A stretch of DNA of 64,000 bases from an uncultured Porphyromonadaceae bacterium (GTDB lineage Bacteria; Bacteroidota; Bacteroidia; Bacteroidales; Muribaculaceae): the NCBI GenBank assembly GCA_947175645.1, contig CAMWNP010000005.1, positions 43,761-107,760 of the forward strand, in the 5' to 3' direction. Of this stretch, positions 1-64,000 are shown piece by piece. Position 1 is the stretch's first letter. Each line of letters opens with the position of its first letter. The notes under the pieces are model-generated. The model was not told the DNA's origin. It made no database searches and saw only the letters and a list, made by a program, of their open reading frames with translations. Both the position numbers and the translations under genes were made by a program.

Positions 1-2
1 AC

Positions 3-308
3 ATTGAATATCGGTTCCCCATCTTCGGTCCCGTCCATGGTGCCACTTTCATTGACTCCGGTAATGTATGGCTGCTCAAAAATGACCCCGCACGTCCCGG
101 TGGAGAACTTAAAGCATCCACATTCTTCAAGGACCTTGCCCTCGGCACAGGTGCCGGTCTACGTCTCGACCTATCCATGATTGTGGTCCGCGCTGACCTC
201 GGTGTGGGTATCCATGCTCCCTATGACACCGGGAAGAAAGGATATTACAATATGGAATCTTTCAAGAAATCACTCGCTTTCCACCTCGCTATAGGTTACC
301 CCTTCTGA
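3..308 (+). CDS. Omp85 (BamA/TamA-like) outer membrane protein, C-terminal fragment
   Basis: The last 101 residues of a gene that begins before the window. The reading frame ends in alternating beta-strand sequence and a final Phe (AIGYPF), as required for recognition by the Bam machinery. The stretch EYRFPIFGPVHGATFIDSGN is typical of the last barrel strands of Bacteroidetes Omp85 proteins, which insert outer-membrane proteins or move substrates across the outer membrane. Whether it is BamA itself or a TamA-like relative cannot be decided without the POTRA domains upstream. No gene follows it closely on the same strand. Confidence 0.75.
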   Translation: MEYRFPIFGPVHGATFIDSGNVWLLKNDPARPGGELKASTFFKDLALGTGAGLRLDLSMIVVRADLGVGIHAPYDTGKKGYYNMESFKKSLAFHLAIGYPF

Positions 309-419
309 TGCGAGTCCGTATCAACTCATCACCCTACCATATTGCAAATTTCAAGATTACTTGTCAAGAAAGAGAGTTGTCAGACATTTTCCATACGTGA
401 CAACATATTCCGGATTTTG

Positions 420-427
420 TATTTTTG
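420..427 (+). promoter_or_regulatory. Possible -7 promoter box for the S1/P1 nuclease
   Basis: TATTTTTG matches the Bacteroidetes -7 consensus TAnnTTTG and lies 45 bases before the chosen ATG. No good -33 TTTG is present at the right distance, so the call is weak. Confidence 0.35.
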
Positions 428-472
428 TCATCTTTTGCTTTTCTTTGCAATATAAACCTGAAAAGATTGAAT

Positions 473-1255
473 ATGAAGAAACTTATAATAACCTTTGCCC
501 TATTTCTCAGTTGGATGGCAATGTTCGGCTGGGGACAGAAAGGTCATGATGTGGTGACCTATATAGCCGAACAGCACTTAACCCCGACTACACGTGCAGC
601 CGTGGACTCTATCCTTGACGGACGTTCTATTGTCTACTGGGCGAACTGGCTTGATAACGCAAGCCACACCCCTGAATATGCCTATACAAAAACGTGGCAT
701 TACAAGAACGTCAATGCTGACGAAACATATCTCACGGCACTGGCTAACCCTGCGGGTGATGCAGTCACGGCAATAAAGGCCCAACTTGAATTGCTTAACT
801 CGGGAGAGGCTTCCAAGCCACAGGCTGAACTGGCAATGAAAATTCTTGTTCATGTGGTTGGCGATCTCCACATGCCGCTCCACATGGGGCATGCATCTGA
901 CCTCGGTGGAAACCGCATAAAGGTGAAATATTTCGGACGTGACAAGAATCTGCACTCCGTATGGGACACTGACCTGGTGGAGTCAGCACACAAATGGAGC
1001 CATTCGGAATGGCAGTATCAGATTGACCGGCTGTCACCCGAAGCGCAGCAGAAAGTTGTTGATGGCAATATAGATGACTGGGCACAAGAAACAATAAAAG
1101 TTGCCGGGGAAGTCTACAAAGCAACTCCGGAGGGTACTAACCTCTCATTCAATGAAGTTGCCAAATGGACCCCCGTCATTGAAAAACAGTTGCTCGCCGC
1201 CGGTCTCCGTCTGGCCCACCTCCTGAACCTGACATTCGATCCTGCCTACAACTGA
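473..1255 (+). CDS. Secreted S1/P1 family nuclease
   Basis: Zinc-dependent nuclease that cuts single-stranded DNA and RNA, probably in the periplasm or outside the cell. The start at 473 (MKKLIITF) is preferred over an in-frame upstream start because it gives a clean signal peptide of about 19 residues that ends just before Trp20. In this family the mature N-terminal Trp is a zinc ligand, and here it sits in WGQKGH. The other ligands are visible: HVVGDLHMPLH, then DLGGN, then NLHSVWD. At 260 residues the length is normal for the bacterial family. It stands alone, convergent with the RND operon. Confidence 0.9.
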   Translation: MKKLIITFALFLSWMAMFGWGQKGHDVVTYIAEQHLTPTTRAAVDSILDGRSIVYWANWLDNASHTPEYAYTKTWHYKNVNADETYLTALANPAGDAVTAIKAQLELLNSGEASKPQAELAMKILVHVVGDLHMPLHMGHASDLGGNRIKVKYFGRDKNLHSVWDTDLVESAHKWSHSEWQYQIDRLSPEAQQKVVDGNIDDWAQETIKVAGEVYKATPEGTNLSFNEVAKWTPVIEKQLLAAGLRLAHLLNLTFDPAYN

Positions 1256-1348
1256 TTACCCATCATTCTGGAACTCACCGAGTGGGCTCAGAACAACATG
1301 AAGACCATCATGGAGCACCGTCGTCTCAGTGAATCGGCAGAAGTCTAA
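1256..1348 (+). other. Short in-frame coding-like tail after the nuclease stop
   Basis: Directly after the nuclease TGA, in the same frame, 30 further sense codons run to a TAA. They read like ordinary protein (for example LELTEWAQNNMKTIMEHRRL). It could be a remnant of the 3' end of another gene, or a former extension of the nuclease cut off by a new stop. There is no start codon at its beginning. I cannot assign a family. Confidence 0.3.
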
Positions 1349-1349
1349 A

Positions 1350-1516
1350 GACGGTGTGTCATAATAAGCCATCCGCGTCGTTGCTTTCGGAATTTGGCTT
1401 CGGTCACATACTGGGGTATGCTCCCGTCAGCCTCATCCTCAGCGCCTTGCATCTGACTTGTTTTGACAAACCTTAAGAGGGTGTGTCAAAATTTTTCATT
1501 TCGACACACCCTCTTA
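1350..1516 (+). repeat. Dispersed 167-bp intergenic repeat, copy A
   Basis: Begins gacggtgtgtcataataagc and ends in a perfect hairpin. It is about 90 percent identical by eye to copy B at 24404-24569; a shortened copy C lies at 33001-33114. It sits between convergent genes (the nuclease and the RND pump). No open reading frame is evident inside, so it resembles a small non-autonomous or REP-like element that supplies a terminator. Confidence 0.8.
1475..1515. terminator. Bidirectional terminator hairpin of repeat copy A
   Basis: Thirteen perfect base pairs: AAGAGGGTGTGTC at 1475-1487 with its complement at 1503-1515, around a 15-base AT-rich loop, with A and T runs at both ends. It would serve both the nuclease (plus strand) and the RND pump gene (minus strand). 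Confidence 0.75.
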
Positions 1517-1533
1517 TTCCTGTGATAATTTAA

Positions 1534-4500
1534 TTATACTGTTGTGTCATCTGTCCGGGAGTCCGATTGAGATTTATCGGTCTCTGACGCGGCACCCGGT
1601 GCCACCCCTCCGTTAAAGAATTTAACCAGATATTTCTCGCCGAACCGCTGCAGAAGTTCCCAGAAGTTTGGCACGAAAAGCGTTCCTACAATGGCGTTGA
1701 CAAGCATACCGAATACAACCGCCGTACCCAGCGCCAGACGGCTTCCTGCGCCGGCTCCTGTAGCGAACAGCATAGGCAGGACACCGAACACGAAGGCCAG
1801 CGCCGTCATCATTATGGGACGGAAACGAACCTCACCGGCATGGAGCGCGGCATCGCGTATGCTCTGTCCCTGCTTTCGGTAGTCCATGGCGTATTCAACA
1901 ATCAGGATGGCGTTCTTGGCCGATAGTCCGAGAAGAAGGATGATGCCGATCTGAGTGTAGATGCTTATGCTCTGCGACATGAAGATACATCCTATGATGG
2001 CTCCCAGAATGGCTGTCGGCATAGAGATTACAACCGCGATGGGATCAGTCCAACTTTCATATTGGGCGGCGAGAACAAGAATTGTTATTATGACCGCGAA
2101 TATGAGAACCATACTGACGGTAGTCCCTGACTGAGACTCCTGGTAGGCCTCGCCGGTCCATGCGTATGAGAAGTTCTCTCCCAGAGTCTCCCGGACAATC
2201 TCTTCCATAGCCTTGATGCCGTCACTTGAACTGACGCCTTTGGCCGGATTAGCGGTCAACGCCGCTGTATTATACATGTTATAGCGACTTACTGACGGCT
2301 CTCCCATTGACGGTACTATACGGCTGAACGCCGAGAACGGAACCATGTCGCCGTAACTGTTGCGCACGCTCAGTTTCATCACATCCTCAGGGTCACGGCG
2401 TGAAGCACCCGAGCCGCTGATGTTAACCTGATATACGCGGTTGAATTCCACGAAGTCATTAACATAACTTGTACCCATGAAAGAGGACAGCGCACTGTAG
2501 ACATCCTCCAGTACAAGTCCGTGGAGTTTAACCTTGTCACGGTCCACCTCAAGGTTAAACTGAGGAACTGTTCCGCGATAAAGTGAGGTTACAGAAGATA
2601 TGCGGGAATCTTTTTCCGCCGCTTCCTGCACTGCCTTCAGCGCCTGCTGGATCTGTTCGGCACCAAGATTACGGATGTCAAGAAGTTGCATCTCCAGACC
2701 TGACGAATTGCCAAGCCCCGGTATGGCGGGAGGATTGACAGAGAAGATTTCGGCCTCCTGGAACTGTGAGGAAATTTCATCAACCTTTGCCATGACTCCG
2801 TTAACATCTTCACCCTTACCCTTGCGCTCGCTCCATGGTTTGAGCACCACGAACATCGATGCCCCGTCGCTTCCTGAGCCACCGCCCATCATTGACATGC
2901 CGGCCACGGAAAGGACATCCTTGACTTCAGGCAATTCCTTTATTTTGTCAGCAAGAGCATTCGTAATCTTGTCCGTACGGTCAAGCGCGGCCCCCGTGGG
3001 CAACTGTATCGAAGTCATGAAGTAGCCCATATCCTCCTGAGGCAGATAGGATGTCGGCCATTTCATAAATCCCCAGAAAGCCAGCCCGGTCAGGGCGAGA
3101 TAGATCATGATAGCCACAGCCGGGCGTTTCAGGAATCCTCCTACTATCTTCATGTAGACAGCCACTGTTTTGCCGAATCCCTTGTTGAACCAGCGGTAGA
3201 GGAAGAAGTCGCTCTCTTTGGTGGGGCGGAGGAAAAGTGCGCACATGGCGGGGGTGAATGTCAGTGCGTTGAACCCGGAGAAAGCCGTACTGACGGCAAT
3301 GGTCAGTGCGAACTGCTTGTAGAGTTCACCCGTGATTCCGCTTATGAAGGCGGTGGGAATGAACACTGAAAGCAACACCAGGACTTCCCCGATTACAGGA
3401 CCCTGGATTTCCTGCATTGACTGATAAATGGCCTGTCTCCCCTTGATTTTCCCCTCATCCAGAATACGGGAGCAGTTCTCCACCACCACTATGGCGTCAT
3501 CCACCACTATGGCTATGGCCAGTACGAGTCCGAACAGCGTCAGTGTGTTGAGTGAGAAACCAAGCAGTTTCATCACGGCAAATGTGGCTATCAGCGATAC
3601 AGGGATAGTCAGCATGGGAATGATAACGGCACGCCAACTCTGAAGGAATATCAGTATGACTACCATCACTATAAGGGTGGTCTCAAGGAATGTCACAAGC
3701 AGTTCGTCGATAGAACTGGAAACGAAATCCGTAGTATTAAGTATTATACGGTAATGTACCCCCTCAGGGAAATATTCGGCAAGTTCATCAAGCCTTTTTT
3801 CAACCCGTTTGGCAACGTCCAGAGCATTTGCACCGGGCAACTGGTTGATTCCTATAAGCCCGGCCTCATCACCGTTTACGCGTGACACCTGCGAGTAACT
3901 GTCCGATCCAAGTTCCACTGTGGCCACATCCTTGAGCCGGAGCATTGATCCGTCCTCGTCGGCGCGGAGAACGATGTTTGAGAATTGCTCGGCATCTTTC
4001 AGTCGACCCTGTGTGGTCAGTGTCACCTGGAATTCCTGATTCTCGGAGATGGGAGGGGCACCGATGCTGCCGGCTGAAACTTCCATGTTTTGTGACTGGA
4101 TGGCACTCATCACATCGGACGGGTTTATGTTGCGCACACGCATTTTCTCGGGATTGAGCCATACGCGCATGCTGTATTCGCCTGCACCGAAAGCGTTTAC
4201 GCCACCAACACCCTCCACGCGTGAGAGTTCGTCAACAATGTTGAGTTTGGCATAGTTGGTCAGATAAAGCGAGTTATAGCGGTCCGGATCATCTGACTCC
4301 AGGGCTATGAACAGGATGGTGTTTGTTGATTCCGACATCACCGAAACCCCCTGCTGCTTAACCGCGGAGGGGAGCGATGCCTCAGCCATTGATATACGGT
4401 TCTGAACCTTTACTGCGGCCATGTCAAGGTCTGTACCCACTTCAAAGGTTATGGTCAGTGAGTACGTGCCGTCGGAACTGGCGTCGGAACTCATGTACAT

Positions 4501-4728
4501 CATCCCTTCCACACCGTTTACCTGCTCTTCAATGGGAACACCTATGGTTTTGGCTACTGTTTCAGCATCCGCGCCCGGATAGGTTGCGGAAACCCTCACT
4601 GTGGGAGGTGTGATGTCAGGGAACTGCGCCACCGGCAGAGATGTCAGTGTCAGCAGGCCTGCCAATACCATCGCTATGGCAATGACAATGGCGAAGATAG
4701 GACGGTTGATAAAGAACTTCGAGAACAT
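1534..4728 (-). CDS. RND efflux pump, inner-membrane permease (HAE1/AcrB family)
   Basis: Proton-driven inner-membrane pump of a tripartite multidrug exporter. At 1064 residues it has full length for the HAE1 family, with one N-terminal membrane helix ([18 protein letters not shown]), two large periplasmic loops, and helix clusters near residues 335-490 and 870-1030. The proton-relay residues are present: the Asp pair in [14 protein letters not shown] (helix 4) and the Lys in [12 protein letters not shown] (helix 10). The start lies five bases after the adaptor stop, so the two are co-transcribed and probably translationally coupled. Substrates cannot be read from sequence; the family exports drugs, dyes, detergents and bile acids. 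Confidence 0.95.
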
Positions 4729-4733
4729 CCTGA

Positions 4734-5876
4734 TTATTCTTTAACGGGTTTTACTTTCATTCCCTCACGCACTTTGAGCAATGCTTTGGTGACATAACGT
4801 GTGCCGGGCTTGACCCCGGAGGTGACAACACGCAGGGTGTCGGCATAGAGATCCCCCACGGTGATGGGAGTGTAGACAACCTCGTTGGAGTCGTTGACCG
4901 TGTAGATGTATTTGCCTAACTGGTTGGTGGCTATCGAGGCATCCTTGACAAGCATTGCCTTCGGCTCGAATTTGTAGGGAAGATCGATTGTCGCATACAT
5001 GCCGTTGCGGAGTTCTCCGTAAGGGTTGTTGACTGAAGCCTGCAGTTTAAGGGTACCGGTGCTCTCATCAACGTTAGGCGACATGTAGGTTAGATTGCCG
5101 GTGTATTTATGTGGGAGTGTATCGGAGAAGTTTACCGGGATGGCTGTATAGTCAATTCTGTGGCGTCCGTTTTCGTTGTTGAACATACGCAGCACGGCAG
5201 CGTCCTCAATGTAGAAGTTTGCGCTCATTACGTCATCCTGATAGATTGTTGCCAGCACTTCACCGCTCCCTGCGCTGAGGTATGCCCCCACGGAAGGTCC
5301 TGACGAGGTTATGTGACCGCTCATCGGTGCGGTGATGGTGCAGTATCCGAGGTTGGTGATTGCCGTCTGCAACTGGGCCTTCGCATTCGCTACCGCCGCC
5401 TCGCTCTCCTGCAGGGCGTTCTTTGCCTGGGCCACCTCTATCTGTGCCACGGCATCGCTGAGCAACGCTTTCGCCATTGCGTCATAATGGGTCCGCGCAT
5501 ATTCCATATTGCTTTCTGCAGTGGCCAGTTGGGCGCGTGCCTGCTGCACCGCGTTTCTGTACTGCGTATCCTCAATGGAGAACAGTATCTGTCCGGCCTT
5601 GACAAGGTCGCCTCCGCTGAAATAAGTTTTTACCAGATTCCCTGATGCACGTGGAACAAGGTCAACGTGGTTCTTTGCCGTCACGGTTCCGGGATAAGTC
5701 TTATACAGGGTAATGGAATCCGTCAGAACTTCCGCCACCGCTATCTCAGGAATCGTAGCGGAATCTGATGTTGCGGTTCCATGACCGCATGAGCAAAGTG
5801 ACATCACGACACCCGCCGACAGAATGATATTCTTTGCTGATGCTCCTTTGAGCATCCGGTAACTGTTTGTGTGCAT
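4734..5876 (-). CDS. RND efflux periplasmic adaptor (membrane fusion protein)
   Basis: A 380-residue adaptor that links the pump to the outer-membrane channel. The N-terminus carries a hydrophobic segment ending SLCSC, a plausible lipobox, so it is probably a lipoprotein anchored in the inner membrane. Next come a split lipoyl/barrel-sandwich domain ([20 protein letters not shown] and [20 protein letters not shown]) around an Ala/Gln-rich alpha-hairpin at about residues 125-170, a beta-barrel, and a membrane-proximal domain. A second Met at MLKG (5855) is an alternative start. It is the middle gene of a three-gene minus-strand operon. Confidence 0.92.
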
Positions 5877-5928
5877 ACTCTTTATCTGGTTGTTTGTTTA
5901 TTGCAGGTAATTTTGATTCTATCCGGGA

Positions 5929-7323
5929 TTATTCCCATCCGCCTCCCAGGGCCTTGTATAGCGAAACCATTGTCAGCAACGCTTCCTCACGTGCTGAAAT
6001 CAGGCTCGTTGAATAGTTCAGATAGTCAATCTGGGCGTTTGCCACGTTGAGGAACCCTGTCAGACCTTGCTTGTACAGGTCAAGCGACAGGTCGAATGTC
6101 TCACGCGAACTCCCCACCACCAGCGTCAGTCGTTCAATCTGGTGGAGTTCACCCTGGTAGCGGCTCATGGCATTGTCCACTTCCTCAATGGCCGCACGGA
6201 TGGCATAATTGTAGTTCTCTATGTCGGCTTCCATCTGTGCCTTGGCCGAACGCAGTGAGTAGGTCCGTGACATTCCTGAGAAGATGGTCCACGAAAGGGT
6301 AGGGGTGATGGAATATGTGAAACTGTCGTTCTTGAACAGGTCGCCTGCATTGTGGGCCGCGGTACCTATGGAGCCCTCGAGGGTCAGAACTGGGAGAAAA
6401 TCTTTTTTTGCTATCCCCACGGCTGCCGCTGAGGCCGCCAACTGATACTCGGCCTGGAGTATGTCAGGACGGCGGCGCACAAGTTCCATCGGTATGCCGG
6501 TGGAAATCACGTGATTGTAACTCGGCATAAGACGCTGTCTTGAAAGCCGCTCCACCATCTGATCCGGAAAGGCTCCTGTCAGCAATGCAATAGCATCGAT
6601 GTAAGCCCTTGAGTCAGCCTCAAGCATCGGTATTGTGGCCAGTGTTGAATTATAGATGGTCTGCGCCTGCGCCACATCAAGTTTCGATGCCAGACCGGCC
6701 TCATGGCGTGCTTTGGCAATGTTGAGCACATGTTCCTGCGAGGCTATATGTTCCTGAGCCAGCGACAGTTTGGCCTGTGTGGCACGTAATTGCAGATAGT
6801 TGGTGGCTATCTCCGCCGCCACTGAAACCATCATTCCTGTGCGCTCGGCACGTGTAGCGTTCAGCAGTTCCTTCTGCTGCTTCGCCTTGGCGGATATTTT
6901 CCCGAAAAGGTCAATCTGCCAACTCATGTCAACTGTGCCGGCGAACTGACTTGAATAGTCCGGACCTGTTGACCGGCGGGATGTTCCGTAACCGGTGTCA
7001 CGTGTCTTGGTCCATGAGGCGCTCATCCCTATCTGTGGAAAATATTGTGATCGGGCTATGTTGAGGTTCTGGCGTGCTATTTCTATGTTTCGCATCGCCA
7101 CTATGAGGCTGCTGTTGTTTTCCTCACTTTCGGCTATAAGATTATTCAGCAAGGTGTCGCCGAAGAGTGTCCACCATTGGTCCTCAGCAGGGTCAGGCTG
7201 GAAGTTCTCGCCGCTGTAGAGCCAGCGACCGGGAATGGAGTCCATGTTTGAAACGTTCACGGCAGATGATTTAACTGCCGGTATGGTGATGAATAGAAGT
7301 AACAGGCTTAGGGTCCGATGCAT
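5929..7323 (-). CDS. Outer-membrane efflux channel (TolC/NodT family)
   Basis: A 464-residue outer-membrane factor, first gene of the RND operon. It has an N-terminal signal peptide without a lipobox Cys, then the duplicated TolC fold: long heptad-rich helices (NNSSLIVAMRNIEIARQNLN, and its counterpart near residues 290-400) alternating with barrel strands. The motif RRPDILQAEYQL is typical of the NodT lipoprotein-channel branch. The order OMF-adaptor-pump differs from the common adaptor-pump-OMF order. No regulator gene adjoins it. The divergent phosphodiester glycosidase shares the upstream intergenic region. Confidence 0.92.
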   Translation of the reverse strand: MHRTLSLLLLFITIPAVKSSAVNVSNMDSIPGRWLYSGENFQPDPAEDQWWTLFGDTLLNNLIAESEENNSSLIVAMRNIEIARQNLNIARSQYFPQIGMSASWTKTRDTGYGTSRRSTGPDYSSQFAGTVDMSWQIDLFGKISAKAKQQKELLNATRAERTGMMVSVAAEIATNYLQLRATQAKLSLAQEHIASQEHVLNIAKARHEAGLASKLDVAQAQTIYNSTLATIPMLEADSRAYIDAIALLTGAFPDQMVERLSRQRLMPSYNHVISTGIPMELVRRRPDILQAEYQLAASAAAVGIAKKDFLPVLTLEGSIGTAAHNAGDLFKNDSFTYSITPTLSWTIFSGMSRTYSLRSAKAQMEADIENYNYAIRAAIEEVDNAMSRYQGELHQIERLTLVVGSSRETFDLSLDLYKQGLTGFLNVANAQIDYLNYSTSLISAREEALLTMVSLYKALGGGWE

Positions 7324-7381
7324 TTTATCGCTTTTTTATTAATCTTTACTAAAAATAACATGGAAAAATCTGAAAAGGTTC

Positions 7382-7412
7382 TTTGACTAAAGCAAAAAAA
7401 TGAGTAGATTTG
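7382..7412 (+). promoter_or_regulatory. Consensus Bacteroidetes promoter for the phosphodiester glycosidase
   Basis: TTTG at 7382-7385, a 19-base spacer, and TAGATTTG at 7405-7412 match the -33/-7 consensus. The predicted transcript starts about 35 bases before the ATG. Confidence 0.8.
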
Positions 7413-7451
7413 CAATCACTAACCCTTTGCCACGGCACTTAAATAAAAAAT

Positions 7452-9836
7452 ATGATCATGAAAAAACTGCTGTCACTTTTTGCTATATGTTCATTGCTCG
7501 GCTCCCCTTTATCGGCCTATGCATCCGGAAAAATGACCATTCTTGGAGTGGAATACCGGGTTGACACGGTCGCTCACCTGAAGGTTGGTCCCGGCAGTAC
7601 AACCACTCATCTGCGCCTGTCAGGTCCGAATCTGATTCAGGCCCATTATCTCACCATCGACAAGTCTCATCCGGGAGTATCGCTCCATGCCGTATGTGCC
7701 ACTGACAAGGTTGCGGGAACCGAACGTACATCTTCGATGGCTAAACGCAAGTCAACGTCACAGAGGATTTATTTCGCCGGCACCAACGCGGATTTCTTCA
7801 CTACATCAGGTAACGCTACCAACGGGTCTTCAAAGGTGGGTAGTCCCACAACCTCCTGCACAGTCGACGGTGAAATATTCAAGACATCGAACTCTCAGTA
7901 TCAGTTCGTGGTCGACAATGAGGGTGTGGCACGCATAGGTAGGCTTGATTATTACACCGGTACAGCCACTATTGGTGATAAAGTCACTCTCTATAAGGGG
8001 GTTAACGTGGCGTCCCCGAACAACGGAATCACCCTTTACACTTCCCGTTACTGGGGCAGTACCAATCAGACTGACAAGCAGGGCAGTTGCGCCGAGGTGG
8101 TGGCACGGCTGGTTGACGGAGATAGTTTCGTTTGCGGCGGAACATACCGGATGGAAGTACTCGATGAGCCGACCTCTGACGGCGATACAGCCATACCTGA
8201 CGGACAATTTGTAATTCACGGACGCGGAGCATCAACATCAGGCTGCAACACAGGTGCCAAGGCTTTCGTAGAATCACTCAAACCGGGGGATATTGTTACT
8301 CTTGATAATGTTGTTCTCCTTGACAATCAGAGGATTTATCCTCAGCAAATAGTTTCAGGCAATCCCAAGAATGTTGGCAACGGGGAGACGCTTGACACTG
8401 AGGGCGAACGCTCTGATGCTTCCGCCTTGCATCCGAGAACCGGCATCGGTGTAAGTCAGGACGGAAACACCATCATCATGATGGTTGTGGAAGGACGATA
8501 TGGCGGTTCGGTTGGCGTACGCACTTCCCAACTTGCCGACATCATGCGCTATGCCGGTGCATACGATGGAGTTAACCTTGACGGTGGGGGTTCCTCAACT
8601 CTTTACACCTCAGCCTTCGGTGTGAGAAACTACTGCACCGACGGTAGTGAACGAGCCGTGGGGAATGCCATCTTTGCCACACTTGATCTGCCGGACGAAG
8701 TGGATAATACCATAACGGAAATACGGTTCGCCGATATCAATGTAACTATTCCGCGTTACGGCCGTTATACCCCTCGCCTGTTAGGCTACAACAGCCTCGG
8801 CCTCCTTGTTGTCGACGGCATCACTGACTGCACGCTCTCCTGTCCGGAAGGTGCGGCGGAAATAACTGAAGGCAACTCGGTTCTCGCAACCAGGAAAGGA
8901 TATTTTCCTCTCACTGCCGAACTCAACGGTCTGAAAGCCACCATTCCTGTCACCGTTGATGATGATATGGCATACTCGCCGCGCTTCACAAACCTGCTGA
9001 TCGATGACAAACATCAGTACTCGGTTGAAATCAATGCCGACAACGGTTTGCAGACCATGCCGGTTGCTCCGGAGGCGTTCTCATGGAGCAGTTCCGATAC
9101 GTCAGTGGCAACGGTTTCTGACAACGGGGTGATACGCGGCATCTCTGACGGGACAGCCGAGGTCACCGGGAGTGCCGGTGACACTCAGGTTACCATGAAC
9201 GTGACAGTGGAACTTGCTCCGGCCGCAAAGGATAACCTTATCGGCAGTTTTAATACCGAAGGCTGGAAATTCACTAAATCGGGCTGCACCTCAACGACTG
9301 CCATTGAGGCCGCCGCTTCCGGATTCAATATTGATTATGGAGTAAATTCGTCGCGCAGCGCATCCGTAACTCTTGTTCCGCAACAGCAACTGACACTAAA
9401 GAGTATCCCGGAGGCTATCGAACTGGAGATGACCGCTGATGGTGCCCCAATCACCTCCACTACCATCAAACTTTCCACCGCTGACGGAAACCGCTTGAGT
9501 GTGACCATTCCTGAACTTCCCGCCGGAGAAACCATGCGTCACACCATCAACCTTTCTGATCTCACGGATACTTCTGACCTTATCATTTATCCGGTGTCCA
9601 TAACTTCCGTCAACTTTGCCCTGCAGGCAAAATCAGGAGTGACCGGCAAAATCTCCGTACCTGCGATAAATGCGGTTTACATGGATGAAGAGGGCGTGGA
9701 TGCGGTTGAGGATGACTTCACCTCAAAGGGGCAACCGGAGTTTTTCAATATTATGGGAATCCGTGTGGATAAGCCTTCTTCCGGTTTTTATATAAGAAAA
9801 CAGGGGAACGAAGTGGAAAAAATAATTATGAGGTAG
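7452..9836 (+). CDS. Secreted phosphodiester glycosidase (NAGPA domain) with Ig-like domain and sorting tail
   Basis: A 794-residue secreted protein. A signal peptide is followed by a NAGPA (N-acetylglucosamine-1-phosphodiester glycosidase) domain to about residue 415; the diagnostic motif GVNLDGGGSSTLY is intact. Members remove sugars from phosphodiester-linked glycans. A bacterial Ig-like (BIG2) domain follows at about 515-600 (WSSSDTSVATVSDNGVIRGI), then a beta-rich region of unknown type. The C-terminus (FFNIMGIRVDKPSSGFYIRK) resembles a type IX secretion sorting domain, suggesting transport to the cell surface. The start could be 7452 or the Met two codons later. The natural substrate is unknown. 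Confidence 0.85.
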   Translation: MIMKKLLSLFAICSLLGSPLSAYASGKMTILGVEYRVDTVAHLKVGPGSTTTHLRLSGPNLIQAHYLTIDKSHPGVSLHAVCATDKVAGTERTSSMAKRKSTSQRIYFAGTNADFFTTSGNATNGSSKVGSPTTSCTVDGEIFKTSNSQYQFVVDNEGVARIGRLDYYTGTATIGDKVTLYKGVNVASPNNGITLYTSRYWGSTNQTDKQGSCAEVVARLVDGDSFVCGGTYRMEVLDEPTSDGDTAIPDGQFVIHGRGASTSGCNTGAKAFVESLKPGDIVTLDNVVLLDNQRIYPQQIVSGNPKNVGNGETLDTEGERSDASALHPRTGIGVSQDGNTIIMMVVEGRYGGSVGVRTSQLADIMRYAGAYDGVNLDGGGSSTLYTSAFGVRNYCTDGSERAVGNAIFATLDLPDEVDNTITEIRFADINVTIPRYGRYTPRLLGYNSLGLLVVDGITDCTLSCPEGAAEITEGNSVLATRKGYFPLTAELNGLKATIPVTVDDDMAYSPRFTNLLIDDKHQYSVEINADNGLQTMPVAPEAFSWSSSDTSVATVSDNGVIRGISDGTAEVTGSAGDTQVTMNVTVELAPAAKDNLIGSFNTEGWKFTKSGCTSTTAIEAAASGFNIDYGVNSSRSASVTLVPQQQLTLKSIPEAIELEMTADGAPITSTTIKLSTADGNRLSVTIPELPAGETMRHTINLSDLTDTSDLIIYPVSITSVNFALQAKSGVTGKISVPAINAVYMDEEGVDAVEDDFTSKGQPEFFNIMGIRVDKPSSGFYIRKQGNEVEKIIMR

Positions 9837-9947
9837 TACACAATAATCAGCGATTCGCTCCGTTAGAATTTATGTAATATTATGAACGTGCCGGAGCAAA
9901 CGTCTCCGCACTATCAAAGATTAAATCAACCTACATTACACATTCTG

Positions 9948-11882
9948 ATGAAAAAGCAATTCCTTTCTTTGGCAATGGCAGCCGTGGCTCTGGTTCCGGT
10001 ATTCGCAAAAAACAATGCGGATCCCGTGCTGTTCACTGTCGATGGCAAAGATGTGCCGCTGAGCGAATTTGAATATCTATATAACAAGAATAACCAGCAG
10101 CAGGCCGAGCCTCAGACCCGTCAGCAGTATTTTGACATGTTCCTGCTCTACAAACTTAAAGTGGCTGATGCCATATCTGCAGGAATGGATACAACCGCAT
10201 CTTTCAGGAGCGAATATGACCAGTATCGCCGTGACCTTGCACTGCCTTATCTGATTGACAAGGATGTGGAGGACCAGTTGATTCGTCAGGGCTACGAGAT
10301 GATGGGTGAGTTTGTCGATGTCAGCCACATAATGCTTCCCCACGGAAACACCCCCGCTCTTGACCTTGAGAACAAACTCCGTCTTGACAGCATACGTACG
10401 GAAGTTCTCGCCGGACGTGCCGACTTTGATGAGATGGCACGCAGATTCTCTGTTGACAACGCTGTCAAACGGACCGGCAACGCCCACATGGGTCTGGTTC
10501 GCGGAACCCAGCATTATCCCTATCCTTTTGTGGAAGCGGCCTATACAACACCTGTAGGTGGCATTTCACCCGTGATTGATTCAGGCTTCGGTTACCATAT
10601 TGTCCGTCCGGAAAAACGTGTGCCTAACGATGGTGAGGTTCGTGCGCGCCATATCCTCAAACTGACAAGAGACCTTTCTCCGGAACAGGCCGAGGCCAAG
10701 AAAGAGGAAATCTACCGCATTTACAAGGAACTCAAGGCCGGTGCCTCATTTGATTCTATTGCGAGTGCCGAAAGTGAAGATCCCGGATCCGCAAGAAATG
10801 GCGGTGACCTCGGATATTTCGGCAGGGGGCAGATGGTTCCCGAGTTCGAACAGGTTGCCTTCTCTCTCTCTGACGGACAGTTCTCAGAGCCGTTCCTCTC
10901 TGCTTTCGGTTATCACATTGTCCTTCGTGAGGACCATCGCGGCGTTCCTTCATTTGAAGAGGCGCAACCCGGTCTGAAGAAAGAAATCGATAACGATGAG
11001 AGGGGCAACCGTCCGCGTACGGCCATGTTTGAGAAACTCCGGAAGAAATACAATGCGTCCGTTTCTGAGAAAGGATTCAGTGAAATGATGCAGATTATCC
11101 GTGATAACGGTGGGTATGATTCAGTGGCGATTCTCAAGATCAAGGAGATGAAAACACCTGTTGTAGTGATGGACGGCGCAACAGTTTCTGCTTCTGAGGT
11201 TGTGGACGGTGTAGGTCGTATAGTGAAAGTTTCGCCCGAGGCTATAGAACCTTATCTCAAGGAATCAGCCAAACGTCTGACTGACTCTCGCCTGATGACC
11301 CTCGCCGTGGACCGTCTCCCCGAGGATAATGAGGAATACAGGAATCTGGTCAATGAGTATCACGACGGTATCCTGCTGTTTGAAATCAGTAACAGAAACG
11401 TCTGGGACCGTTCCACCAAAGATAAGGAAGGCCTTGAAAAATTCTTCAGCAAAAACAAGGCGAACTACCGCTGGAATGCTCCTAAATATAAAGGTTATAT
11501 AGTTTTTGCCACCTCTGACTCACTGGAGACTGCCGCCCGTGAATTCCTTAAGGCAAACAACGTGGCTCAGGCAGATCTCTCGAAAGAACTGCGCCGTCAG
11601 TTCGGCAAGGATGTCAAGGCAGAGAAGGTTCTGGCTGCCAAGGGAGAGAATGCAATCGTCGACGCTGCCGTGTTTGGTGGAGCAAAACCTGAGAAATCAG
11701 GTAGGTGGGCGTTCTACTTCCCGTATGATGGCAAGGTTATTGACCAGCCTGAGGAAGCGGCTGATGTACGTGGCGCGGCTACCTCTGACTATCAGGCTCT
11801 CCTGGAAAACCAATGGATCAAGGATCTGAAATCAAAACACAAGGTAAAAATCAACAAAAAAGTTCTTGACTCACTCAAGTAA
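9948..11882 (+). CDS. Periplasmic peptidyl-prolyl isomerase, two parvulin domains (SurA/PpiD-like)
   Basis: A 644-residue folding factor for exported proteins. The start at 9948 (MKKQFLSLAMAA) is chosen because it opens a signal peptide cleaved near VFAKN; an in-frame upstream ATG at 9882 would bury it. After a SurA-like N-terminal helical domain there are two rotamase domains, at about residues 120-215 (VDVSHIML...GFGYHIVRPEKR) and 225-330 (VRARHILK...GDLGYFGRGQMVPEFEQ). The C-terminal third is helical, with no recognised domain. It is followed 28 bases later by a lipoprotein that resembles its chaperone part, so the pair probably work together on outer-membrane protein assembly. Confidence 0.9.
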   Translation: MKKQFLSLAMAAVALVPVFAKNNADPVLFTVDGKDVPLSEFEYLYNKNNQQQAEPQTRQQYFDMFLLYKLKVADAISAGMDTTASFRSEYDQYRRDLALPYLIDKDVEDQLIRQGYEMMGEFVDVSHIMLPHGNTPALDLENKLRLDSIRTEVLAGRADFDEMARRFSVDNAVKRTGNAHMGLVRGTQHYPYPFVEAAYTTPVGGISPVIDSGFGYHIVRPEKRVPNDGEVRARHILKLTRDLSPEQAEAKKEEIYRIYKELKAGASFDSIASAESEDPGSARNGGDLGYFGRGQMVPEFEQVAFSLSDGQFSEPFLSAFGYHIVLREDHRGVPSFEEAQPGLKKEIDNDERGNRPRTAMFEKLRKKYNASVSEKGFSEMMQIIRDNGGYDSVAILKIKEMKTPVVVMDGATVSASEVVDGVGRIVKVSPEAIEPYLKESAKRLTDSRLMTLAVDRLPEDNEEYRNLVNEYHDGILLFEISNRNVWDRSTKDKEGLEKFFSKNKANYRWNAPKYKGYIVFATSDSLETAAREFLKANNVAQADLSKELRRQFGKDVKAEKVLAAKGENAIVDAAVFGGAKPEKSGRWAFYFPYDGKVIDQPEEAADVRGAATSDYQALLENQWIKDLKSKHKVKINKKVLDSLK

Positions 11883-11910
11883 CTGACTGAAGCGTCGCTC
11901 TAATGCGCTT

Positions 11911-12771
11911 ATGAACAATCTTATTCTGAAAATATTTTCCGCCATCGCCGCCCTCGCCTTCTTCACGGCTTGCAATAATTCAAGTGAGGGTAACGATGGC
12001 GGAAATCTGTTAGTCCGGCTCGGAGACTCAAGGCTCACTCTCACGGAACTGCGCTCCGTAGTGCCGCCGGGCACTCCTTCCGAGGACTCGGTTCGGCTTG
12101 CCCGAAACTACATAAACCGATGGATTGACACTCATCTCATAACGGATATTGTAGCACCTCAGATCCCGGATATGGATGAAATTGACCGTCTGACAATGCA
12201 GTACCGTCAGTCATTGATAGAGGATGCCTACCGTGCCCGGATGTATAGGAAAAACGGTGATTACAACATACCGGAGGATACTCTCCGTGCCTACTATGAT
12301 GCGCGGAAAGAATCACTCAAACTGAAATCACCCATCGTAAAGGGTGTCTTCCTCAAGTTTGCCGATGATTCTAAAAACCTTAAGGAAGCGCGTCGACTGT
12401 TCAAGTCATCAAGGCAGGATGATATTGATAAACTTGAGAAAATAGCCTATGATGATGCCGTGTACTATGAATATTTCCGTGACCGCTGGATTGACTGGCA
12501 GAATATGCTCGCCGTCATCCCGTCGGACTTCGGCAACGAACCGCTGACCTACCCTGGCACACACAAGTCAACCGACCTTTCTGCTGACGGGTTCACATAT
12601 CTCCTGTATATCACCGATTATAAGGGGGTAGGCTCTCAAATCCCCTTTGAGTACGCAAAGGAGCAGATTCGTGACGCCATCCTCTATGACCGTCAGAAAG
12701 AATATGACGAGGAGTTGCGCCGCCAGTTGCGTGAAGATGCTATTGACGATGGCACACTCGTAATATATTGA
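11911..12771 (+). CDS. SurA-N-like periplasmic lipoprotein without rotamase domain
   Basis: A 286-residue predicted lipoprotein: a hydrophobic segment ends in FFTAC, with Cys21 as the likely lipidated residue. The rest is charged and mostly helical. Its layout (a beta strand with LGDSRLTLTEL, then helices with YINRWIDTHLI and YRQSLIEDAYRARMYR) resembles the N-terminal chaperone domain of parvulin-type isomerases, but the isomerase motifs are absent. It follows the two-parvulin gene in one operon. Role inferred from context: accessory chaperone for periplasmic folding. Bacteroidales commonly carry such a gene next to a parvulin. Confidence 0.65.
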   Translation: MNNLILKIFSAIAALAFFTACNNSSEGNDGGNLLVRLGDSRLTLTELRSVVPPGTPSEDSVRLARNYINRWIDTHLITDIVAPQIPDMDEIDRLTMQYRQSLIEDAYRARMYRKNGDYNIPEDTLRAYYDARKESLKLKSPIVKGVFLKFADDSKNLKEARRLFKSSRQDDIDKLEKIAYDDAVYYEYFRDRWIDWQNMLAVIPSDFGNEPLTYPGTHKSTDLSADGFTYLLYITDYKGVGSQIPFEYAKEQIRDAILYDRQKEYDEELRRQLREDAIDDGTLVIY

Positions 12772-12787
12772 TATCCCTTTAGGGGGA

Positions 12788-12822
12788 GAGTTGATGAAAA
12801 TACGGATTTATTTCATCAACTC
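12788..12822. terminator. Inverted repeat between convergent genes, possible terminator
   Basis: GAGTTGATGAAA at 12788-12799 pairs perfectly with 12811-12822 around an 11-base loop. The 3' arm lies inside the last codons of the convergent alcohol dehydrogenase gene. No strong T run follows, so termination is likely but not certain. Confidence 0.5.
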
Positions 12823-13977
12823 ATAGATTGCGGTCATATCTGCACGGTTAAGGCGATAATAACCGCCGATAATTTCACCCTTGTTTTCGATAAGTTTGTC
12901 AACAAGCAGACTGATATCCGGATTTTCAATTCCTAACTGCGCGAAGGTCAGTGGCAGTCCTAACGAACCGAAGAATTTCCTGAGAGCCTCCGCACCCTTG
13001 CGTGCGGCAACGGCATCGTCGGTTTCAGTGATGTTGAACACAGTGCGGGCGAACTGAGCGGGCTTGGACGGTGAATGTGTGGCCATGAACATCAGGAACG
13101 CCGGATAAACCACTGTCAGTCCGGCACCGTGGGTAACCCCGTAGACCGCACTGATCTCATGCTCCATGAAGTGTGACACCCAGTCCTCCACGCGTCCGCA
13201 GCCGCAGATGCCGTTATGAGCCATGGTTCCGGCCCACATTATGTTTGCCCTCGCCTGATAATCTTCAGGATTCTTGATTACCCGGGGTGCCACATCTATG
13301 ATGGCCCGTAGCAGTCCCTGGCAGAGATGGTCGGTGACCTGCACATCTTCAGTTGGTGAGAAATAGCGTTCCATGATGTGAGCCATCATGTCGGCAATTC
13401 CGCTGGCTGTCTGAAAAGCCGGGAGCGTGAAGGTCAGAACCGGGTTAAGGATTGCGAACCTGGGGCGAAGAGCCGAATCCGTACGAAGTGAAATTTTGTG
13501 CAGACCATCAAGTTTGGTGATAACCGAATTTCCGGAACCTTCACTGCCGGCTGCCGGAATTGTGAGTACCACGCCTACAGGGAGTGCCCGCTCAGCCACA
13601 AGTTTGCCTGCATAGAAATCCCAGAAGTCTCCGTCATAAAGTGCTCCGAGGGCTATGGCCTTCGCCGTGTCAATGACAGAACCTCCGCCAACTGCAATAA
13701 GTCCGTCGATATTGTTCTCGCGCACCACGTCTATACCTTCGTATACTCTGTCGTCAGTGGGATTCGGCTTGATTCCACCGAACTCAATGAACTCTATACC
13801 TGCGTTTTTGAGCGATTCCTTGACGCGGTCAAGGAGTCCGCTTCTGACCACTGATCCACCTCCGTAGGTCAGCAACACTTTTTTCATCCCGTTCTCTGAG
13901 GCAAGACGTCCGGTTTCCTTCTCTGTGTCCTTCCCGAAAATGTATCGGGTTGGCGCGTAATAACTGAAATTGTTCAT
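12808..13977 (-). CDS. Iron-containing alcohol dehydrogenase (butanol dehydrogenase/YqhD type)
   Basis: A 389-residue NAD(P)H-dependent dehydrogenase of the group III metal family, which interconverts aldehydes and primary alcohols. The nucleotide-binding signature GGGSVIDTAKAIALGA is near residue 97. Candidate metal ligands are the Asp and His of GIADMMAHIMERYF, and the two later His in HFMEHE and GVTHGAGL. Length and motif order match BdhA/YqhD proteins. It is monocistronic and divergent from bioA. Possible roles are aldehyde detoxification or fermentative alcohol formation; the substrate cannot be told from sequence. Confidence 0.9.
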   Translation of the reverse strand: MNNFSYYAPTRYIFGKDTEKETGRLASENGMKKVLLTYGGGSVVRSGLLDRVKESLKNAGIEFIEFGGIKPNPTDDRVYEGIDVVRENNIDGLIAVGGGSVIDTAKAIALGALYDGDFWDFYAGKLVAERALPVGVVLTIPAAGSEGSGNSVITKLDGLHKISLRTDSALRPRFAILNPVLTFTLPAFQTASGIADMMAHIMERYFSPTEDVQVTDHLCQGLLRAIIDVAPRVIKNPEDYQARANIMWAGTMAHNGICGCGRVEDWVSHFMEHEISAVYGVTHGAGLTVVYPAFLMFMATHSPSKPAQFARTVFNITETDDAVAARKGAEALRKFFGSLGLPLTFAQLGIENPDISLLVDKLIENKGEIIGGYYRLNRADMTAIYELMK

Positions 13978-13993
13978 ATCTGTGGTTTTGTGG

Positions 13994-14001
13994 CAAATAT
14001 A
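13994..14001 (-). promoter_or_regulatory. -7 promoter box for the alcohol dehydrogenase
   Basis: On the minus strand this reads TATATTTG, an exact TAnnTTTG, 17 bases before the start codon. A -33 TTTG at the expected distance is not evident. Confidence 0.5.
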
Positions 14002-14041
14002 CGCATATTTCCCAAAAATTCTTATACCCCGCGGATGAAAA

Positions 14042-14073
14042 TTTGCTTTTTCAGCATGGTTTTTCTAATTTTG
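14042..14073 (+). promoter_or_regulatory. Consensus promoter of the biotin operon
   Basis: TTTG at 14042-14045, exactly 20 bases, then TAATTTTG at 14066-14073. The predicted start is about 15-20 bases before the bioA ATG, so the leader is very short. No obvious BirA-type operator palindrome is seen. Confidence 0.8.
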
Positions 14074-14096
14074 TACTCCATTAATTAAAAGATTAG

Positions 14097-15401
14097 ATGA
14101 GCATCGCTAACGACTGCCACGAAACGATTCACGACCGGTTTGACCGGGAACATCTGTGGCATCCATATACATCCACCATTGATCCGCTGCCCACTTATAA
14201 GGTCAGCCATGCGGACGGGGTGAGAATTTTTCTTTCTGACGGGACACCACTGATTGACGGCATGTCGTCATGGTGGTGTGCATGCCACGGCTATAACAAT
14301 CCGAGGCTCAACCGTGCGGCAACCGAGCAACTCGGCCGCATGTCACACGTCATGTTCGGCGGTCTTACCCACGAACCGGCTATCTCATTGGGTAAGAAAC
14401 TCCTGAAGATGGCTCCTCCGTCAATGAACAATATCTTTTATGCCGACTCCGGATCAGTGGCGGTCGAGGTGGCCATGAAAATGGCAGTGCAGGCCTCCGT
14501 GTCGCGCTCGGGCGACCACAGCCGGACCAATTTCGTGACCATACGTAACGGGTATCACGGCGATACTTGGAATGCAATGAGTGTGTGTGATCCGGTTACA
14601 GGGATGCATGGTGCTTTCGGTCCGGCTCTCCCCATACGCTTCTTTGTTCCGCAGCCACGCTCACGCTTTGACGGAGAATGGAATCCCGCTGATATGGAAC
14701 CGCTTGAAAAAGTTCTCGAGCAACATTCCGGTGAGATAGCAGCCATGATTCTTGAGCCTGTAGTGCAGGGTGCCGGCGGCATGTGGTTCTATCATCCGCA
14801 GTATCTGAAGGAAGTACGCCGCCTTTGCGATAAATATTCAATCTATCTGATTTTTGATGAGATAGCCACCGGTTTCTGGCGCACGGGTAAATGCTTCGCA
14901 TGGGAGTGGGCCGGTGTGGAACCGGATATCATGACAATAGGCAAGGCTCTGACCGGAGGTTATCTGACATCGGCGTCCGTTCTGACCACAAGCGAGGTAG
15001 CCGATACCATCTCCAACGGGGAGGCCGGGGTTATGATGCATGGCCCGACGTTCATGGCTAACCCTCTGGCATGTGCGATAGCCAACGAATCGCTTGACAT
15101 ACTCAATGAATGTGATATGGAATCCCGCATCAGTCACCTCAACAAACTGATCGCGGAGTGTCTCGCTCCGGCACGTGGTTTCAGCAATGTCCGTGACGTG
15201 AGATCCATCGGTGCCATCGGGGTGGTGGAGATGCAGGAGCCGGTTGACGTGGGTGAATTCCAGAAAAAGTGTGTGGAACGTGGCATATGGGTGCGTCCTT
15301 TCGGCAGAAATGTCTATATCATGCCCCCATACATCATCTCTGACGAGGACCTCCGTTACCTGATTTCCAATATGCTGGAAATAATAAAACCGGAGGTATG
15401 A
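14097..15401 (+). CDS. bioA: Adenosylmethionine-8-amino-7-oxononanoate aminotransferase
   Basis: PLP enzyme that makes 7,8-diaminononanoate (DAPA) from KAPA, with S-adenosylmethionine as amino donor. At 434 residues it has normal length. Visible family features are HLWHPYTS near the N-terminus, [16 protein letters not shown], the cofactor-binding segment [29 protein letters not shown], the Asp in [14 protein letters not shown], and the catalytic Lys in [12 protein letters not shown]. It is the first gene of a biotin operon and its TGA overlaps the bioF ATG by four bases. Identity is very secure because the next three genes are also biotin genes. Confidence 0.97.
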
Positions 15402-16546
15402 CCGATTCCTGTGAAAAATATTACGCCGAAGTCCTCTCCCAACTGCAATGCGGGGGAAACCTTCGTGTAATCCCTTCTGACCGCCGGTACTCCAAAGCCG
15501 CAGATTTCTCAACAAATGATTATCTAGGTTACGGTTCACTGACGCTCCGGGATATGGCTGAATATGATCCCGAATTGCCTGATCTCCCTATGACTTCATC
15601 CGCATCAAGATTGCTTGCGGCCACCCAACGGGAGTATGACGCTCTGGAGCGGATGCTTGAATCACTCTATAAGGGAAAACGTGCCCTCATTTTCAACAGC
15701 GGTTATCATGCCAACACAGGTATAATAGGTGCTCTGGCCGACCGCTCCACCATTATTCTGGCCGATCGTCTTGTTCATGCCAGCATCATTGACGGGATAC
15801 TTTTGTCCAGAGCAAAATTTTTCCGTTTCGAGCACAACAATACTGATGACCTCAGGCGGTTGTTGAAGAAATGTTATGAACCGGGCAAGAGGATTTGGAT
15901 TGTAGTGGAATCGGTTTACAGTATGGATGGCGATTATGCCGATGTCAACGCGCTTCTTGAGATAAAGAGGGAGTATCCGGGCGTTATGCTGTATGTTGAC
16001 GAAGCACATGCCTTCGGTGTCAACGGCCCTCATGGATTAGGGCTGGTGGAGTCATCCGGCAACCCTGCCGAGGTAGATGTCACGGTGGCTACGTTCGGCA
16101 AAGCATTAGCCTCCTACGGAGCGTTCGCCATTGTCAGCGAAACCCTCCGCGGATATCTTCTCAACCGTGCCCGCAGTTTCATCTTCTCAACCTCACTGCC
16201 CCCCATGCAGATTCGATGGACCCAACGTATGATAGAACGGATGCTGGGCGATGATGCCGCAAGAGAACGCCTGCGAAGCCTGTCGGAAAGACTCCATGAC
16301 ATAATCACCGGAGGCAGCGGAGTGCCTTCTGTGGTCAGTCATATCCAGCCCCTTGTTACCGGTGATGCCGGGCGGGCGGTGGAACTGTCACGCCGTCTGG
16401 CCGAACATGATATCATCGTGCTTCCTATCCGCACCCCCACTGTGCCCGCAGGTACGGAACGGCTCCGCTTCAGCCTGAGCGCAGCATTGACGGATGACAA
16501 TATGCAGGAATTGAAAAACGTACTGAAACTATGCGCAGACATCTGA
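15398..16546 (+). CDS. bioF: 8-amino-7-oxononanoate synthase
   Basis: PLP-dependent alpha-oxoamine synthase that condenses pimeloyl-ACP (or -CoA) with alanine to give KAPA. It has 382 residues. Family signatures are [50 protein letters not shown], and the Schiff-base Lys in [13 protein letters not shown]. The start overlaps the bioA stop (ATGA), and the last 16 bases overlap the next gene in another frame, as in a tightly coupled operon. Confidence 0.96.
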
Positions 16547-17910
16547 TCCACAGTGCTCCGGGCAACCGTTCGGCCATAGCCTTTTTTGCAGGATGGGCCA
16601 TGGACAGCACCCCTTTCCGCAAATTGCATAAGAGCGGCTATGACATATATCTGTTTTATGACTACAGGACAGTGGAGCCGGAACTCTACACTTCGTTGTT
16701 CAGGAAATATGAAAAGGTGGCGGTTGTAGCGTGGTCCTTTGGCGTTGCGGTGGCAAACCGGCTGATTTCGACTCGGGAGGAAACCCGTATAGCGGTGAAC
16801 GGTACGGCGCAGGGAGTGGACAATCACTGTGGGCTGCCCAAACCATATAACGATCTGACCTTGAAGAGACTTTCTCCCGAAACGCTTGATACATTCTATC
16901 ATAAGGTGTTCGCAGATGATGAAGGTGACTGGTTTTTCTCCAGTCTGCCGCAACGTCCGCTTGATGAATTGGCTGCGGAACTCAGAACGCTCGGTGAGAC
17001 GGAATTCACATCGCCGTCGCCTTATTGGGATAAGGCTTACATAAGTGAGTACGACAAGATCATTCCTCCGGTCAACCAGTTCAACAGTTGGCGGGAATTC
17101 AGTCCGGAAGTCATAGCCGATGGTGCGCATGGGGTTGATTTTCAGAAAATCATCGACTCGGATATTGTCAATAAAGCGGTAGTCGCACAACGGTTCACCC
17201 GAAAGGCCAGGAGTTATGAGGATAATGCTGACGTTCAGCGCGACATGGCAGCCGAACTGATGCGCCTGCTTGATAAAAACGGCATCTCCATAGGGGGGAA
17301 GGATATCCTTGAGGTGGGTATAGGAACAGGATTTCTGACTCGTCTGTACTGCGGCCGTCATCCGTCATCCGTCACTGCCGTAGATCTTGCTGACAGTGAG
17401 ACTCTCACGGCCATTATCGCCGATGCTCTTCCTGATTTCAGCGGAACTGTCCTCACGGCTGATGCCGAGCGGTTTGTGGCGGACAAAACAGATTGCTACG
17501 ATGTGATTCTCACCGCATCCACAATCCAGTGGTTCAATTCCCAGCGTCTTTTCCTGTCAAATTGTGCCAGGGCACTCCGCAAAGGTGGTGTGCTGGCAAT
17601 AGCCACTTTCGCTCCGGGAACATTCCATGAGATTACAGAAATAACCCGCAGTGCCTTGACTTATTATCCAATAGAATGGTACAGGCAGAATTCGGGCCCG
17701 TCGCTGCAACTTGCGGACTGTAAGGAGGATAACATCATTCTCAAGTTCTCTGATCCGCGTCGGGTACTCGAGCATATATCGCTGACGGGTGTCAACGCCG
17801 TCAGTCATCAGCCATCCACAGTCAGTCACACCATCAGTCTGCTGCGCCGGCTACCTGACGAGCCTACTCTAACGTATAATCCCATTTATCTGATATTTAA
17901 AAAAATATGA
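16531..17910 (+). CDS. Fused pimeloyl-ACP methyl ester esterase (BioG) and malonyl-ACP methyltransferase (BioC)
   Basis: One 459-residue polypeptide carrying both ends of pimelate synthesis. Residues 1 to about 215 are a BioG (DUF452) hydrolase: nucleophile Ser in VVAWSFGVAVAN, likely acidic residue in EYDKIIPP, and His in ADGAHGVDF. Residues from about 218 are a BioC methyltransferase, beginning VAQRFTRKARSYEDNADVQ, with the AdoMet motif LEVGIGTGFLT, TAVDLADS, and TASTIQWFN. BioC methylates malonyl-ACP so that it can prime fatty acid synthesis, and BioG removes the methyl group from the finished pimeloyl ester. No stop or frameshift separates the halves. Confidence 0.93.
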   Translation: MRRHLIHSAPGNRSAIAFFAGWAMDSTPFRKLHKSGYDIYLFYDYRTVEPELYTSLFRKYEKVAVVAWSFGVAVANRLISTREETRIAVNGTAQGVDNHCGLPKPYNDLTLKRLSPETLDTFYHKVFADDEGDWFFSSLPQRPLDELAAELRTLGETEFTSPSPYWDKAYISEYDKIIPPVNQFNSWREFSPEVIADGAHGVDFQKIIDSDIVNKAVVAQRFTRKARSYEDNADVQRDMAAELMRLLDKNGISIGGKDILEVGIGTGFLTRLYCGRHPSSVTAVDLADSETLTAIIADALPDFSGTVLTADAERFVADKTDCYDVILTASTIQWFNSQRLFLSNCARALRKGGVLAIATFAPGTFHEITEITRSALTYYPIEWYRQNSGPSLQLADCKEDNIILKFSDPRRVLEHISLTGVNAVSHQPSTVSHTISLLRRLPDEPTLTYNPIYLIFKKI

Positions 17911-18539
17911 GCACAATATTCATTTCGGGAATCGATACCGATGCCGGCAAAACCTATGCTACGGCATGGCTTGCCACTGAGTTTCTGAAAAAGGGTAAAA
18001 CCGTTATCACCCAGAAGTTTATACAAACAGGCAACAAGGATTTCTCAGAGGATATAGCCAAGCACAGGGAACTGATGAAAGTGGAGCCATATCCTGATGA
18101 CGCAGACCACACCACTGCCCCGGTGATATTCAGTTATCCCGCGTCGGCTCAACTTGCAGCGCGTATCGACGGTAAAGAGATTGATCTTGGTGTCATTGAC
18201 CGTGCCACGGAGAAACTTTCCGCCAGATATGATGTTGTGCTGATTGAAGGAGCCGGAGGTCTGATGGTGCCTGTCACCGACACATTTCTCACCATAGACT
18301 ATATAGCATCACGCGGACTCCCGTGTGCCCTTGTGACGAACTCCAGGCTGGGCTCAATAAACCACACGCTCCTCTCAATAGAGGCTCTGCTGAGCCGGAA
18401 GATCTCCATTCCCTATATCCTTTACAGCGAACATCTCGATGATGATCCCCTGATAGCCGAGGATACCAAGGGTTTCATAGCCCGGTATGTGAAGCGCAAT
18501 CTTCCTGACACGGAACTTCTGTTCGTTCCACGTTATTGA
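17907..18539 (+). CDS. bioD: Dethiobiotin synthetase
   Basis: ATP-dependent carboxylase that closes the ureido ring of DAPA to give dethiobiotin. It has 210 residues. The P-loop is GIDTDAGKTYAT, one residue longer than the classical GTDTGVGKT. Other family features are TQKFIQTGNK, the glycine-rich LIEGAGGLMVPV, and the Asn-containing TNSRLGSINHTLL. The ATG overlaps the bioGC stop by four bases. The operon lacks bioB (biotin synthase), which must lie elsewhere. Confidence 0.95.
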   Translation: MSTIFISGIDTDAGKTYATAWLATEFLKKGKTVITQKFIQTGNKDFSEDIAKHRELMKVEPYPDDADHTTAPVIFSYPASAQLAARIDGKEIDLGVIDRATEKLSARYDVVLIEGAGGLMVPVTDTFLTIDYIASRGLPCALVTNSRLGSINHTLLSIEALLSRKISIPYILYSEHLDDDPLIAEDTKGFIARYVKRNLPDTELLFVPRY

Positions 18540-18550
18540 GTGTCATTGCC

Positions 18551-18901
18551 ATGGATCGTGTTGAACTTAACCGTGTCAGAATCTATGCCCACCACGGAGT
18601 GATGGAGCAGGAGCGAAAGGTGGGGAACCTGTTTGAGGTCACCGTGCACCTTGAAGGGGATATGCAGACGGTTATGCAGACTGATGATATTTCGGCAGGG
18701 ATATCATACGCTGATATTTTCGAGGAGGTGCGCAGGGTGATGGATGAACCGTCAAAAACACTGGAACATGTGGCCTATCGCCTGAAATCGGCGCTGCTGC
18801 TCCGCTTTCCGCAGACCACCGGCGGGAGGATAACCGTTTCCAAACTCACTCCTCCGTTTGCGGCGCGACTGGACAACGCCTCATTCACCCACACGTGGTG
18901 A
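18551..18901 (+). CDS. folB: Dihydroneopterin aldolase
   Basis: Folate-pathway enzyme that releases glycolaldehyde from dihydroneopterin. I chose the ATG at 18551 (MDRVELNRVRIYAHHGV), giving 116 residues, the usual length; an in-frame TTG at 18536 overlapping the bioD stop is possible and would add five residues. Family features are IYAHHGVMEQERKVG, the Asp/Tyr segment SAGISYADIFEEV, and the active-site Lys in ITVSKLTPPF. It is apparently the last gene of the biotin operon. Its 3' end overlaps the convergent tilS gene by 17 bases. Confidence 0.92.
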   Translation: MDRVELNRVRIYAHHGVMEQERKVGNLFEVTVHLEGDMQTVMQTDDISAGISYADIFEEVRRVMDEPSKTLEHVAYRLKSALLLRFPQTTGGRITVSKLTPPFAARLDNASFTHTW

Positions 18902-20201
18902 TTTTCAATATTCTCCGGCTTTGAGGCGTGACCTTGAAAAGTTCACTGCCTCGGATGCCTATCAGCCATATTGTCAAACCGTTACATGTCAGTAGGGATG
19001 TGGATTCTTTGGTGACGCTGTCGGTCTTGAGGTCATTGAAAATGTCGGAAATGAGTTTGCTGCGTCCGTTCATGCCGAACGGTTTCATTCGGTCGCCACG
19101 TACAGCCTTGCGTATTTCCCAGACTGCGTCAGCGGGTATCTTGTCAGCATCAATGTAAATCACCCGGCTGTCACGCTCAGGGTTGAACTCGGCCTGCGAG
19201 ATTTCCTTGACTGTAAACCATGGGTTGGGGGAGTGGACAGATTCAAGTATCATAGGTTTCATTTCCATCGGCTCACGCTGCCGAATCACAGCGAACCCAC
19301 GATTGATTACCAGTTCGCAGTCACCGGACAGGAAGCGACTACCGGATGTGGCAAGCAGCATGGCATCACACTGTGAGCGGTTGAATCCGCGTGGCTTTAG
19401 TATGTGAAACAAAATCTGTTCCGGATGCTGCTCGTTTGCTATAAGTTTGTCAGTCAGCAGTTTGTTGTTGTCGAGATATTCTTTTCTCCATAGTTTTACG
19501 ACATCGTCAAGCAATAAGGAATCGTCACGCAGATTGCCCAGCGATCGGGAAATACGAGTGAGAGCCCCGGGGAAGTCCTGCTCAAGTTGGGACAAGATGC
19601 CGTTTCGCAAGCGGTTGCGGGTGATGTCGTTGCTCAGGTTGCTGCTGTCAGTGACATAAGTCAGTCTCCGTTCTTCAAGATATTGAATGATTTCCTTACG
19701 GCTCATTTCCAGCAGCGGGCTGATGCGTCGGTCAGCCTGTGGCATTATCCCGCAAGCGCCATGTATGCCCGTACCTCTCAGCAGGTTCAGGAGCATGGTT
19801 TCCACATTGTCCTCCAGATGGTGACCTGTCGCAACCGCCTGGGCGTCATATTTTTCCTTTAGTTCGCTGAACCATTCGTAACGGAGTTCGCGGCAGGCCA
19901 TCTCCATTGATTCGCCGGTGAGGGCCATCCGTTGCGGGACATTAAAATGGATAGTTTCAGATTTCGCACCTAACGCGCGGGCCACGTCAATGGCGTGTTT
20001 CATGTCGCGGTCGCTCTCCTCACCCCTCAGATGGAAGTTGCAGTGTGCGGCCACGCAGTCATATCCCAGGGCGGTCATGACGGCGAGCAGTGCCACGGAG
20101 TCCGCTCCTCCGCTCAATGCCACAATGACCTTGCCATTCCGAGGTCCGATTGCTATCTCACGAGAAATAAAATCGTTGACTTTTTCTTCAAAACCATTCA
20201 T
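18885..20201 (-). CDS. tilS: tRNA(Ile)-lysidine synthase
   Basis: N-type ATP pyrophosphatase that attaches lysine to C34 of the minor tRNA-Ile, changing its decoding from AUG to AUA; essential in most bacteria. It has 438 residues. The PP-motif ALSGGADSVALLAV lies near residue 30, followed by AHCNFHLRGEES and ATGHHLEDNVETMLLNLLRG. The C-terminal substrate-binding domain is present (VRGDRMKPFGMNGRSKLISD). It is monocistronic and convergent with folB. Its promoter box sits so close to the ATG that the mRNA must be nearly leaderless. Confidence 0.96.
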   Translation of the reverse strand: MNGFEEKVNDFISREIAIGPRNGKVIVALSGGADSVALLAVMTALGYDCVAAHCNFHLRGEESDRDMKHAIDVARALGAKSETIHFNVPQRMALTGESMEMACRELRYEWFSELKEKYDAQAVATGHHLEDNVETMLLNLLRGTGIHGACGIMPQADRRISPLLEMSRKEIIQYLEERRLTYVTDSSNLSNDITRNRLRNGILSQLEQDFPGALTRISRSLGNLRDDSLLLDDVVKLWRKEYLDNNKLLTDKLIANEQHPEQILFHILKPRGFNRSQCDAMLLATSGSRFLSGDCELVINRGFAVIRQREPMEMKPMILESVHSPNPWFTVKEISQAEFNPERDSRVIYIDADKIPADAVWEIRKAVRGDRMKPFGMNGRSKLISDIFNDLKTDSVTKESTSLLTCNGLTIWLIGIRGSELFKVTPQSRRILKITTCG

Positions 20202-20208
20202 TGTAAAT

Positions 20209-20216
20209 GCAAAATT
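20209..20216 (-). promoter_or_regulatory. -7 promoter box of tilS, almost on the start codon
   Basis: Minus strand TAATTTTG, exact consensus, ends eight bases before the tilS ATG. The start of transcription would fall within a few bases of the ATG. Confidence 0.6.
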
Positions 20217-20249
20217 ACAATTTATTCAGATTATTCGGAAATTTCTTTG

Positions 20250-20257
20250 TATCTTTG
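20250..20257 (+). promoter_or_regulatory. -7 promoter box of pheS
   Basis: TATCTTTG matches TAnnTTTG, 31 bases before the pheS ATG. The -33 region is weak. Confidence 0.55.
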
Positions 20258-20288
20258 CAGTTAAATAGGTATATATAACCGCAAGAAT

Positions 20289-21308
20289 ATGTTAGACAGA
20301 ATAAACCGTTTAAAATCAGAAATAGAGCAACTCTCGGCATCCACTCCTGAAGAGGTGGAAGCGCTCAGAATAAAATACCTCAGCAAGAAAGGTGAAGTGT
20401 CACTTCTGATGAACGATTTCCGTTCGGTACCTGCCGATCAGAAACGTGTCATCGGTCAGGCTATCAATGAGTTGAAGAATTTTGCCACGGAGCGTATCAA
20501 CTCATTGCGTGAGTCACTGCTGACGGCCGACACCGAGTGTGAAGGGATAGACCTTACCCGTACTGCGTCTGACATCCGTCTGGGCTCGCGTCATCCGCTG
20601 TCACTTGTCCGGGAGGAAATCATCGACATTTTCCGCAAGATAGGTTTCTCTGTTGCCGAAGGTCCTGAGATTGAGGATGACTGGCATGTGTTCGAATCGC
20701 TTAACTTCGCCGCCGATCATCCTGCCCGTGACATGCAGGATACGTTCTTTATCCAGCGTTCACCCGATGTTCTGCTGCGTACTCACACCTCATCGGTACA
20801 GAGCCGCGTGATGGAAACCACCAAGCCCCCCATCCGCATCATCTGCCCGGGACGTGTATATCGTAACGAAGCCATCTCGGCACGCGCACACTGCTTCTTC
20901 CATCAGGTGGAGGCTCTTTACGTGAACGAAGATGTTTCATTTGCCGATCTGCGTCAGACACTGCTGTATTTCGCCCGAGAAATGTTCGGTCCTGACACCC
21001 AGATCCGTCTGCGCCCCAGTTATTTCCCCTTCACCGAGCCTTCAGCCGAAATGGATATATCATGTAACCTCTGCGGTGGCAAGGGATGCTCATTCTGCAA
21101 ACATACCGGATGGGTTGAAATTCTCGGCTGCGGTATGGTGGACCCCAATGTCCTCGACGCGTGCGGTATCGACTCCAAGCGCTACAAAGGCTTTGCGCTG
21201 GGCATGGGCATTGAGCGCATCACCAACCTCAAGTATCAGGTGAAGGATCTGCGCATGTTCTCCGAGAACGATGTGCGTTTCCTGAACGAATTCCAGGCAG
21301 CCCACTGA
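20289..21308 (+). CDS. pheS: Phenylalanine-tRNA ligase, alpha subunit
   Basis: Catalytic subunit of the alpha2-beta2 class II synthetase that charges tRNA-Phe. It has 339 residues. An N-terminal coiled coil (residues 1-85) grips the tRNA. The core shows RLGSRHPL, the class II motif 2 region CPGRVYRNEAISARAHCFFH, and motif 3 GFALGMGIERITNLKYQ. Four Cys in CNLCGGKGCSFC form the zinc-like knuckle seen in many bacterial PheS proteins. pheT is not adjacent, so the two subunits are encoded apart, as often in Bacteroidetes. Confidence 0.97.
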   Translation: MLDRINRLKSEIEQLSASTPEEVEALRIKYLSKKGEVSLLMNDFRSVPADQKRVIGQAINELKNFATERINSLRESLLTADTECEGIDLTRTASDIRLGSRHPLSLVREEIIDIFRKIGFSVAEGPEIEDDWHVFESLNFAADHPARDMQDTFFIQRSPDVLLRTHTSSVQSRVMETTKPPIRIICPGRVYRNEAISARAHCFFHQVEALYVNEDVSFADLRQTLLYFAREMFGPDTQIRLRPSYFPFTEPSAEMDISCNLCGGKGCSFCKHTGWVEILGCGMVDPNVLDACGIDSKRYKGFALGMGIERITNLKYQVKDLRMFSENDVRFLNEFQAAH

Positions 21309-21319
21309 CGGGGAACGCT

Positions 21320-21700
21320 ATGGTGTCGTTGACTGACATTCTGGCGGTAGCAGCCGGAGGGGCTACCGGTGCTGTGGCACGTTATCTTTGCCAGACCGCA
21401 TTGCCGTTTCTTGCAGGTCAGGGAGCCGCCACGCTTGCGGTAAACGTAACAGGTTCGTTGGTCATTGGCGTTGTGTTCGTTCTGTTGAGGCATCATGGAG
21501 CAGCCCCTATCTGGTCGCTCCTTGCCGTTACGGGATTTCTGGGTGGATTCACCACGTTCTCAACCTTTTCTCTTGATACAATCCGTTTTATTGAACAAGG
21601 ACAGATGTTAAGGGCCCTGTGCTATGCCGGTTGTATGCTGATGCTTTCGATACTGGCGTGCGGAACGGCGGTATGCATAACCCAACGTTTGCTTAAGTAG
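21320..21700 (+). CDS. crcB: Fluoride channel FluC (CrcB)
   Basis: A 126-residue inner-membrane protein with four hydrophobic helices. It matches the Fluc family, dual-topology dimers that let fluoride leave the cell. Diagnostic segments are GGATGAVARYL, the Asn-containing NVTGSLVIGVVF, and the Phe-box/sodium-site loop TGFLGGFTTFSTFSLD. It starts 11 bases after pheS and precedes nth closely, so it is probably read from the pheS promoter. No fluoride riboswitch is seen upstream. Confidence 0.93.
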   Translation: MVSLTDILAVAAGGATGAVARYLCQTALPFLAGQGAATLAVNVTGSLVIGVVFVLLRHHGAAPIWSLLAVTGFLGGFTTFSTFSLDTIRFIEQGQMLRALCYAGCMLMLSILACGTAVCITQRLLK

Positions 21701-21710
21701 TACTTGCGTC

Positions 21711-22370
21711 ATGACAATCAAACAACGCTACGAAGGTGTGCTGACATATTTTGCCGAAGCGATGCCAACGGCTCAGACCGAGTTGCATTATGATACTCCG
21801 TTTCACCTTCTTCTTGCCGTGATTCTGTCAGCCCAGTGTACTGACAAGCGCGTGAATATGATAACTCCGGAACTTTTCCGTGCTTATCCTGATGCCCGGT
21901 CGCTTGCCGTTTCCACCCCTGAGGAGGTTCTGACCTATGTGAAATCTATTTCCTATCCGAATCAGAAATCACAGAAACTGGTTGCTGCGGCCCGGATGAT
22001 AGTTGATGAGTTCGATGGCAGGATACCTTCAGACATGGCCGGGTTGCTGCGGCTTCCGGGAGTGGGACGTAAAACGGCCAATGTGATGCTGAGCGTTGTT
22101 TTCGGTCAGCCGGCCATGCCGGTCGACACACATGTATACCGTGTCAGCGAGCGCATAGGTCTGACCACTGACAGTCCGTCGCCGCTGCACACCGAACAGG
22201 TGCTGACCGGGAATATTCCATCAGGTTTGCTCGGCATAGCCCATCACTGGCTTATCCTGCACGGACGTTACGTGTGCAAGGCACGTCGCCCGCTGTGCAT
22301 GGAATGTGGCATACGCAGTTACTGCCGTTTTTATGCGAGGGAGCAAAAAGGGATGAAAGCAAACAAATAA
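21711..22370 (+). CDS. nth: Endonuclease III (DNA glycosylase/AP lyase)
   Basis: Base-excision repair enzyme that removes oxidised pyrimidines and nicks abasic sites. It has 219 residues. The helix-hairpin-helix LLRLPGVGRKTANVMLSVVF contains the catalytic Lys, followed by the catalytic Asp in PVDTHVYRVSERIGL. The C-terminal iron-sulfur loop is intact, with Cys spaced C-X6-C-X2-C-X5-C (CKARRPLCMECGIRSYC). It is part of the pheS-crcB-nth run, 10 bases after crcB. Confidence 0.96.
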   Translation: MTIKQRYEGVLTYFAEAMPTAQTELHYDTPFHLLLAVILSAQCTDKRVNMITPELFRAYPDARSLAVSTPEEVLTYVKSISYPNQKSQKLVAAARMIVDEFDGRIPSDMAGLLRLPGVGRKTANVMLSVVFGQPAMPVDTHVYRVSERIGLTTDSPSPLHTEQVLTGNIPSGLLGIAHHWLILHGRYVCKARRPLCMECGIRSYCRFYAREQKGMKANK

Positions 22371-22381
22371 TCAGACGCATC

Positions 22382-23023
22382 ATGGATGAACTGTTTCTCA
22401 CCATAATAGAGGTTGTCGGAACCATCGCTTTCGCCATTTCAGGCATACGCCTTGCGGCAGCACGTCATTTCGATTGGTTCGGCGCATACATCATCGGTCT
22501 GGTTACAGCCATAGGCGGGGGAACCCTGCGTGATGTACTGCTGGATATTCCGGTGTTCTGGATGCAGACTCCCCTGTATCTGCTTGTCACAGGAATCTCA
22601 CTTGCCGTTACGATCATTTTCCGGCGTACTCTTGTGGGTTTCAACCGCTCGTTGTTCATTTTCGATGCCATAGGACTCGCACTGTTCGTGGTGATTGGAA
22701 TCCAGAAGTCGCTGATGACCGGTTATCCGTTCTGGGTGGCTATTGTGATGGGTGTAATAACCGGATCGTTCGGAGGGGTTATCCGTGACATACTGATCAA
22801 TATAGAACCATTGTTTTTCCGCAAGGATATCTACGCCACGGCCTGCATAGCGGGAGGTCTGGTGTACTGGATTATCTGGCTGCTCGGGGGGAGTGATCTG
22901 CTTCAGCAGTCGGCATGTGCGGTTACGATAATCGGGCTCAGAATGTGTGCCATACATTATAACTGGGCTCTCCCCGTGCTAAACTACGAATATAAGAAAC
23001 CTGACAAAAAAGATAAGGAATAA
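22382..23023 (+). CDS. TRIC-like cation channel/UPF0126 membrane protein (YadS/YicG family)
   Basis: A 213-residue protein with six to seven membrane helices arranged as two repeats, each with a conserved Gly-rich signature (ITAIGGGTLRD-like: VTAIGGGTLRDVLLD and ITGSFGGVIRDILIN). This is the prokaryotic TRIC (trimeric intracellular cation channel) family. The physiological ion and role in bacteria are unsettled. The start at 22382 (MDELFLTIIEVVG) is preferred because the upstream in-frame stretch overlaps nth. It follows nth by 11 bases, and its TAA overlaps the ATG of the next gene. Confidence 0.88.
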   Translation: MDELFLTIIEVVGTIAFAISGIRLAAARHFDWFGAYIIGLVTAIGGGTLRDVLLDIPVFWMQTPLYLLVTGISLAVTIIFRRTLVGFNRSLFIFDAIGLALFVVIGIQKSLMTGYPFWVAIVMGVITGSFGGVIRDILINIEPLFFRKDIYATACIAGGLVYWIIWLLGGSDLLQQSACAVTIIGLRMCAIHYNWALPVLNYEYKKPDKKDKE

Positions 23024-23454
23024 TGCATCTTGACAAACAACAGACTCTGATACAGTTTACTAAATATGCCTTGGTTGGAGTGATGAACACCCTGGTCACC
23101 CTTATACTGATTTTCGTTTTCAAGACCATACTGGGGGTTGACGAGTATGTTAGTAACGCCATCGGTTACGTGGGTGGTCTCATCAATTCGTTTCTCTGGA
23201 ACAAGAAGTGGGTTTTTCAGTCGCATCATGGCATAGGGAAAGAGGCAGTCAAGTTCCTTATAGGCTTTCTTCTCTGCTACGGCTTGCAGTTGCTTGCAGT
23301 GTGGGTTCTGAATGAGCACACTTTCCTTAACGGTTTGCTTATCGACCTCGGATTCTACACTGTCAGCGGTTATGCTATTGCCACACTGATGGGTATGGTG
23401 CTTTACACATTGCTAAACTTTATCTATAACCGATTGGTTACATTCAGAGTGTAA
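23023..23454 (+). CDS. GtrA-like membrane protein
   Basis: A 143-residue protein with four predicted helices. FTKYALVGVMNTLVTLILIF at the N-terminus and the VGGLINSFLWNKKWVF segment between helices 2 and 3 are typical of the GtrA family (PF04138). Members help move lipid-linked sugars such as undecaprenyl-phosphate glucose across the membrane, and are often found beside glycosyltransferases, though none is adjacent here. The first base of its ATG is the last base of the preceding stop codon, so translation is likely coupled. Confidence 0.88.
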   Translation: MHLDKQQTLIQFTKYALVGVMNTLVTLILIFVFKTILGVDEYVSNAIGYVGGLINSFLWNKKWVFQSHHGIGKEAVKFLIGFLLCYGLQLLAVWVLNEHTFLNGLLIDLGFYTVSGYAIATLMGMVLYTLLNFIYNRLVTFRV

Positions 23455-23702
23455 ATTACGTTTAATCATCTGAAACACAGAGGCATAATAACGGATATGG
23501 GGGTATATGTAAAAACATGTTAAATTGTCAAAAGTCAAACAGTCTGATAGATGGATTTGTTTTGCTGACAAAATGAAAGCATTACTGTGTTTCAATGGCA
23601 CTTTGATAGATATTTTGCTTTACACTTGACTAAATGGTGTAAAATAATGTTAAAACGATGCAAAAACTTCCCCTTTTGTTATGTGAGAATGAAAAAATGC
23701 AG
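23455..23702. other. AT-rich intergenic stretch
   Basis: I see no gene here. It has short A and T runs and a weak TTTG at 23675-23678. It leads into the promoter-terminator unit at 23703-23785. Confidence 0.5.
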
Positions 23703-23710
23703 TAATTTTG
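23703..23710 (+). promoter_or_regulatory. -7 promoter box without a conventional downstream gene
   Basis: TAATTTTG is an exact TAnnTTTG. The nearest upstream TTTG is at 23675-23678, a spacer of 24, longer than usual. Transcription would run into a short ORF and then a terminator-like hairpin. Confidence 0.5.
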
Positions 23711-23723
23711 CAACGTGTTTTTC

Positions 23724-23792
23724 ATGGTATTAGATTTAAGGTTAACTAAGATTGGTTGTCGAGAGACAATCAATTTTTATTTTTACCGGTAA
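23724..23792 (+). other. 22-codon micro-ORF overlapping a terminator-like hairpin
   Basis: An ATG opens a 22-residue frame that begins MVLDLRLTKIGCRE and ends at TAA 23790-23792. The hairpin at 23750-23775 lies inside the frame. This resembles a leader peptide plus attenuator or a small regulatory RNA, but a chance frame is possible. No ribosome-binding site is visible, which is normal in this phylum. Confidence 0.3.
23750..23785 (+). terminator. Intrinsic terminator-like hairpin with GAGA loop
   Basis: GATTGGTTGTC (23750-23760), a GAGA tetraloop, and GACAATCAATT (23765-23775) form an 11-bp stem with two G-T pairs, followed by a T-rich tail. About 50-60 nt of RNA would lie between the -7 box and the terminator. 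Confidence 0.55.
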
Positions 23793-23856
23793 GCATTAAA
23801 TATACAATTTCAGTATATAACTATAATATTTGGCTGTCAGATGTAGGTATCTGAAG

Positions 23857-24273
23857 ATTTCAACCATCGCCAAACTCTTCCGTTTCGTAGGCATAGCGGA
23901 GAACGCCGGATATGGCATGAACAAACTCGCAAGTTGGGAGACTCTGACAGGCACACGCCCAACTATAGAAAGCGACCGCACCATCGCCACCGTCTCCTTC
24001 CCCCTCAAATCAGCCATCCAGCGAAAGGTTGATGACAGCAATGTCGGTAAAAATGTCGGTAAGACATAAACCGACCGTCAAAAGAAAATATTGGATCTTG
24101 TTACTGACAACCCATCAATCAGTATGGCTGAAATGGCAGAAATAATAGGAGTAACGACCCGAACAATCGAAAGAGAAATTCCCAAGATGGAGAATATAGT
24201 TCGTCATGTGGAGCCCAAAAACGGAGGCTACTGGGAAATCGCAGCATATAGTGTTCAATTTCCATTACCTTAA
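23857..24273 (+). pseudogene. Broken AlbA/AAA_4-type ATP-binding regulator, C-terminal remnant
   Basis: The frame reads like the C-terminal part of the Schlafen/AlbA_2-HATPase_c_4 'ATP-binding protein' family: IAKLFRFVGIAENAGYGMNK, then TRPTIESDRTIATVSFPLK, then a winged-helix tail (NPSISMAEMAEIIGVTTRTI, EREIPKMENI). The N-terminal two-thirds is missing, and an in-frame TAA at 24067-24069 splits what is left; translation would otherwise continue unchanged through TDRQKKILDLV. These proteins are common accessory regulators in Bacteroidales genomes. It is a decayed gene, with AT-rich sequence and repeats on both sides. Confidence 0.75.
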
Positions 24274-24313
24274 ATTTTTGTGTAAAGATGGTTATTTTCA
24301 GCAGAATATACAA

Positions 24314-24374
24314 ATCGCTCCGAACTTTTCAGCGACTTCACTCCGAACTTTTCAGCGACTTCACTCCGAATTTT
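24314..24374 (+). repeat. 23-bp tandem repeat, about 2.7 copies
   Basis: The unit cactccgaacttttcagcgactt is repeated head to tail, with the first copy starting tcgctccg and the last ending ccgaattttt. It lies between the pseudogene and repeat copy B, and no frame crosses it. It is probably a slippage product in non-coding sequence. Confidence 0.8.
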
Positions 24375-24403
24375 TCTGTTTCTATCTTTATCTCTAAGAA
24401 AAT

Positions 24404-24569
24404 GACGGTGTGTCATAATAAGCCATCTGCGTCGTTGCTTTCGGAAGCGTCTTCGGTCACATACTGAGGTGTGCTCCCATCAGCCTCATCCTCAGCGCCT
24501 TGCATCTGAACTATTCTGGCAAACCTTAAGAGGGTGTGCCAAAATTTTTCATTTCGACACACCCTCTTA
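24404..24569 (+). repeat. Dispersed intergenic repeat, copy B, with terminator hairpin
   Basis: It aligns with copy A at 1350-1516 along its whole length, with scattered substitutions and a one-base gap. The terminal hairpin is AAGAGGGTGTGCC at 24528-24540 with GACACACCCTCTT at 24556-24568 (one mismatch). It lies 3' of the DUF4465 gene (minus strand) and 3' of the pseudogene (plus strand). Confidence 0.8.
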
Positions 24570-24590
24570 TGCGTTTATCTGCTGCCCGGA

Positions 24591-25376
24591 TTATTCAGTG
24601 AATGAGAACTGGAAGTTGTCCATGCAGAAGTATGTGGGATTGTTGATTCCCCACATGCCTGTGTCAGTAGATCTCATGCGGAAGTACAATTCATCAACTT
24701 TGCCGAGGCTTCGCAGGTCGCAGTCTTTCCATTCCTTGAGGATGTCCTGACCTTCGGCGAGAACGAATTCAACCTGTCCTTTCACAACTCCGTTTACACG
24801 TCCGATTATGACAACCGAGAATCGGTCACCTGGTTCGAACTTGCGGTTGAACGCAGTGCCGTTCTTGATGGCGTAATAGCCGTAGGCACTGTTTGTTATT
24901 GAAATGGATTTCGGGTAGAAGCCGTTGTAGTTATTGTTGTTCAACTTTATGCTCAGGCTCGGATCTGAGGAATTGAGCATTGCTTCCATTTCGCCGTATG
25001 AATCCCAGAAGCAGAGCATGTAGGGGACGTTGGAGAATACACCGCCACCTGTTATCGAGCCCCACTGGTGTTGGATCCAGTCGTCGGGATGGTCTCCGTT
25101 ATCAGTTGATCTGGTGGGGCAGAACCCATACCAACTCTGCCACTGCTCATTTGCAGAGTGAGAGAAGTGGAAGTCCACGTAGTTGAGGTTATCGGCTGCG
25201 CTTTCGTTGTAACATTCATCCCATGCCTGAGTCTCTGCATCGAATTTGATATTACTGTTTACGAAGGGGAGGAGAAGGGTGGAGTCACCGTTATCGTCAT
25301 GATCGGAGCAGGATGACATAATGAGGGTGACAGATGCAACGGCAGTTGTTGCAAGAAGTGTTTTAAGAAGTTTCAT
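24591..25376 (-). CDS. DUF4465 domain lipoprotein
   Basis: A 261-residue predicted lipoprotein. The start at 25376 (MKLLKTLLATTAVASVTLIM) is preferred because it opens a signal segment ending in the lipobox MSSC; a longer frame reaches 25439 but would begin upstream of the promoter box. The body matches DUF4465, a beta-sandwich found on Bacteroidetes surface proteins: an early YNESAADNLNYVDFHFSH segment, WYGFCPTRSTD, and a C-terminal VDELYFRMRSTDTGMWGINN strand. Function unknown; surface glycan or adhesion roles are suspected for the family. It stands alone. Confidence 0.8.
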   Translation of the reverse strand: MKLLKTLLATTAVASVTLIMSSCSDHDDNGDSTLLLPFVNSNIKFDAETQAWDECYNESAADNLNYVDFHFSHSANEQWQSWYGFCPTRSTDNGDHPDDWIQHQWGSITGGGVFSNVPYMLCFWDSYGEMEAMLNSSDPSLSIKLNNNNYNGFYPKSISITNSAYGYYAIKNGTAFNRKFEPGDRFSVVIIGRVNGVVKGQVEFVLAEGQDILKEWKDCDLRSLGKVDELYFRMRSTDTGMWGINNPTYFCMDNFQFSFTE

Positions 25377-25407
25377 GTTTAATCTTAGGGTTATTGAAAT
25401 TTTTTTG

Positions 25408-25415
25408 CAAATATA
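25408..25415 (-). promoter_or_regulatory. -7 promoter box of the DUF4465 gene
   Basis: Minus strand TATATTTG, with TTG 21 bases upstream. It lies 32 bases from the chosen ATG and rules out the longer upstream start. Confidence 0.6.
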
Positions 25416-25449
25416 GTAATTAAGTGCTGAGTAATACAAGAAAATTAGT

Positions 25450-25457
25450 TAAATTTG
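25450..25457 (+). promoter_or_regulatory. -7 promoter box of the nonulosonate genes, next to the ATG
   Basis: TAAATTTG ends four bases before the ATG at 25462, so the transcript would begin at or just before the start codon. The -33 region is weak. Confidence 0.5.
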
Positions 25458-25461
25458 TGGT

Positions 25462-26628
25462 ATGAAGATTGCGATAGTGACCGGAACGCGCGCTGACTGG
25501 GGGTTGCTCAGTCCTGTGGCACGTAGGCTCAATGAATTGCCTGAAGTGGAAGTTCAGGTGATAGCCACCAACATGCATCTGAATCCTCTTTATGGAAATA
25601 CGAAAGATGAGATCCGTGCCGATGGTTTTGAGATTGCTGCGGAAGTGCCTATGAATGAGGATGATGACACGCGCCGGTCAACTGCAAAAGCAATGGCCGG
25701 ATGTGCTGCAGGCATGGCTGACGCGCTCGACAGGCTCAACCCCGACATGTTGCTTATCCTGGGTGACCGCTATGAGATGCTTGCTGTGGCATCAGTGGCG
25801 ACCGTTATGTGCATACCCATCATCCACATTGCCGGAGGTGAGATTTCCGAGGGGGCGATCGATGACAACATACGGCATGCCATCACCAAACTCTCGGCGC
25901 TTCATCTGGTGGCTACGGAACCGTACCGCCGGAGGGTGATAGCGATGGGTGAGCAGCCCGACCGTGTTGTGAATACTGGTGCCATAGGGGTTCACAATAT
26001 TCATTCGCTCACTCTGCTGACCCAAGGTGAACTGGCGGAGTCTCTCGGTTTTGAAGTTGACGGTGACACACTCCTTGTGACTCTTCATCCAACCACACGT
26101 TCCGAGCGTCCGACGGCAGAAACCGTTGACGCATTAATAGAGGCACTTGACAGGTTCCCTGATAAAAAGATTCTTTTCACATATCCGAACAATGATGCCG
26201 ACGGGCGAATTATCATTGACCGGATAGAGCGGTATGCCGCCTCTGATCCGCAACGGGTGAGGGTGGTTCCGTCATTAGGGCGAATGCGGTATCTGTCGGC
26301 GCTGCAGTTTGTGGGTGCGGTTGTTGGAAATTCGTCAAGCGGGATAGTGGAGGTTCCATCCATGAAAATCCCTACGGTGAACATAGGCATCCGTCAGCGC
26401 GGGCGTATAGCCGCCGGGTCGGTCATAGATTGCGGCACCGATGCCGAATCCATCGCCGAGGGGATTGAAAAGGCTCTCTCGGAGGAGTTCCGCCGCTTTG
26501 CCGCCACCGTTGAGAATCCGTACTATAAGCCTGATACGCTTAATCTTATGGTGGATGCTATCAGGAGGGTTGACCCATCGACGCTGCTGGTCAAGCGCTT
26601 TTATGATATACCTTATTCAGAATTATGA
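25462..26628 (+). CDS. UDP-N-acetylglucosamine 2-epimerase, hydrolysing (NeuC/LegG type)
   Basis: A 388-residue GT-B-fold enzyme that releases N-acetylmannosamine, or its 2,4-diacetamido analogue in legionaminic acid synthesis, from a nucleotide sugar. Hallmarks are the N-terminal TGTRADWGLL, HIAGGEISEGAIDDNIRHAI with the catalytic acidic and His residues, TLHPTTRSERPT, and the nucleotide-binding GNSSSGIVEVPSM. The hydrolysing branch is indicated by similarity to NeuC rather than WecB. The next two genes overlap or follow closely and belong to the same pathway. The exact sugar (sialic or legionaminic acid) cannot be decided. Confidence 0.88.
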   Translation: MKIAIVTGTRADWGLLSPVARRLNELPEVEVQVIATNMHLNPLYGNTKDEIRADGFEIAAEVPMNEDDDTRRSTAKAMAGCAAGMADALDRLNPDMLLILGDRYEMLAVASVATVMCIPIIHIAGGEISEGAIDDNIRHAITKLSALHLVATEPYRRRVIAMGEQPDRVVNTGAIGVHNIHSLTLLTQGELAESLGFEVDGDTLLVTLHPTTRSERPTAETVDALIEALDRFPDKKILFTYPNNDADGRIIIDRIERYAASDPQRVRVVPSLGRMRYLSALQFVGAVVGNSSSGIVEVPSMKIPTVNIGIRQRGRIAAGSVIDCGTDAESIAEGIEKALSEEFRRFAATVENPYYKPDTLNLMVDAIRRVDPSTLLVKRFYDIPYSEL

Positions 26629-27329
26629 AACAGAAGTCGCTTTACATAATCCCTGCCCGGGGAGGAAGCAAGGGTATTCCGGGAAAGAACATCAAGCCTC
26701 TGCATGGCAAGCCGTTGATTTGTTATTCCATTGACGTGGCCCGTTCGCTCGCTCCTGACTCTCACATCATCCTGAGCACGGATGATCCGGGTATCGCCGA
26801 TGTGGCCCGTGGCTACGGATTGCCGGTCGATTATATGCGTCCGGCCGAACTTGCCACGGATAGGTCAGGTTCGCGTGAGGTGATGCTCGACGCTATGGAC
26901 TGGGCTGACTCACGCGGAATAGAATATGAGCGGGTGGTGCTGCTGCAGCCTACTTCTCCGTTGCGCACTGTTGAAGATGTCAGGCGGTGTGAGGAGAGAT
27001 ATTCCCCTGAGATTGATATGGTTGTGTCTGTGATGCCTGCCCGCTGCAATCCTTATTATAATTGCTTCGAGACAGATCCGCAAACCGGAATGCTCAGGAT
27101 TTCAAAGGGTGATGGAACGCTCACCCGCAGGCAGGATGCTCCTGAGGCGTGGGAGTACAATGGAGCGGTGTATGTGATTAATCCTGACTCCTTGCGCAGT
27201 CTGCCCATGGGTGGTTTCCGGCGCCGTGTTCCGGTGGAGATGCCTGCGGAGCGGTCGCTTGACCTTGACACTCCACTTGACTGGACCCTGATGGAGTTGT
27301 TGATGGATTCATCAGAAAATGAAAACTAA
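26625..27329 (+). CDS. CMP-nonulosonate synthetase (NeuA/LegF type cytidylyltransferase)
   Basis: A 234-residue enzyme that activates a nine-carbon acidic sugar as its CMP ester. The CTP-binding signature PARGGSKGIPGKNIKPL is at the N-terminus, with LLQPTSPLRTVEDV and the late metal-binding Asp in RSLDLDTPLDW. Its ATG overlaps the epimerase stop by four bases. It lacks a C-terminal hydrolase extension, which argues for the short NeuA/LegF form. Whether its substrate is Neu5Ac or Leg5Ac7Ac cannot be read directly. Confidence 0.9.
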   Translation: MKQKSLYIIPARGGSKGIPGKNIKPLHGKPLICYSIDVARSLAPDSHIILSTDDPGIADVARGYGLPVDYMRPAELATDRSGSREVMLDAMDWADSRGIEYERVVLLQPTSPLRTVEDVRRCEERYSPEIDMVVSVMPARCNPYYNCFETDPQTGMLRISKGDGTLTRRQDAPEAWEYNGAVYVINPDSLRSLPMGGFRRRVPVEMPAERSLDLDTPLDWTLMELLMDSSENEN

Positions 27330-27341
27330 AAAATTGAAGGT

Positions 27342-28406
27342 ATGGAACAACACATAATAAACTCATCGGTCACCGTGCGTGATGCGCTTGAACGACTGAA
27401 CAGTCTTTCCGGGGGTACAATGACTTTATTCGTGACCCTTCCCGGAGGGGGGCGTATGGTTGGAACGGTCACCGACGGAGACATCCGCCGTTCGCTGCTC
27501 CGCGGCGTATCGCTCAACGACTCCGTGACGGAGGCCATGCACCTGCAGTTCAAGGCTTTTCCTCCCGGTGATATTGATCCGGATTTGCTGAGGAATTTGC
27601 GAAACCAGGGCATAGCGCTTGTTCCTCACCTGGATTCCGAGGGACGGATAAGGCGCATAATCGACCTGAAGTCATTGCGTGCCATTCTTCCACTCAGGGC
27701 GGTGCTGATGGCCGGAGGAAAAGGTGAGCGATTACGTCCGGCCACTCTCGAGACCCCCAAGCCATTGCTGACAATAGAGGGTAAGGCGATAATTGATTAC
27801 AATGTGGAACTGCTTGCATCCGTGGGAGTCACGGATATAACCGTGGCCACACGCTACCTTTCGGAGAAGATTGTGGAGCATTTCGCCAATCCGGTTGCCG
27901 GTTTACAGGTGAAGTGTGTCAGGGAGGAGGAGCCTATGGGAACGGTGGGTGCGGTGGCGCTTACGGATACTCCCGAGCATGGCGATACGATTGTTATGAA
28001 TTCCGACCTTCTGACCACGGTTGATTTCGAGGAGATGTATATGCGGCATAAGAAACAGCATGCAGACATAACCATAGCCGCCATACCCTACACTGTGTCA
28101 GTGCCTTATGCCATATTGTCAACAGAAGGACGTAAGGTGACCGGGCTTGAGGAAAAACCTGCATATTCCTATTTCGCCAACGCAGGAATATATATTTTCA
28201 GCAATTCCGTGCTGCGCACGCTGCCGTCATGCGGTGTCACGGATGCCACAACTCTTATCCAGCAGACTATAGAGAAGGGTGGGACTGTGACATACTTCCC
28301 AATCAACGGCACATGGATCGATGTGGGGACTCCCGCTGATTTCCGTCATGCCGAGGAACTCATGCGCCACCATCGCAATCTGAGAAATGTTCATAACCCG
28401 GATTGA
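27342..28406 (+). CDS. CBS-domain nucleotidyltransferase, PtmE-like (sugar-1-phosphate guanylyltransferase)
   Basis: A 354-residue protein with two N-terminal CBS motifs (about residues 1-115; GTVTDGDIRRSLLRG is the first) and a nucleotidyltransferase domain from about residue 117 (LMAGGKGERLRPATLETPKP). This architecture matches Campylobacter PtmE, which makes GDP-glucosamine, the first step of the GDP-linked legionaminic acid route. That tilts the cluster towards legionaminic rather than sialic acid, but the assignment is by architecture only. It follows the CMP-synthetase gene by 12 bases and ends the operon. Confidence 0.82.
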   Translation: MEQHIINSSVTVRDALERLNSLSGGTMTLFVTLPGGGRMVGTVTDGDIRRSLLRGVSLNDSVTEAMHLQFKAFPPGDIDPDLLRNLRNQGIALVPHLDSEGRIRRIIDLKSLRAILPLRAVLMAGGKGERLRPATLETPKPLLTIEGKAIIDYNVELLASVGVTDITVATRYLSEKIVEHFANPVAGLQVKCVREEEPMGTVGAVALTDTPEHGDTIVMNSDLLTTVDFEEMYMRHKKQHADITIAAIPYTVSVPYAILSTEGRKVTGLEEKPAYSYFANAGIYIFSNSVLRTLPSCGVTDATTLIQQTIEKGGTVTYFPINGTWIDVGTPADFRHAEELMRHHRNLRNVHNPD

Positions 28407-28479
28407 ACATTCATGGGGTGAAATTGTATAATATATATAGAATTTAAATAATAACACATTATATAATAATATAATATCA

Positions 28480-29694
28480 ATGGCAGACTCGAATTTCATA
28501 GATTACGTGAAGATACTTTGCCGCTCAGGCAAGGGGGGTGCCGGCTCCCGTCACTTCTATCGTGCCAAATATGTTCCCAAAGGTGGACCGGACGGGGGTG
28601 ACGGCGGACGCGGAGGTCACATCATTCTCAAAGGTAACAAAAACATGTGGACTCTGCTTCCCTTGAAATATCGGCGCCATATTTTTGCCGGCAACGGTCA
28701 GAGCGGTTCCGGCGGACGTAGTTTCGGTAAGGATGGCGATGATGTGGTTATAGATGTTCCTTGCGGTACAGTGGTTTTCGATGCGGAAACGGGTGAATTT
28801 CTCTGTGAGGTCACTTACGACGGCGAGGAGGTGAAACTGCTTCGCGGCGGTCGCGGCGGATTGGGCAACTGGCATTTCAAGAGCGCCACCAACCGTACCC
28901 CACGCTATGCACAGCCCGGTGAACCTGCAATAGAGAAGAGCGTTATCCTGGAACTGAAACTTCTGGCCGACGTGGGTCTGGTGGGATTCCCTAACGCGGG
29001 CAAGTCAACCCTGCTGTCGTCACTTTCGGCTGCACGTCCGAAAATCGCTGACTATCCGTTCACCACCATGGAACCGCAACTGGGAATAGTGGCCTACCGT
29101 GACAACCGCTCGTTCGTGATGGCCGATATCCCGGGTATTATTGAAGGTGCGAGTGAGGGGAAAGGTCTGGGACTCAGGTTCCTGCGTCATATAGAACGTA
29201 ACGCGGTGCTGCTCTTCATGGTGCCCGCCGACTCGGATGATATCGCTGCCGACTATGCCACTCTGCTCACCGAACTGGAGAGGTTCAATCCTCAGTTGAT
29301 GGACAAACCCCGTTTGCTGGCTATCTCAAAAAGCGATATGCTTGATGAGGAACTGATGGCGGAATTGGAGAAGCAGTTGCCTGAAGGTGTGCCGCATATC
29401 TTCATTTCGGCGGTGACCGGACTGGGACTGAACGAACTGAAGGATATGCTCTGGGATGCTATCACTGATGAGAATAACCGCATAGAGGATAACCCCATCA
29501 CGCATCGCCCGCTTGACGGTCATCACCGCGTACGCGAGGAGGATGAGTTCATTTTCGAGCCTACCGTGGCCGATGATGAGGATGAGGAATTTTTTGACGG
29601 AGGCTATGACGAGGCGGACTGGGACGACACCGAGTTCGATGAAGAAACGGATGACGCATCAGAAGAATTCTTCACTAATGATTTTGATGAGTGA
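28480..29694 (+). CDS. obgE: GTPase Obg (ribosome assembly)
   Basis: A 404-residue Obg GTPase needed for large-subunit assembly and stress control. Residues 1-160 form the glycine-rich Obg fold ([30 protein letters not shown]). The G domain has G1 [10 protein letters not shown]3 [16 protein letters not shown], and a G4 written SKSD rather than NKxD. The C-terminus is a strongly acidic tail from about residue 350, longer than in E. coli ObgE. The 73-base upstream gap is very AT-rich and has no clear TAnnTTTG box. Confidence 0.95.
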
Positions 29695-29882
29695 TGAACA
29701 TAGAAACTGTTTGAGTTTCCGGGAAAAGAATTATCGCCACTCTGTCTTTCAGAATCATTCCGGTGACGTTTGCCGGGTCAGGTCGGTAAGGATGCCCGCA
29801 TCGCTCCATCCTGAACTTGCCGGACTCATCCGGAAATATCCTCAGGATCGCTCCTGCAAAAATTTAAACAATTTCTTGGAAA
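29695..29882 (+). other. Intergenic region between obgE and the cytochrome bd genes
   Basis: 188 bases without a convincing gene, consensus promoter or terminator. A frame overlapping the obgE end runs through it but reads as a shadow. Confidence 0.4.
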
Positions 29883-30104
29883 GTGAACGTATTAAAATCA
29901 GTTTATGACTTTTACGCCGAAGGTTTCCGGTCCATGACGGTGGGTCGGAGGCTTTGGGCGTTGATTATTATAAAACTAATTATTATATTTGCAGTGCTGA
30001 AACTTTTTTTCTTTCCGGACTTCCTGAAATCGAAGTGCGAGACAGATGAGGAGTGTGCGGCGCACGTACGCACGGAACTACTGAAACCGGAAAGAGCCTA
30101 TTGA
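29883..30104 (+). CDS. DUF4492 small membrane protein associated with cytochrome bd
   Basis: A 73-residue protein starting at GTG (29883). Features are a short N-terminal amphipathic segment (VYDFYAEGFRSMTVGRRLW), one membrane helix (ALIIIKLIIIFAVLKLFFF), and a hydrophilic tail. It matches DUF4492, which in Bacteroidetes regularly precedes cydA. A role as accessory subunit or assembly helper of the bd oxidase is inferred from context, by analogy with CydX, to which it is not evidently homologous. Confidence 0.85.
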   Translation: MNVLKSVYDFYAEGFRSMTVGRRLWALIIIKLIIIFAVLKLFFFPDFLKSKCETDEECAAHVRTELLKPERAY

Positions 30105-30249
30105 AGCAGCCGTTTGTTTATGATACACCCTTGGATTGACGGGAACTCCAGGAGCGGATTTCCGGATTGAGGGCAAGGGAAACATTATGCTATAAATCTT
30201 ATTGAAAATTAATCATTTATCCTTAAAATAAACCATAAATTGAAAAGCA

Positions 30250-31812
30250 ATGAACGACTTGATGAGTGTTGTTGACTGGTCACGGGCACAGTTCGCGTTG
30301 ACTGCTATGGTACACTGGCTGTTCGTGCCGCTTACCATTGGTCTCTCCCTGATAGTGGCGCTGATGGAGACCATGTACTACCGTACGAAACTTGAGAAAT
30401 GGAAAAAACTGACGAAATTCTGGATGCTGCTGTTCGGTATAAACTTTGCGTGCGGTGTGGCAACCGGAATTATCCTTGAATTTGAATTCGGCACAAACTG
30501 GTCGAACTACAGTTGGTTCGTGGGTGACATTTTCGGGGCACCTCTGGCCATAGAGGGTATATTCGCTTTCTTCATGGAGTCAACATTCATAGCCGTGATG
30601 TTCTTCGGGTGGAACAAGGTGAGCAAGGGATTCCATCTTGCCGCCACCTGGCTCACCGCTTTCGGCGTTGTACTTTCAGCGCTTTGGATTCTTGTTGCCA
30701 ACGCCTGGATGCAGTATCCCGCCGGAATGGAGTTTGACCCCGACCAGATGCGTAACGTGATGGTTAACTTCGGCGATGTGGTGTTCTCGCCTGTGGCAAT
30801 GAACAAGTTCTTCCATACGGTGTTCAGCGGATGGACACTGGGAGGAGTGTTTGTTGTTGGCGTGTCATGCTTCATGCTTTTCCGCAAATCCAACCGTGAG
30901 GCTGCAATGATGAGCATCAAGTTGGGCGGTTGGGTAGGACTGATTGGTCTTATTCTGACAATGTACACCGGTGATGGTTCGGCCGTTCAGGTTTCACGTT
31001 ATCAGCCCATGAAACTGGCTGCCATGGAGGGGCTGTATGACGGCAGTGTGGGTCAGGATCTGGTTGGATTCGGTGTGCTCAATCCATCAAAGAGCCTTGA
31101 CAATACTGAAGATCCTATGGTTTTCTCCATTGACATTCCTTACGGACTGAGTATTCTTGCGAACCACGATGCCAACAGTTTCGTGCCGGGAATCAATGAC
31201 CTTATCAACGGTTACACTATTGTCGACGGCAACGGCGAAACCGTCACTGACCTTTCTTATAATGAAAAAATACAGTTAGGGAAAAAGGCTCAGGAGGCTT
31301 TGGCCGTCTATCAGGCAGCCACCGAGCGAGGCGATGAGAAGGCACGTGAAGAGGCTCTGGAAACATTGCGTGCCAACTATCAGTATTTCGGCTACGGCTA
31401 CTTCTCTGATCCCTCGCAGGGTGTGCCTCCGGTGGGACTGACGTTCTATTCATTCCGTGTGATGGTTATGGGTGGCGGCTACCTGCTGCTGTTCTTCATC
31501 GTGGCGCTGTTCTGCGTTTACAAGAAACAGACCTGGCTTGACAAACGCTGGGTTCACTGGATAGGTATTCTTTCAATCCCGGTGGTATGGATGGTAAGCG
31601 AAGCCGGATGGATTGTAGCCGAAGTGGGCCGTCAGCCCTGGGTTATTCAGGACCTCATGCCTGCCCGTGCTGCCATCTCGGCCATTCAGGCAAGTTCCGT
31701 GCAGATCACGTTCTGGATGTTCGTGGTGATATTCCTGGGACTGGTGATTGCGGACATCAGTATTTTGTGCCGTGAGATATCCAAGGCTTCCAAAAAAGAG
31801 ATTTTGAAATAA
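30250..31812 (+). CDS. cydA: Cytochrome bd oxidase subunit I
   Basis: Quinol-oxidising, oxygen-reducing subunit of the high-affinity bd oxidase, used for microaerobic respiration and oxygen scavenging by gut anaerobes. It has 520 residues and multiple membrane helices. Heme ligands are visible: His in TAMVHWLFVPLTIGLS (b595), His in MNKFFHTVFSGW (b558) and Met in the SFRVMVMGGG helix (b558). The motif VPPVGLTFYSFRVMV follows the quinol loop (about residues 255-390). The 145-base gap after DUF4492 has no clear promoter. Confidence 0.97.
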   Translation: MNDLMSVVDWSRAQFALTAMVHWLFVPLTIGLSLIVALMETMYYRTKLEKWKKLTKFWMLLFGINFACGVATGIILEFEFGTNWSNYSWFVGDIFGAPLAIEGIFAFFMESTFIAVMFFGWNKVSKGFHLAATWLTAFGVVLSALWILVANAWMQYPAGMEFDPDQMRNVMVNFGDVVFSPVAMNKFFHTVFSGWTLGGVFVVGVSCFMLFRKSNREAAMMSIKLGGWVGLIGLILTMYTGDGSAVQVSRYQPMKLAAMEGLYDGSVGQDLVGFGVLNPSKSLDNTEDPMVFSIDIPYGLSILANHDANSFVPGINDLINGYTIVDGNGETVTDLSYNEKIQLGKKAQEALAVYQAATERGDEKAREEALETLRANYQYFGYGYFSDPSQGVPPVGLTFYSFRVMVMGGGYLLLFFIVALFCVYKKQTWLDKRWVHWIGILSIPVVWMVSEAGWIVAEVGRQPWVIQDLMPARAAISAIQASSVQITFWMFVVIFLGLVIADISILCREISKASKKEILK

Positions 31813-31840
31813 AAAGTAGAACCACTTAAGATATAACTAT

Positions 31841-32983
31841 ATGACACTTAGTGCTTTACAAACGTATTGGTGGCTTCTGATAAGCGTGCTGGGAGCCCTG
31901 CTCGTTTTCCTTCTGTTCGTTCAGGGCGGACAAACCATGCTCCTTTTCCAGAAAAACGGTATGGCGCGTCAGATGACAGTGAACTCCCTGGGGCGCAAAT
32001 GGGAACTGACCTTCACCACCTTGGTGGTGTTCGGGGGTGCGTTTTTCGCTTCATTCCCATTGTTTTATTCAACAAGTTTCGGCGGGGCGTACTGGCTCTG
32101 GATGCTTATTCTTGTAAGTTTCGTGATCCAGGCGTTCAGTTATGAATTCCGCCGTAAGCCGGGCAACATTTTCGGCACCCGTTTCTATGACCTGCTCCTT
32201 TTCATCAACGGATGTTTCGGATGCGTTCTTTTGGGGGTGGCTGTAGGCACGATGTTCTTCGGCGCGGATTTTGTTGTTGAAAAAGGTAATCTTGTCAATG
32301 GGTCGGCACCGGTGATCTCTTCATGGACCTCACCGCTGCACGGACTGGAGGCGGTGTTCTCGTTTCCCTGTCTGCTGCTTGGTTTTACGGTGCTTTACCT
32401 GGCCCGTATGCAGGGTTCGTTCTATCTGCTCAACAATCTGTCGGGTGACGCGGTGGTGACTTCACACTATCGCAGGACCATGATTCTGAATTCGGGAATC
32501 TTCCTGGTTCTGTTCCTTACGTTCCTCGCCGTTCTGTTCACGGCTGACGGATATGAGTATGCGGCAGACGGAACGGTCAGCGCTGTCCAGTACAAGTATT
32601 TCATGAACCTTATCGACATGTGGTGGTTCGGAGCGTTATTCCTGATTGGTGTTCTGCTGGTTCTTTATGCGATTTTCGCGGCTATTTTCAAACCTTCCAA
32701 AACCAACGGCATCTGGTTCACCGGTGTGGGCACATTCCTGGTTATCCTCAGTCTGTTCGCCATCCTGGGCTATAACAACACTTGTTACTATCCTTCTGTG
32801 GCTGACGTTAACTCATCGCTCAACATAGCCAACAGTTCGTCAACGCTTTTCACTCTTGAAGTGATGAGTTGGGTTTCCTTGTTCATCCCCGTTGTGCTGA
32901 TCTACATCTGGTATGTATGGCGCAAGATGGACAGCAAGCCTATCACTCCCGCCGAAGTCCTTGAGGATGATCATCTTTATTGA
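31841..32983 (+). CDS. cydB: Cytochrome bd oxidase subunit II
   Basis: Structural partner of CydA, with 380 residues and about eight to nine membrane helices. It opens with LQTYWWLLISVLGALLVFLL and the Gln-containing FVQGGQTMLLF found in all CydB proteins, and has the conserved RRKPGNIFGTRFYD loop. It follows cydA by 28 bases. No cydCD transporter genes adjoin. Transcription probably ends in the hairpin of repeat copy C at 33071-33112. Confidence 0.96.
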   Translation: MTLSALQTYWWLLISVLGALLVFLLFVQGGQTMLLFQKNGMARQMTVNSLGRKWELTFTTLVVFGGAFFASFPLFYSTSFGGAYWLWMLILVSFVIQAFSYEFRRKPGNIFGTRFYDLLLFINGCFGCVLLGVAVGTMFFGADFVVEKGNLVNGSAPVISSWTSPLHGLEAVFSFPCLLLGFTVLYLARMQGSFYLLNNLSGDAVVTSHYRRTMILNSGIFLVLFLTFLAVLFTADGYEYAADGTVSAVQYKYFMNLIDMWWFGALFLIGVLLVLYAIFAAIFKPSKTNGIWFTGVGTFLVILSLFAILGYNNTCYYPSVADVNSSLNIANSSSTLFTLEVMSWVSLFIPVVLIYIWYVWRKMDSKPITPAEVLEDDHLY

Positions 32984-33000
32984 GATATAATGAATATTGC

Positions 33001-33114
33001 TTCATGATAAGTCATCAGTGCCGATGCTTCGGGAATTCGGCTTGCATCTGACTTATCCTGACAAACCTTAAGAGAGTGTGTGTCATAGCGAGTAACATGA
33101 CACACACTCTCTTT
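33001..33114 (+). repeat. Dispersed intergenic repeat, copy C (internally deleted)
   Basis: It shares the blocks ataagtcatc, gcttgcatctgactt and tgacaaaccttaagag with copies A and B but lacks about 50 central bases. It lies between convergent genes (cydB and the Cu/Zn permease). Confidence 0.65.
33071..33112. terminator. Bidirectional terminator hairpin of repeat copy C
   Basis: Fifteen perfect pairs: AGAGAGTGTGTGTCA at 33071-33085 with 33098-33112, around a 12-base loop, flanked by AA and TT. Compared with copies A and B, both arms have changed together, so the pairing is kept. Confidence 0.75.
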
Positions 33115-33150
33115 AATTTGCGATGTATTTACGGCCTTGTTTGAGGGGGC

Positions 33151-34401
33151 TTATCGGACGGTTCCGATGAAGTCGTAGCCGAGGGCGTTGACTTTTTCCC
33201 GGATGGTGTCCTCGGCTATGTCGCCTTCCACGGATGCGGTTTTCTTGTCGAGATCAACTGTCACGGAGGTGACGCCGGGGAGTGCCGACAGTTCTTTTTC
33301 CACACGGTTCTTGCAGTGTATGCAAGCCATTCCGTCGATTCGGTATTCTTTTGTCATAGTTGTATGATTTGAATGATTATGTGAGCGGTTTTTAATAAAT
33401 GAATAAACGAGTAGCGCTGTCAGAAACGCTGAACAGATGGTGCTGAACCATGGTGTCCCGTGATGGCAGCATGCGGCTTGCTCAGAAAGCCGGGGCAAGA
33501 ACCATGATGCAGGAAGCAGATAGTCGATGATGCATCCTGTGATTATGGCTGAAGATGCTATGATAGCAATGTATATCAGGGTGTTGCGGCGCCCCATTGT
33601 GCGTGACAGGAGTGTGTATGAGGCAAAGTTGACGGCCGGACCTGCCATCAGAAACACGAATGCCGTTCCGGGTGTAAGACCTTTAAGCATGAGCGACAGG
33701 GCAATGGGAATTGATCCGGTGGCGCATACATACATAGGGATGGCTATCACCACCACCGCGAGCATTGCCAACAGCGGGTATCCGGCAAAGTGAAGGAAGA
33801 AGTTGTCAGGCACGAGCACGGTGATGAGAGCGGCAATCACCAGTCCGATGATGAGCCATTTGCCCACGCTGGCGACCATGTCGATGAATCCGTAGCGGAG
33901 TGTTTCCCTGATGCGTCCGGCAAATGTGGGCCGGAGCGTGCGGGCCGTTGCGGGGGAGGTTTTGGCGTCAGCATTATCTTTGCGGCTCAGTTTTCCCATG
34001 AGAGTGCCTCCGAACAGGGCGGAGAGGAATGCCGCTACCGGTCGTGTGACGGCAAATGCCGGACCGAGCAATGAGTAGGTTGCCGCTATGGAATCCACGC
34101 CTGTCTGGGGTGTTGCAATAAGGAAGGCTGTTGTGGCGGCTGTGGATGCGCCGTTTCTGCGGAGTGATATGGCTGTGGGGAGTACACCGCAGGAGCATAG
34201 CGGAAGCGGCACGCCCAGGAGGGCTGCTTTCAGTGACTGACGGAATCCGTTACCGGCAAAGTGATTGGCCATGAAGTCATGACGGACGAAGGCATGCAGG
34301 ATGCCGGCGAAAAGGAAGCCCAGCAATATGTAGGGCGACATTTCGTTGAGCATCGTAAGCAATACGGTTGCTATTTCTGTAAAATATCCGGTTGTTTCCA
34401 T
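33151..34401 (-). CDS. SO_0444-type Cu/Zn efflux permease with C-terminal metal-binding domain
   Basis: Inner-membrane metal exporter of the DUF318/permease family. It has about eight to ten helices, the signature PLCSCGVLPTAISLRRNGAS, and ATPQTGVDSIAATYSLLGP. The last 65 residues form a heavy-metal-associated (HMA) domain with the ligand pair in GMACIHCKN. I start it at 34401 (METTGYFTEIA, 416 residues) because a TAACTTTG promoter box covers 34420-34427, on top of the in-frame ATG at 34422. The gene lies directly downstream of an AraC regulator that carries its own HMA-like sensor domain. Confidence 0.87.
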   Translation of the reverse strand: METTGYFTEIATVLLTMLNEMSPYILLGFLFAGILHAFVRHDFMANHFAGNGFRQSLKAALLGVPLPLCSCGVLPTAISLRRNGASTAATTAFLIATPQTGVDSIAATYSLLGPAFAVTRPVAAFLSALFGGTLMGKLSRKDNADAKTSPATARTLRPTFAGRIRETLRYGFIDMVASVGKWLIIGLVIAALITVLVPDNFFLHFAGYPLLAMLAVVVIAIPMYVCATGSIPIALSLMLKGLTPGTAFVFLMAGPAVNFASYTLLSRTMGRRNTLIYIAIIASSAIITGCIIDYLLPASWFLPRLSEQAACCHHGTPWFSTICSAFLTALLVYSFIKNRSHNHSNHTTMTKEYRIDGMACIHCKNRVEKELSALPGVTSVTVDLDKKTASVEGDIAEDTIREKVNALGYDFIGTVR

Positions 34402-34419
34402 AACTTTTGATGTTTTCTG

Positions 34420-34427
34420 CAAAGTTA
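34420..34427 (-). promoter_or_regulatory. -7 promoter box that decides the start of the Cu/Zn permease
   Basis: Minus strand TAACTTTG, exact TAnnTTTG. It overlaps the upstream ATG at 34422, so translation from an mRNA made here must begin at 34401. A good -33 element is not visible, as expected for a promoter that needs an activator. Confidence 0.55.
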
Positions 34428-34477
34428 CGGAGTGCGGGCTGAAAAAATGTTATGGAATTTTCCTGAAATGTTATGAC

Positions 34478-35038
34478 TTAAATGTCGGTCAGTGGCATTC
34501 GGTTGTGTGCAAGCGAACGGCGGAAGTCCGAGAGAGTCATGCCGGTGAATTTGCTGAACTGCGATGAAAGGTAAGCCACGGAGGAATATCCTGTTAGAAA
34601 TGCTATCTCTTTAAGTGACAGTTTGTTGTAACTCAGCAGTTCCTTGACGAATTCAATTTTCTGCGCAATGAAGAAGTTCTCGATGGTGCGGTTCTCGGCG
34701 ATGGAGAATGTCCGGGACAACTGTTTGTAGGGGATGTTCAGGTCACGCTGGAGTGCTGCCGAGAGTTTCAGGTCAATTCCCCCCTCGGTGCGCGCGTAGG
34801 CAATGAGCAGGTTCTTTATTTTTTCAGTCAAAATCGAACCGGAGTCAGTCAGCAGTTCAAACCCTTCTTTGCCGAGGAGTTCCGAGAGATGGTGTTGTTG
34901 AGCGGGGGTAAGAGATTCGGCCGGAATGACGGCATAGCCCAACCCCACCTCCGAGGGTTCGAGCCCCATGGAGGTGAGGATGCCGCGTACGGACGACACG
35001 CAGCGCGGACACACCATATTCTTGATGCTGAGGGTCAA
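34478..35038 (-). CDS. AraC-family regulator with N-terminal HMA-like metal sensor
   Basis: A 186-residue regulator. Residues 1-65 look like a heavy-metal-associated domain: the CPRC ligand pair in NMVCPRCVSSVRGIL, then GLEPSEVGLGYAVI, and strand-like residues to about 65. Residues 75-186 are an AraC DNA-binding domain with both helix-turn-helix motifs (LKEIAFLTGYSSVAYLSSQF). It starts at TTG (35038), overlapping the argF' stop by four bases; an ATG at 35017 is possible but would cut the first strand. It most likely senses Cu or Zn and activates the permease gene downstream. Confidence 0.85.
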   Translation of the reverse strand: MTLSIKNMVCPRCVSSVRGILTSMGLEPSEVGLGYAVIPAESLTPAQQHHLSELLGKEGFELLTDSGSILTEKIKNLLIAYARTEGGIDLKLSAALQRDLNIPYKQLSRTFSIAENRTIENFFIAQKIEFVKELLSYNKLSLKEIAFLTGYSSVAYLSSQFSKFTGMTLSDFRRSLAHNRMPLTDI

Positions 35039-35988
35039 AGTGATTCAAGGATACGTTTGAGGACCACCTGGGCGGAAATCTCGCGGTTTGCAGCCTCCGG
35101 AATCACCAGCGAGCGTGGCGACTCAATGACGTCATCGCTGACTATCATGTTGCGGCGCACCGGCAGGCAGTGCATGAAGTAGGCATCGTTGGTCAGGGCC
35201 ATCTTCTCCGTCGTGATTGTCCACGAGCGGTCAGTGTTCAGAACCTTGCCATAGTTGGGGTCAAGATAAGCGCTCCAGTTTTTGGCATACACGAAATCGG
35301 CGCCACGCAGGGCCTCGTCCTGATTGTGGTATACCTTGGCATTGCCCACAAATTCCGGAGCGAGGTCATATCCCTCGGGGTTTGCAATCACGAAGTCATA
35401 GTCAGTGCGGTTCATCCATTCGGCGAAAGAGTTGGGCACGGCCTGCGGGAGTGCCTTGGGATGGGGTGCCCATGTGAGGACCACGCGGGGACGCTCGGTG
35501 CGTTTGTATTCCTCGATTGTGATGAGGTCGGCGAATGACTGAAGGGGGTGGCGTGTGGCAGCCTCCATGGAGAAGACGGGTCTGCCGGAATATTTGATGA
35601 ACTGATTGATGATTTCCTCACTGTAGTCCTTCTTCTTGTCAGCGAACTGCGCGAATGAGCGGACACCGATGACGTCGCAGTAGCATCCCATGACGGGAAT
35701 AGCCTCAAGGAGGTGCTCCGGTTTGTCGCCGTCCATGATTACGCCCCGTTCGGTTTCCAGTTTCCATGCGCCCTGGTTGACATCAAGGACAATTACGTTC
35801 ATGCCCAGGTTAAGTGCCGCTTTCTGAGTGCTGAGACGGGTGCGGAGCGATGAGTTGAAAAATATCATGAGGAGAGTGCGGTTTTCACCCAGATGCTTGA
35901 ATGCGAAACGGTTTTCCTTTACCTGAAGAGCCTCGCGGACGGCCCCGCGGAGGTCTCCTATATCATTTACGGATGTGAAATTTTTCAT
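35035..35988 (-). CDS. argF': N-succinylornithine carbamoyltransferase
   Basis: Transcarbamylase of the modified arginine pathway in Bacteroidetes; it carbamoylates N-succinyl-L-ornithine rather than ornithine. It has 317 residues. The carbamoyl-phosphate motif reads FFNSSLRTRLST, and the stretch LETERGVIMDGDKPEHLLEA is nearly the same as in the B. fragilis enzyme. Pro90 of that stretch is the residue reported to favour N-succinyl over N-acetyl substrate, and it is kept. The C-terminal signatures HCLPVRRNMIV and VIPEAANREISA are present. The AraC gene overlaps its 3' end. Confidence 0.94.
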   Translation of the reverse strand: MKNFTSVNDIGDLRGAVREALQVKENRFAFKHLGENRTLLMIFFNSSLRTRLSTQKAALNLGMNVIVLDVNQGAWKLETERGVIMDGDKPEHLLEAIPVMGCYCDVIGVRSFAQFADKKKDYSEEIINQFIKYSGRPVFSMEAATRHPLQSFADLITIEEYKRTERPRVVLTWAPHPKALPQAVPNSFAEWMNRTDYDFVIANPEGYDLAPEFVGNAKVYHNQDEALRGADFVYAKNWSAYLDPNYGKVLNTDRSWTITTEKMALTNDAYFMHCLPVRRNMIVSDDVIESPRSLVIPEAANREISAQVVLKRILESL

Positions 35989-36054
35989 TTTGGAATTTTG
36001 TTAATAATATATATGTAATTACCGGTGGAAATTTGTTTTCAAATCTATTAATTG

Positions 36055-36062
36055 CAAAATTA
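36055..36062 (-). promoter_or_regulatory. -7 promoter box of argF'
   Basis: Minus strand TAATTTTG. A second exact match, TAGATTTG, lies at 36040-36047. Either would give a leader of about 45-60 bases. Confidence 0.45.
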
Positions 36063-36106
36063 GTCAGATAAGTTGAATAAAAGGGGAAAACAATCAAAAA
36101 AATGTT

Positions 36107-36190
36107 TATATTTGCAGCAATAATGCTTATTTTTGCAGCAATAATACGAATATTTGCAGCAATAATGATTATATTTGCAGTAATATTGAC
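36107..36190 (+). repeat. Four 21-bp tandem repeats, each with a -7-like promoter box
   Basis: The boxes TATATTTG (36107), TATTTTTG (36128), AATATTTG (36149) and TATATTTG (36170) recur at exactly 21 bases, each followed by CAGCAATAAT or CAGTAATAT. Three match TAnnTTTG exactly; the third has one change. The last box lies about 70 bases before the serine protease ATG. The array may drive it from one or more start sites, and copy number changes by slippage could tune expression. Confidence 0.8.
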
Positions 36191-36248
36191 CAAATATCGC
36201 CGTCACGGAGACAATCCGGCGATGGAAACGGAATAAAAGTGCGTCATC

Positions 36249-37301
36249 ATGAAAAAAATTCACATTCTTTGCCTTGTTTGTATTGCCGCAATGACTCAGA
36301 TGCTCAGTTCCTGCGGCTCGTCGTCAACACCACATAAAGTAACCGCCGCCGAGGTTTCGGAGAACTGCAGTTCCGGAGTGGTGCTGATCCAGAACAAGTT
36401 TTTTTATCAACTGAACATAGCAGGATTCGCCCCGATTTATTTTTCCGGAATAGAGGACGGTGAAATCAGCGGTCTGACGTTTGACCTCAATGAGGTTGAG
36501 CCTACCATAGCATGGGGAACCGGATTCTTTGTAAATGACCGTGGTTACATAGCCACCAACGCCCATGTGGCTGACCCTCAGATCAGCGCCAGGGATGCGC
36601 GGAGCCTGGTTGTGGGCGCGTTGCGTGAGGTGGCCGACGAGATGTCGCGCGAGGTGAACAACATAACTGACAAAATCAATATAGCGCAGGTTGCCATGCT
36701 GAGTTCGTCAGGCTCTGATTACAGTGAACTCAAGGGAATCTACGATGAATTGATAGAACAACGTGACAATGCCCGTAAGTTCGTGGATAATTTCCATCTG
36801 CTTTCAGCGGGGGATTGTGATATAGAACTTCACAGTGACCTGAGCGTGGCATATTCCAATACGCATGTTAACAAGTATACCGATTTTGATGAATGTGTGC
36901 TTCTGCGCTCCGATGCTGACCATGATCTGGCGGTGATGCAGTTGAAGTCGAAGAGTACTCCTGAAGGGAGATATATTTTCGAGGTGTATGACGACATTGA
37001 GGGTAACGATGAGGATTGCCCTGTGGGAACACAACTATTCCTTGTGGGTTATAACCACGGGCCGCAACTGGCGCTTACGGAGGATGGTCTGAAGCCTCAG
37101 GTGTTCAGCGGTGCCATAACTCAGAACACTGACAGCAAGCAGATTCTCTACTCCATTCCCACGCTGGGGGGGTCGAGCGGCAGCCCTGTGATAGATGAGG
37201 ACGGCGACCTTATAGCCATCAATTATGCAGGACTGGGTGGCACACAAAATTTCAACTACGGAATCAAGGTCAAGCACCTGGCAAACCTTCTGAAACTTTA
37301 A
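36249..37301 (+). CDS. Trypsin-like (S1C) serine protease lipoprotein without PDZ domain
   Basis: A 350-residue predicted lipoprotein: the signal segment ends LSSCGSS. The catalytic triad is complete: His in GYIATNAHVADP, Asp in DHDLAVMQLK, Ser in TLGGSSGSPVID. A helical, probably coiled-coil insertion (about residues 115-180) lies between the His and Asp segments and is not part of the DegP fold. No PDZ domain follows, so it is not a canonical DegP/HtrA. Likely an envelope-facing protease; the substrate is unknown. It is preceded by the 21-bp promoter-box array and followed after 25 bases by a glycosyltransferase gene. Confidence 0.85.
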   Translation: MKKIHILCLVCIAAMTQMLSSCGSSSTPHKVTAAEVSENCSSGVVLIQNKFFYQLNIAGFAPIYFSGIEDGEISGLTFDLNEVEPTIAWGTGFFVNDRGYIATNAHVADPQISARDARSLVVGALREVADEMSREVNNITDKINIAQVAMLSSSGSDYSELKGIYDELIEQRDNARKFVDNFHLLSAGDCDIELHSDLSVAYSNTHVNKYTDFDECVLLRSDADHDLAVMQLKSKSTPEGRYIFEVYDDIEGNDEDCPVGTQLFLVGYNHGPQLALTEDGLKPQVFSGAITQNTDSKQILYSIPTLGGSSGSPVIDEDGDLIAINYAGLGGTQNFNYGIKVKHLANLLKL

Positions 37302-37326
37302 CCGGCTCACTGACAACGGAGAAGGT

Positions 37327-38442
37327 ATGCTGAAAATACTGCTTCTGGGTGACTATTCAGGTTGCCACACCACGCTTGCCGAGGGTTTGCGTAAACTCGG
37401 ACATGATGTGACGGTGGTCAGCGACGGGTGTTCATTCATGCAGATTGCCCCTGATGTGATGTTGTCGCGCAGGGAGGGCTTGGTTGGCGGAGCAACGTAT
37501 CTGGCGAGGGTGCTGATGCAGTTGCCGCGGTGGCGCGGTTATGATGTGGTTCAGTTTGTCAATCCTCATTTCCTGTCGCTCCGTCCGGGCAAGTTGCGGT
37601 GGCTGTTCCGTGAGATACGCAGACATAACAGGCATCTGTCAGTGACGTTATGCAGTGAGGACACCGCGTTTGCCGATGCGTTGCTCAACAGTGACCTGTT
37701 CCGGTTCAGCGAGGCGAGGGTGGGGGATGTTCCCACGGAGTTCTACAGGAATAATCCGCGTTTTTTCGAGGACTGGCTGCTGCCTGAATCAGCGGACTAT
37801 CAGCGGGAGTTCTATGCCGGTTGCGACAGTATGGTGGCAGTGTTGCCGGAGTATGCGATGGCGTCTGAACGGCGTTATCCGGGAAAGGTGTTCGGTGGAG
37901 GAATAGCCATAGACCTGCGCAAACATCCTTTCACTCCTCTTGAAATCAGGGGAAAGGTGAAGGTGTTTCTGGGCTACAAGTCAGGACTGATGCAGAAAAA
38001 GGGTGCCGACATATTGCTGGGGGTTCTGCGTGAGTTGGCAGCGGAACTGCCTGACAGGATGGAACTTGTTGAGGTTCATGACCTGCCGTTTGACGATTAT
38101 CTGCGGGCCATGCGCGGTTCACACATTGTTGTTGACCAACTTTATGCCTACTCTCCGGCTACGAATGCTCTTAACGCCATGGCCATGGGAAAGGTAGTGG
38201 CCACGGGGTGTGAGCCGGAATATCTGGAATGGGTCAGAGGGACGGTGGATGATGTTCCCATAATTCCGCTCCGGCCTACTGATGCTGACCTGAAGTCAAC
38301 TTTCCGGGAGTTTATTCTTGCACCGGAACGGCTGAGAGGGATGGGGATAGCGGGTCGCCGGCTTGTGGAGAAAAATAATGAAATGACTGTTGTTGCACGA
38401 AAATATGTTGAGGCATGGAAGAACTCAGGCTTGACGTGTTGA
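37327..38442 (+). CDS. Glycosyltransferase, GT-B fold (GT4-like)
   Basis: A 371-residue cytosolic enzyme of the GT-B type. The N-terminal Rossmann half begins MLKILLLGDYSGCHTTLAEGL, and the C-terminal half has the nucleotide-sugar site (GSHIVVDQLYAYSPATNALN, AMAMGKVVATGCEPEYLEWV), in which the usual EPxG/EG acidic motif is replaced. It has no signal or membrane segment. It overlaps the next glycosyltransferase by 28 bases, so the two probably act on one glycan, such as a lipopolysaccharide or capsule repeat. Donor and acceptor are unknown. Confidence 0.8.
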   Translation: MLKILLLGDYSGCHTTLAEGLRKLGHDVTVVSDGCSFMQIAPDVMLSRREGLVGGATYLARVLMQLPRWRGYDVVQFVNPHFLSLRPGKLRWLFREIRRHNRHLSVTLCSEDTAFADALLNSDLFRFSEARVGDVPTEFYRNNPRFFEDWLLPESADYQREFYAGCDSMVAVLPEYAMASERRYPGKVFGGGIAIDLRKHPFTPLEIRGKVKVFLGYKSGLMQKKGADILLGVLRELAAELPDRMELVEVHDLPFDDYLRAMRGSHIVVDQLYAYSPATNALNAMAMGKVVATGCEPEYLEWVRGTVDDVPIIPLRPTDADLKSTFREFILAPERLRGMGIAGRRLVEKNNEMTVVARKYVEAWKNSGLTC

Positions 38443-39200
38443 TCTGTACGTATGGTGCGGAAGGGATTGCCCGGGTTGCCTCTCACTTGCATCCCCGTGT
38501 TGCGGGCGTTCGTTATGTGGTCTGCTGGCAGAAGAGCGGTGATGCGTCTGTTCCGGATTCACTGGCAGGGCGCGGCGATTTCGAGATATTCCGTTATGAC
38601 GACAATGGTCTGGCGCGTAACCGCAATCATTCGCTGGAGCGGATGAAGGCACCGGTTGGTGTGATTTCTGATGATGACATCGATTATGAGGCCGCGGATC
38701 TGGAGGGAGTGCTCCGGTGTTATGATGAACGTCCCGGCGTGGATATGATTTTTTTCAAGTTCCGCTCAAGGGATTATGAGAAAACGTATCATGAGTTTGA
38801 ATTTGACCTGCGTCATGCTCCCCGGTTTTACTATTATTGCAGTTTCGAGATGACATTCCGACGGGAGGCCGTGAAAGATAAGGTGTGGTTCGACGAGCGT
38901 TTCGGGCTGAATTCGCCATTCCTTGCGGGAGAGGAGGATATGTTTGTTCTGAGCGCGCTAAAGCGTGGCAACGTGATTCATTTTGTTCCGCAATACATCT
39001 GCCGTCATGACGGGTCAACCACCAGTGACCGCGAGGGGGAGTCAGATGCGATGCTCCGTACGCGCGGTGCGGTTTTGCGTGCCTATCACCCTTATACATT
39101 TCCCGCGCGATTCATTGTCCATGCCTTCCGGCGTAAGGACCGTTCGCGCGGGTTTTGGGAGTTTGTGGGTATTCTCTGGCGAGGTGCGAGAGATTTATGA
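38415..39200 (+). CDS. Glycosyltransferase family 2-like
   Basis: A 261-residue GT-A enzyme. The start is LDVLICTYGAEGIARVASHL, the nucleotide-binding loop is NGLARNRNHSLE, the metal-binding motif appears as DDDIDYE instead of a plain DxD, and the catalytic-side segment is FLAGEEDMFVLSALKRG. The first 28 bases overlap the preceding gene, so translation is coupled. It ends eight bases before the stop of the convergent TolC-like gene. The donor sugar cannot be inferred. Confidence 0.8.
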   Translation: MEELRLDVLICTYGAEGIARVASHLHPRVAGVRYVVCWQKSGDASVPDSLAGRGDFEIFRYDDNGLARNRNHSLERMKAPVGVISDDDIDYEAADLEGVLRCYDERPGVDMIFFKFRSRDYEKTYHEFEFDLRHAPRFYYYCSFEMTFRREAVKDKVWFDERFGLNSPFLAGEEDMFVLSALKRGNVIHFVPQYICRHDGSTTSDREGESDAMLRTRGAVLRAYHPYTFPARFIVHAFRRKDRSRGFWEFVGILWRGARDL

Positions 39201-39207
39201 CCGGGTC

Positions 39208-40512
39208 TTATGATCTGCCGGAGTTGCTGTAGAAGTTGAGTATTCGACAGCGGAGGATGTATTCGTAGTTTGCCTGTATGCGCTCGATGGTGGATTTGAG
39301 ATATGTGGTTTTTGACTGCTCGAATTCCTGGGGAGTGGCGCGTCCCATCTCATATTTTTCTTTCATTGCTTCAAAGGCTTCGCGGGCGAGATCCTCTGAT
39401 GTCACGCCGGTCTGAAATTTGCTGTGGGCAGCCACGGCGCGGTAGTAGGCCTGCTGAATATCCTTGTAGAGTTGGGTTTGTGTGTCCTGTAACTGCAGTC
39501 GGGCGGTCAGGGTCTGGACCTGTGCTTTGCGCACACGGTTGCGTGTGGAGAAAGCGTCGAAGATAGGAATCTGGAGCGAGAAGCCGAAGTAGGTGCTGTA
39601 GTTGTCACGCATCTGCCTTGAGAAGGATGCGTTGTCAAATCCGCCTATGTGGTAGTAACTGCTTCCGATTCCGGCGTTGAATGACAGGCGGGGGATGTAG
39701 CCGGTTCGTGCGACACTTTCCTGTGCCTGTGCTACGGCTACGTTGTTCTGTGCTTCCAGCAGTCCGCTGTTGCCGAGAGTGGCGTCGGCATATACGGTTT
39801 CGACTGAGGGGACTACGGGGATGACGTTGTCAAGCGGTTTGATGTCGAATTCCTCTATGTCAGACAGTTGGATGAGTTGGGCGAGATCCAGGAGCGCGAG
39901 TGTGTAGTCGTTCTGCGCGTTTGTGACCGACAGGCGGTCCTGTGCGACCTGCGATTTGGCCTGGAGCACGTTCACCTCGGCGATTTTTCCGGCTTCGGCG
40001 AGTGCTTCCTGGCGGGTGAGTTCGTATTCCGAGAGGCGCACCTGTTCATTGGCTGTGGCAAGGAGTTCGCGGCAGTACAGTGCCTGGAGATACTGGGCGA
40101 TAACGTTCAGGGTTATGTTTTCACGTGCGGCTTCGGTGCGGAGCGCGAGCGAACGGAGGTTCACACGTGCGTATTTTAGTTGTCGGGTTGCCTCAAGCCC
40201 TTGGAAAAGGGGGAGTTGCATGCCCACACCCCACTGGAAGTTTGAGGTGTTGCGGTCGGCATAGATGTTCTCGGAGGTCAGACCGCGGCCGAAGTTGAAT
40301 GTCTGGGAGGCGTTGGCGGAGAGGTTGGGGAGGAACTGATCCTTCGCCTGGGTCACGTCATATTCGCCTGAGAGTTCCTGGACACGAGCCTCCTTTACGC
40401 GGATGTTGTTCTCCACGGCATAGCCGATGCATTCGTCAAGGGTCCATGTCTTGGCATGGGCGGGGGTGGTGACAGCGATGGCTGCTGCCGCAATCAGGAT
40501 AAGTTTTTTCAT
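39208..40512 (-). CDS. TolC-family outer-membrane channel of the MacAB-like system
   Basis: A 434-residue outer-membrane efflux protein with a clear signal peptide (cleavage after AHA). The two half-repeats with long helices are visible (TREALAEAGKIAEVNVLQAK; RVRKAQVQTLTARLQLQDTQ), with barrel strands in between. It is the last gene of a five-gene minus-strand operon and completes a tripartite exporter with the ABC and adaptor genes upstream. Confidence 0.92.
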   Translation of the reverse strand: MKKLILIAAAAIAVTTPAHAKTWTLDECIGYAVENNIRVKEARVQELSGEYDVTQAKDQFLPNLSANASQTFNFGRGLTSENIYADRNTSNFQWGVGMQLPLFQGLEATRQLKYARVNLRSLALRTEAARENITLNVIAQYLQALYCRELLATANEQVRLSEYELTRQEALAEAGKIAEVNVLQAKSQVAQDRLSVTNAQNDYTLALLDLAQLIQLSDIEEFDIKPLDNVIPVVPSVETVYADATLGNSGLLEAQNNVAVAQAQESVARTGYIPRLSFNAGIGSSYYHIGGFDNASFSRQMRDNYSTYFGFSLQIPIFDAFSTRNRVRKAQVQTLTARLQLQDTQTQLYKDIQQAYYRAVAAHSKFQTGVTSEDLAREAFEAMKEKYEMGRATPQEFEQSKTTYLKSTIERIQANYEYILRCRILNFYSNSGRS

Positions 40513-40518
40513 AGTGGT

Positions 40519-41613
40519 TTATTTTATCTGTGCACCGCGGAGGCGTGATTCTGTTGTCAGTTCGCTGTCGATGATCTGGATGTTTATGCCGTCAGAGATG
40601 CCGGTTTTGACCGGGGCACGGTCATAGAGATGCTTGACGGAGTCTGTTTCAAGGTAAACGAACACACTGTCGCCGGAGAATTCGAGGATTCTTTCAGGGA
40701 CGGTCAGCGCACCTGCGGCTCGGGAAAGGACCACGGATGCGTTGGCTGAGTATCCTGCGCGCAGATGCATGGTGCTGTCAACGGCTATGGCGGCTTTGAT
40801 TTCAAATGTGTTGGTTCCGTTGTCGGTTGTTGCGATGGGGGATATTTTTTCTATGACGGCGTCGAGGTTAGAGCCGGAGACGGCGCCGATGGAGATGTGC
40901 ATGGGCATCCCCTCGGAAAGCATGTCAACCTCTGTTTCGTCGATCTTCCCTTTGAAGATGAGGTCAGACATGTCGGCGACTTTCGCTATGGTTGTGCCGT
41001 CGTTCATGGTGTTGGCCTGGATGACTGAACTGCCGACTTTCACGGGGACTTCGAGAACAAGTCCGGTGATGGTTGCGCGAACCAGGGTCTGGCTCTGCTG
41101 TTCGTTATCTTTGGAGACTCCTTCCTTGACGATGGAGAGGTTGTCCTGTGCTGCCTTGAGTTCCTGGACTGCCTTGTCGTAGGCGTTGAGGTCCTGTTCA
41201 TATTTCTCACGGCTCTCGAACTTCTTGTCATACAGAGCCTTGGTGCGTTCGTATTCAAGTTTTCTCTGGTCGACATCGAGTTGTGCCACGGAGACGCGGT
41301 TACGTGCTGATGCGAGCATGCTTTCGTCAGGGATGATCTTGATTTTGGCGATAATGTCGCCCTCTTTCACCTGGTCGCCGGGTTCAACGTTGATTTCGGC
41401 GATGATGCCTGACACCTGCGGTTTGATTTCAATTTCGTCACGTGGTTCGATGCTTCCGGTGAGGACGGTGGTGCGCTCCACATCGTTGACGACCGGTGTG
41501 ACTGTTTCGTAAACCGCATCTTTCTGGCGCGAGTTAAGGAACAGATATACGAATGTTCCGAGGAAAATCAGGGCTATTATTACCCAGAGCGTAATTTTCA
41601 AAAACTTTTTCAT
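40519..41613 (-). CDS. Periplasmic adaptor (MacA-like membrane fusion protein)
   Basis: A 364-residue adaptor with one N-terminal membrane helix (LKITLWVIIALIFLGTFVYL). Next come a lipoyl domain (EIKPQVSGIIAEINVEPGDQ), a long alpha-hairpin (about residues 100-170), the second lipoyl half (ITGLVLEVPVKVGSSV) and a barrel. It follows the permease gene by 18 bases and precedes the channel gene by six. It joins the ABC machine in the inner membrane to the TolC-like channel. Confidence 0.92.
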   Translation of the reverse strand: MKKFLKITLWVIIALIFLGTFVYLFLNSRQKDAVYETVTPVVNDVERTTVLTGSIEPRDEIEIKPQVSGIIAEINVEPGDQVKEGDIIAKIKIIPDESMLASARNRVSVAQLDVDQRKLEYERTKALYDKKFESREKYEQDLNAYDKAVQELKAAQDNLSIVKEGVSKDNEQQSQTLVRATITGLVLEVPVKVGSSVIQANTMNDGTTIAKVADMSDLIFKGKIDETEVDMLSEGMPMHISIGAVSGSNLDAVIEKISPIATTDNGTNTFEIKAAIAVDSTMHLRAGYSANASVVLSRAAGALTVPERILEFSGDSVFVYLETDSVKHLYDRAPVKTGISDGINIQIIDSELTTESRLRGAQIK

Positions 41614-41631
41614 TGTTATGATGTGATGTAA

Positions 41632-42876
41632 TTATTTGTCGTTCATTGCTTCCACGGGCTTGATTTTCATTGCTTTCAGCGCGGGGATGAGTCCGGCGAA
41701 GGTGCCGAGGATGGAGAATGTGAGCAGGATTTCCACTGCTGCGGAGAAGGAGAGTTGGAAATGGGGTACGCTGACGGGAGTGGTTGTCAGGGTCTGCACC
41801 ACATAGAGTGCGATAGTTGCGAATACTATTCCGGCCACTCCGGCGATAAGGGTGAGGACTACACCTTCGGAGAGAATCTGGGTGACGATGTCGGCGGGTT
41901 TTGCCCCTATGGCGCGGCGAATGCCGATTTCCTGGGTGCGCTCCTTGACGATTACCCACATGATGTTGCCCACGCCTATTATGCCGGCAAGCAGAGAGCC
42001 GAACCCTACGAAGAACGCCAGGATGTTGACTCCTAAAAAGAGGTTGTCGACCATCTGGAATCTTTCGGAGATGTCAAAGAACCAGAATGCGTTGTGGTCA
42101 TCGGGGCTGATGGGGTGGTTCTTGCGCATTTCACGCTCAATCTTATCCTTGAGGGAGGATGGTGATATGCCGGGACGTGCCAGCATCATGAGTCCGTCAA
42201 CCTTGTTTCCGTAGTTTATGGCTTTCTGCATGGTTGTGGCCGGAATGATGATTGATTCATCAATTTTGTCGCCTATCTGGACTTCGGCGGTTTGTCCGGC
42301 AACTCCCACTACTTTGTAGTAGATGCCGTTGACGTTGACGAATTTTCCAAGCGGGGATTCCGCCCCGAACAGGTCGCCTGCCACGCGCTTCCCTATCACG
42401 CATATCTTGCGCTCCAGTTGCGAGTCAGCGGCGTTGACGAACCGTCCTTCGTAGATTATGGGGAGGAAAATGCGGGAGTAAAATTCGTCGGCACCGGAGA
42501 GGGTGGCGGTTGTGTGCTTCTGCTGATAGGATGCGGTGCTGCTTGCGGTGTTCACTGATGAAACGGCTTCGAATTCAGGGATGTTGGCACGAATCAGGTC
42601 GGCGTCGACGGTGGTGGGAGTGATGACGGTTCCTTTGTTGTAGCCTTTGTAGGAGAGGGTAAGGCGTCCGGGAAACACAAGGCATGTGTTGGTGGCGAAA
42701 CCGTCGAAGTTGCGTGCGAGTATATCTTTGAGACCCTGTGCGCCACCCATGAGCATGGCGAGCATGGCGGTTCCCCAGAAGATGCCGAATGCGGTGAGGA
42801 AAGTCCGCGTTTTGTTGCGCGACAGGGTAGCCCCTATCTCTTTCCAGTTCTCTATGTCAAAAACAGAAGTTTTCAT
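41632..42876 (-). CDS. MacB/FtsX-type ABC transporter permease (second)
   Basis: A 414-residue permease with one N-terminal helix (TFLTAFGIFWGTAMLAMLMG), a large periplasmic MacB-PCD domain (about 50-270), and three C-terminal helices with the conserved TQEIGIRRAIGAKPADIV before the last pair. It lacks an ATPase domain, which is supplied by the first gene. It probably pairs with the preceding permease as a heterodimer. These mechanotransmission systems move peptides, lipids, siderophores or drugs from the periplasm outwards. Confidence 0.9.
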   Translation of the reverse strand: MKTSVFDIENWKEIGATLSRNKTRTFLTAFGIFWGTAMLAMLMGGAQGLKDILARNFDGFATNTCLVFPGRLTLSYKGYNKGTVITPTTVDADLIRANIPEFEAVSSVNTASSTASYQQKHTTATLSGADEFYSRIFLPIIYEGRFVNAADSQLERKICVIGKRVAGDLFGAESPLGKFVNVNGIYYKVVGVAGQTAEVQIGDKIDESIIIPATTMQKAINYGNKVDGLMMLARPGISPSSLKDKIEREMRKNHPISPDDHNAFWFFDISERFQMVDNLFLGVNILAFFVGFGSLLAGIIGVGNIMWVIVKERTQEIGIRRAIGAKPADIVTQILSEGVVLTLIAGVAGIVFATIALYVVQTLTTTPVSVPHFQLSFSAAVEILLTFSILGTFAGLIPALKAMKIKPVEAMNDK

Positions 42877-42891
42877 AAAAATCGGATTGGG

Positions 42892-44112
42892 TTATTCAGT
42901 GCGGAGAGCCTCTACGGGTTTTACTTTCAGTGCTTTGAGCGCGGGGAACAGTCCTGCCAAGGCTCCGGCCAGAACGAGTACGGCGGTAACCTGGATTGCG
43001 ATTGCGATGTCAACCGTGGGATCCTTTATTCCGTCAAATGAGGCGAATGCAATTTTGAGCCCTTCGGTTATGAGTATGCCGAAGAAGATTCCTATGTAAC
43101 CGAATATGGCGGTGATTGCGACTGATTCGGAGATGATCTGAGTGAGGATGTTGCGTGGTTTGGCACCTATGGCTCGCCGGATGCCTATCTCGTGGGTCCG
43201 TTCACGCACCGAAACGAACATTATGTTGCTGACACCCACGATTCCGGAGAGCATGGTGAACAGACCTATGATCCAGATTGCGAGGTCAAGGATGCGCAGT
43301 CCGCTGCCCATCTGCAGATGTTGTGTGAAGCGGTTCCATATCCACACTGCTGATGTGTCGTCAGGGTCAAAGTCGTGAACCTGGGCCAGGGTGCGCCTGA
43401 CGTCCCGTTCAACCTCTTCCCCCTCTTCAAGGGTGGATATGTCCTTGAGGTCTACTTCAAGTTGTCCGATTTTGCCGTCATTGCCGGTCATCATCATTGC
43501 TGTGGTGAAGGGGATGAAGGATGCTCGTTCAAAGTCGGAGGTGAACACGCCTATGACGGTGAATGACAGTCCGTTGCACACGACTTTGCCGCCGATGATT
43601 CCGGTGGAGTCAGGGAACAGGACGTCAGCGTTACGTTTTTCAAGCACTATCACTTTCCGCCGCTGCTGCATGTCCATTTCATTGATGAACCGGCCTGATG
43701 TGATTTCGAATCCGCGCCGGTTGACGAGGTTGGGGTCAACTCCCTGGAATCCGCTGCTGATGTAGTCCCATGATGTGGAGATGATTGAGTTGCCGGTGTA
43801 TTTGACTGATGAGACGCCCTCCACTTTCGAAGCGTTTTCGTGACTGACGATGTTCATGTCGCGTTCACGCAGGTTTATGGAGCGTCCTTCTTCGTAGCCG
43901 TGGTATGGTTTTCCGGTTCTTCCTCCCCACACGGTGATGGAGTTTGAGCCTTGTGACATCATGCTGTTGTTGAAGGCGTTGAACACTCCGCGCGACATTC
44001 CCAGCAGGACTATGAGCATGAATATGCCCCATGCCACGGAGAATCCGGTCAGGGCGGTTCGCAGACGGTTGTTGCGGAGGGTCTGGAGTATTTCAGAAAT
44101 CAGATCGAACAT
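42892..44112 (-). CDS. MacB/FtsX-type ABC transporter permease (first)
   Basis: A 406-residue permease homologous to the next gene: N-terminal helix (LTGFSVAWGIFMLIVLLGMS), periplasmic domain, and three C-terminal helices with THEIGIRRAIGAKPRNIL. Two non-identical half-permeases in one operon are common in Bacteroidetes. It lies 21 bases after the ATPase gene and 15 bases before the second permease. Confidence 0.9.
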   Translation of the reverse strand: MFDLISEILQTLRNNRLRTALTGFSVAWGIFMLIVLLGMSRGVFNAFNNSMMSQGSNSITVWGGRTGKPYHGYEEGRSINLRERDMNIVSHENASKVEGVSSVKYTGNSIISTSWDYISSGFQGVDPNLVNRRGFEITSGRFINEMDMQQRRKVIVLEKRNADVLFPDSTGIIGGKVVCNGLSFTVIGVFTSDFERASFIPFTTAMMMTGNDGKIGQLEVDLKDISTLEEGEEVERDVRRTLAQVHDFDPDDTSAVWIWNRFTQHLQMGSGLRILDLAIWIIGLFTMLSGIVGVSNIMFVSVRERTHEIGIRRAIGAKPRNILTQIISESVAITAIFGYIGIFFGILITEGLKIAFASFDGIKDPTVDIAIAIQVTAVLVLAGALAGLFPALKALKVKPVEALRTE

Positions 44113-44133
44113 ATAGGGGATGTGGTGGTGGGG

Positions 44134-44793
44134 TTATACTATCCGTCCGTCGCTGATGCGGATGATGCGGTTTGTCTGTTCTCCCACGCCGGGATCATGG
44201 GTGACGATGACGATTGTCATTCCTGAGTCATGGTTCAGGTCACGGAAAATTTTCATCACGTCGTGTGAGGTTTTCGAGTCGAGGGCGCCGGTGGGTTCGT
44301 CGGCGAGGATGATGTCAGGATTTGTAATCAGAGAGCGTGCTATGGCCACACGCTGCTTCTGGCCGCCTGAGAGTTCGCCGGGGAGGTGGTGGGCTCGGTC
44401 AGCGAGCCCCATGCGGTCAAGTTGCTCCATGGCCAGGATGTTACGTTTTTTTCGTGACACTCCCTGGTAGAACAGCGGGAGCGCCACGTTTTCCAGTGCG
44501 TTCTTGTAGTTGATCAGATTGAAGGACTGGAATACGAAGCCTATCATGCGGTTGCGGAGTTCGGCGGCACGGTTTTCTGACAGGTTCTTGATTAGAGTGC
44601 CGTTGAGGAAATATTCTCCGGAGTCATAGTTGTCAAGGATGCCGAGGATGTTCAGGAGGGTTGATTTTCCTGAGCCGGATGCTCCCATGATGGAAACGAG
44701 TTCTCCTTTTTCTATGTGGAGGTTTATTCCTTTGAGAACATGAAGCGGAACTATTCCGGGGTATGTTTTGTTGACGTCAATGAGTTTGATCAT
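44134..44793 (-). CDS. ABC transporter ATPase (MacB/LolD type)
   Basis: A 219-residue ATPase, first gene of the operon. Walker A is GASGSGKSTLLN, the signature LSGGQKQRVAIARSL, Walker B ILADEPTGALD, and the switch His is in IVIVTHDPGVGEQ. A FQSFNLINYKNALENVALPL segment follows the Q-loop. It powers the two FtsX-like permeases. The operon promoter is not obvious in the 400-base intergenic region, which holds the divergent queF leader. Confidence 0.94.
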   Translation of the reverse strand: MIKLIDVNKTYPGIVPLHVLKGINLHIEKGELVSIMGASGSGKSTLLNILGILDNYDSGEYFLNGTLIKNLSENRAAELRNRMIGFVFQSFNLINYKNALENVALPLFYQGVSRKKRNILAMEQLDRMGLADRAHHLPGELSGGQKQRVAIARSLITNPDIILADEPTGALDSKTSHDVMKIFRDLNHDSGMTIVIVTHDPGVGEQTNRIIRISDGRIV

Positions 44794-44888
44794 TCTTATT
44801 GAAGTTATGTTTTTTTGCCTGTTTATGGGGTTAGACGCGGGAATGTGTCAAAAAGTTGCACCGGAAGTTCAAAAAAGTGATACGGGAA

Positions 44889-44920
44889 TTTGGAGATTCA
44901 AACAAAAAGCGATAATTTTG
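44889..44920 (+). promoter_or_regulatory. Perfect consensus promoter of the queF leader RNA
   Basis: TTTG at 44889-44892, exactly 20 bases, then TAATTTTG at 44913-44920. Transcription should begin near 44925-44930, about 265 bases before queF. Confidence 0.85.
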
Positions 44921-44924
44921 TGTT

Positions 44925-45175
44925 ATTAAAAGCAAGAGAGCACAACGGATACCACATCAAAGTTGATTGGGAAACTCATCAAATTTTTCTGAAATACCGA
45001 GACAAGCGTAGCCTTTCAATGGCGGGCCTCGCTCCCTTAGGGGATGGTGCCGCAAGGCAACCCGGAGGATTACAAAGAAGGTGAGCACTCAAATCCTGTC
45101 TATCGGAGTTTCATCGCATCCTTTGATGTGGCTCTTATAACGGAGACTGCCTTTTTGCGGCGGTCTCCTTTCTTG
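44925..45175 (+). ncRNA. Structured leader RNA or small RNA upstream of queF-queC, family not recognised
   Basis: A region of about 250 nt with its own consensus promoter and an intrinsic terminator. The ends pair: 44952-44962 (CCACATCAAAG) is the exact complement of 45121-45131, extended by AAGAG 44934-44938 with CTCTT 45132-45136. Inside, the loop of a small hairpin (stem TTGAT/ATCAA, 44964-44982) holds GAAACTC, complementary to GAGTTTC at 45106-45112, giving a possible pseudoknot; CCGAGACA (44997-45004) pairs with 45097-45106 around a two-base bulge. A GCAA-tetraloop hairpin lies at 45048-45059. The layout suggests a riboswitch or attenuator for the queuosine genes. I do not recognise it as a known preQ1 class. 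Confidence 0.6.
45142..45175 (+). terminator. Intrinsic terminator just before queF
   Basis: GGAGACTGCC (45142-45151) and GGCGGTCTCC (45159-45168) form a 10-bp stem with one G-T pair, followed by TTTCTTGTT. It ends about 20 bases before the queF ATG, the position expected for an expression platform. Confidence 0.7.
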
Positions 45176-45194
45176 TTACCCTATACGAATAATT

Positions 45195-45683
45195 ATGTCA
45201 AGAACCGATCAGCAATTGGAGGGTGTGACGCTTCTGGGCGACACCCGTGTGAAATATCCCGCGGAGTATGATCCGGGGATTCTGGAGACTTTCGTAAACA
45301 AGCATCCCGACAATGAGTATGTTGTCAGTTTCACTTGTCCGGAGTTCACTTCGCTTTGTCCGAAAACGGGTCAGCCGGATTTTGCGCGTATCATCATCAG
45401 TTATATTCCCCGGGAGCGGATGGTTGAGAGCAAGAGTCTGAAATTGTATCTTTTCAGTTTCAGGAATCATGGTGACTTTCATGAGGATTGCATCAATATA
45501 ATAATGAAGGATCTGGTGGCGCTGATGGACCCGAAGTATCTGGAGGTGCTGGGTCTGTTCACTCCGCGCGGCGGCATAGCCATCTATCCGTTCGCCAACT
45601 ATGGTGACGGGGAGCATCAGGCGATGGTGCAGCAGCGCCGCCTGCAGGCCTTCGAGTACGGAATTAAATCGCAGATGAAATGA
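45195..45683 (+). CDS. queF: NADPH-dependent preQ0 reductase
   Basis: A 162-residue enzyme that reduces preQ0 to preQ1 in queuosine synthesis. The active-site Cys is in [17 protein letters not shown], and the NADPH-binding QueF motif is [15 protein letters not shown]. The length fits the short (unimodular) type. It overlaps queC by four bases. It sits behind a long structured leader with an intrinsic terminator. Confidence 0.96.
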
Positions 45684-46315
45684 AGGATGCAGTTTTGATT
45701 TTGTCGGGAGGGATGGATTCCACCACACTCCTCTATGATTATCTGGACCGTGTGGCACTGGCGGTGACGTTCAACTACGGTTCAAACCACAATGCACGCG
45801 AAATTGAGTGCGCACGCTATCATTGCGAGCGTCTGGGCGTGGAGCATCTGGTGATAGATCTCGCCTTCATGGGTGAATATTTCCGCAGTTCGCTGCTTGA
45901 AGGGGCTGATGCGATTCCTGAGGGGAACTATGATGACGAGAACATGAGGTCGACCGTGGTCCCGTTCCGTAACGGCATCATGCTGTCAGTGGCGGCGGGG
46001 CTGACTGAGGACCGCGGGCTGAAATATGTGATGATGGCTAATCATGGGGGTGACCACGCGGTGTATCCTGACTGCCGTCCGGAGTTTGCCCGGGCGATGT
46101 CTGCGGCTATCGCTGCGGGAACATACGACGGGGTGGAACTTCTTGCTCCGTACACTGACCTGACCAAGGGTGAGATAGCCTGCCGTGGTGTGAAGGCGGG
46201 GGTGGATTATTCGCGTACCTACAGTTGCTATAAAGGGGGCGCGGAGCCGTGCGGCAAGTGTGGCACATGCCGTGAGCGCGCCGAGGCACTGGCTTTTGCC
46301 GGCATTAAGGAATGA
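45680..46315 (+). CDS. queC: 7-cyano-7-deazaguanine (preQ0) synthase
   Basis: A 211-residue ATP-dependent enzyme that converts carboxydeazaguanine and ammonia to preQ0, the step before QueF. The PP-loop is [14 protein letters not shown]. The C-terminal zinc-binding Cys are in [20 protein letters not shown]. Its ATG overlaps the queF stop. The gene ends one base before the stop of the convergent glycosyltransferase, with no space for a terminator. queD and queE are not nearby. Confidence 0.96.
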
Positions 46316-46316
46316 G

Positions 46317-47495
46317 TTAATTCCAGGTGTAGTTGCGCTGTCGCGTGATGTAGGCCCTTATTCTGTAATAAAGGTTGTAGAATGGGCGTATGAACATGAA
46401 CGGGAATGCCATCCACGGGTTTGCCTTTATGTGGAGGAGGTTTCCAATTTTCCGCCATGTTATTCCCATAACAATCCACTGGATGATGAACAGCAGGAGG
46501 GTGATGATGGCCGGTAGGAGGTTTGGGAGTGCCAGGATTGAAGCGGCGACTCCGCATCCGAGGAACAGCATTTTGGTCCATGATGCGGCCGACAGGGTTG
46601 CCGAACCACGGGAGGAGATGAACCGCGAGGTGAAGATGTGGCTTGTTTTGCTCAGCCGGTGTTCTTTGTGGGGGTTGTAGCAGTCCACCTGAATCTGGGC
46701 GTCGAAGGAGAGCACCGTGGCAATGTTTCTGCCTTGTGAGATTTCGCTTATGAAGATGTCGTCCTCACCGCCGTGCAGGTTGAGGGAGTTGCAGAATCCT
46801 TTGTTGTCGAAGAACAGGTGCTTGCGGTAGGCGAGGTTGCGGGTGTTGACACGATAGGGTTTTCCGGCAATGGCGAATGAGAGGTAGGCCACGGTGTCAA
46901 GGAGTGTGTCAAGGCGGTAGAATGAGCGGAGGGTTTCTTTCTGCAGGTCAATGTTGGTGGATGCGTGTCCGACAACAATGTCAGCGCCTGATGAGAATGG
47001 CTCGGACATCTGACGCAGCCAGCAGTCAGAGGGTATTTCGGTGTCGGCGTTGGTGAAGAATACCAGGTCGTGGCGTGCGGCTTTCACGCCGAGTGTTGTT
47101 GCGAGTTTCTTTCGGCTGAGCGAGTGTGAGTCCTGTGGAATGAAGGTCAGCCTGAGGTTTTTGTGGTGTGGCTTCAGGGCGTTGAACACATCTTTGACAT
47201 CCTCGCAGTTTCCGTCGTTTACCACGATTACTTCAAAGGGTGCGTCGTAGGTCTGTGAGAGGATTTGCGGCAGGAGGCGTTCGAGTTGGGTTGCGTTGTC
47301 GTGGCAGTAAACGATGATTGAAGCGGGGAGCAGGATTGTGTCGCCATGCTTCATTTCCCGGTTCTGGCGGTCGCACAGCAGTGCGGGACGCCTGAAAAAG
47401 TTTCGGAACAGCGTCAGAGTGAGTGCCGAGGCTAACAGACTGACAGTTAATAGTATGTAGATGTAGAACGGGAGATTGAGCGAAAATTGTGCCAT
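46317..47495 (-). CDS. Membrane-bound glycosyltransferase family 2
   Basis: A 392-residue GT2 protein: one N-terminal membrane helix (residues 8-30), the catalytic domain (about 50-270; IIVYCHDNATQLERLLPQIL, VFFTNADTEIPSDCW, GGEDDIFISEISQGRNIATV), and C-terminal helices (about 300-370). The start at 47495 (MAQFSLNLPFYIYIL) is fixed by a promoter box at 47515-47522; an in-frame ATG at 47558 lies upstream of that box. It is divergent from the exopolysaccharide cluster and may take part in it. Confidence 0.85.
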   Translation of the reverse strand: MAQFSLNLPFYIYILLTVSLLASALTLTLFRNFFRRPALLCDRQNREMKHGDTILLPASIIVYCHDNATQLERLLPQILSQTYDAPFEVIVVNDGNCEDVKDVFNALKPHHKNLRLTFIPQDSHSLSRKKLATTLGVKAARHDLVFFTNADTEIPSDCWLRQMSEPFSSGADIVVGHASTNIDLQKETLRSFYRLDTLLDTVAYLSFAIAGKPYRVNTRNLAYRKHLFFDNKGFCNSLNLHGGEDDIFISEISQGRNIATVLSFDAQIQVDCYNPHKEHRLSKTSHIFTSRFISSRGSATLSAASWTKMLFLGCGVAASILALPNLLPAIITLLLFIIQWIVMGITWRKIGNLLHIKANPWMAFPFMFIRPFYNLYYRIRAYITRQRNYTWN

Positions 47496-47514
47496 TATGG
47501 AGTGAAATTTTCTG

Positions 47515-47522
47515 CAAAAATA
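47515..47522 (-). promoter_or_regulatory. -7 promoter box of the GT2 gene, decides its start
   Basis: Minus strand TATTTTTG, exact consensus, 19 bases before the ATG at 47495. Confidence 0.6.
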
Positions 47523-47635
47523 GTGAAAAATATTTGAATGGAATATAATAAAATGCAATGTTCTTACGTTAGTTTCTAAGGTTGCCGTGCGGACTGGTCC
47601 GTGCGTGCCCCGTAAACCGTGTTATTTATCGCATT

Positions 47636-48439
47636 ATGAGAATAAAGAGATTTTTACCCCTGATGCTCCTCTCTCTGGCGCTGGCGAGTTGCACTACGAG
47701 CCGGTCCACACTCACATATTTTGATAATCATGAAACATTGATCGACTCGGCATATACGGTAGGCGACTACAATGTGAGGATTGTGCCGGATGATGAACTG
47801 GGCATATATGTTTCCTCGCTCAATCCGGCTGCTACGATTTATTATAATATGCCGGTGTCAGACCAGACGGTGCGCGGCGAGCAGCAGGTGAGCGCGGTTC
47901 CGCGTCTGCAGACCTATATTGTTGATTCCAAGGGAGATATTAATTTTCCGGTGCTCGGGCGGATCCATGTGAAGGGTATGACTACGGAAGAACTGGCGGC
48001 ATATCTGGCCGGACGTATCGGCGAGGATGTGGTTGATCCCACGGTCCGTGTGGAACTGATGAATTTTAACATCAATGTGATGGGTGAGGTCCGTCAGCCG
48101 GGAAGGATAAAGGTTCAGAACGAGCGTGTGAGCATTCTTGACGCGCTGGCGATGGCTGGCGACATGACGGAGTATGGCCGGCGTGAGAATGTGGTCCTGA
48201 TCCGTGAGGAGAACGGCAAGCGCACGGTCCACCGGTTGAATCTCAATGATGTCAGTGTTCTGGATTCACCTTATTTCTATCTTTGTCAGAACGATGTGGT
48301 TTATGTTGAGCCGAACGACATACGTCAGGAAAACTCAAAATACAATCAGAACAATTCTTATAAGATTTCGGTTGTGTCGACTATTGTGAGTGCGGCGTCG
48401 GTGATTGCGTCGCTTGTGATTGCGCTGACCGTGAAGTAA
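47636..48439 (+). CDS. Polysaccharide export outer-membrane lipoprotein (Wza-like)
   Basis: A 267-residue lipoprotein. The start at 47636 (MRIKRFLPLMLLSLALASC) gives a signal peptide ending in lipobox ALASC. The poly-export domain spans about 50-150 (DDELGIYVSSLNPAATIYYN, DSKGDINFPVLGRIHVKGMT), followed by an SLBB domain (VMGEVRQPGRIKVQNERVSI). A C-terminal hydrophobic stretch (VVSTIVSAASVIASLVIALT) would cross a membrane. It forms the channel through which capsule or exopolysaccharide leaves, working with the Wzc-like kinase 32 bases downstream. Confidence 0.92.
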   Translation: MRIKRFLPLMLLSLALASCTTSRSTLTYFDNHETLIDSAYTVGDYNVRIVPDDELGIYVSSLNPAATIYYNMPVSDQTVRGEQQVSAVPRLQTYIVDSKGDINFPVLGRIHVKGMTTEELAAYLAGRIGEDVVDPTVRVELMNFNINVMGEVRQPGRIKVQNERVSILDALAMAGDMTEYGRRENVVLIREENGKRTVHRLNLNDVSVLDSPYFYLCQNDVVYVEPNDIRQENSKYNQNNSYKISVVSTIVSAASVIASLVIALTVK

Positions 48440-48471
48440 TCTTAAACCTTGAACAGACACATTATATTATA

Positions 48472-50775
48472 ATGGAAAAGAAATTAAGCAATAACGATTT
48501 TTTCGATTTGCGCGGAACTCTCAATAAGTGGATGTCGAAGTGGTATTGGTTTGCCATTTCGGCATTTGTGTGTGTATCGCTCGTGTTTGTGTACACAAAG
48601 ATCAAGAAGCCTATTTATCTTGTGCAGGCCGATGTGCTTATCACGCCGGATGACGGGGGGAGCATCTCACCTCTGGGCGACCTGGGTCAGTTGTTCGGCA
48701 ACAGCGGTTACGTGCAGGATGAACTCTACGTGATCAGTGCGCACTCGGTCAACAAGGAGGTGGCGCGCCGGCTCAATCTGCATAAGGTCCACAGGGAGAA
48801 AGAGTTCATTCTGAGCGACTTCAAGTATGATGACTTCCAGGTTGACGTTTACAGCGAGGGGAGTGTGGCCGACACCCTCAGGATGGCTCTTCTGTTCAAG
48901 GTGAAGGTCAACAAGAAAGGGAAGGTGAGCGTAGAGGTCAAGGATGCGCTCAAGAATGAACTGGCTGATGTCACATCGGAGAGTTTCCCTGTTACGGTTG
49001 ACACCAAGTACGGCAAATTCGTTGTTGACAAAACAAAATATTTCAAGGCGGGCGAGGATCTGAAAACGAATATAGTGTTCATGGGCTATGACGCCCAGGC
49101 GGAGAATCTGTCAAGCGACCTGGACATCTATATCGCCGACCGTAAGTCAAATGTGATAAAACTGGGCATCGAGACGCAGAACATTGAGTACGGCAAGGAT
49201 ATCCTGAACGGTATCATAGCCATCTACAATGAGCGCGGGGTTGAGGAACGGGCGCTGAAGGCTCGTCAGACTCTTGAATTCATTGATGAGCGTCTGGCAA
49301 TGATTTCATCGGATCTCTCGGAGAGCGAATCGGATGTAGAGAAATATAAGAAGGAGAAAGGTATAGTGGATGTCGGTGCCGAAGCGGCATATCAGACGGG
49401 CAAGCGTGGTTCTGCCGAGGCGAAACTTGTGGAGGCGGAAACCCAACTTGACATTCTGAAGATGACCAAGGAGTTCCTGTCGAATCCCGGCAATCAGTAT
49501 GATCTTATCCCTACGTCGGTTGCCAATGAGGCACTGCAGGGAATAATCACCCGGTATAACGAGATGATCATGGCGCGCATCAATCTTCTGAACACGGCCA
49601 AGGAGTCGAACATCTCGGTTCAGCAACTGAACCAGCGTATAGGGGTGGTTCGCGGAAATATCATGGAAACTCTGGAGCGTACGCTTGATCAGCAGAGGCT
49701 GATTGTTTCCGACATACGCCGTCAACTGGGCGGAGCCAAGGGTGTGCTGGCCGGTGTGCCCACGCAGGAGAAGCAGTATCGCTCGCTTCTGCGTCAGCAA
49801 AGCGTGAAGGAGCAACTTTATCTGTTCCTGCTTCAGCGCCGTGAGGAAACCGCCATGCTGATAGCCAACTCCACTCCCAAGGCGATCATTGTGGACGAGG
49901 CATACGCGCAGCAGGAACCTCTGGGCATGAAGCGTTCCATGAAACTGTTCCTTGCGTTTCTTTTCGGACTGCTCATACCGGTGTTCATCTTCTGGCTGAT
50001 GGATCTGCTGAAGGACAAGTTCGGCACCACCGAGGAACTGCGCAAGCACACCGCGCTGCCTATTCTGGGAGAAATCTCGGTTGACCGCCGTGGCGATGCC
50101 CTTGCGGTCAAGGAGGGTGGCAGCAGCACCACAGCGGAACTGTTCCGCCTGATGCGCTCACAGTTGCAGTTCCTGATGCAGAATCCGGAGGACAAGGTGG
50201 TCATGGTCACGTCAACAATTCCGGGTGAGGGAAAATCATTCATCTCAATCAATCTCGCAGCCAGTCTGGCCATAGCCAAGAAGCGTGTGATACTCGTGGG
50301 TATGGACATCCGCAAGCCTCGTCTGGCCCAATATTTAGGTCTGCCTCCAACCAAGGGGCTGACGGAGTTTCTGGCTGATCCGGCCGTGACGGTGAAGGAT
50401 ATAATTCTTCCTGCTTCAGGCCAGATGAAGTTCGATGTGATCAGCGCGGGTCCTGTTCCTCCCAATCCTGCGGAACTGCTGCTCTCGGACAGGGTTGACG
50501 AACTGTTTGATGTTCTTCGCCGCGAGTATGACTACGTCATCATTGACTCCGCTCCCGTGGGTGTGATAAGCGACAGTTTCAATATTGTCAGGATAACTGA
50601 TGTCACAATCTTCGTGACACGTGCCAACCACACCAAGTTCTCTGACGTGAAATATATGAACCGTGTTGCCGAGGATCACCGCCTGAAGAATGTTTCCGTG
50701 GTTCTGAACGGAACAAAGGCACGTCAGGGCTACGGCTACGGCTACGGCGAGAAGAGGAAAAAAAAGAGAAAGTAA
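48472..50775 (+). CDS. Wzc-like polysaccharide co-polymerase and tyrosine autokinase
   Basis: A 767-residue inner-membrane protein that controls chain length and export. It has a Wzz domain with first helix near residues 26-46, a long coiled coil (about 270-450), and a second helix near 483-503. The cytoplasmic BY-kinase domain from about 560 has Walker A STIPGEGKSFISINLA, Walker A' ILVGMDIRKPRLAQYLG, and Walker B VIIDSAPVGVISD. The C-terminal tail is Tyr-rich and basic (GYGYGYGEKRKKKRK), the usual site of autophosphorylation. No separate phosphatase (Wzb) is adjacent. Confidence 0.94.
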   Translation: MEKKLSNNDFFDLRGTLNKWMSKWYWFAISAFVCVSLVFVYTKIKKPIYLVQADVLITPDDGGSISPLGDLGQLFGNSGYVQDELYVISAHSVNKEVARRLNLHKVHREKEFILSDFKYDDFQVDVYSEGSVADTLRMALLFKVKVNKKGKVSVEVKDALKNELADVTSESFPVTVDTKYGKFVVDKTKYFKAGEDLKTNIVFMGYDAQAENLSSDLDIYIADRKSNVIKLGIETQNIEYGKDILNGIIAIYNERGVEERALKARQTLEFIDERLAMISSDLSESESDVEKYKKEKGIVDVGAEAAYQTGKRGSAEAKLVEAETQLDILKMTKEFLSNPGNQYDLIPTSVANEALQGIITRYNEMIMARINLLNTAKESNISVQQLNQRIGVVRGNIMETLERTLDQQRLIVSDIRRQLGGAKGVLAGVPTQEKQYRSLLRQQSVKEQLYLFLLQRREETAMLIANSTPKAIIVDEAYAQQEPLGMKRSMKLFLAFLFGLLIPVFIFWLMDLLKDKFGTTEELRKHTALPILGEISVDRRGDALAVKEGGSSTTAELFRLMRSQLQFLMQNPEDKVVMVTSTIPGEGKSFISINLAASLAIAKKRVILVGMDIRKPRLAQYLGLPPTKGLTEFLADPAVTVKDIILPASGQMKFDVISAGPVPPNPAELLLSDRVDELFDVLRREYDYVIIDSAPVGVISDSFNIVRITDVTIFVTRANHTKFSDVKYMNRVAEDHRLKNVSVVLNGTKARQGYGYGYGEKRKKKRK

Positions 50776-50810
50776 TTCCGGACTGACCGGGATAGACGGG
50801 TGGTTGAACA

Positions 50811-52148
50811 ATGATTGAAAAGGAGAAATTCTATTATTGCTCTTTCTGCATAATCTTCTGGGTGCTGGCCATGTGGTCGTTTGTCACCCAGGAGATTCCG
50901 GGGCTTGGCGGATTGGTGACACCAATCCGTCTGGTCATTGATATGTTTGTGGTCACGGTTGGCGTGTCGGCGCTCAGGAACCGCAGGGATATTCTGGTGA
51001 TGGTTTCCTTTTTCCTGGTTTCTTTCGTATCCTCAGTTTTCGTGAATCATGAGTCGTTCCTGACTTATATCAACGGAATAAGGGAATTCATAGGACTGGT
51101 GTTTATGGCACCTCTGGTGCGCTATGTGCTTGCATCGCCCGGTGGCGGGGAATACAAGCGGAAAATCGACCGCCAGATACTGATATTTCTGATTCTGCAG
51201 GTAGTTGCGGTGCCTTACCAGGCAGTGAAATACGGGGTAGGCGACCATGGCGGCGGCACACTGGGTGACGGACTCTCCGGAGCATTGTCTACGATTGTAT
51301 ACTTCGCTACATTTTACCTTATTTCGCAGCGGTGGGATTCCGACAACTATTTCAGTTCGCTCAGGCAGAACTGGAAATATCTGTTGCTGCTGACGCCCAC
51401 GTTCCTTAACGAGACAAAAATCAGTTTCATTTATCTGTTCCTTTTCTTTGTGTTTCTCTTCTCCCTGAGTTGGAAGTCCGTGATAAAGGGGATAATGATG
51501 TCACCTCTGATAATATTGCTGTTGGGTGGACTCGGATATCTGTATCTGTATGCGGCCAAGATCGACGCGTCGTTTTTCATGGATGAGGAGTTCTATCAGG
51601 CTTATCTGTTCGGGGATGATGCCGACCGTTTGATTGAGTTCGGTGATAATTACGAGAATGGTGATTACTATGAACTGGAGGACCAGTGGGCAGTTGACCT
51701 TCCCCGTTTTTTCAAGATATTCCAGGCTCCCGAGTTGCTTGAACGCACTGACGGGGGACTGATATTCGGCGTGGGTAACGGTCAGTTCAAGGGTGGTAAC
51801 GCCCTGGATAAGACGGATTTCGCGCGCAAAAACGAACTGTGGTTCCGCGGAACCATTCCCATGCTGTTTGATTTGCTGATTCAGATGGGTATTCTGGGCG
51901 TGATATGGTTCGTATGCAATATAGTTTCGGCTATGTGTTACAGAAATAACCTCACGCCGATGAGCCTGAACCTGAAGGTCTACTTGACGGCGATCATCTT
52001 CATGCAACTGTTCTACGGGCAGTTGTGCACATATCTTGTCGTGGACCTGTTCCTTTTTTATGTTCTGTTCTGCTCCACTGATCTTGACGGACTTCATGCG
52101 GGGAGTGAAACGGAAGAGCCTGACAATTTAGAAATAAGCGAGTCATGA
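50811..52148 (+). CDS. O-antigen polymerase/ligase-like membrane protein (Wzy-type)
   Basis: A 445-residue hydrophobic protein with about ten to twelve helices and one large extracytoplasmic loop (about residues 255-355, DDADRLIEFGDNYENGDYYE), the layout of Wzy polymerases and O-antigen ligases. These families are very divergent, so the call rests on topology and on its place between Wzc and a GT2. It would join repeat units of the exported polysaccharide. Confidence 0.7.
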   Translation: MIEKEKFYYCSFCIIFWVLAMWSFVTQEIPGLGGLVTPIRLVIDMFVVTVGVSALRNRRDILVMVSFFLVSFVSSVFVNHESFLTYINGIREFIGLVFMAPLVRYVLASPGGGEYKRKIDRQILIFLILQVVAVPYQAVKYGVGDHGGGTLGDGLSGALSTIVYFATFYLISQRWDSDNYFSSLRQNWKYLLLLTPTFLNETKISFIYLFLFFVFLFSLSWKSVIKGIMMSPLIILLLGGLGYLYLYAAKIDASFFMDEEFYQAYLFGDDADRLIEFGDNYENGDYYELEDQWAVDLPRFFKIFQAPELLERTDGGLIFGVGNGQFKGGNALDKTDFARKNELWFRGTIPMLFDLLIQMGILGVIWFVCNIVSAMCYRNNLTPMSLNLKVYLTAIIFMQLFYGQLCTYLVVDLFLFYVLFCSTDLDGLHAGSETEEPDNLEISES

Positions 52149-53167
52149 GCAAGCCTAAGGTTTCTATCATAGTGCCGGTCTACAATGTGGCACCTTACTT
52201 TGACCAGTGCATGGACTCGCTTGTCAATCAGACTTATGAGAATATCGAGATTGTCGTTGTAGATGACGGGTCAACTGACGGGTCGGCTGAAAAGTGCGAT
52301 CAATGGAAGGCGCGTGACAGCCGCATTGTGTTGATTCACAAGCAGAACCAAGGTCTGGGAGAAGCCCGCAACACCGGTCTGGAGCATGCCTCCGGAGAGT
52401 ACGTGGGGTATGTTGACAGCGATGATTATGTCGACCGTGACTTTTACCGCCGGATGGTTGAGGCAGCCGTCGCCAACGATGCGGATGTGGTCCAGTGCAA
52501 CTACTATAAGGCGTTCAATGACGGCACGGTCAAGAAGATGGGCGATTTCACCGCCGTCAGAAATTTTTCGGGCGAGGAGTGTGTGGAACTCGCCGATGCC
52601 CTGGTCAACGGACACAACCGTCTGACAAAAGGGTTGCTCCATGCTGCGGTGTGGGTTTGTCTTTTCCGCAGGCAGGCCATCAACACCCGTTACCTCTCGG
52701 AACGCCTGGTGGGAAGCGAGGATATCCCGTTCAAGGCAAGTATCTTTCTGAACTGCAGGAGGATAACGTTTATTCCCGATCATCTGTGCTACTACCGTTA
52801 CAACGACAGTTCGCTGACGCGCCGATTCCGCTATGACCTTTTCACAAGATATGTGACGCTGACCGCGCATCTCAACGAACTCTTTCTCAGGATAACCGGC
52901 AGACCCCATCAGGCTGATTTCCTGATTCTGTACATGGGCGTGAACACCATCCGCGGGATGTATCTCTATAATTGCGACCCGGCTGACCGCCCTGCCTTGA
53001 TCAGGCGTCTGGTCAATGAACCGGTGTGGGACACGGTCCGTATTCAAACTGAATCGCTGGGGAGAGGTGAGAAACTTATTTACCGTTGCATCAGAAAGAA
53101 ACAGCCTGAACTGCTCAGGTTTGTGTCAACCTTATATTACACCATCCGCAAACTTCGTCCATCCTGA
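52145..53167 (+). CDS. Glycosyltransferase family 2
   Basis: A 340-residue GT-A enzyme with the classical opening VSIIVPVYNVAPYFDQCMDS, the nucleotide-binding DDGSTDGSAEKCDQW, and the DxD motif YVDSDDYVDRDFY. The C-terminal 120 residues are helical and basic. Its ATG overlaps the polymerase stop by four bases. It is probably the only glycosyltransferase of the compact cluster, so other enzymes from elsewhere must take part. Confidence 0.9.
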   Translation: MSKPKVSIIVPVYNVAPYFDQCMDSLVNQTYENIEIVVVDDGSTDGSAEKCDQWKARDSRIVLIHKQNQGLGEARNTGLEHASGEYVGYVDSDDYVDRDFYRRMVEAAVANDADVVQCNYYKAFNDGTVKKMGDFTAVRNFSGEECVELADALVNGHNRLTKGLLHAAVWVCLFRRQAINTRYLSERLVGSEDIPFKASIFLNCRRITFIPDHLCYYRYNDSSLTRRFRYDLFTRYVTLTAHLNELFLRITGRPHQADFLILYMGVNTIRGMYLYNCDPADRPALIRRLVNEPVWDTVRIQTESLGRGEKLIYRCIRKKQPELLRFVSTLYYTIRKLRPS

Positions 53168-53168
53168 T

Positions 53169-54518
53169 ATGAAAAATTTCCGGTGTTGCTCACTTCTGCT
53201 TCTGGCACTGCTCGTCTATCTTCCCCTCCGGGCCCGGATTCTGCGTTTTCCGGGCAGTGAATATGCATCGGTGGCGGTTGAAATCCGCGACATAGCCTCG
53301 GGGCGGAAGATTGTGGCGGTGAATGCCGAAAAGATGATGACACCGGCAAGCACGGTGAAACTCGTCACGTCGGCGGCTGCATTATGCCGTTATGGTGCCG
53401 ACTACCGCTATTCAACCAATGCTGTTTTCTCAGGGGCCGTCACGGGCAGCGATGCCGTCGGAAACATTGTCATAAAGGGGGCGGGCGACCCCACTCTTTA
53501 CAGTTCACACTTTCCGGAAAACCAGCATTTTATCCATGATATTGTCCAATCGCTCCAGCAACTCGGCGTAAGGGAAATATGGGGCGATATAGTGCTTGAC
53601 GACCGCTCCATGCCTGACAGCGGACCTTACACCACCTGGCTCATAGAGGATGCGTTCTACGGCTACGGAACAGGCGTTTATTCATTCAACTTCCGCGACA
53701 ATACGTTCCGGCTGCGTCTTGACGACCTTTCCACCGATCCGAAGTTCTCTGAAGCCGAGATAGAGTATGACTACGTTGCCGGAGAGGAACTCAAGCCGTT
53801 CCACGGCGCGTTTTCTGACAGGTATATTCTCCGCGGGGATTCCCCCATGAACGCATCCGTCACCTTTCCTCACAGCAACCCGTTCGCGTCATTTGCCGAG
53901 GAACTCCGCTATGCGCTCGCCATGGGAGGAATACGGTTCACTAATGACTACCATGAACTGCCGGCTGCTACGGAAAAGTTTACGCTCGCCACCTACAGAT
54001 CGCCTGAAATGGTGGATATACTCAGGAGCCTGATGTTCCGCAGCGACAATATGATGGCTGAGGCCACGCTGCGAAATTTCGCACCGGGCGCCCCCCTGCA
54101 GGATGCTATCGACGTTGAGAAGGAAGTGCTCAAGGAGCATCTGGGGGTTGAGAACCGCTACGTCAGGATAATTGACGGAAGCGGGCTCACAAGAAAGAAT
54201 TTCGTATCCTGTTCCTATCTGGGCAACATCCTGTGCGCCATGGCCAAAAGCGGAATGGCTTCGGACTATCTGTCAGTCTTTCCCAAGGCGGGCGAACAGG
54301 GAACGGTGCGCCGGCTGATGGCCAAAACTCCCCTGAAAGGGCGGCTGGCTCTCAAATCGGGGAGTATGGGAGGAGTGCGTTGCCTTGCCGGTTATTTCCT
54401 TGATACGAAAGGGCGACCCGTGAAAACCGTGGTCGTTATGGTGAACGATTTCGTTGTGTCGTCGGCGGAGGTGAACAAGGCTATCGAAAAATATCTTATG
54501 ACTGAATTATTGAAGTAA
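53169..54518 (+). CDS. dacB: D-alanyl-D-alanine carboxypeptidase/endopeptidase (PBP4 family)
   Basis: A 449-residue periplasmic penicillin-binding protein of family S13 that trims or cleaves peptidoglycan cross-links. The start at 53169 (MKNFRCCSLLLLALLVY) opens the signal peptide; a longer frame overlapping the previous gene is rejected. Active-site motifs are SxxK in TPASTVKLVTSAAAL, SxN in RSDNMMAEA, and KSG in ALKSGSMGGVR. The insert domains between the SxxK and SxN motifs have normal length. It follows the GT2 stop by one base and so may be co-transcribed with the exopolysaccharide genes. Confidence 0.94.
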   Translation: MKNFRCCSLLLLALLVYLPLRARILRFPGSEYASVAVEIRDIASGRKIVAVNAEKMMTPASTVKLVTSAAALCRYGADYRYSTNAVFSGAVTGSDAVGNIVIKGAGDPTLYSSHFPENQHFIHDIVQSLQQLGVREIWGDIVLDDRSMPDSGPYTTWLIEDAFYGYGTGVYSFNFRDNTFRLRLDDLSTDPKFSEAEIEYDYVAGEELKPFHGAFSDRYILRGDSPMNASVTFPHSNPFASFAEELRYALAMGGIRFTNDYHELPAATEKFTLATYRSPEMVDILRSLMFRSDNMMAEATLRNFAPGAPLQDAIDVEKEVLKEHLGVENRYVRIIDGSGLTRKNFVSCSYLGNILCAMAKSGMASDYLSVFPKAGEQGTVRRLMAKTPLKGRLALKSGSMGGVRCLAGYFLDTKGRPVKTVVVMVNDFVVSSAEVNKAIEKYLMTELLK

Positions 54519-54536
54519 AATCTGAATAAGAAAAAT

Positions 54537-55448
54537 ATGGAAACTCTGGAAAAACTCTGGTTACTCTCGGCCGAACTTGAAGGCACTGTATTGATGATGA
54601 GAAAGAAAGGGGTGGAACTCAATCCGGTTGCACGCGCATTTCTCGGCAGTAAAGTTGCTCAGATTCAGGACCTTCTGAGTCAGGATGACACTGCAATGCA
54701 ACCTGCGGAACTTGCTGTGACCGATGTGGTTGATAAGGCGGTATGTGATGAGCAACCGGCTGAGGCCCTGGCTGAGGCAGCCGAGTTCGAGGAGCGTGAG
54801 GATGCCGGTGAACCCGCGGAAACCTGTGAGTCTGCCGAAGCCGCTGTGGAAGCATCAGCCGATGACGATATCCATGGTGACGTGAAGGCGGATTCCGAAG
54901 CCGTAGAAGAGCACCGGAGTGAAGATGAGTGGTCACGGTCTGACCCTGAAGCGGAAGCCGAGGACCTGATGTCCGAGGCGGAGGAGCAGGAAACGGAAAA
55001 TGCCGCGCCTGAACCATCCTGCGCGGAGCAAGGCTGTTCTGTCGCCACGGAAGAAGCCACCGAGCCTGTTTACGCTGAGCAACAGGTGGAGTCGCCACAG
55101 CAGACAGCCCACAGTGAGCCTGAACCTGCGGCGGTGGAGGAGACTCCGCAGCCCACGGTTGCCGCTACGAAGCCTGAGTCGGACCAGGTGGTGCGACTGG
55201 ATGAAAAACTTGCCCGACACACATCACGTGACATCTACAAGGCCTTCACCATCAATGACAAGTTCCGTTTCCGCCGCACGCTTTTCGGAAACAACTCGTC
55301 GCAATACAACGAGGCTCTCGACCTTATTTCACAGATGGACGGATACGCCGACACGGCTGAATATTTCTTCAACCAGTATGGCTGGAAGCCCGATGACGAG
55401 AATGTCAAAGCCTTCATGGAGATTGTCAGGAAACATTTCGGCCAATGA
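54537..55448 (+). CDS. Conserved acidic protein with helical C-terminal domain
   Basis: A 303-residue protein of unknown function. Residues 1-45 form a small conserved head (LEKLWLLSAELEGTVLMMRK). Residues 50-215 are a low-complexity linker rich in Glu and Ala with some Pro. Residues 220-303 form a compact helical domain (SRDIYKAFTINDKFRFRRTL, then ALDLISQMDGYADTAEYFFN) recognised from memory in other Bacteroidales. It has no signal peptide. It lies 18 bases after dacB, and its stop overlaps the rsmI start, so it is part of a stable gene order. It may be a cytoplasmic adaptor. Confidence 0.75.
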   Translation: METLEKLWLLSAELEGTVLMMRKKGVELNPVARAFLGSKVAQIQDLLSQDDTAMQPAELAVTDVVDKAVCDEQPAEALAEAAEFEEREDAGEPAETCESAEAAVEASADDDIHGDVKADSEAVEEHRSEDEWSRSDPEAEAEDLMSEAEEQETENAAPEPSCAEQGCSVATEEATEPVYAEQQVESPQQTAHSEPEPAAVEETPQPTVAATKPESDQVVRLDEKLARHTSRDIYKAFTINDKFRFRRTLFGNNSSQYNEALDLISQMDGYADTAEYFFNQYGWKPDDENVKAFMEIVRKHFGQ

Positions 55449-56164
55449 GCGGTAAACTTTACATTGTTCCCACACCCGTGGGGAATCTGGAGGATATGGC
55501 GCCCCGGTCGCTTGAAATCCTGCGCTCGGTTCAGATGATACTGTGTGAGGACACCCGCACGAGCGGCGTGCTGCTGAAGCACTTCGGCATCACCACCCCC
55601 ACGGCCAGCCATCACAAGTTCAACGAGCATGAATCGGTAGCCGGAGTTATCAGCATGCTCCGTTCAGGTCAGAATCTCGCGCTGGTGTCAGATGCAGGCA
55701 CTCCCGCCATTTCCGACCCCGGATTCCTGCTTGTCCGCGCCTGTCGCGCCGAAGATATCGAGGTGGAGACCGTTCCCGGACCCACCGCCTTTGTGCCCGC
55801 ATTGGTCAACTCCGGTCTGCCATGCGAGCGGTTTGTGTTCGAAGGATTTCTGCCCCTGAAGAAGGGCAGGGCTTCCCGATTGGCTGAACTCGCCACCGAT
55901 TCACGCACGTTCATTTTATACGAGTCGCCTGTCAGGCTGCTTAAAACCCTGCAGCAACTTGCCGAAGTTTGCGGGGCTGACCGTGAGGTATCCGTGAGCC
56001 GCGAAATATCCAAACTCCACAACCAAACCCACAACGGAACGCTCCGTGAACTCGTGGAGCACTTCACCGTGAACATTCCGCGCGGTGAGATTGTTATAGT
56101 CGTAGCGGGGTTGAAGCCAGACACCGTAAAGGTGCACAGAAACAAATACAAAACTGACGATTAA
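55445..56164 (+). CDS. rsmI: 16S rRNA cytidine-1402 2'-O-methyltransferase
   Basis: A 239-residue tetrapyrrole-methylase-fold enzyme that methylates the ribose of C1402 in the ribosomal P site. Signatures are YIVPTPVGNLEDMAPRSLEI, LCEDTRTSGVLLKHFGI, VSDAGTPAISDPGFLLVRA, and the C-terminal ISKLHNQTHNGTLRELVEHF. At 239 residues it is slightly short compared with E. coli, lacking part of the tail. The ATG overlaps the previous gene by four bases. Confidence 0.95.
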   Translation: MSGKLYIVPTPVGNLEDMAPRSLEILRSVQMILCEDTRTSGVLLKHFGITTPTASHHKFNEHESVAGVISMLRSGQNLALVSDAGTPAISDPGFLLVRACRAEDIEVETVPGPTAFVPALVNSGLPCERFVFEGFLPLKKGRASRLAELATDSRTFILYESPVRLLKTLQQLAEVCGADREVSVSREISKLHNQTHNGTLRELVEHFTVNIPRGEIVIVVAGLKPDTVKVHRNKYKTDD

Positions 56165-56187
56165 TCACAAATTTCAATAAAATCATT

Positions 56188-57078
56188 ATGAAAAAAATCT
56201 TCATGAATCTGGCGATAGGGACGTTCGCTGTCGCACTCGCCTCAGGTGCGCTCATGACGTCATGCGGCTCAGGCGCTGACACAGAATCTGCTACACAGCA
56301 AGGAATGACCACGCGTGACTCACTGGAAATAGCCCTGGCAAATCAGGACAGCCTCCTGGTGCTGATGAATGACATTTCCGAGGATATGATGCAGATCAAG
56401 AGCATGGAAAACCTCCTTGCGTCAACCTCAAACCTCAGTGGCGAGACCACTTCCCGGCGCGACCAGATCCGCAACGACATGAAGGCCATACAGCAGGCGC
56501 TCCAGGACCGCCGCCAGCGCCTTGAAGAAATGGAGGCGAAACTGAAAAACTCAAACGGCTCCAACGCCCTGCTCCAGAAGTCAATCGAGACCCTCAAACA
56601 GCAGATAGCCATGCAGGAAGAAACCATAACCGGACTGCGCAACGAACTGGCAAAAGCCAATATCGTAATCGGCAACCTTACTGACAAAGTTGACTCACTC
56701 AACTCCAAAGTCACTGTGGCTCAGGAAGAAATCAAACAGAAAGAACAGGTCAACAATGAACTCAGCAACGAAATCAACACCGTTTACTATGCCGTGGGCA
56801 CAGGCAAGGAACTCAAGAACTCCGGTCTGCTCAAAAACGGCGGATTCCTCCGTGGTGCAAAAATCAACCCCGCTGACTTCGACGCCAAACTCTTCATCAA
56901 GGGTGACAAGCGCACTCTCCAAACCATTCCTCTTTATTCAAAGAAGGCCAAGGTGATGACTCCTCAGCCTGAAAGTTCCTACAAAATCGATGAGGTTGAC
57001 GGTCAGAAGGTGCTCACCATCCTCAACCCCACTCAGTTCTGGAACCAGTCACCTTATCTGGTTATCAAAACCGACTGA
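56188..57078 (+). CDS. Coiled-coil periplasmic lipoprotein, function unknown
   Basis: A 296-residue predicted lipoprotein (signal segment ends LMTSCGS). Residues about 35-200 are a long coiled coil with regular heptads (LQKSIETLKQQIAMQEETIT; DKVDSLNSKVTVAQEEIKQK). The C-terminal 90 residues form a beta-rich domain ending FWNQSPYLVIKTD, a module I recognise as recurring in Bacteroidales. It ends in a strong intrinsic terminator. It may be an envelope spacer or partner protein; no enzyme motif is visible. Confidence 0.75.
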   Translation: MKKIFMNLAIGTFAVALASGALMTSCGSGADTESATQQGMTTRDSLEIALANQDSLLVLMNDISEDMMQIKSMENLLASTSNLSGETTSRRDQIRNDMKAIQQALQDRRQRLEEMEAKLKNSNGSNALLQKSIETLKQQIAMQEETITGLRNELAKANIVIGNLTDKVDSLNSKVTVAQEEIKQKEQVNNELSNEINTVYYAVGTGKELKNSGLLKNGGFLRGAKINPADFDAKLFIKGDKRTLQTIPLYSKKAKVMTPQPESSYKIDEVDGQKVLTILNPTQFWNQSPYLVIKTD

Positions 57079-57107
57079 TAGAATTCTATCTCACATACCC
57101 CATACAG

Positions 57108-57143
57108 GATGCCGTGCTCAGCAAAGCGCGGCATCTTTTTTTT
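57108..57143 (+). terminator. Intrinsic terminator after the coiled-coil lipoprotein gene
   Basis: GATGCCGTGCT pairs with AGCGCGGCATC around a short loop (57108-57135), followed by eight T. Confidence 0.85.
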
Positions 57144-57158
57144 CAAGTTGTCATGACC

Positions 57159-57390
57159 GGGGGCGTCCTGAATAGGACGCCGATTTTTCGTAACCCGGTA
57201 CGCTTGCTGCCTGTCGGTAAATCATGAGTAGTCAGGGCTGGGGGCGTCCGGCTGAGGACGCCGATTATATCACTCATGCATCCCGTCCGCACCTGTCAGT
57301 TGTGCCGGAGGCACAATATCGTTAGAAACCCCGTACCGAAGGTGCGGGGGATGTGGATCCAACACTACATCGGCGTCCCGGAAGGACGCT
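57159..57390. repeat. Cluster of five small palindromes (REP-like)
   Basis: Three copies of GGCGTCC-loop-GGACGCC lie at 57162-57181, 57243-57262 and 57372-57390 (the last with one change). Between them are TGTGCC-gga-GGCACA (57301-57315) and CCCCGTACC-gaa-GGTGCGGGG (57329-57349). The second and third are also preceded or followed by shared bases. No gene is present. This looks like a block of REP/BIME elements. No RAYT transposase gene is in the window. Confidence 0.75.
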
Positions 57391-57761
57391 GTTGTTCTTC
57401 CCCTGCACGTCCTTGACAGAACGCATTAAACCAATATATGTGACATTAATTGCAATTTCTGCAACATAAATCCCACAAATAAAATAAAAGTAAATAAAAT
57501 TAAACTGAAAAAAAGTTTATTCTTACTCCGTTCCTGTTTTAGTGAGATTTTTCTTCTTCACATCCGATTAGACCGGGTCTTAGTCACACACACACGTGCC
57601 ATCAACATGATTATCTGAAAAAAATAAAAAAATTCCGTATATTTAGGGATTGTTAAAACCCACCTCCCCTATAAGTCTAACTACCTGATAATCAGATAAG
57701 ATAAAACAAGGGGGCGAGTGTTAAATGTAAGAATTCAAGCGGAGGGGTGTGTGATAAATAA
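57391..57761. other. AT-rich intergenic region before the replication-like genes
   Basis: About 370 bases without a gene I can support. It contains homopolymer A runs, a small palindrome (ctgataatcag, about 57686-57696) and the promoter of the next gene at its end. No iteron or DnaA-box array was recognised, so an origin is not claimed. Confidence 0.4.
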
Positions 57762-57794
57762 TTGTCGGAAAAGCCGTTTCAGGCCGTATCTTTG
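57762..57794 (+). promoter_or_regulatory. Promoter of the DUF4373-DnaC pair
   Basis: TTG at 57762-57764, 22 bases, then TATCTTTG at 57787-57794. The leader would be only about 10-15 bases before the ATG at 57811. Confidence 0.6.
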
Positions 57795-57810
57795 CATAAA
57801 AAAATAAATC

Positions 57811-58602
57811 ATGGCAGGACGTCCCAGAAAAACAGGACTTGACTACTTCCCCTTCGGCATAGATTTTTTCAACGACGAGAAAATCATCTGCATAGGCGCC
57901 GAATTCGGCATGGCCGGCGAACTGACCGCCGTCAAACTGCTCTGCGCCATCTATTCACAAGGCTACTTCATCCGATGGACCGAAGCGATGCGCTTCAAAA
58001 TACTGCGCCAACTCCCCGGAGTTGAGCCCGAAACACTTGACCGCATCATCCAGAGGCTCATAAAATGGGAATTTTTCAACAAGGAAATGTTTGAAAATGA
58101 GCAGATTCTCACCTCCGAAGCCATCCAGCGCCGCTATTTCGAGATAATGCGCCGATGCATGAAACAGACTGACTACGAATATCTTCTGCTTGATTCCGTA
58201 GAGATCGGCTTCAAAACACCGGCAGCCGGAAAAGCAGATGGAGCACAGACCGAAGCCGTCACCGGGGAACAACCCCGCACCCCTGCGGCTCCCCAACAGG
58301 CTAAGTCACCGCAAACACCATCCCCCGAGCAGGTGGAGGAATATTTCCGCAACCACCCTGACAGACCTCAGCAGTGGCAACCACAGTCACAACTGTTCTA
58401 CAGCCACTACACCGCCGCCGGATGGCGCGCCGGAAACGGATCACCCATAATGAACTGGCAGTCAAAGGCCGACTACTGGATTCTCAAGGAGAACCAGAAA
58501 ACACGTGCACCTGCCGCCGCTGCTGATCGTTACGAGCGCCGCAGGGGAGTGGAGCCTTCAGCCAAAAGCCGAACCGGTTTCCACGGAACATTTGATATAT
58601 GA
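57811..58602 (+). CDS. DUF4373 (Lin1244-like) replication-initiation-type protein
   Basis: A 263-residue protein. The N-terminal 115 residues match the Lin1244/Lin1753 N-terminal domain (GLDYFPFGIDFFNDEKIICI, then AVKLLCAIYSQGYFIRWTEA), a winged-helix fold found in DnaD-like phage replication proteins. A Pro/Gln-rich linker (about 140-175) precedes a short C-terminal helical part (NWQSKADYWILKENQ). With the DnaC-like gene 15 bases downstream it forms a primosome-type pair. There are no phage structural or integrase genes nearby, so it is either a resident chromosomal pair or a fragment of an old mobile element. Confidence 0.82.
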   Translation: MAGRPRKTGLDYFPFGIDFFNDEKIICIGAEFGMAGELTAVKLLCAIYSQGYFIRWTEAMRFKILRQLPGVEPETLDRIIQRLIKWEFFNKEMFENEQILTSEAIQRRYFEIMRRCMKQTDYEYLLLDSVEIGFKTPAAGKADGAQTEAVTGEQPRTPAAPQQAKSPQTPSPEQVEEYFRNHPDRPQQWQPQSQLFYSHYTAAGWRAGNGSPIMNWQSKADYWILKENQKTRAPAAAADRYERRRGVEPSAKSRTGFHGTFDI

Positions 58603-58617
58603 CAATGAAATGATAAT

Positions 58618-59340
58618 ATGAAACTGACACGACAGATCAATTTTCAAAACGTTGAGGCACTGAGCCGGATGTTCCGGTCGGAACGTGCCTCCCTGGAACG
58701 CCTGACATTCGAAATTCCGGTCAATGATGCCGCAAACGGAATCTATGCCGCCATGAAGGCTGAAGTAGAACGCCGCGGCGGCAGAATGTCACTCGATGAA
58801 CAAACCAGGCAGCACATCCTCCGGGCCGCACTCTGGCTGACCGATGCCACCGCTCCTCCCGGACTGATGCTGTGCGGGCTCTGCGGAAACGGAAAGACCA
58901 CCCTGGCACGAGCCCTCGCAACTCTCATTGAGTTCATCACCGAAAAGGAAATGAGTTTTTCAAACCGCTGCGTGATGAAATTCCAGACTGCCAGAAACAT
59001 CTGCCGCCTGTGTGCCGCAGGTGAGAAATACAAGGAGGAGAGCGCCGTTTTCCGCTCATTGTTCCATGAACCCATGCTGATTATCGACGATCTGGGACAG
59101 GAGCCTCAGGAGGTTGTGGTCTACGGCATGGTCCACAACCCCATAGTGGATCTGATCACGGAGCGCTATGACCGCCGGCTAATGACCGTCATCACCTCTA
59201 ACCTGGAAACGGAGGATATCCGCCGCATCTACGGCGAGCGGCTCTTTGACCGCATGAAGGAGATGTTCGTGCCCGTGATCTTTGAGAACGAATCGTTCAG
59301 GAAAATGGCGGTTCTGGACATGGACAGGGGGAAACCGTAG
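58618..59340 (+). CDS. DnaC-like ATPase (helicase loader type)
   Basis: A 240-residue AAA+ ATPase of the IstB/DnaC group. Walker A is GLCGNGKTTLARALA, Walker B MLIIDDLGQEPQ, sensor 1 VITSNLETEDI, and the arginine-finger/sensor 2 part YGERLFDRMKEMFV. The N-terminal 70 residues would contact the helicase or the DUF4373 partner. The pair resembles phage helicase loaders. It ends near a strong bidirectional terminator. Confidence 0.87.
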   Translation: MKLTRQINFQNVEALSRMFRSERASLERLTFEIPVNDAANGIYAAMKAEVERRGGRMSLDEQTRQHILRAALWLTDATAPPGLMLCGLCGNGKTTLARALATLIEFITEKEMSFSNRCVMKFQTARNICRLCAAGEKYKEESAVFRSLFHEPMLIIDDLGQEPQEVVVYGMVHNPIVDLITERYDRRLMTVITSNLETEDIRRIYGERLFDRMKEMFVPVIFENESFRKMAVLDMDRGKP

Positions 59341-59402
59341 GCACGGAGGTAGAGAGAGTGTGTGTTTGACCCAGTGCCCTGCATCCCCCCCCTCCGGACA
59401 TG

Positions 59403-59454
59403 AAAAGGCTGTGTCAGTAATCACCCGTATTCCGGGAGTCTGACACAGCCTTTT
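59403..59454. terminator. Bidirectional terminator between the DnaC-like gene and trxA
   Basis: AAAAGGCTGTGTCAG (59403-59417) pairs perfectly over 15 bases with 59440-59454, ending in TTTT. The core tgtgtca resembles the hairpins of repeats A-C, but the rest of that repeat is absent. No coding gene is seen between 59455 and trxA. Confidence 0.85.
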
Positions 59455-59551
59455 AACGTCAGCAAGGTCCGTATGAGAAGCGCGCCGCACTTACGCCGCA
59501 TGAGCGCATCCCGTAATCACCTTTCACTTCGCCTGACAGCCGTGAAGTGAT

Positions 59552-59875
59552 TCAGAGAGCAAGCAGTTCCTTGATCTTTTCCTCAATTTTGGCGCGTGAC
59601 TGACTGCCGCTGAGACGTATGGGCGCAGGTTTGCCGTTTTTGAAGAAAAGAAGGGTGGGGAGCCCCATGATGCGGTAGTCAGTGGCGAACGAACTTTCTT
59701 CGTCGCAGTTATATTTGCCTATTATCACCTCCTCCTTATACTGCTCGGCAAGTTCTTCAATGATGGGGCCCATTGCCATGCAGGGGCTGCACCAGGTTGC
59801 CCAGAAGTCAACGATTACGGGTTTGCCCGATGCAATGATTTCTTCAATGTTCTGATCTGTAAATTCTTGTGCCAT
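59552..59875 (-). CDS. trxA: Thioredoxin with CSPC active site
   Basis: A 107-residue cytosolic thioredoxin. The start at 59875 (MAQEFTDQNIEEII) is preferred; the longer frame would overlap dnaE. The fold is complete: PVIVDFWATWCSPCMAMGPI carries the active site and GLPTLLFFKNGKP the cis-Pro. The active site reads Cys-Ser-Pro-Cys instead of the usual Cys-Gly-Pro-Cys, which may shift the redox potential. It follows dnaE by 22 bases, in one operon. Confidence 0.93.
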   Translation of the reverse strand: MAQEFTDQNIEEIIASGKPVIVDFWATWCSPCMAMGPIIEELAEQYKEEVIIGKYNCDEESSFATDYRIMGLPTLLFFKNGKPAPIRLSGSQSRAKIEEKIKELLAL

Positions 59876-59897
59876 TGTTAGTTGGTTTATAGTTGTG

Positions 59898-62800
59898 TTA
59901 TGTTTCAAAATTATAGTCAAGTTCCATGTCATCCAGCAGCATGGCCAGATTCTTTGTCAGCGGAATGCGCGCCGAAGAGTTCATTTTCACTGAACGGCCT
60001 ATGGCGTGATCCACTATGGTCAGTGACAGGGTGCCCGTTTTGTCACCCTTCAGGTCACGGATGCTCTTGAGCAGTTCCACCTGGGTGCCCGGCATGTCGG
60101 CCGGAATTGAAATGTTCACCCCCTTGATCAGTTTCCCCTGCACGTTTGTCAGCAGGTCGATGCTCCCTATGGTGAACCTCAGGTCACTGTTGGCGAACCG
60201 GCGGGTATATGCCCCGGTGATGATCAGCGACGTGCCAGGCTCGCCATAATTGGAGAATTTGTAGTAATCCTGTCCGAACAGCCTTATCTCCATGCTCCCC
60301 GTGAGGTCCTCTATCTTGATGATGCCATACTTGTCGCCACGCTTGGTGTTGCCTGACTTGAAGTCCGTCACCATGCCACCTATATAATAAGTAAGGTTTT
60401 CCTCAGGCTGACGCTCCGTGAAATCCTTGATTGACGTACACCCGTAGCGCAGTTCCATGTAATACGGATCCAGCGGGTGAGCCGACAGATACATTCCCAC
60501 CAACTCACGCTCCTTCTCGAGTTTAACCGCCGGAAGCCACTCCACAGCCGGCTTGAACGACGGACGTCCCGCGCAGTCCAGCGACGGATCATCGCCGAAA
60601 AGCGACGCCTGACTCTGCATCTTTGACTGCTGATACTGCTGACCGTAGCGCAGAAGCACCTCCGCAAACGATTCGTCACGGATGTTTTTCTCCATGTAAT
60701 CCTCCCGCTTGATCTCCTGAAAACAGTCAAACGCACCCGAAAGGGCCAGCGCCTCGAACGTCTTGCGGTTAACCGCCTGCGACGGCACTCGCTCCACAAA
60801 GTCATACACCGAGTCAAACGGCCCGTTGCTGTCACGTTCACGGATGATCTGCGCCACTACATTCTCGCCCACACCCTTGATAGCCGACAGCCCGAAACGG
60901 ATGTCACCCTTCTTGTTCACACCGAAGTTGCTGAAACTATCATTGATGTCAGGACCCTTGACCGGTATGTGCATCGACTTGCACTCATCCATGAAAACGG
61001 TGAGTTTAGTGGAATTCGTGCGGTTACGGCTCAGCACCGCCGCCATATACTCGGCCGGATAGTTGGCCTTGAGCCATGCCGTCTGGAACGCCACCCAACT
61101 GTAGCACGTGGCATGCGACTTGTTGAACGCATAGGAGGCGAACTTCTCCCAGTCGGCCCAGATCTTCTCAAGAGTCTTCGCATCATAGCCGTTCTTCTGA
61201 CCCCCCTCCAGGAATTTCCCCTTCAGATGGTTCATCTTCTCAATCAGTTTCTTACCCATGGCCTTGCGCAGAGTGTCGCTCTCCCCACGGGTGAAATTGG
61301 CCAGCAGACGCGACAGAAGCATCACCTGCTCCTGATAGACCGTCACGCCGTAGGTGTCCTTCAGATATTTCTCCATCACCGGAATGTCATACACAATGGG
61401 CGACTGACCGTGCTTGCGCGCTATGAAGTCAGGAATATATTCCATAGGCCCCGGACGGTAGAGCGCGTTCATCGCAATCAGGTCCTCGAACGTCGACGGC
61501 TGCAACTCACGCAGATACTTCTGCATCCCCGCGCTTTCAAACTGAAACGTGCCCGTGGTCTGACCGTTGCAGTAAAGTTGATAAGTCTTGGGGTCATCGA
61601 TGGGGATGGTGTCAATGTCAACCTCAATCCCCCGCGTGTTCTTGATGTTTTCCACCGCCTCCTTGATGATAGAGAGTGTCTTGAGCCCCAGAAAGTCCAT
61701 TTTTATCAGACCCGTTTCCTCAATCACACGCCCCTCATACTGCGTCACCAGTTGCTTCCCGTTCTTGGGGTCGCTCTTATCCTCGGCAGTCGACACAGGC
61801 ACCCAGTCGGTGATGGCGTCGCGGCAGATGATCACACCGCACGCATGCACACCCGTGTTCCGCACGTTACCCTCCAGTTCCTTCGCATATTTCAGCGTCT
61901 GGGTCAGCGTAGTGTTCGAACTCGCCAGTTCCGGGCGGAACTCCGGAACATGCTCATAACAGTTTTTCAGCGTAGGCTTCAGTTCCTTGCCGTCAACCAC
62001 AGGCATGTGGTCAGGAATAAGTTTCGTCAGACGGTCACTCTCTGACAGCGGCAGTTGCTCCACTCGCGCCACATCCTTGATGGCCGACTTCGCCGCCATC
62101 GTGCCGTAGGTGATGATATGGGCAACCTTCTCCTCACCGTACTTCTCTGTCACATAGCGCAATACGTCCGCTCGCCCGTCATCATCGAAATCAATGTCGA
62201 TATCAGGCAGCGAAATACGGTCAGGATTCAGGAAACGCTCGAACAGCAGGTCATAGCGCACAGGGTCAATCTGAGTGATCCCCAGGCAGTAAGCCACACA
62301 CGACCCTGCCGCAGAACCACGCCCCGGACCCACACTGACCCCTAACTCCGTTCGCGCAACATTGATAAAGTCCTGTACTATAAGGAAGTAGCCCGGAAAA
62401 CCCATCGTCTTCATAATGTGGAGTTCAAACTTTATGCGCTCCCTGATCTCATCCGTCAGTTGCTCACCGTAGCGGCGTTGCGCACCCTTGTAGGCCAGTT
62501 TCGCAAGATAATCCGCCTCAAACTTGATGCGGTAAAGTTTGTCATAACCTCCCAACTTCTTGATTTTAGCCTCCGCATCCTCCTGACTGAGCACCACATT
62601 CCCGTTTTCATCCCTGGTGAACTCGTCAAACAACTCTTTCTCCGTGATGCGGCTGCGGTACTCGGCCTCCGTCCCGAACTCCTCAGGAATCGCAAAGTTA
62701 GGCATAATCGGCTCATGGTCAATGCTGTAGGTCTCAACCTTATCATATATCTCCATAGTGTTGCTCAAAGCCTCCGGAATGTCACTGAAAATCTCGTTCA

Positions 62801-63686
62801 TCTCCTCGGTAGTCTTCAGCCACTCCTGCTTGGTGTAGAGCATACGGTCAGGATCATTGACAAACTTATTGGTCGACACACAAATCAGGTGGTCATGCGC
62901 CTCCGCATCTGACTCATTCACGAAATGCACATCATTGGTGCATATAATCTTTATCCCGTGCTTCCGTGCCAGTTCAATCAACACCGGATTCACACGCTCC
63001 TGCACCTCGTAAGTCTCATGGTTGGCATTCGGGCGCGTAGCCTTATGTCGTTGAATCTCAACATAATAATCATCCCCGAACACCTCCTTGAACCACAACA
63101 TGCTCCGCTCAGCCTGCTCAATCTCACCCCTCATGATCAGTTGCGGAATCTCACCACCGAGGCAGGCCGAACACACAATCAGCCCCTCGGCATGACTCCG
63201 GAGTTCCTCCTTGTCAGTCCGCGGATGAGAATAAAACCCCTCCACCCAGGCACGCGAAACAATCTTTATCAGATTCTTGTAGCCCGTGCGGTTCTTGGCA
63301 AGTACAACCAGATGTCGCCCCGTGTCACGCTTATCCGTGTGAGTGAGCAGACTCTCGTTAGCAACATACATCTCACACCCGAAGATAGGCTTGAAAAAAC
63401 TCTTCTCCTTCTCGCTCAACTGACGCTCAAGATCCGCAGTGTCGCCACCCTCAGCCTTCGCAGCCTCAATATCCTTCCTCAATCCCTTGACCGCATCCTT
63501 AATCTTCCCGTTTTTCTTATTGACATAATTGAAAAACTCCTTGACTCCGTACATATTGCCGTGATCAGTCAGCGCAATAGCCGGCATACCGTCAGCCATT
63601 GCCTTGTCAACCAACGCATTAATCGATGCCTGACCATCAAGAATTGAGTACTGTGAGTGAACGTGCAGATGTATGAATGGTTCCAT
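59898..63686 (-). CDS. dnaE: DNA polymerase III subunit alpha
   Basis: Replicative polymerase catalytic subunit, 1262 residues from 63686 (MEPFIHLHVHSQYSILDG); an upstream in-frame ATG at 63713 would add nine residues. The PHP domain has the metal-binding HLHVHSQYS and LTDHGNMYG. A long, charged insertion (about residues 70-110) follows. The polymerase core has GPGRGSAAGSCVAYCLGIT and the catalytic Asp in PDIDIDFDDDGR, then the helix-hairpin-helix region and an OB-fold (YYIGGMVTDFKSGNTKRGDK). This is the DnaE1 type. It is first in an operon with trxA. Confidence 0.97.
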   Translation of the reverse strand: MEPFIHLHVHSQYSILDGQASINALVDKAMADGMPAIALTDHGNMYGVKEFFNYVNKKNGKIKDAVKGLRKDIEAAKAEGGDTADLERQLSEKEKSFFKPIFGCEMYVANESLLTHTDKRDTGRHLVVLAKNRTGYKNLIKIVSRAWVEGFYSHPRTDKEELRSHAEGLIVCSACLGGEIPQLIMRGEIEQAERSMLWFKEVFGDDYYVEIQRHKATRPNANHETYEVQERVNPVLIELARKHGIKIICTNDVHFVNESDAEAHDHLICVSTNKFVNDPDRMLYTKQEWLKTTEEMNEIFSDIPEALSNTMEIYDKVETYSIDHEPIMPNFAIPEEFGTEAEYRSRITEKELFDEFTRDENGNVVLSQEDAEAKIKKLGGYDKLYRIKFEADYLAKLAYKGAQRRYGEQLTDEIRERIKFELHIMKTMGFPGYFLIVQDFINVARTELGVSVGPGRGSAAGSCVAYCLGITQIDPVRYDLLFERFLNPDRISLPDIDIDFDDDGRADVLRYVTEKYGEEKVAHIITYGTMAAKSAIKDVARVEQLPLSESDRLTKLIPDHMPVVDGKELKPTLKNCYEHVPEFRPELASSNTTLTQTLKYAKELEGNVRNTGVHACGVIICRDAITDWVPVSTAEDKSDPKNGKQLVTQYEGRVIEETGLIKMDFLGLKTLSIIKEAVENIKNTRGIEVDIDTIPIDDPKTYQLYCNGQTTGTFQFESAGMQKYLRELQPSTFEDLIAMNALYRPGPMEYIPDFIARKHGQSPIVYDIPVMEKYLKDTYGVTVYQEQVMLLSRLLANFTRGESDTLRKAMGKKLIEKMNHLKGKFLEGGQKNGYDAKTLEKIWADWEKFASYAFNKSHATCYSWVAFQTAWLKANYPAEYMAAVLSRNRTNSTKLTVFMDECKSMHIPVKGPDINDSFSNFGVNKKGDIRFGLSAIKGVGENVVAQIIRERDSNGPFDSVYDFVERVPSQAVNRKTFEALALSGAFDCFQEIKREDYMEKNIRDESFAEVLLRYGQQYQQSKMQSQASLFGDDPSLDCAGRPSFKPAVEWLPAVKLEKERELVGMYLSAHPLDPYYMELRYGCTSIKDFTERQPEENLTYYIGGMVTDFKSGNTKRGDKYGIIKIEDLTGSMEIRLFGQDYYKFSNYGEPGTSLIITGAYTRRFANSDLRFTIGSIDLLTNVQGKLIKGVNISIPADMPGTQVELLKSIRDLKGDKTGTLSLTIVDHAIGRSVKMNSSARIPLTKNLAMLLDDMELDYNFET

Positions 63687-63781
63687 TAGTCTATCCAGAT
63701 GCTTGATTTTCATCCACGTCTATATATTATATGTGTAAACAAACACAAACAAACGCAGACACATGTGCTTAAAATATTTTT

Positions 63782-63789
63782 CAAAAATA
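63782..63789 (-). promoter_or_regulatory. -7 promoter box of dnaE
   Basis: Minus strand TATTTTTG, exact consensus. It gives a leader of roughly 65 to 95 bases, depending on the dnaE start used. The -33 is weak. Confidence 0.45.
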
Positions 63790-64000
63790 CGAAATAAAAC
63801 TCAGTCGGCAAACAATTCAGTCACAGAAAAATGTTAAAACATCTTCACATCCGTCCCGTCCCCGCAAACCCCTCACCCGTGGAGTACAATGCCACGCTCC
63901 TCCCTCTCTCTCGTCCCCGCCACCCCTGACTCGTGTCATATAAACAAAACAGAGCCCAAGAGACGGACTACAATAGCGTATGACCTGTTAGGGTTGTAAA
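63790..64000. other. Intergenic end of the window
   Basis: No gene, RNA or repeat recognised in the last 211 bases. It includes a pyrimidine-rich stretch (63900-63930). A neighbouring gene may begin beyond the window. Confidence 0.4.

Follow-up and report, generated by a model that had tools for sequence, protein, structure and literature searches.

6S RNA sequesters the housekeeping RNA polymerase and frees it again through the synthesis of product RNAs, and in the standard form of the molecule the central bubble is open. According to the available text of PMC12005410, the polymerases copy the product RNAs from the 6S RNA itself, thereby reversing the block. For Bacteroides thetaiotaomicron a 6S RNA together with two classes of product RNA was detected by dRNA-seq (PMC7366714), and the accessible part of this article does not name the Rfam family RF01693 for it. 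RF01693 (Bacteroidales-1) carries the Rfam label '6S-Bacteroidales RNA suggested'; in the 2010 discovery table, as far as PMC2864571 is accessible, both the cis-regulatory and the riboswitch column hold a question mark for Bacteroidales-1. Neither a closing stem of Bacteroidales-1 nor a link of this RNA to queF appeared among the literature matches listed, which come mainly from the open literature, or in the accessible portions of PMC2864571, PMC7366714, PMC9723704, PMC7641849 and PMC7160235. A single further article, PMC4342826 on a Bacillus, mentions both 6S RNA and queF.

Here we describe an RNA locus directly upstream of queF in a 64,000-nt stretch of DNA (the window). The sequence-only reading had proposed an unrecognised, queuosine-sensing leader and, as a fallback, a free-standing small RNA. 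With high confidence we assign the locus to the Bacteroidales form of 6S RNA, having its own sigma-A-type promoter and terminator, probably acting as a polymerase-binding promoter mimic and being released by product-RNA synthesis. The observations of the earlier reading were partly confirmed and its interpretation partly supported, in that the fallback stood and the headline did not.

Family assignment and gene boundaries

Positions 44950-45139 of the window (+ strand) matched the Rfam model of RF01693 with 127.1 bits and an E-value of 6.9e-23, more than twice the curated gathering score of 60, and the alignment ran end to end over model positions 1-179 of 179. In the genome-wide model search this queF-upstream locus was the single RF01693 match of its own genome, and the general 6S model, RF00013, gave no match there. 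As judged from the sequence, the RNA is a member of an already catalogued family and not a new class, and RF01693 is very probably the version of 6S RNA used by this bacterial group. To call the RNA unrecognised was wrong: the Rfam search which the earlier reading had proposed as a check returned a known RNA family with a suggested 6S identity, the very outcome it had set against its own proposal.

The RNA is preceded by a promoter at 44889-44920 (+ strand), whose -33 box TTTG (44889-44892) and -7 box TAATTTTG (44913-44920) match the Bacteroidetes -33/-7 consensus as quoted in the available text of PMC7366714. It is followed by an intrinsic terminator at 45142-45175 (+ strand), composed of a hairpin (45142-45168) with a 10-bp stem and a 7-nt loop and of a T-rich tail. 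Both elements had been recognised correctly from the letters. Judged from these two elements, the transcript would run from about 44926 to about 45175 (+ strand). None of 200 dinucleotide shuffles of the segment 44927-45177, which includes the terminator, folded as stably as the segment itself (z -4.1).

For comparison with relatives, an alignment of 135 loci (134 distinct sequences) was used, made up of 110 loci from the same family and 25 further loci from the same order. Going by the earlier reading and by the RNA family itself, these are presumably the Muribaculaceae and the Bacteroidales. The family rows represent 110 of the 111 matching genomes, the weakest (G018) being left out. The order rows represent 25 of 33 further matching genomes (L139-L163; one below the cut-off, one cut by a contig end); of the remaining ones, L164 and L165 were kept outside the model rebuilt from this alignment and were found by it, and six had no locus. 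An exact TAnnTTTG was present within 130 nt upstream of the RNA in 126 of 135 loci versus about 9 of 135 in base-shuffled upstream DNA, and a terminator-like hairpin followed the RNA in 111 of 134 loci versus 28 of 134 after base shuffling, where both shuffles preserved base composition only. The orientation of the neighbours was mixed. Among mechanically called ORFs of 80 aa or more, the first one downstream lay on the same strand in 73 of 127 loci and on the opposite strand in 53, while one locus had no such ORF; eight loci with less than 700 nt downstream were excluded from this count and retained in the queF count of 135 given below. The locus consequently has the 6S-class feature of a free-standing gene, whose promoter and terminator are independent of its neighbours. 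This is also where the fallback proved right, given the RF01693 match, the one match each in 111 of 120 same-family genomes and the lack of a tie to queF.

A second small-RNA locus was found elsewhere in the window. Positions 23715-23783 (+ strand) matched RF04319 (BTncRNA_FopS, a Bacteroidetes paralogous sRNA family) with 76.1 bits at a cut-off of 56; a TAATTTTG box lies just upstream at 23703-23710, and no ORF of at least 120 aa overlaps the match.

Closing stem and long-range helix

The 11-bp closing stem P1, formed by 44952-44962 with 45121-45131 (+ strand), was paired in 96.9% of the cells of the 135-locus alignment, and each of its 11 pairs was changed on both sides in at least one sequence, amounting to 121 such cells. 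Neither the percentage paired nor the covariation score was reached by any of 500 shuffles, and the count of 11 changed pairs was reached by one; upon sliding one strand by 1-3 columns the pairing fell to 38-43%. The exact complementarity of the RNA ends noticed earlier is therefore borne out by covariation at every pair. A stem joining the ends is a feature of the 6S class, and it was also found in all 20 of the 6S-Flavo loci described below.

Inside P1, the strand GAAACUC (44971-44977, + strand), which is also the putative template of the product RNA, pairs with GAGUUUC (45106-45112, + strand) to form helix P2. This helix was paired in 98.2% of the cells (shuffled mean 97.0) with seven compensatory cells at two pairs; two compensatory pairs were reached by 4 of 500 shuffles and seven cells by none. 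Three of the seven pairs are invariant and one other departs only through nine broken cells. Versions slid by +1 to +3 also gave two pairs and six cells changed on both sides, yet were only 33-51% paired. The 135-locus alignment by itself thus speaks for P2 mostly through near-invariance. A test outside the alignment was provided by the 6S-Flavo loci, 19 of 20 of which contain exact AAACUC and GAGUUU. At the next pair of the helix most Bacteroidales have G-C, and 18 of those 19 loci have T-A (16) or C-G (2) instead. Support for P2 is thinner than for P1 but independent, and we draw the helix as nested inside P1, as does RNAalifold.

The earlier proposal of a pseudoknot was upheld in one of its two parts. 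The long-range pairing of GAAACUC with GAGUUUC stands, but the local hairpin needed for a pseudoknot (44963-44967 with 44978-44982) does not: it was paired in 72.1% of the cells, a value reached by 171 of 500 shuffles. With this hairpin no better than shuffles and the long-range helix nested in P1, the pseudoknot was rejected. GAAAU, a competing partner for the GAGUUUC strand, was discarded as well, since it leaves more broken pairs than GAAACUC does.

RNAalifold independently drew 10 of the 11 P1 pairs and 6 of the 7 P2 pairs, and for 28 of its 35 pairs, among them inner ones, both partners are changed in one or more sequences. The conserved inner stems of RF01693 are hence found here too, with compensatory changes. 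In the Rfam alignment these stems surround the conserved AAUGGCGGGCC and GGAUUACAAAG elements at 45006-45086 (+ strand), where RNAalifold likewise places pairs with changes on both sides. The GCAA-loop hairpin TGCC-GCAA-GGCA, read from the sequence at 45048-45059 (+ strand), is present as had been described, in a region that differs between relatives both in length and in sequence.

Relation to 6S-Flavo and distribution

The rebuilt covariance model, made solely from the alignment of same-order loci, found all 20 of the fetched 6S-Flavo (RF01685) loci at full length, in the place and on the strand given by RF01685, with rough E-values between 1.5e-14 and 7.1e-7. In the same locus search two weak matches occurred elsewhere (E 0.013 and 0.077), and none of five RF00013 loci, one of them over the cut-off, was found. 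All 20 6S-Flavo loci have an end-joining stem of 11-14 bp, whereas stems of at least 11 bp arose in 23 of 4000 shuffles; this stem test took the match bounds of the rebuilt model and hence leans towards the model. Furthermore, the matches to RF01693 and RF01685 coincided in three genomes; RF01693 stayed under its cut-off in each of these, and RF01685 exceeded its own in one. Two of these three, aligned to both models, have AAACUCA and GGAGUUU in common, and one also GGAUUACA. On these grounds Bacteroidales-1 and 6S-Flavo look like one RNA. Homology to a recognised 6S family is thereby given through 6S-Flavo, while the results for RF00013 point against it.

Within the same family, RF01693 gave one match per genome in 111 of 120 genomes, the own genome included, and was present in 92 of the 93 genomes with at least 90% completeness and at most 5% contamination. 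Across the order, RF01693 matched 36 of 149 genomes (27 over the cut-off) and the rebuilt model 53 of 149. In a phylum sample of 198 genomes RF01693 matched 4, RF01685 21, the rebuilt model 20 and RF00013 24 (one over the cut-off); most of these genomes had no match with any of the four models, and no genome of this sample with an RF00013 match also had one to RF01693 or RF01685, a point in favour of the 6S assignment. At genome scale the rebuilt model missed seven phylum genomes matched by RF01685, six of which were recovered by direct search of their loci, the seventh having no locus; two weak RF01693 matches of the order (G421 and G447) were missed as well. Because loci missed genome-wide were recovered directly, the genome-scale counts are limited by the first filter of the search. 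Outside its family only a minority of genomes yielded the RNA, which counts against the 6S assignment; the filter loses some of them, and elsewhere the RNA may be truly absent.

In four genomes of one family (f9) of the same class (G195, G230, G265 and G313; loci L180, L176, L183 and L182) the rebuilt model located the RNA with E-values from 5e-10 to 7e-6, and a fifth genome, G267 (L184), gave a weak match (E 5e-4). In that sample neither RF01693 nor RF01685 matched any of the five.

A pattern search yielded 52 matches in named genomes, and all 13 loci checked, B. fragilis among them, carry the full RNA according to the rebuilt model. B. thetaiotaomicron was not among these 52; we infer that its 6S RNA is the RF01693 RNA.

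Proposed mechanism, competing explanations and known systems

In our reading the RNA is transcribed from its own sigma-A-type promoter, ends at its own terminator and folds into a long structure shut by the 11-bp stem. In analogy to 6S RNA, it would probably mimic a promoter and in this way bind the housekeeping RNA polymerase, and for release the polymerase would copy a short product RNA off the GAAACUC strand. Just 3' of this strand lies CAAATTTT (44980-44987, + strand), which in reverse complement is similar to the -7 box TAnnTTTG and is a possible promoter mimic on the template strand. Over RNA positions 1-182, both strands and 135 loci this site had the highest mean match (4.46 of 6; runner-up sites 4.17 and 4.13) and matched at five or all six positions in 68 of 135 loci, a score only moderately above that of other sites and suggestive only. 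A -7 mimic at this position would place the start of the product RNA near (GA)GUUUCCCAAUC, and the predicted product RNAs, antisense to GAUUGGGAAACUC, would start near GAGUUUC or AGUUUC.

The geometry is no clean fit to 6S RNA. The -7-like site lies on the expected strand with its moderate score, but GAAACUC and GAGUUUC pair across the bubble, so that in the consensus structure the proposed template is base-paired, whereas the standard bubble is open. Either the RNA has two conformers and P2 belongs to one of them, or a different mechanism is at work. As a speculation, to which we give a rather low probability, GAGUUUC could be a built-in copy of the product-RNA start that is displaced by the growing product; P2 would then serve as a release lever setting the ease of polymerase escape, and RF01693 and RF01685 would represent a single RNA used throughout the phylum, based on this switch together with a mimic of the phylum's own -7 box.

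Downstream of the RNA and outside of it lie queF (preQ1 synthase; 45195-45683, + strand; TIGR03139, 170 bits, cut-off 86.9) and queC (7-cyano-7-deazaguanine synthase; 45680-46315, + strand; TIGR00364, 172.6 bits, cut-off 150.3). Further downstream, 47582-50775 contains a polysaccharide export-type ORF, which scored below the NCBIfam cut-offs, and a second ORF, presumably of the chain-length/tyrosine-kinase type from its sequence motifs. Across the 135 loci queF was found next to the RNA in three (L001, L006 and L019), all of the window's genus. In three other loci of this genus with 1,500 nt of flank no queF match was found, and a further one, L071, has only 218 nt downstream, too short for a queF call.

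A 6S RNA which in this genus additionally drives queF-queC by read-through of its terminator, the genes lacking a promoter of their own, is compatible with the 6S assignment, and we regard it as possible but doubtful. Read-through is conceivable because no exact -7 box precedes queF in the three loci: from 70 nt before the RNA end to the queF start TAnnTTTG was absent in 3 of 3, although L006 has two sites with one mismatch in this interval. A precedent is given by the 6S RNA gene of E. coli and its downstream gene, as far as described in the accessible text of PMC7641849. Against this stand the terminator-like hairpins between RNA and queF, the number of only three loci and the scope of the promoter search, which was confined to TAnnTTTG. 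In the window the interval 45070-45194 has no exact -7 box, as in L006 and L019, and queF-queC may rely on the 6S-type promoter.

A housekeeping small RNA with another function, miscalled 6S, appears improbable. It would agree with the missing RF00013 match in the own genome and with the paired template strand; the homology to 6S-Flavo speaks against it, as does the 6S RNA that, together with its product RNAs, is described from Bacteroides in the available part of PMC7366714. Still far less probable is a cis-regulatory leader or riboswitch of queF-queC sensing a queuosine precursor. The RNA does share its strand with queF, which follows it directly after a terminator, but a conserved position upstream of queuosine genes, expected of such a riboswitch, is lacking: only 3 of 135 loci were found to have queF adjacent, in 53 of 127 the first ORF downstream is reversed, and the RNA is highly conserved also where queF or queC were not found nearby. 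The queF riboswitch was rejected on its position, and the regulation suspected in the sequence-only reading was not borne out. A protein-coding stretch is the least credible explanation and was rejected, as the ORFs 44890-45084 and 45044-45271 exist mechanically but the three forward frames are fully open in just 49, 8 and 23 of 135 relatives, lengths spread evenly over the three frames and base pairs covary.

With the 6S assignment preferred, the locus no longer misleads as a candidate for a new queuosine riboswitch. The family itself is known and catalogued in Rfam; the added value lies in a revised, better-supported secondary structure of Bacteroidales-1, to which P1 and the conserved long-range helix P2 are added, and in its union with 6S-Flavo, argued from sequence and structure, by which the product-RNA start becomes testable in Bacteroides.

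Among the known systems, preQ1 riboswitches resemble this RNA in its placement upstream of a queuosine gene in its own genome and differ in that this position is not conserved and no preQ1 family occurred among the Rfam matches even at E-values up to 5. With 6S/SsrS RNA (RF00013) the RNA shares the free-standing gene and the closing stem, and probably the role of polymerase mimic; it differs in the missing model match in its own genome and in a central bubble not clearly seen as open. 6S-Flavo (RF01685) shares AAACUCA and GGAGUUU, co-located matches, the closing stem and exact P2 motifs in 19 of 20 loci, while its model has 108 positions and another inner sequence and Rfam assigns RF01693 and RF01685 no shared clan. 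RF01693 itself matches over its full length, yet its Rfam structure line for this hit omits both the closing stem and the GAAACUC/GAGUUUC helix, the two elements supported here.
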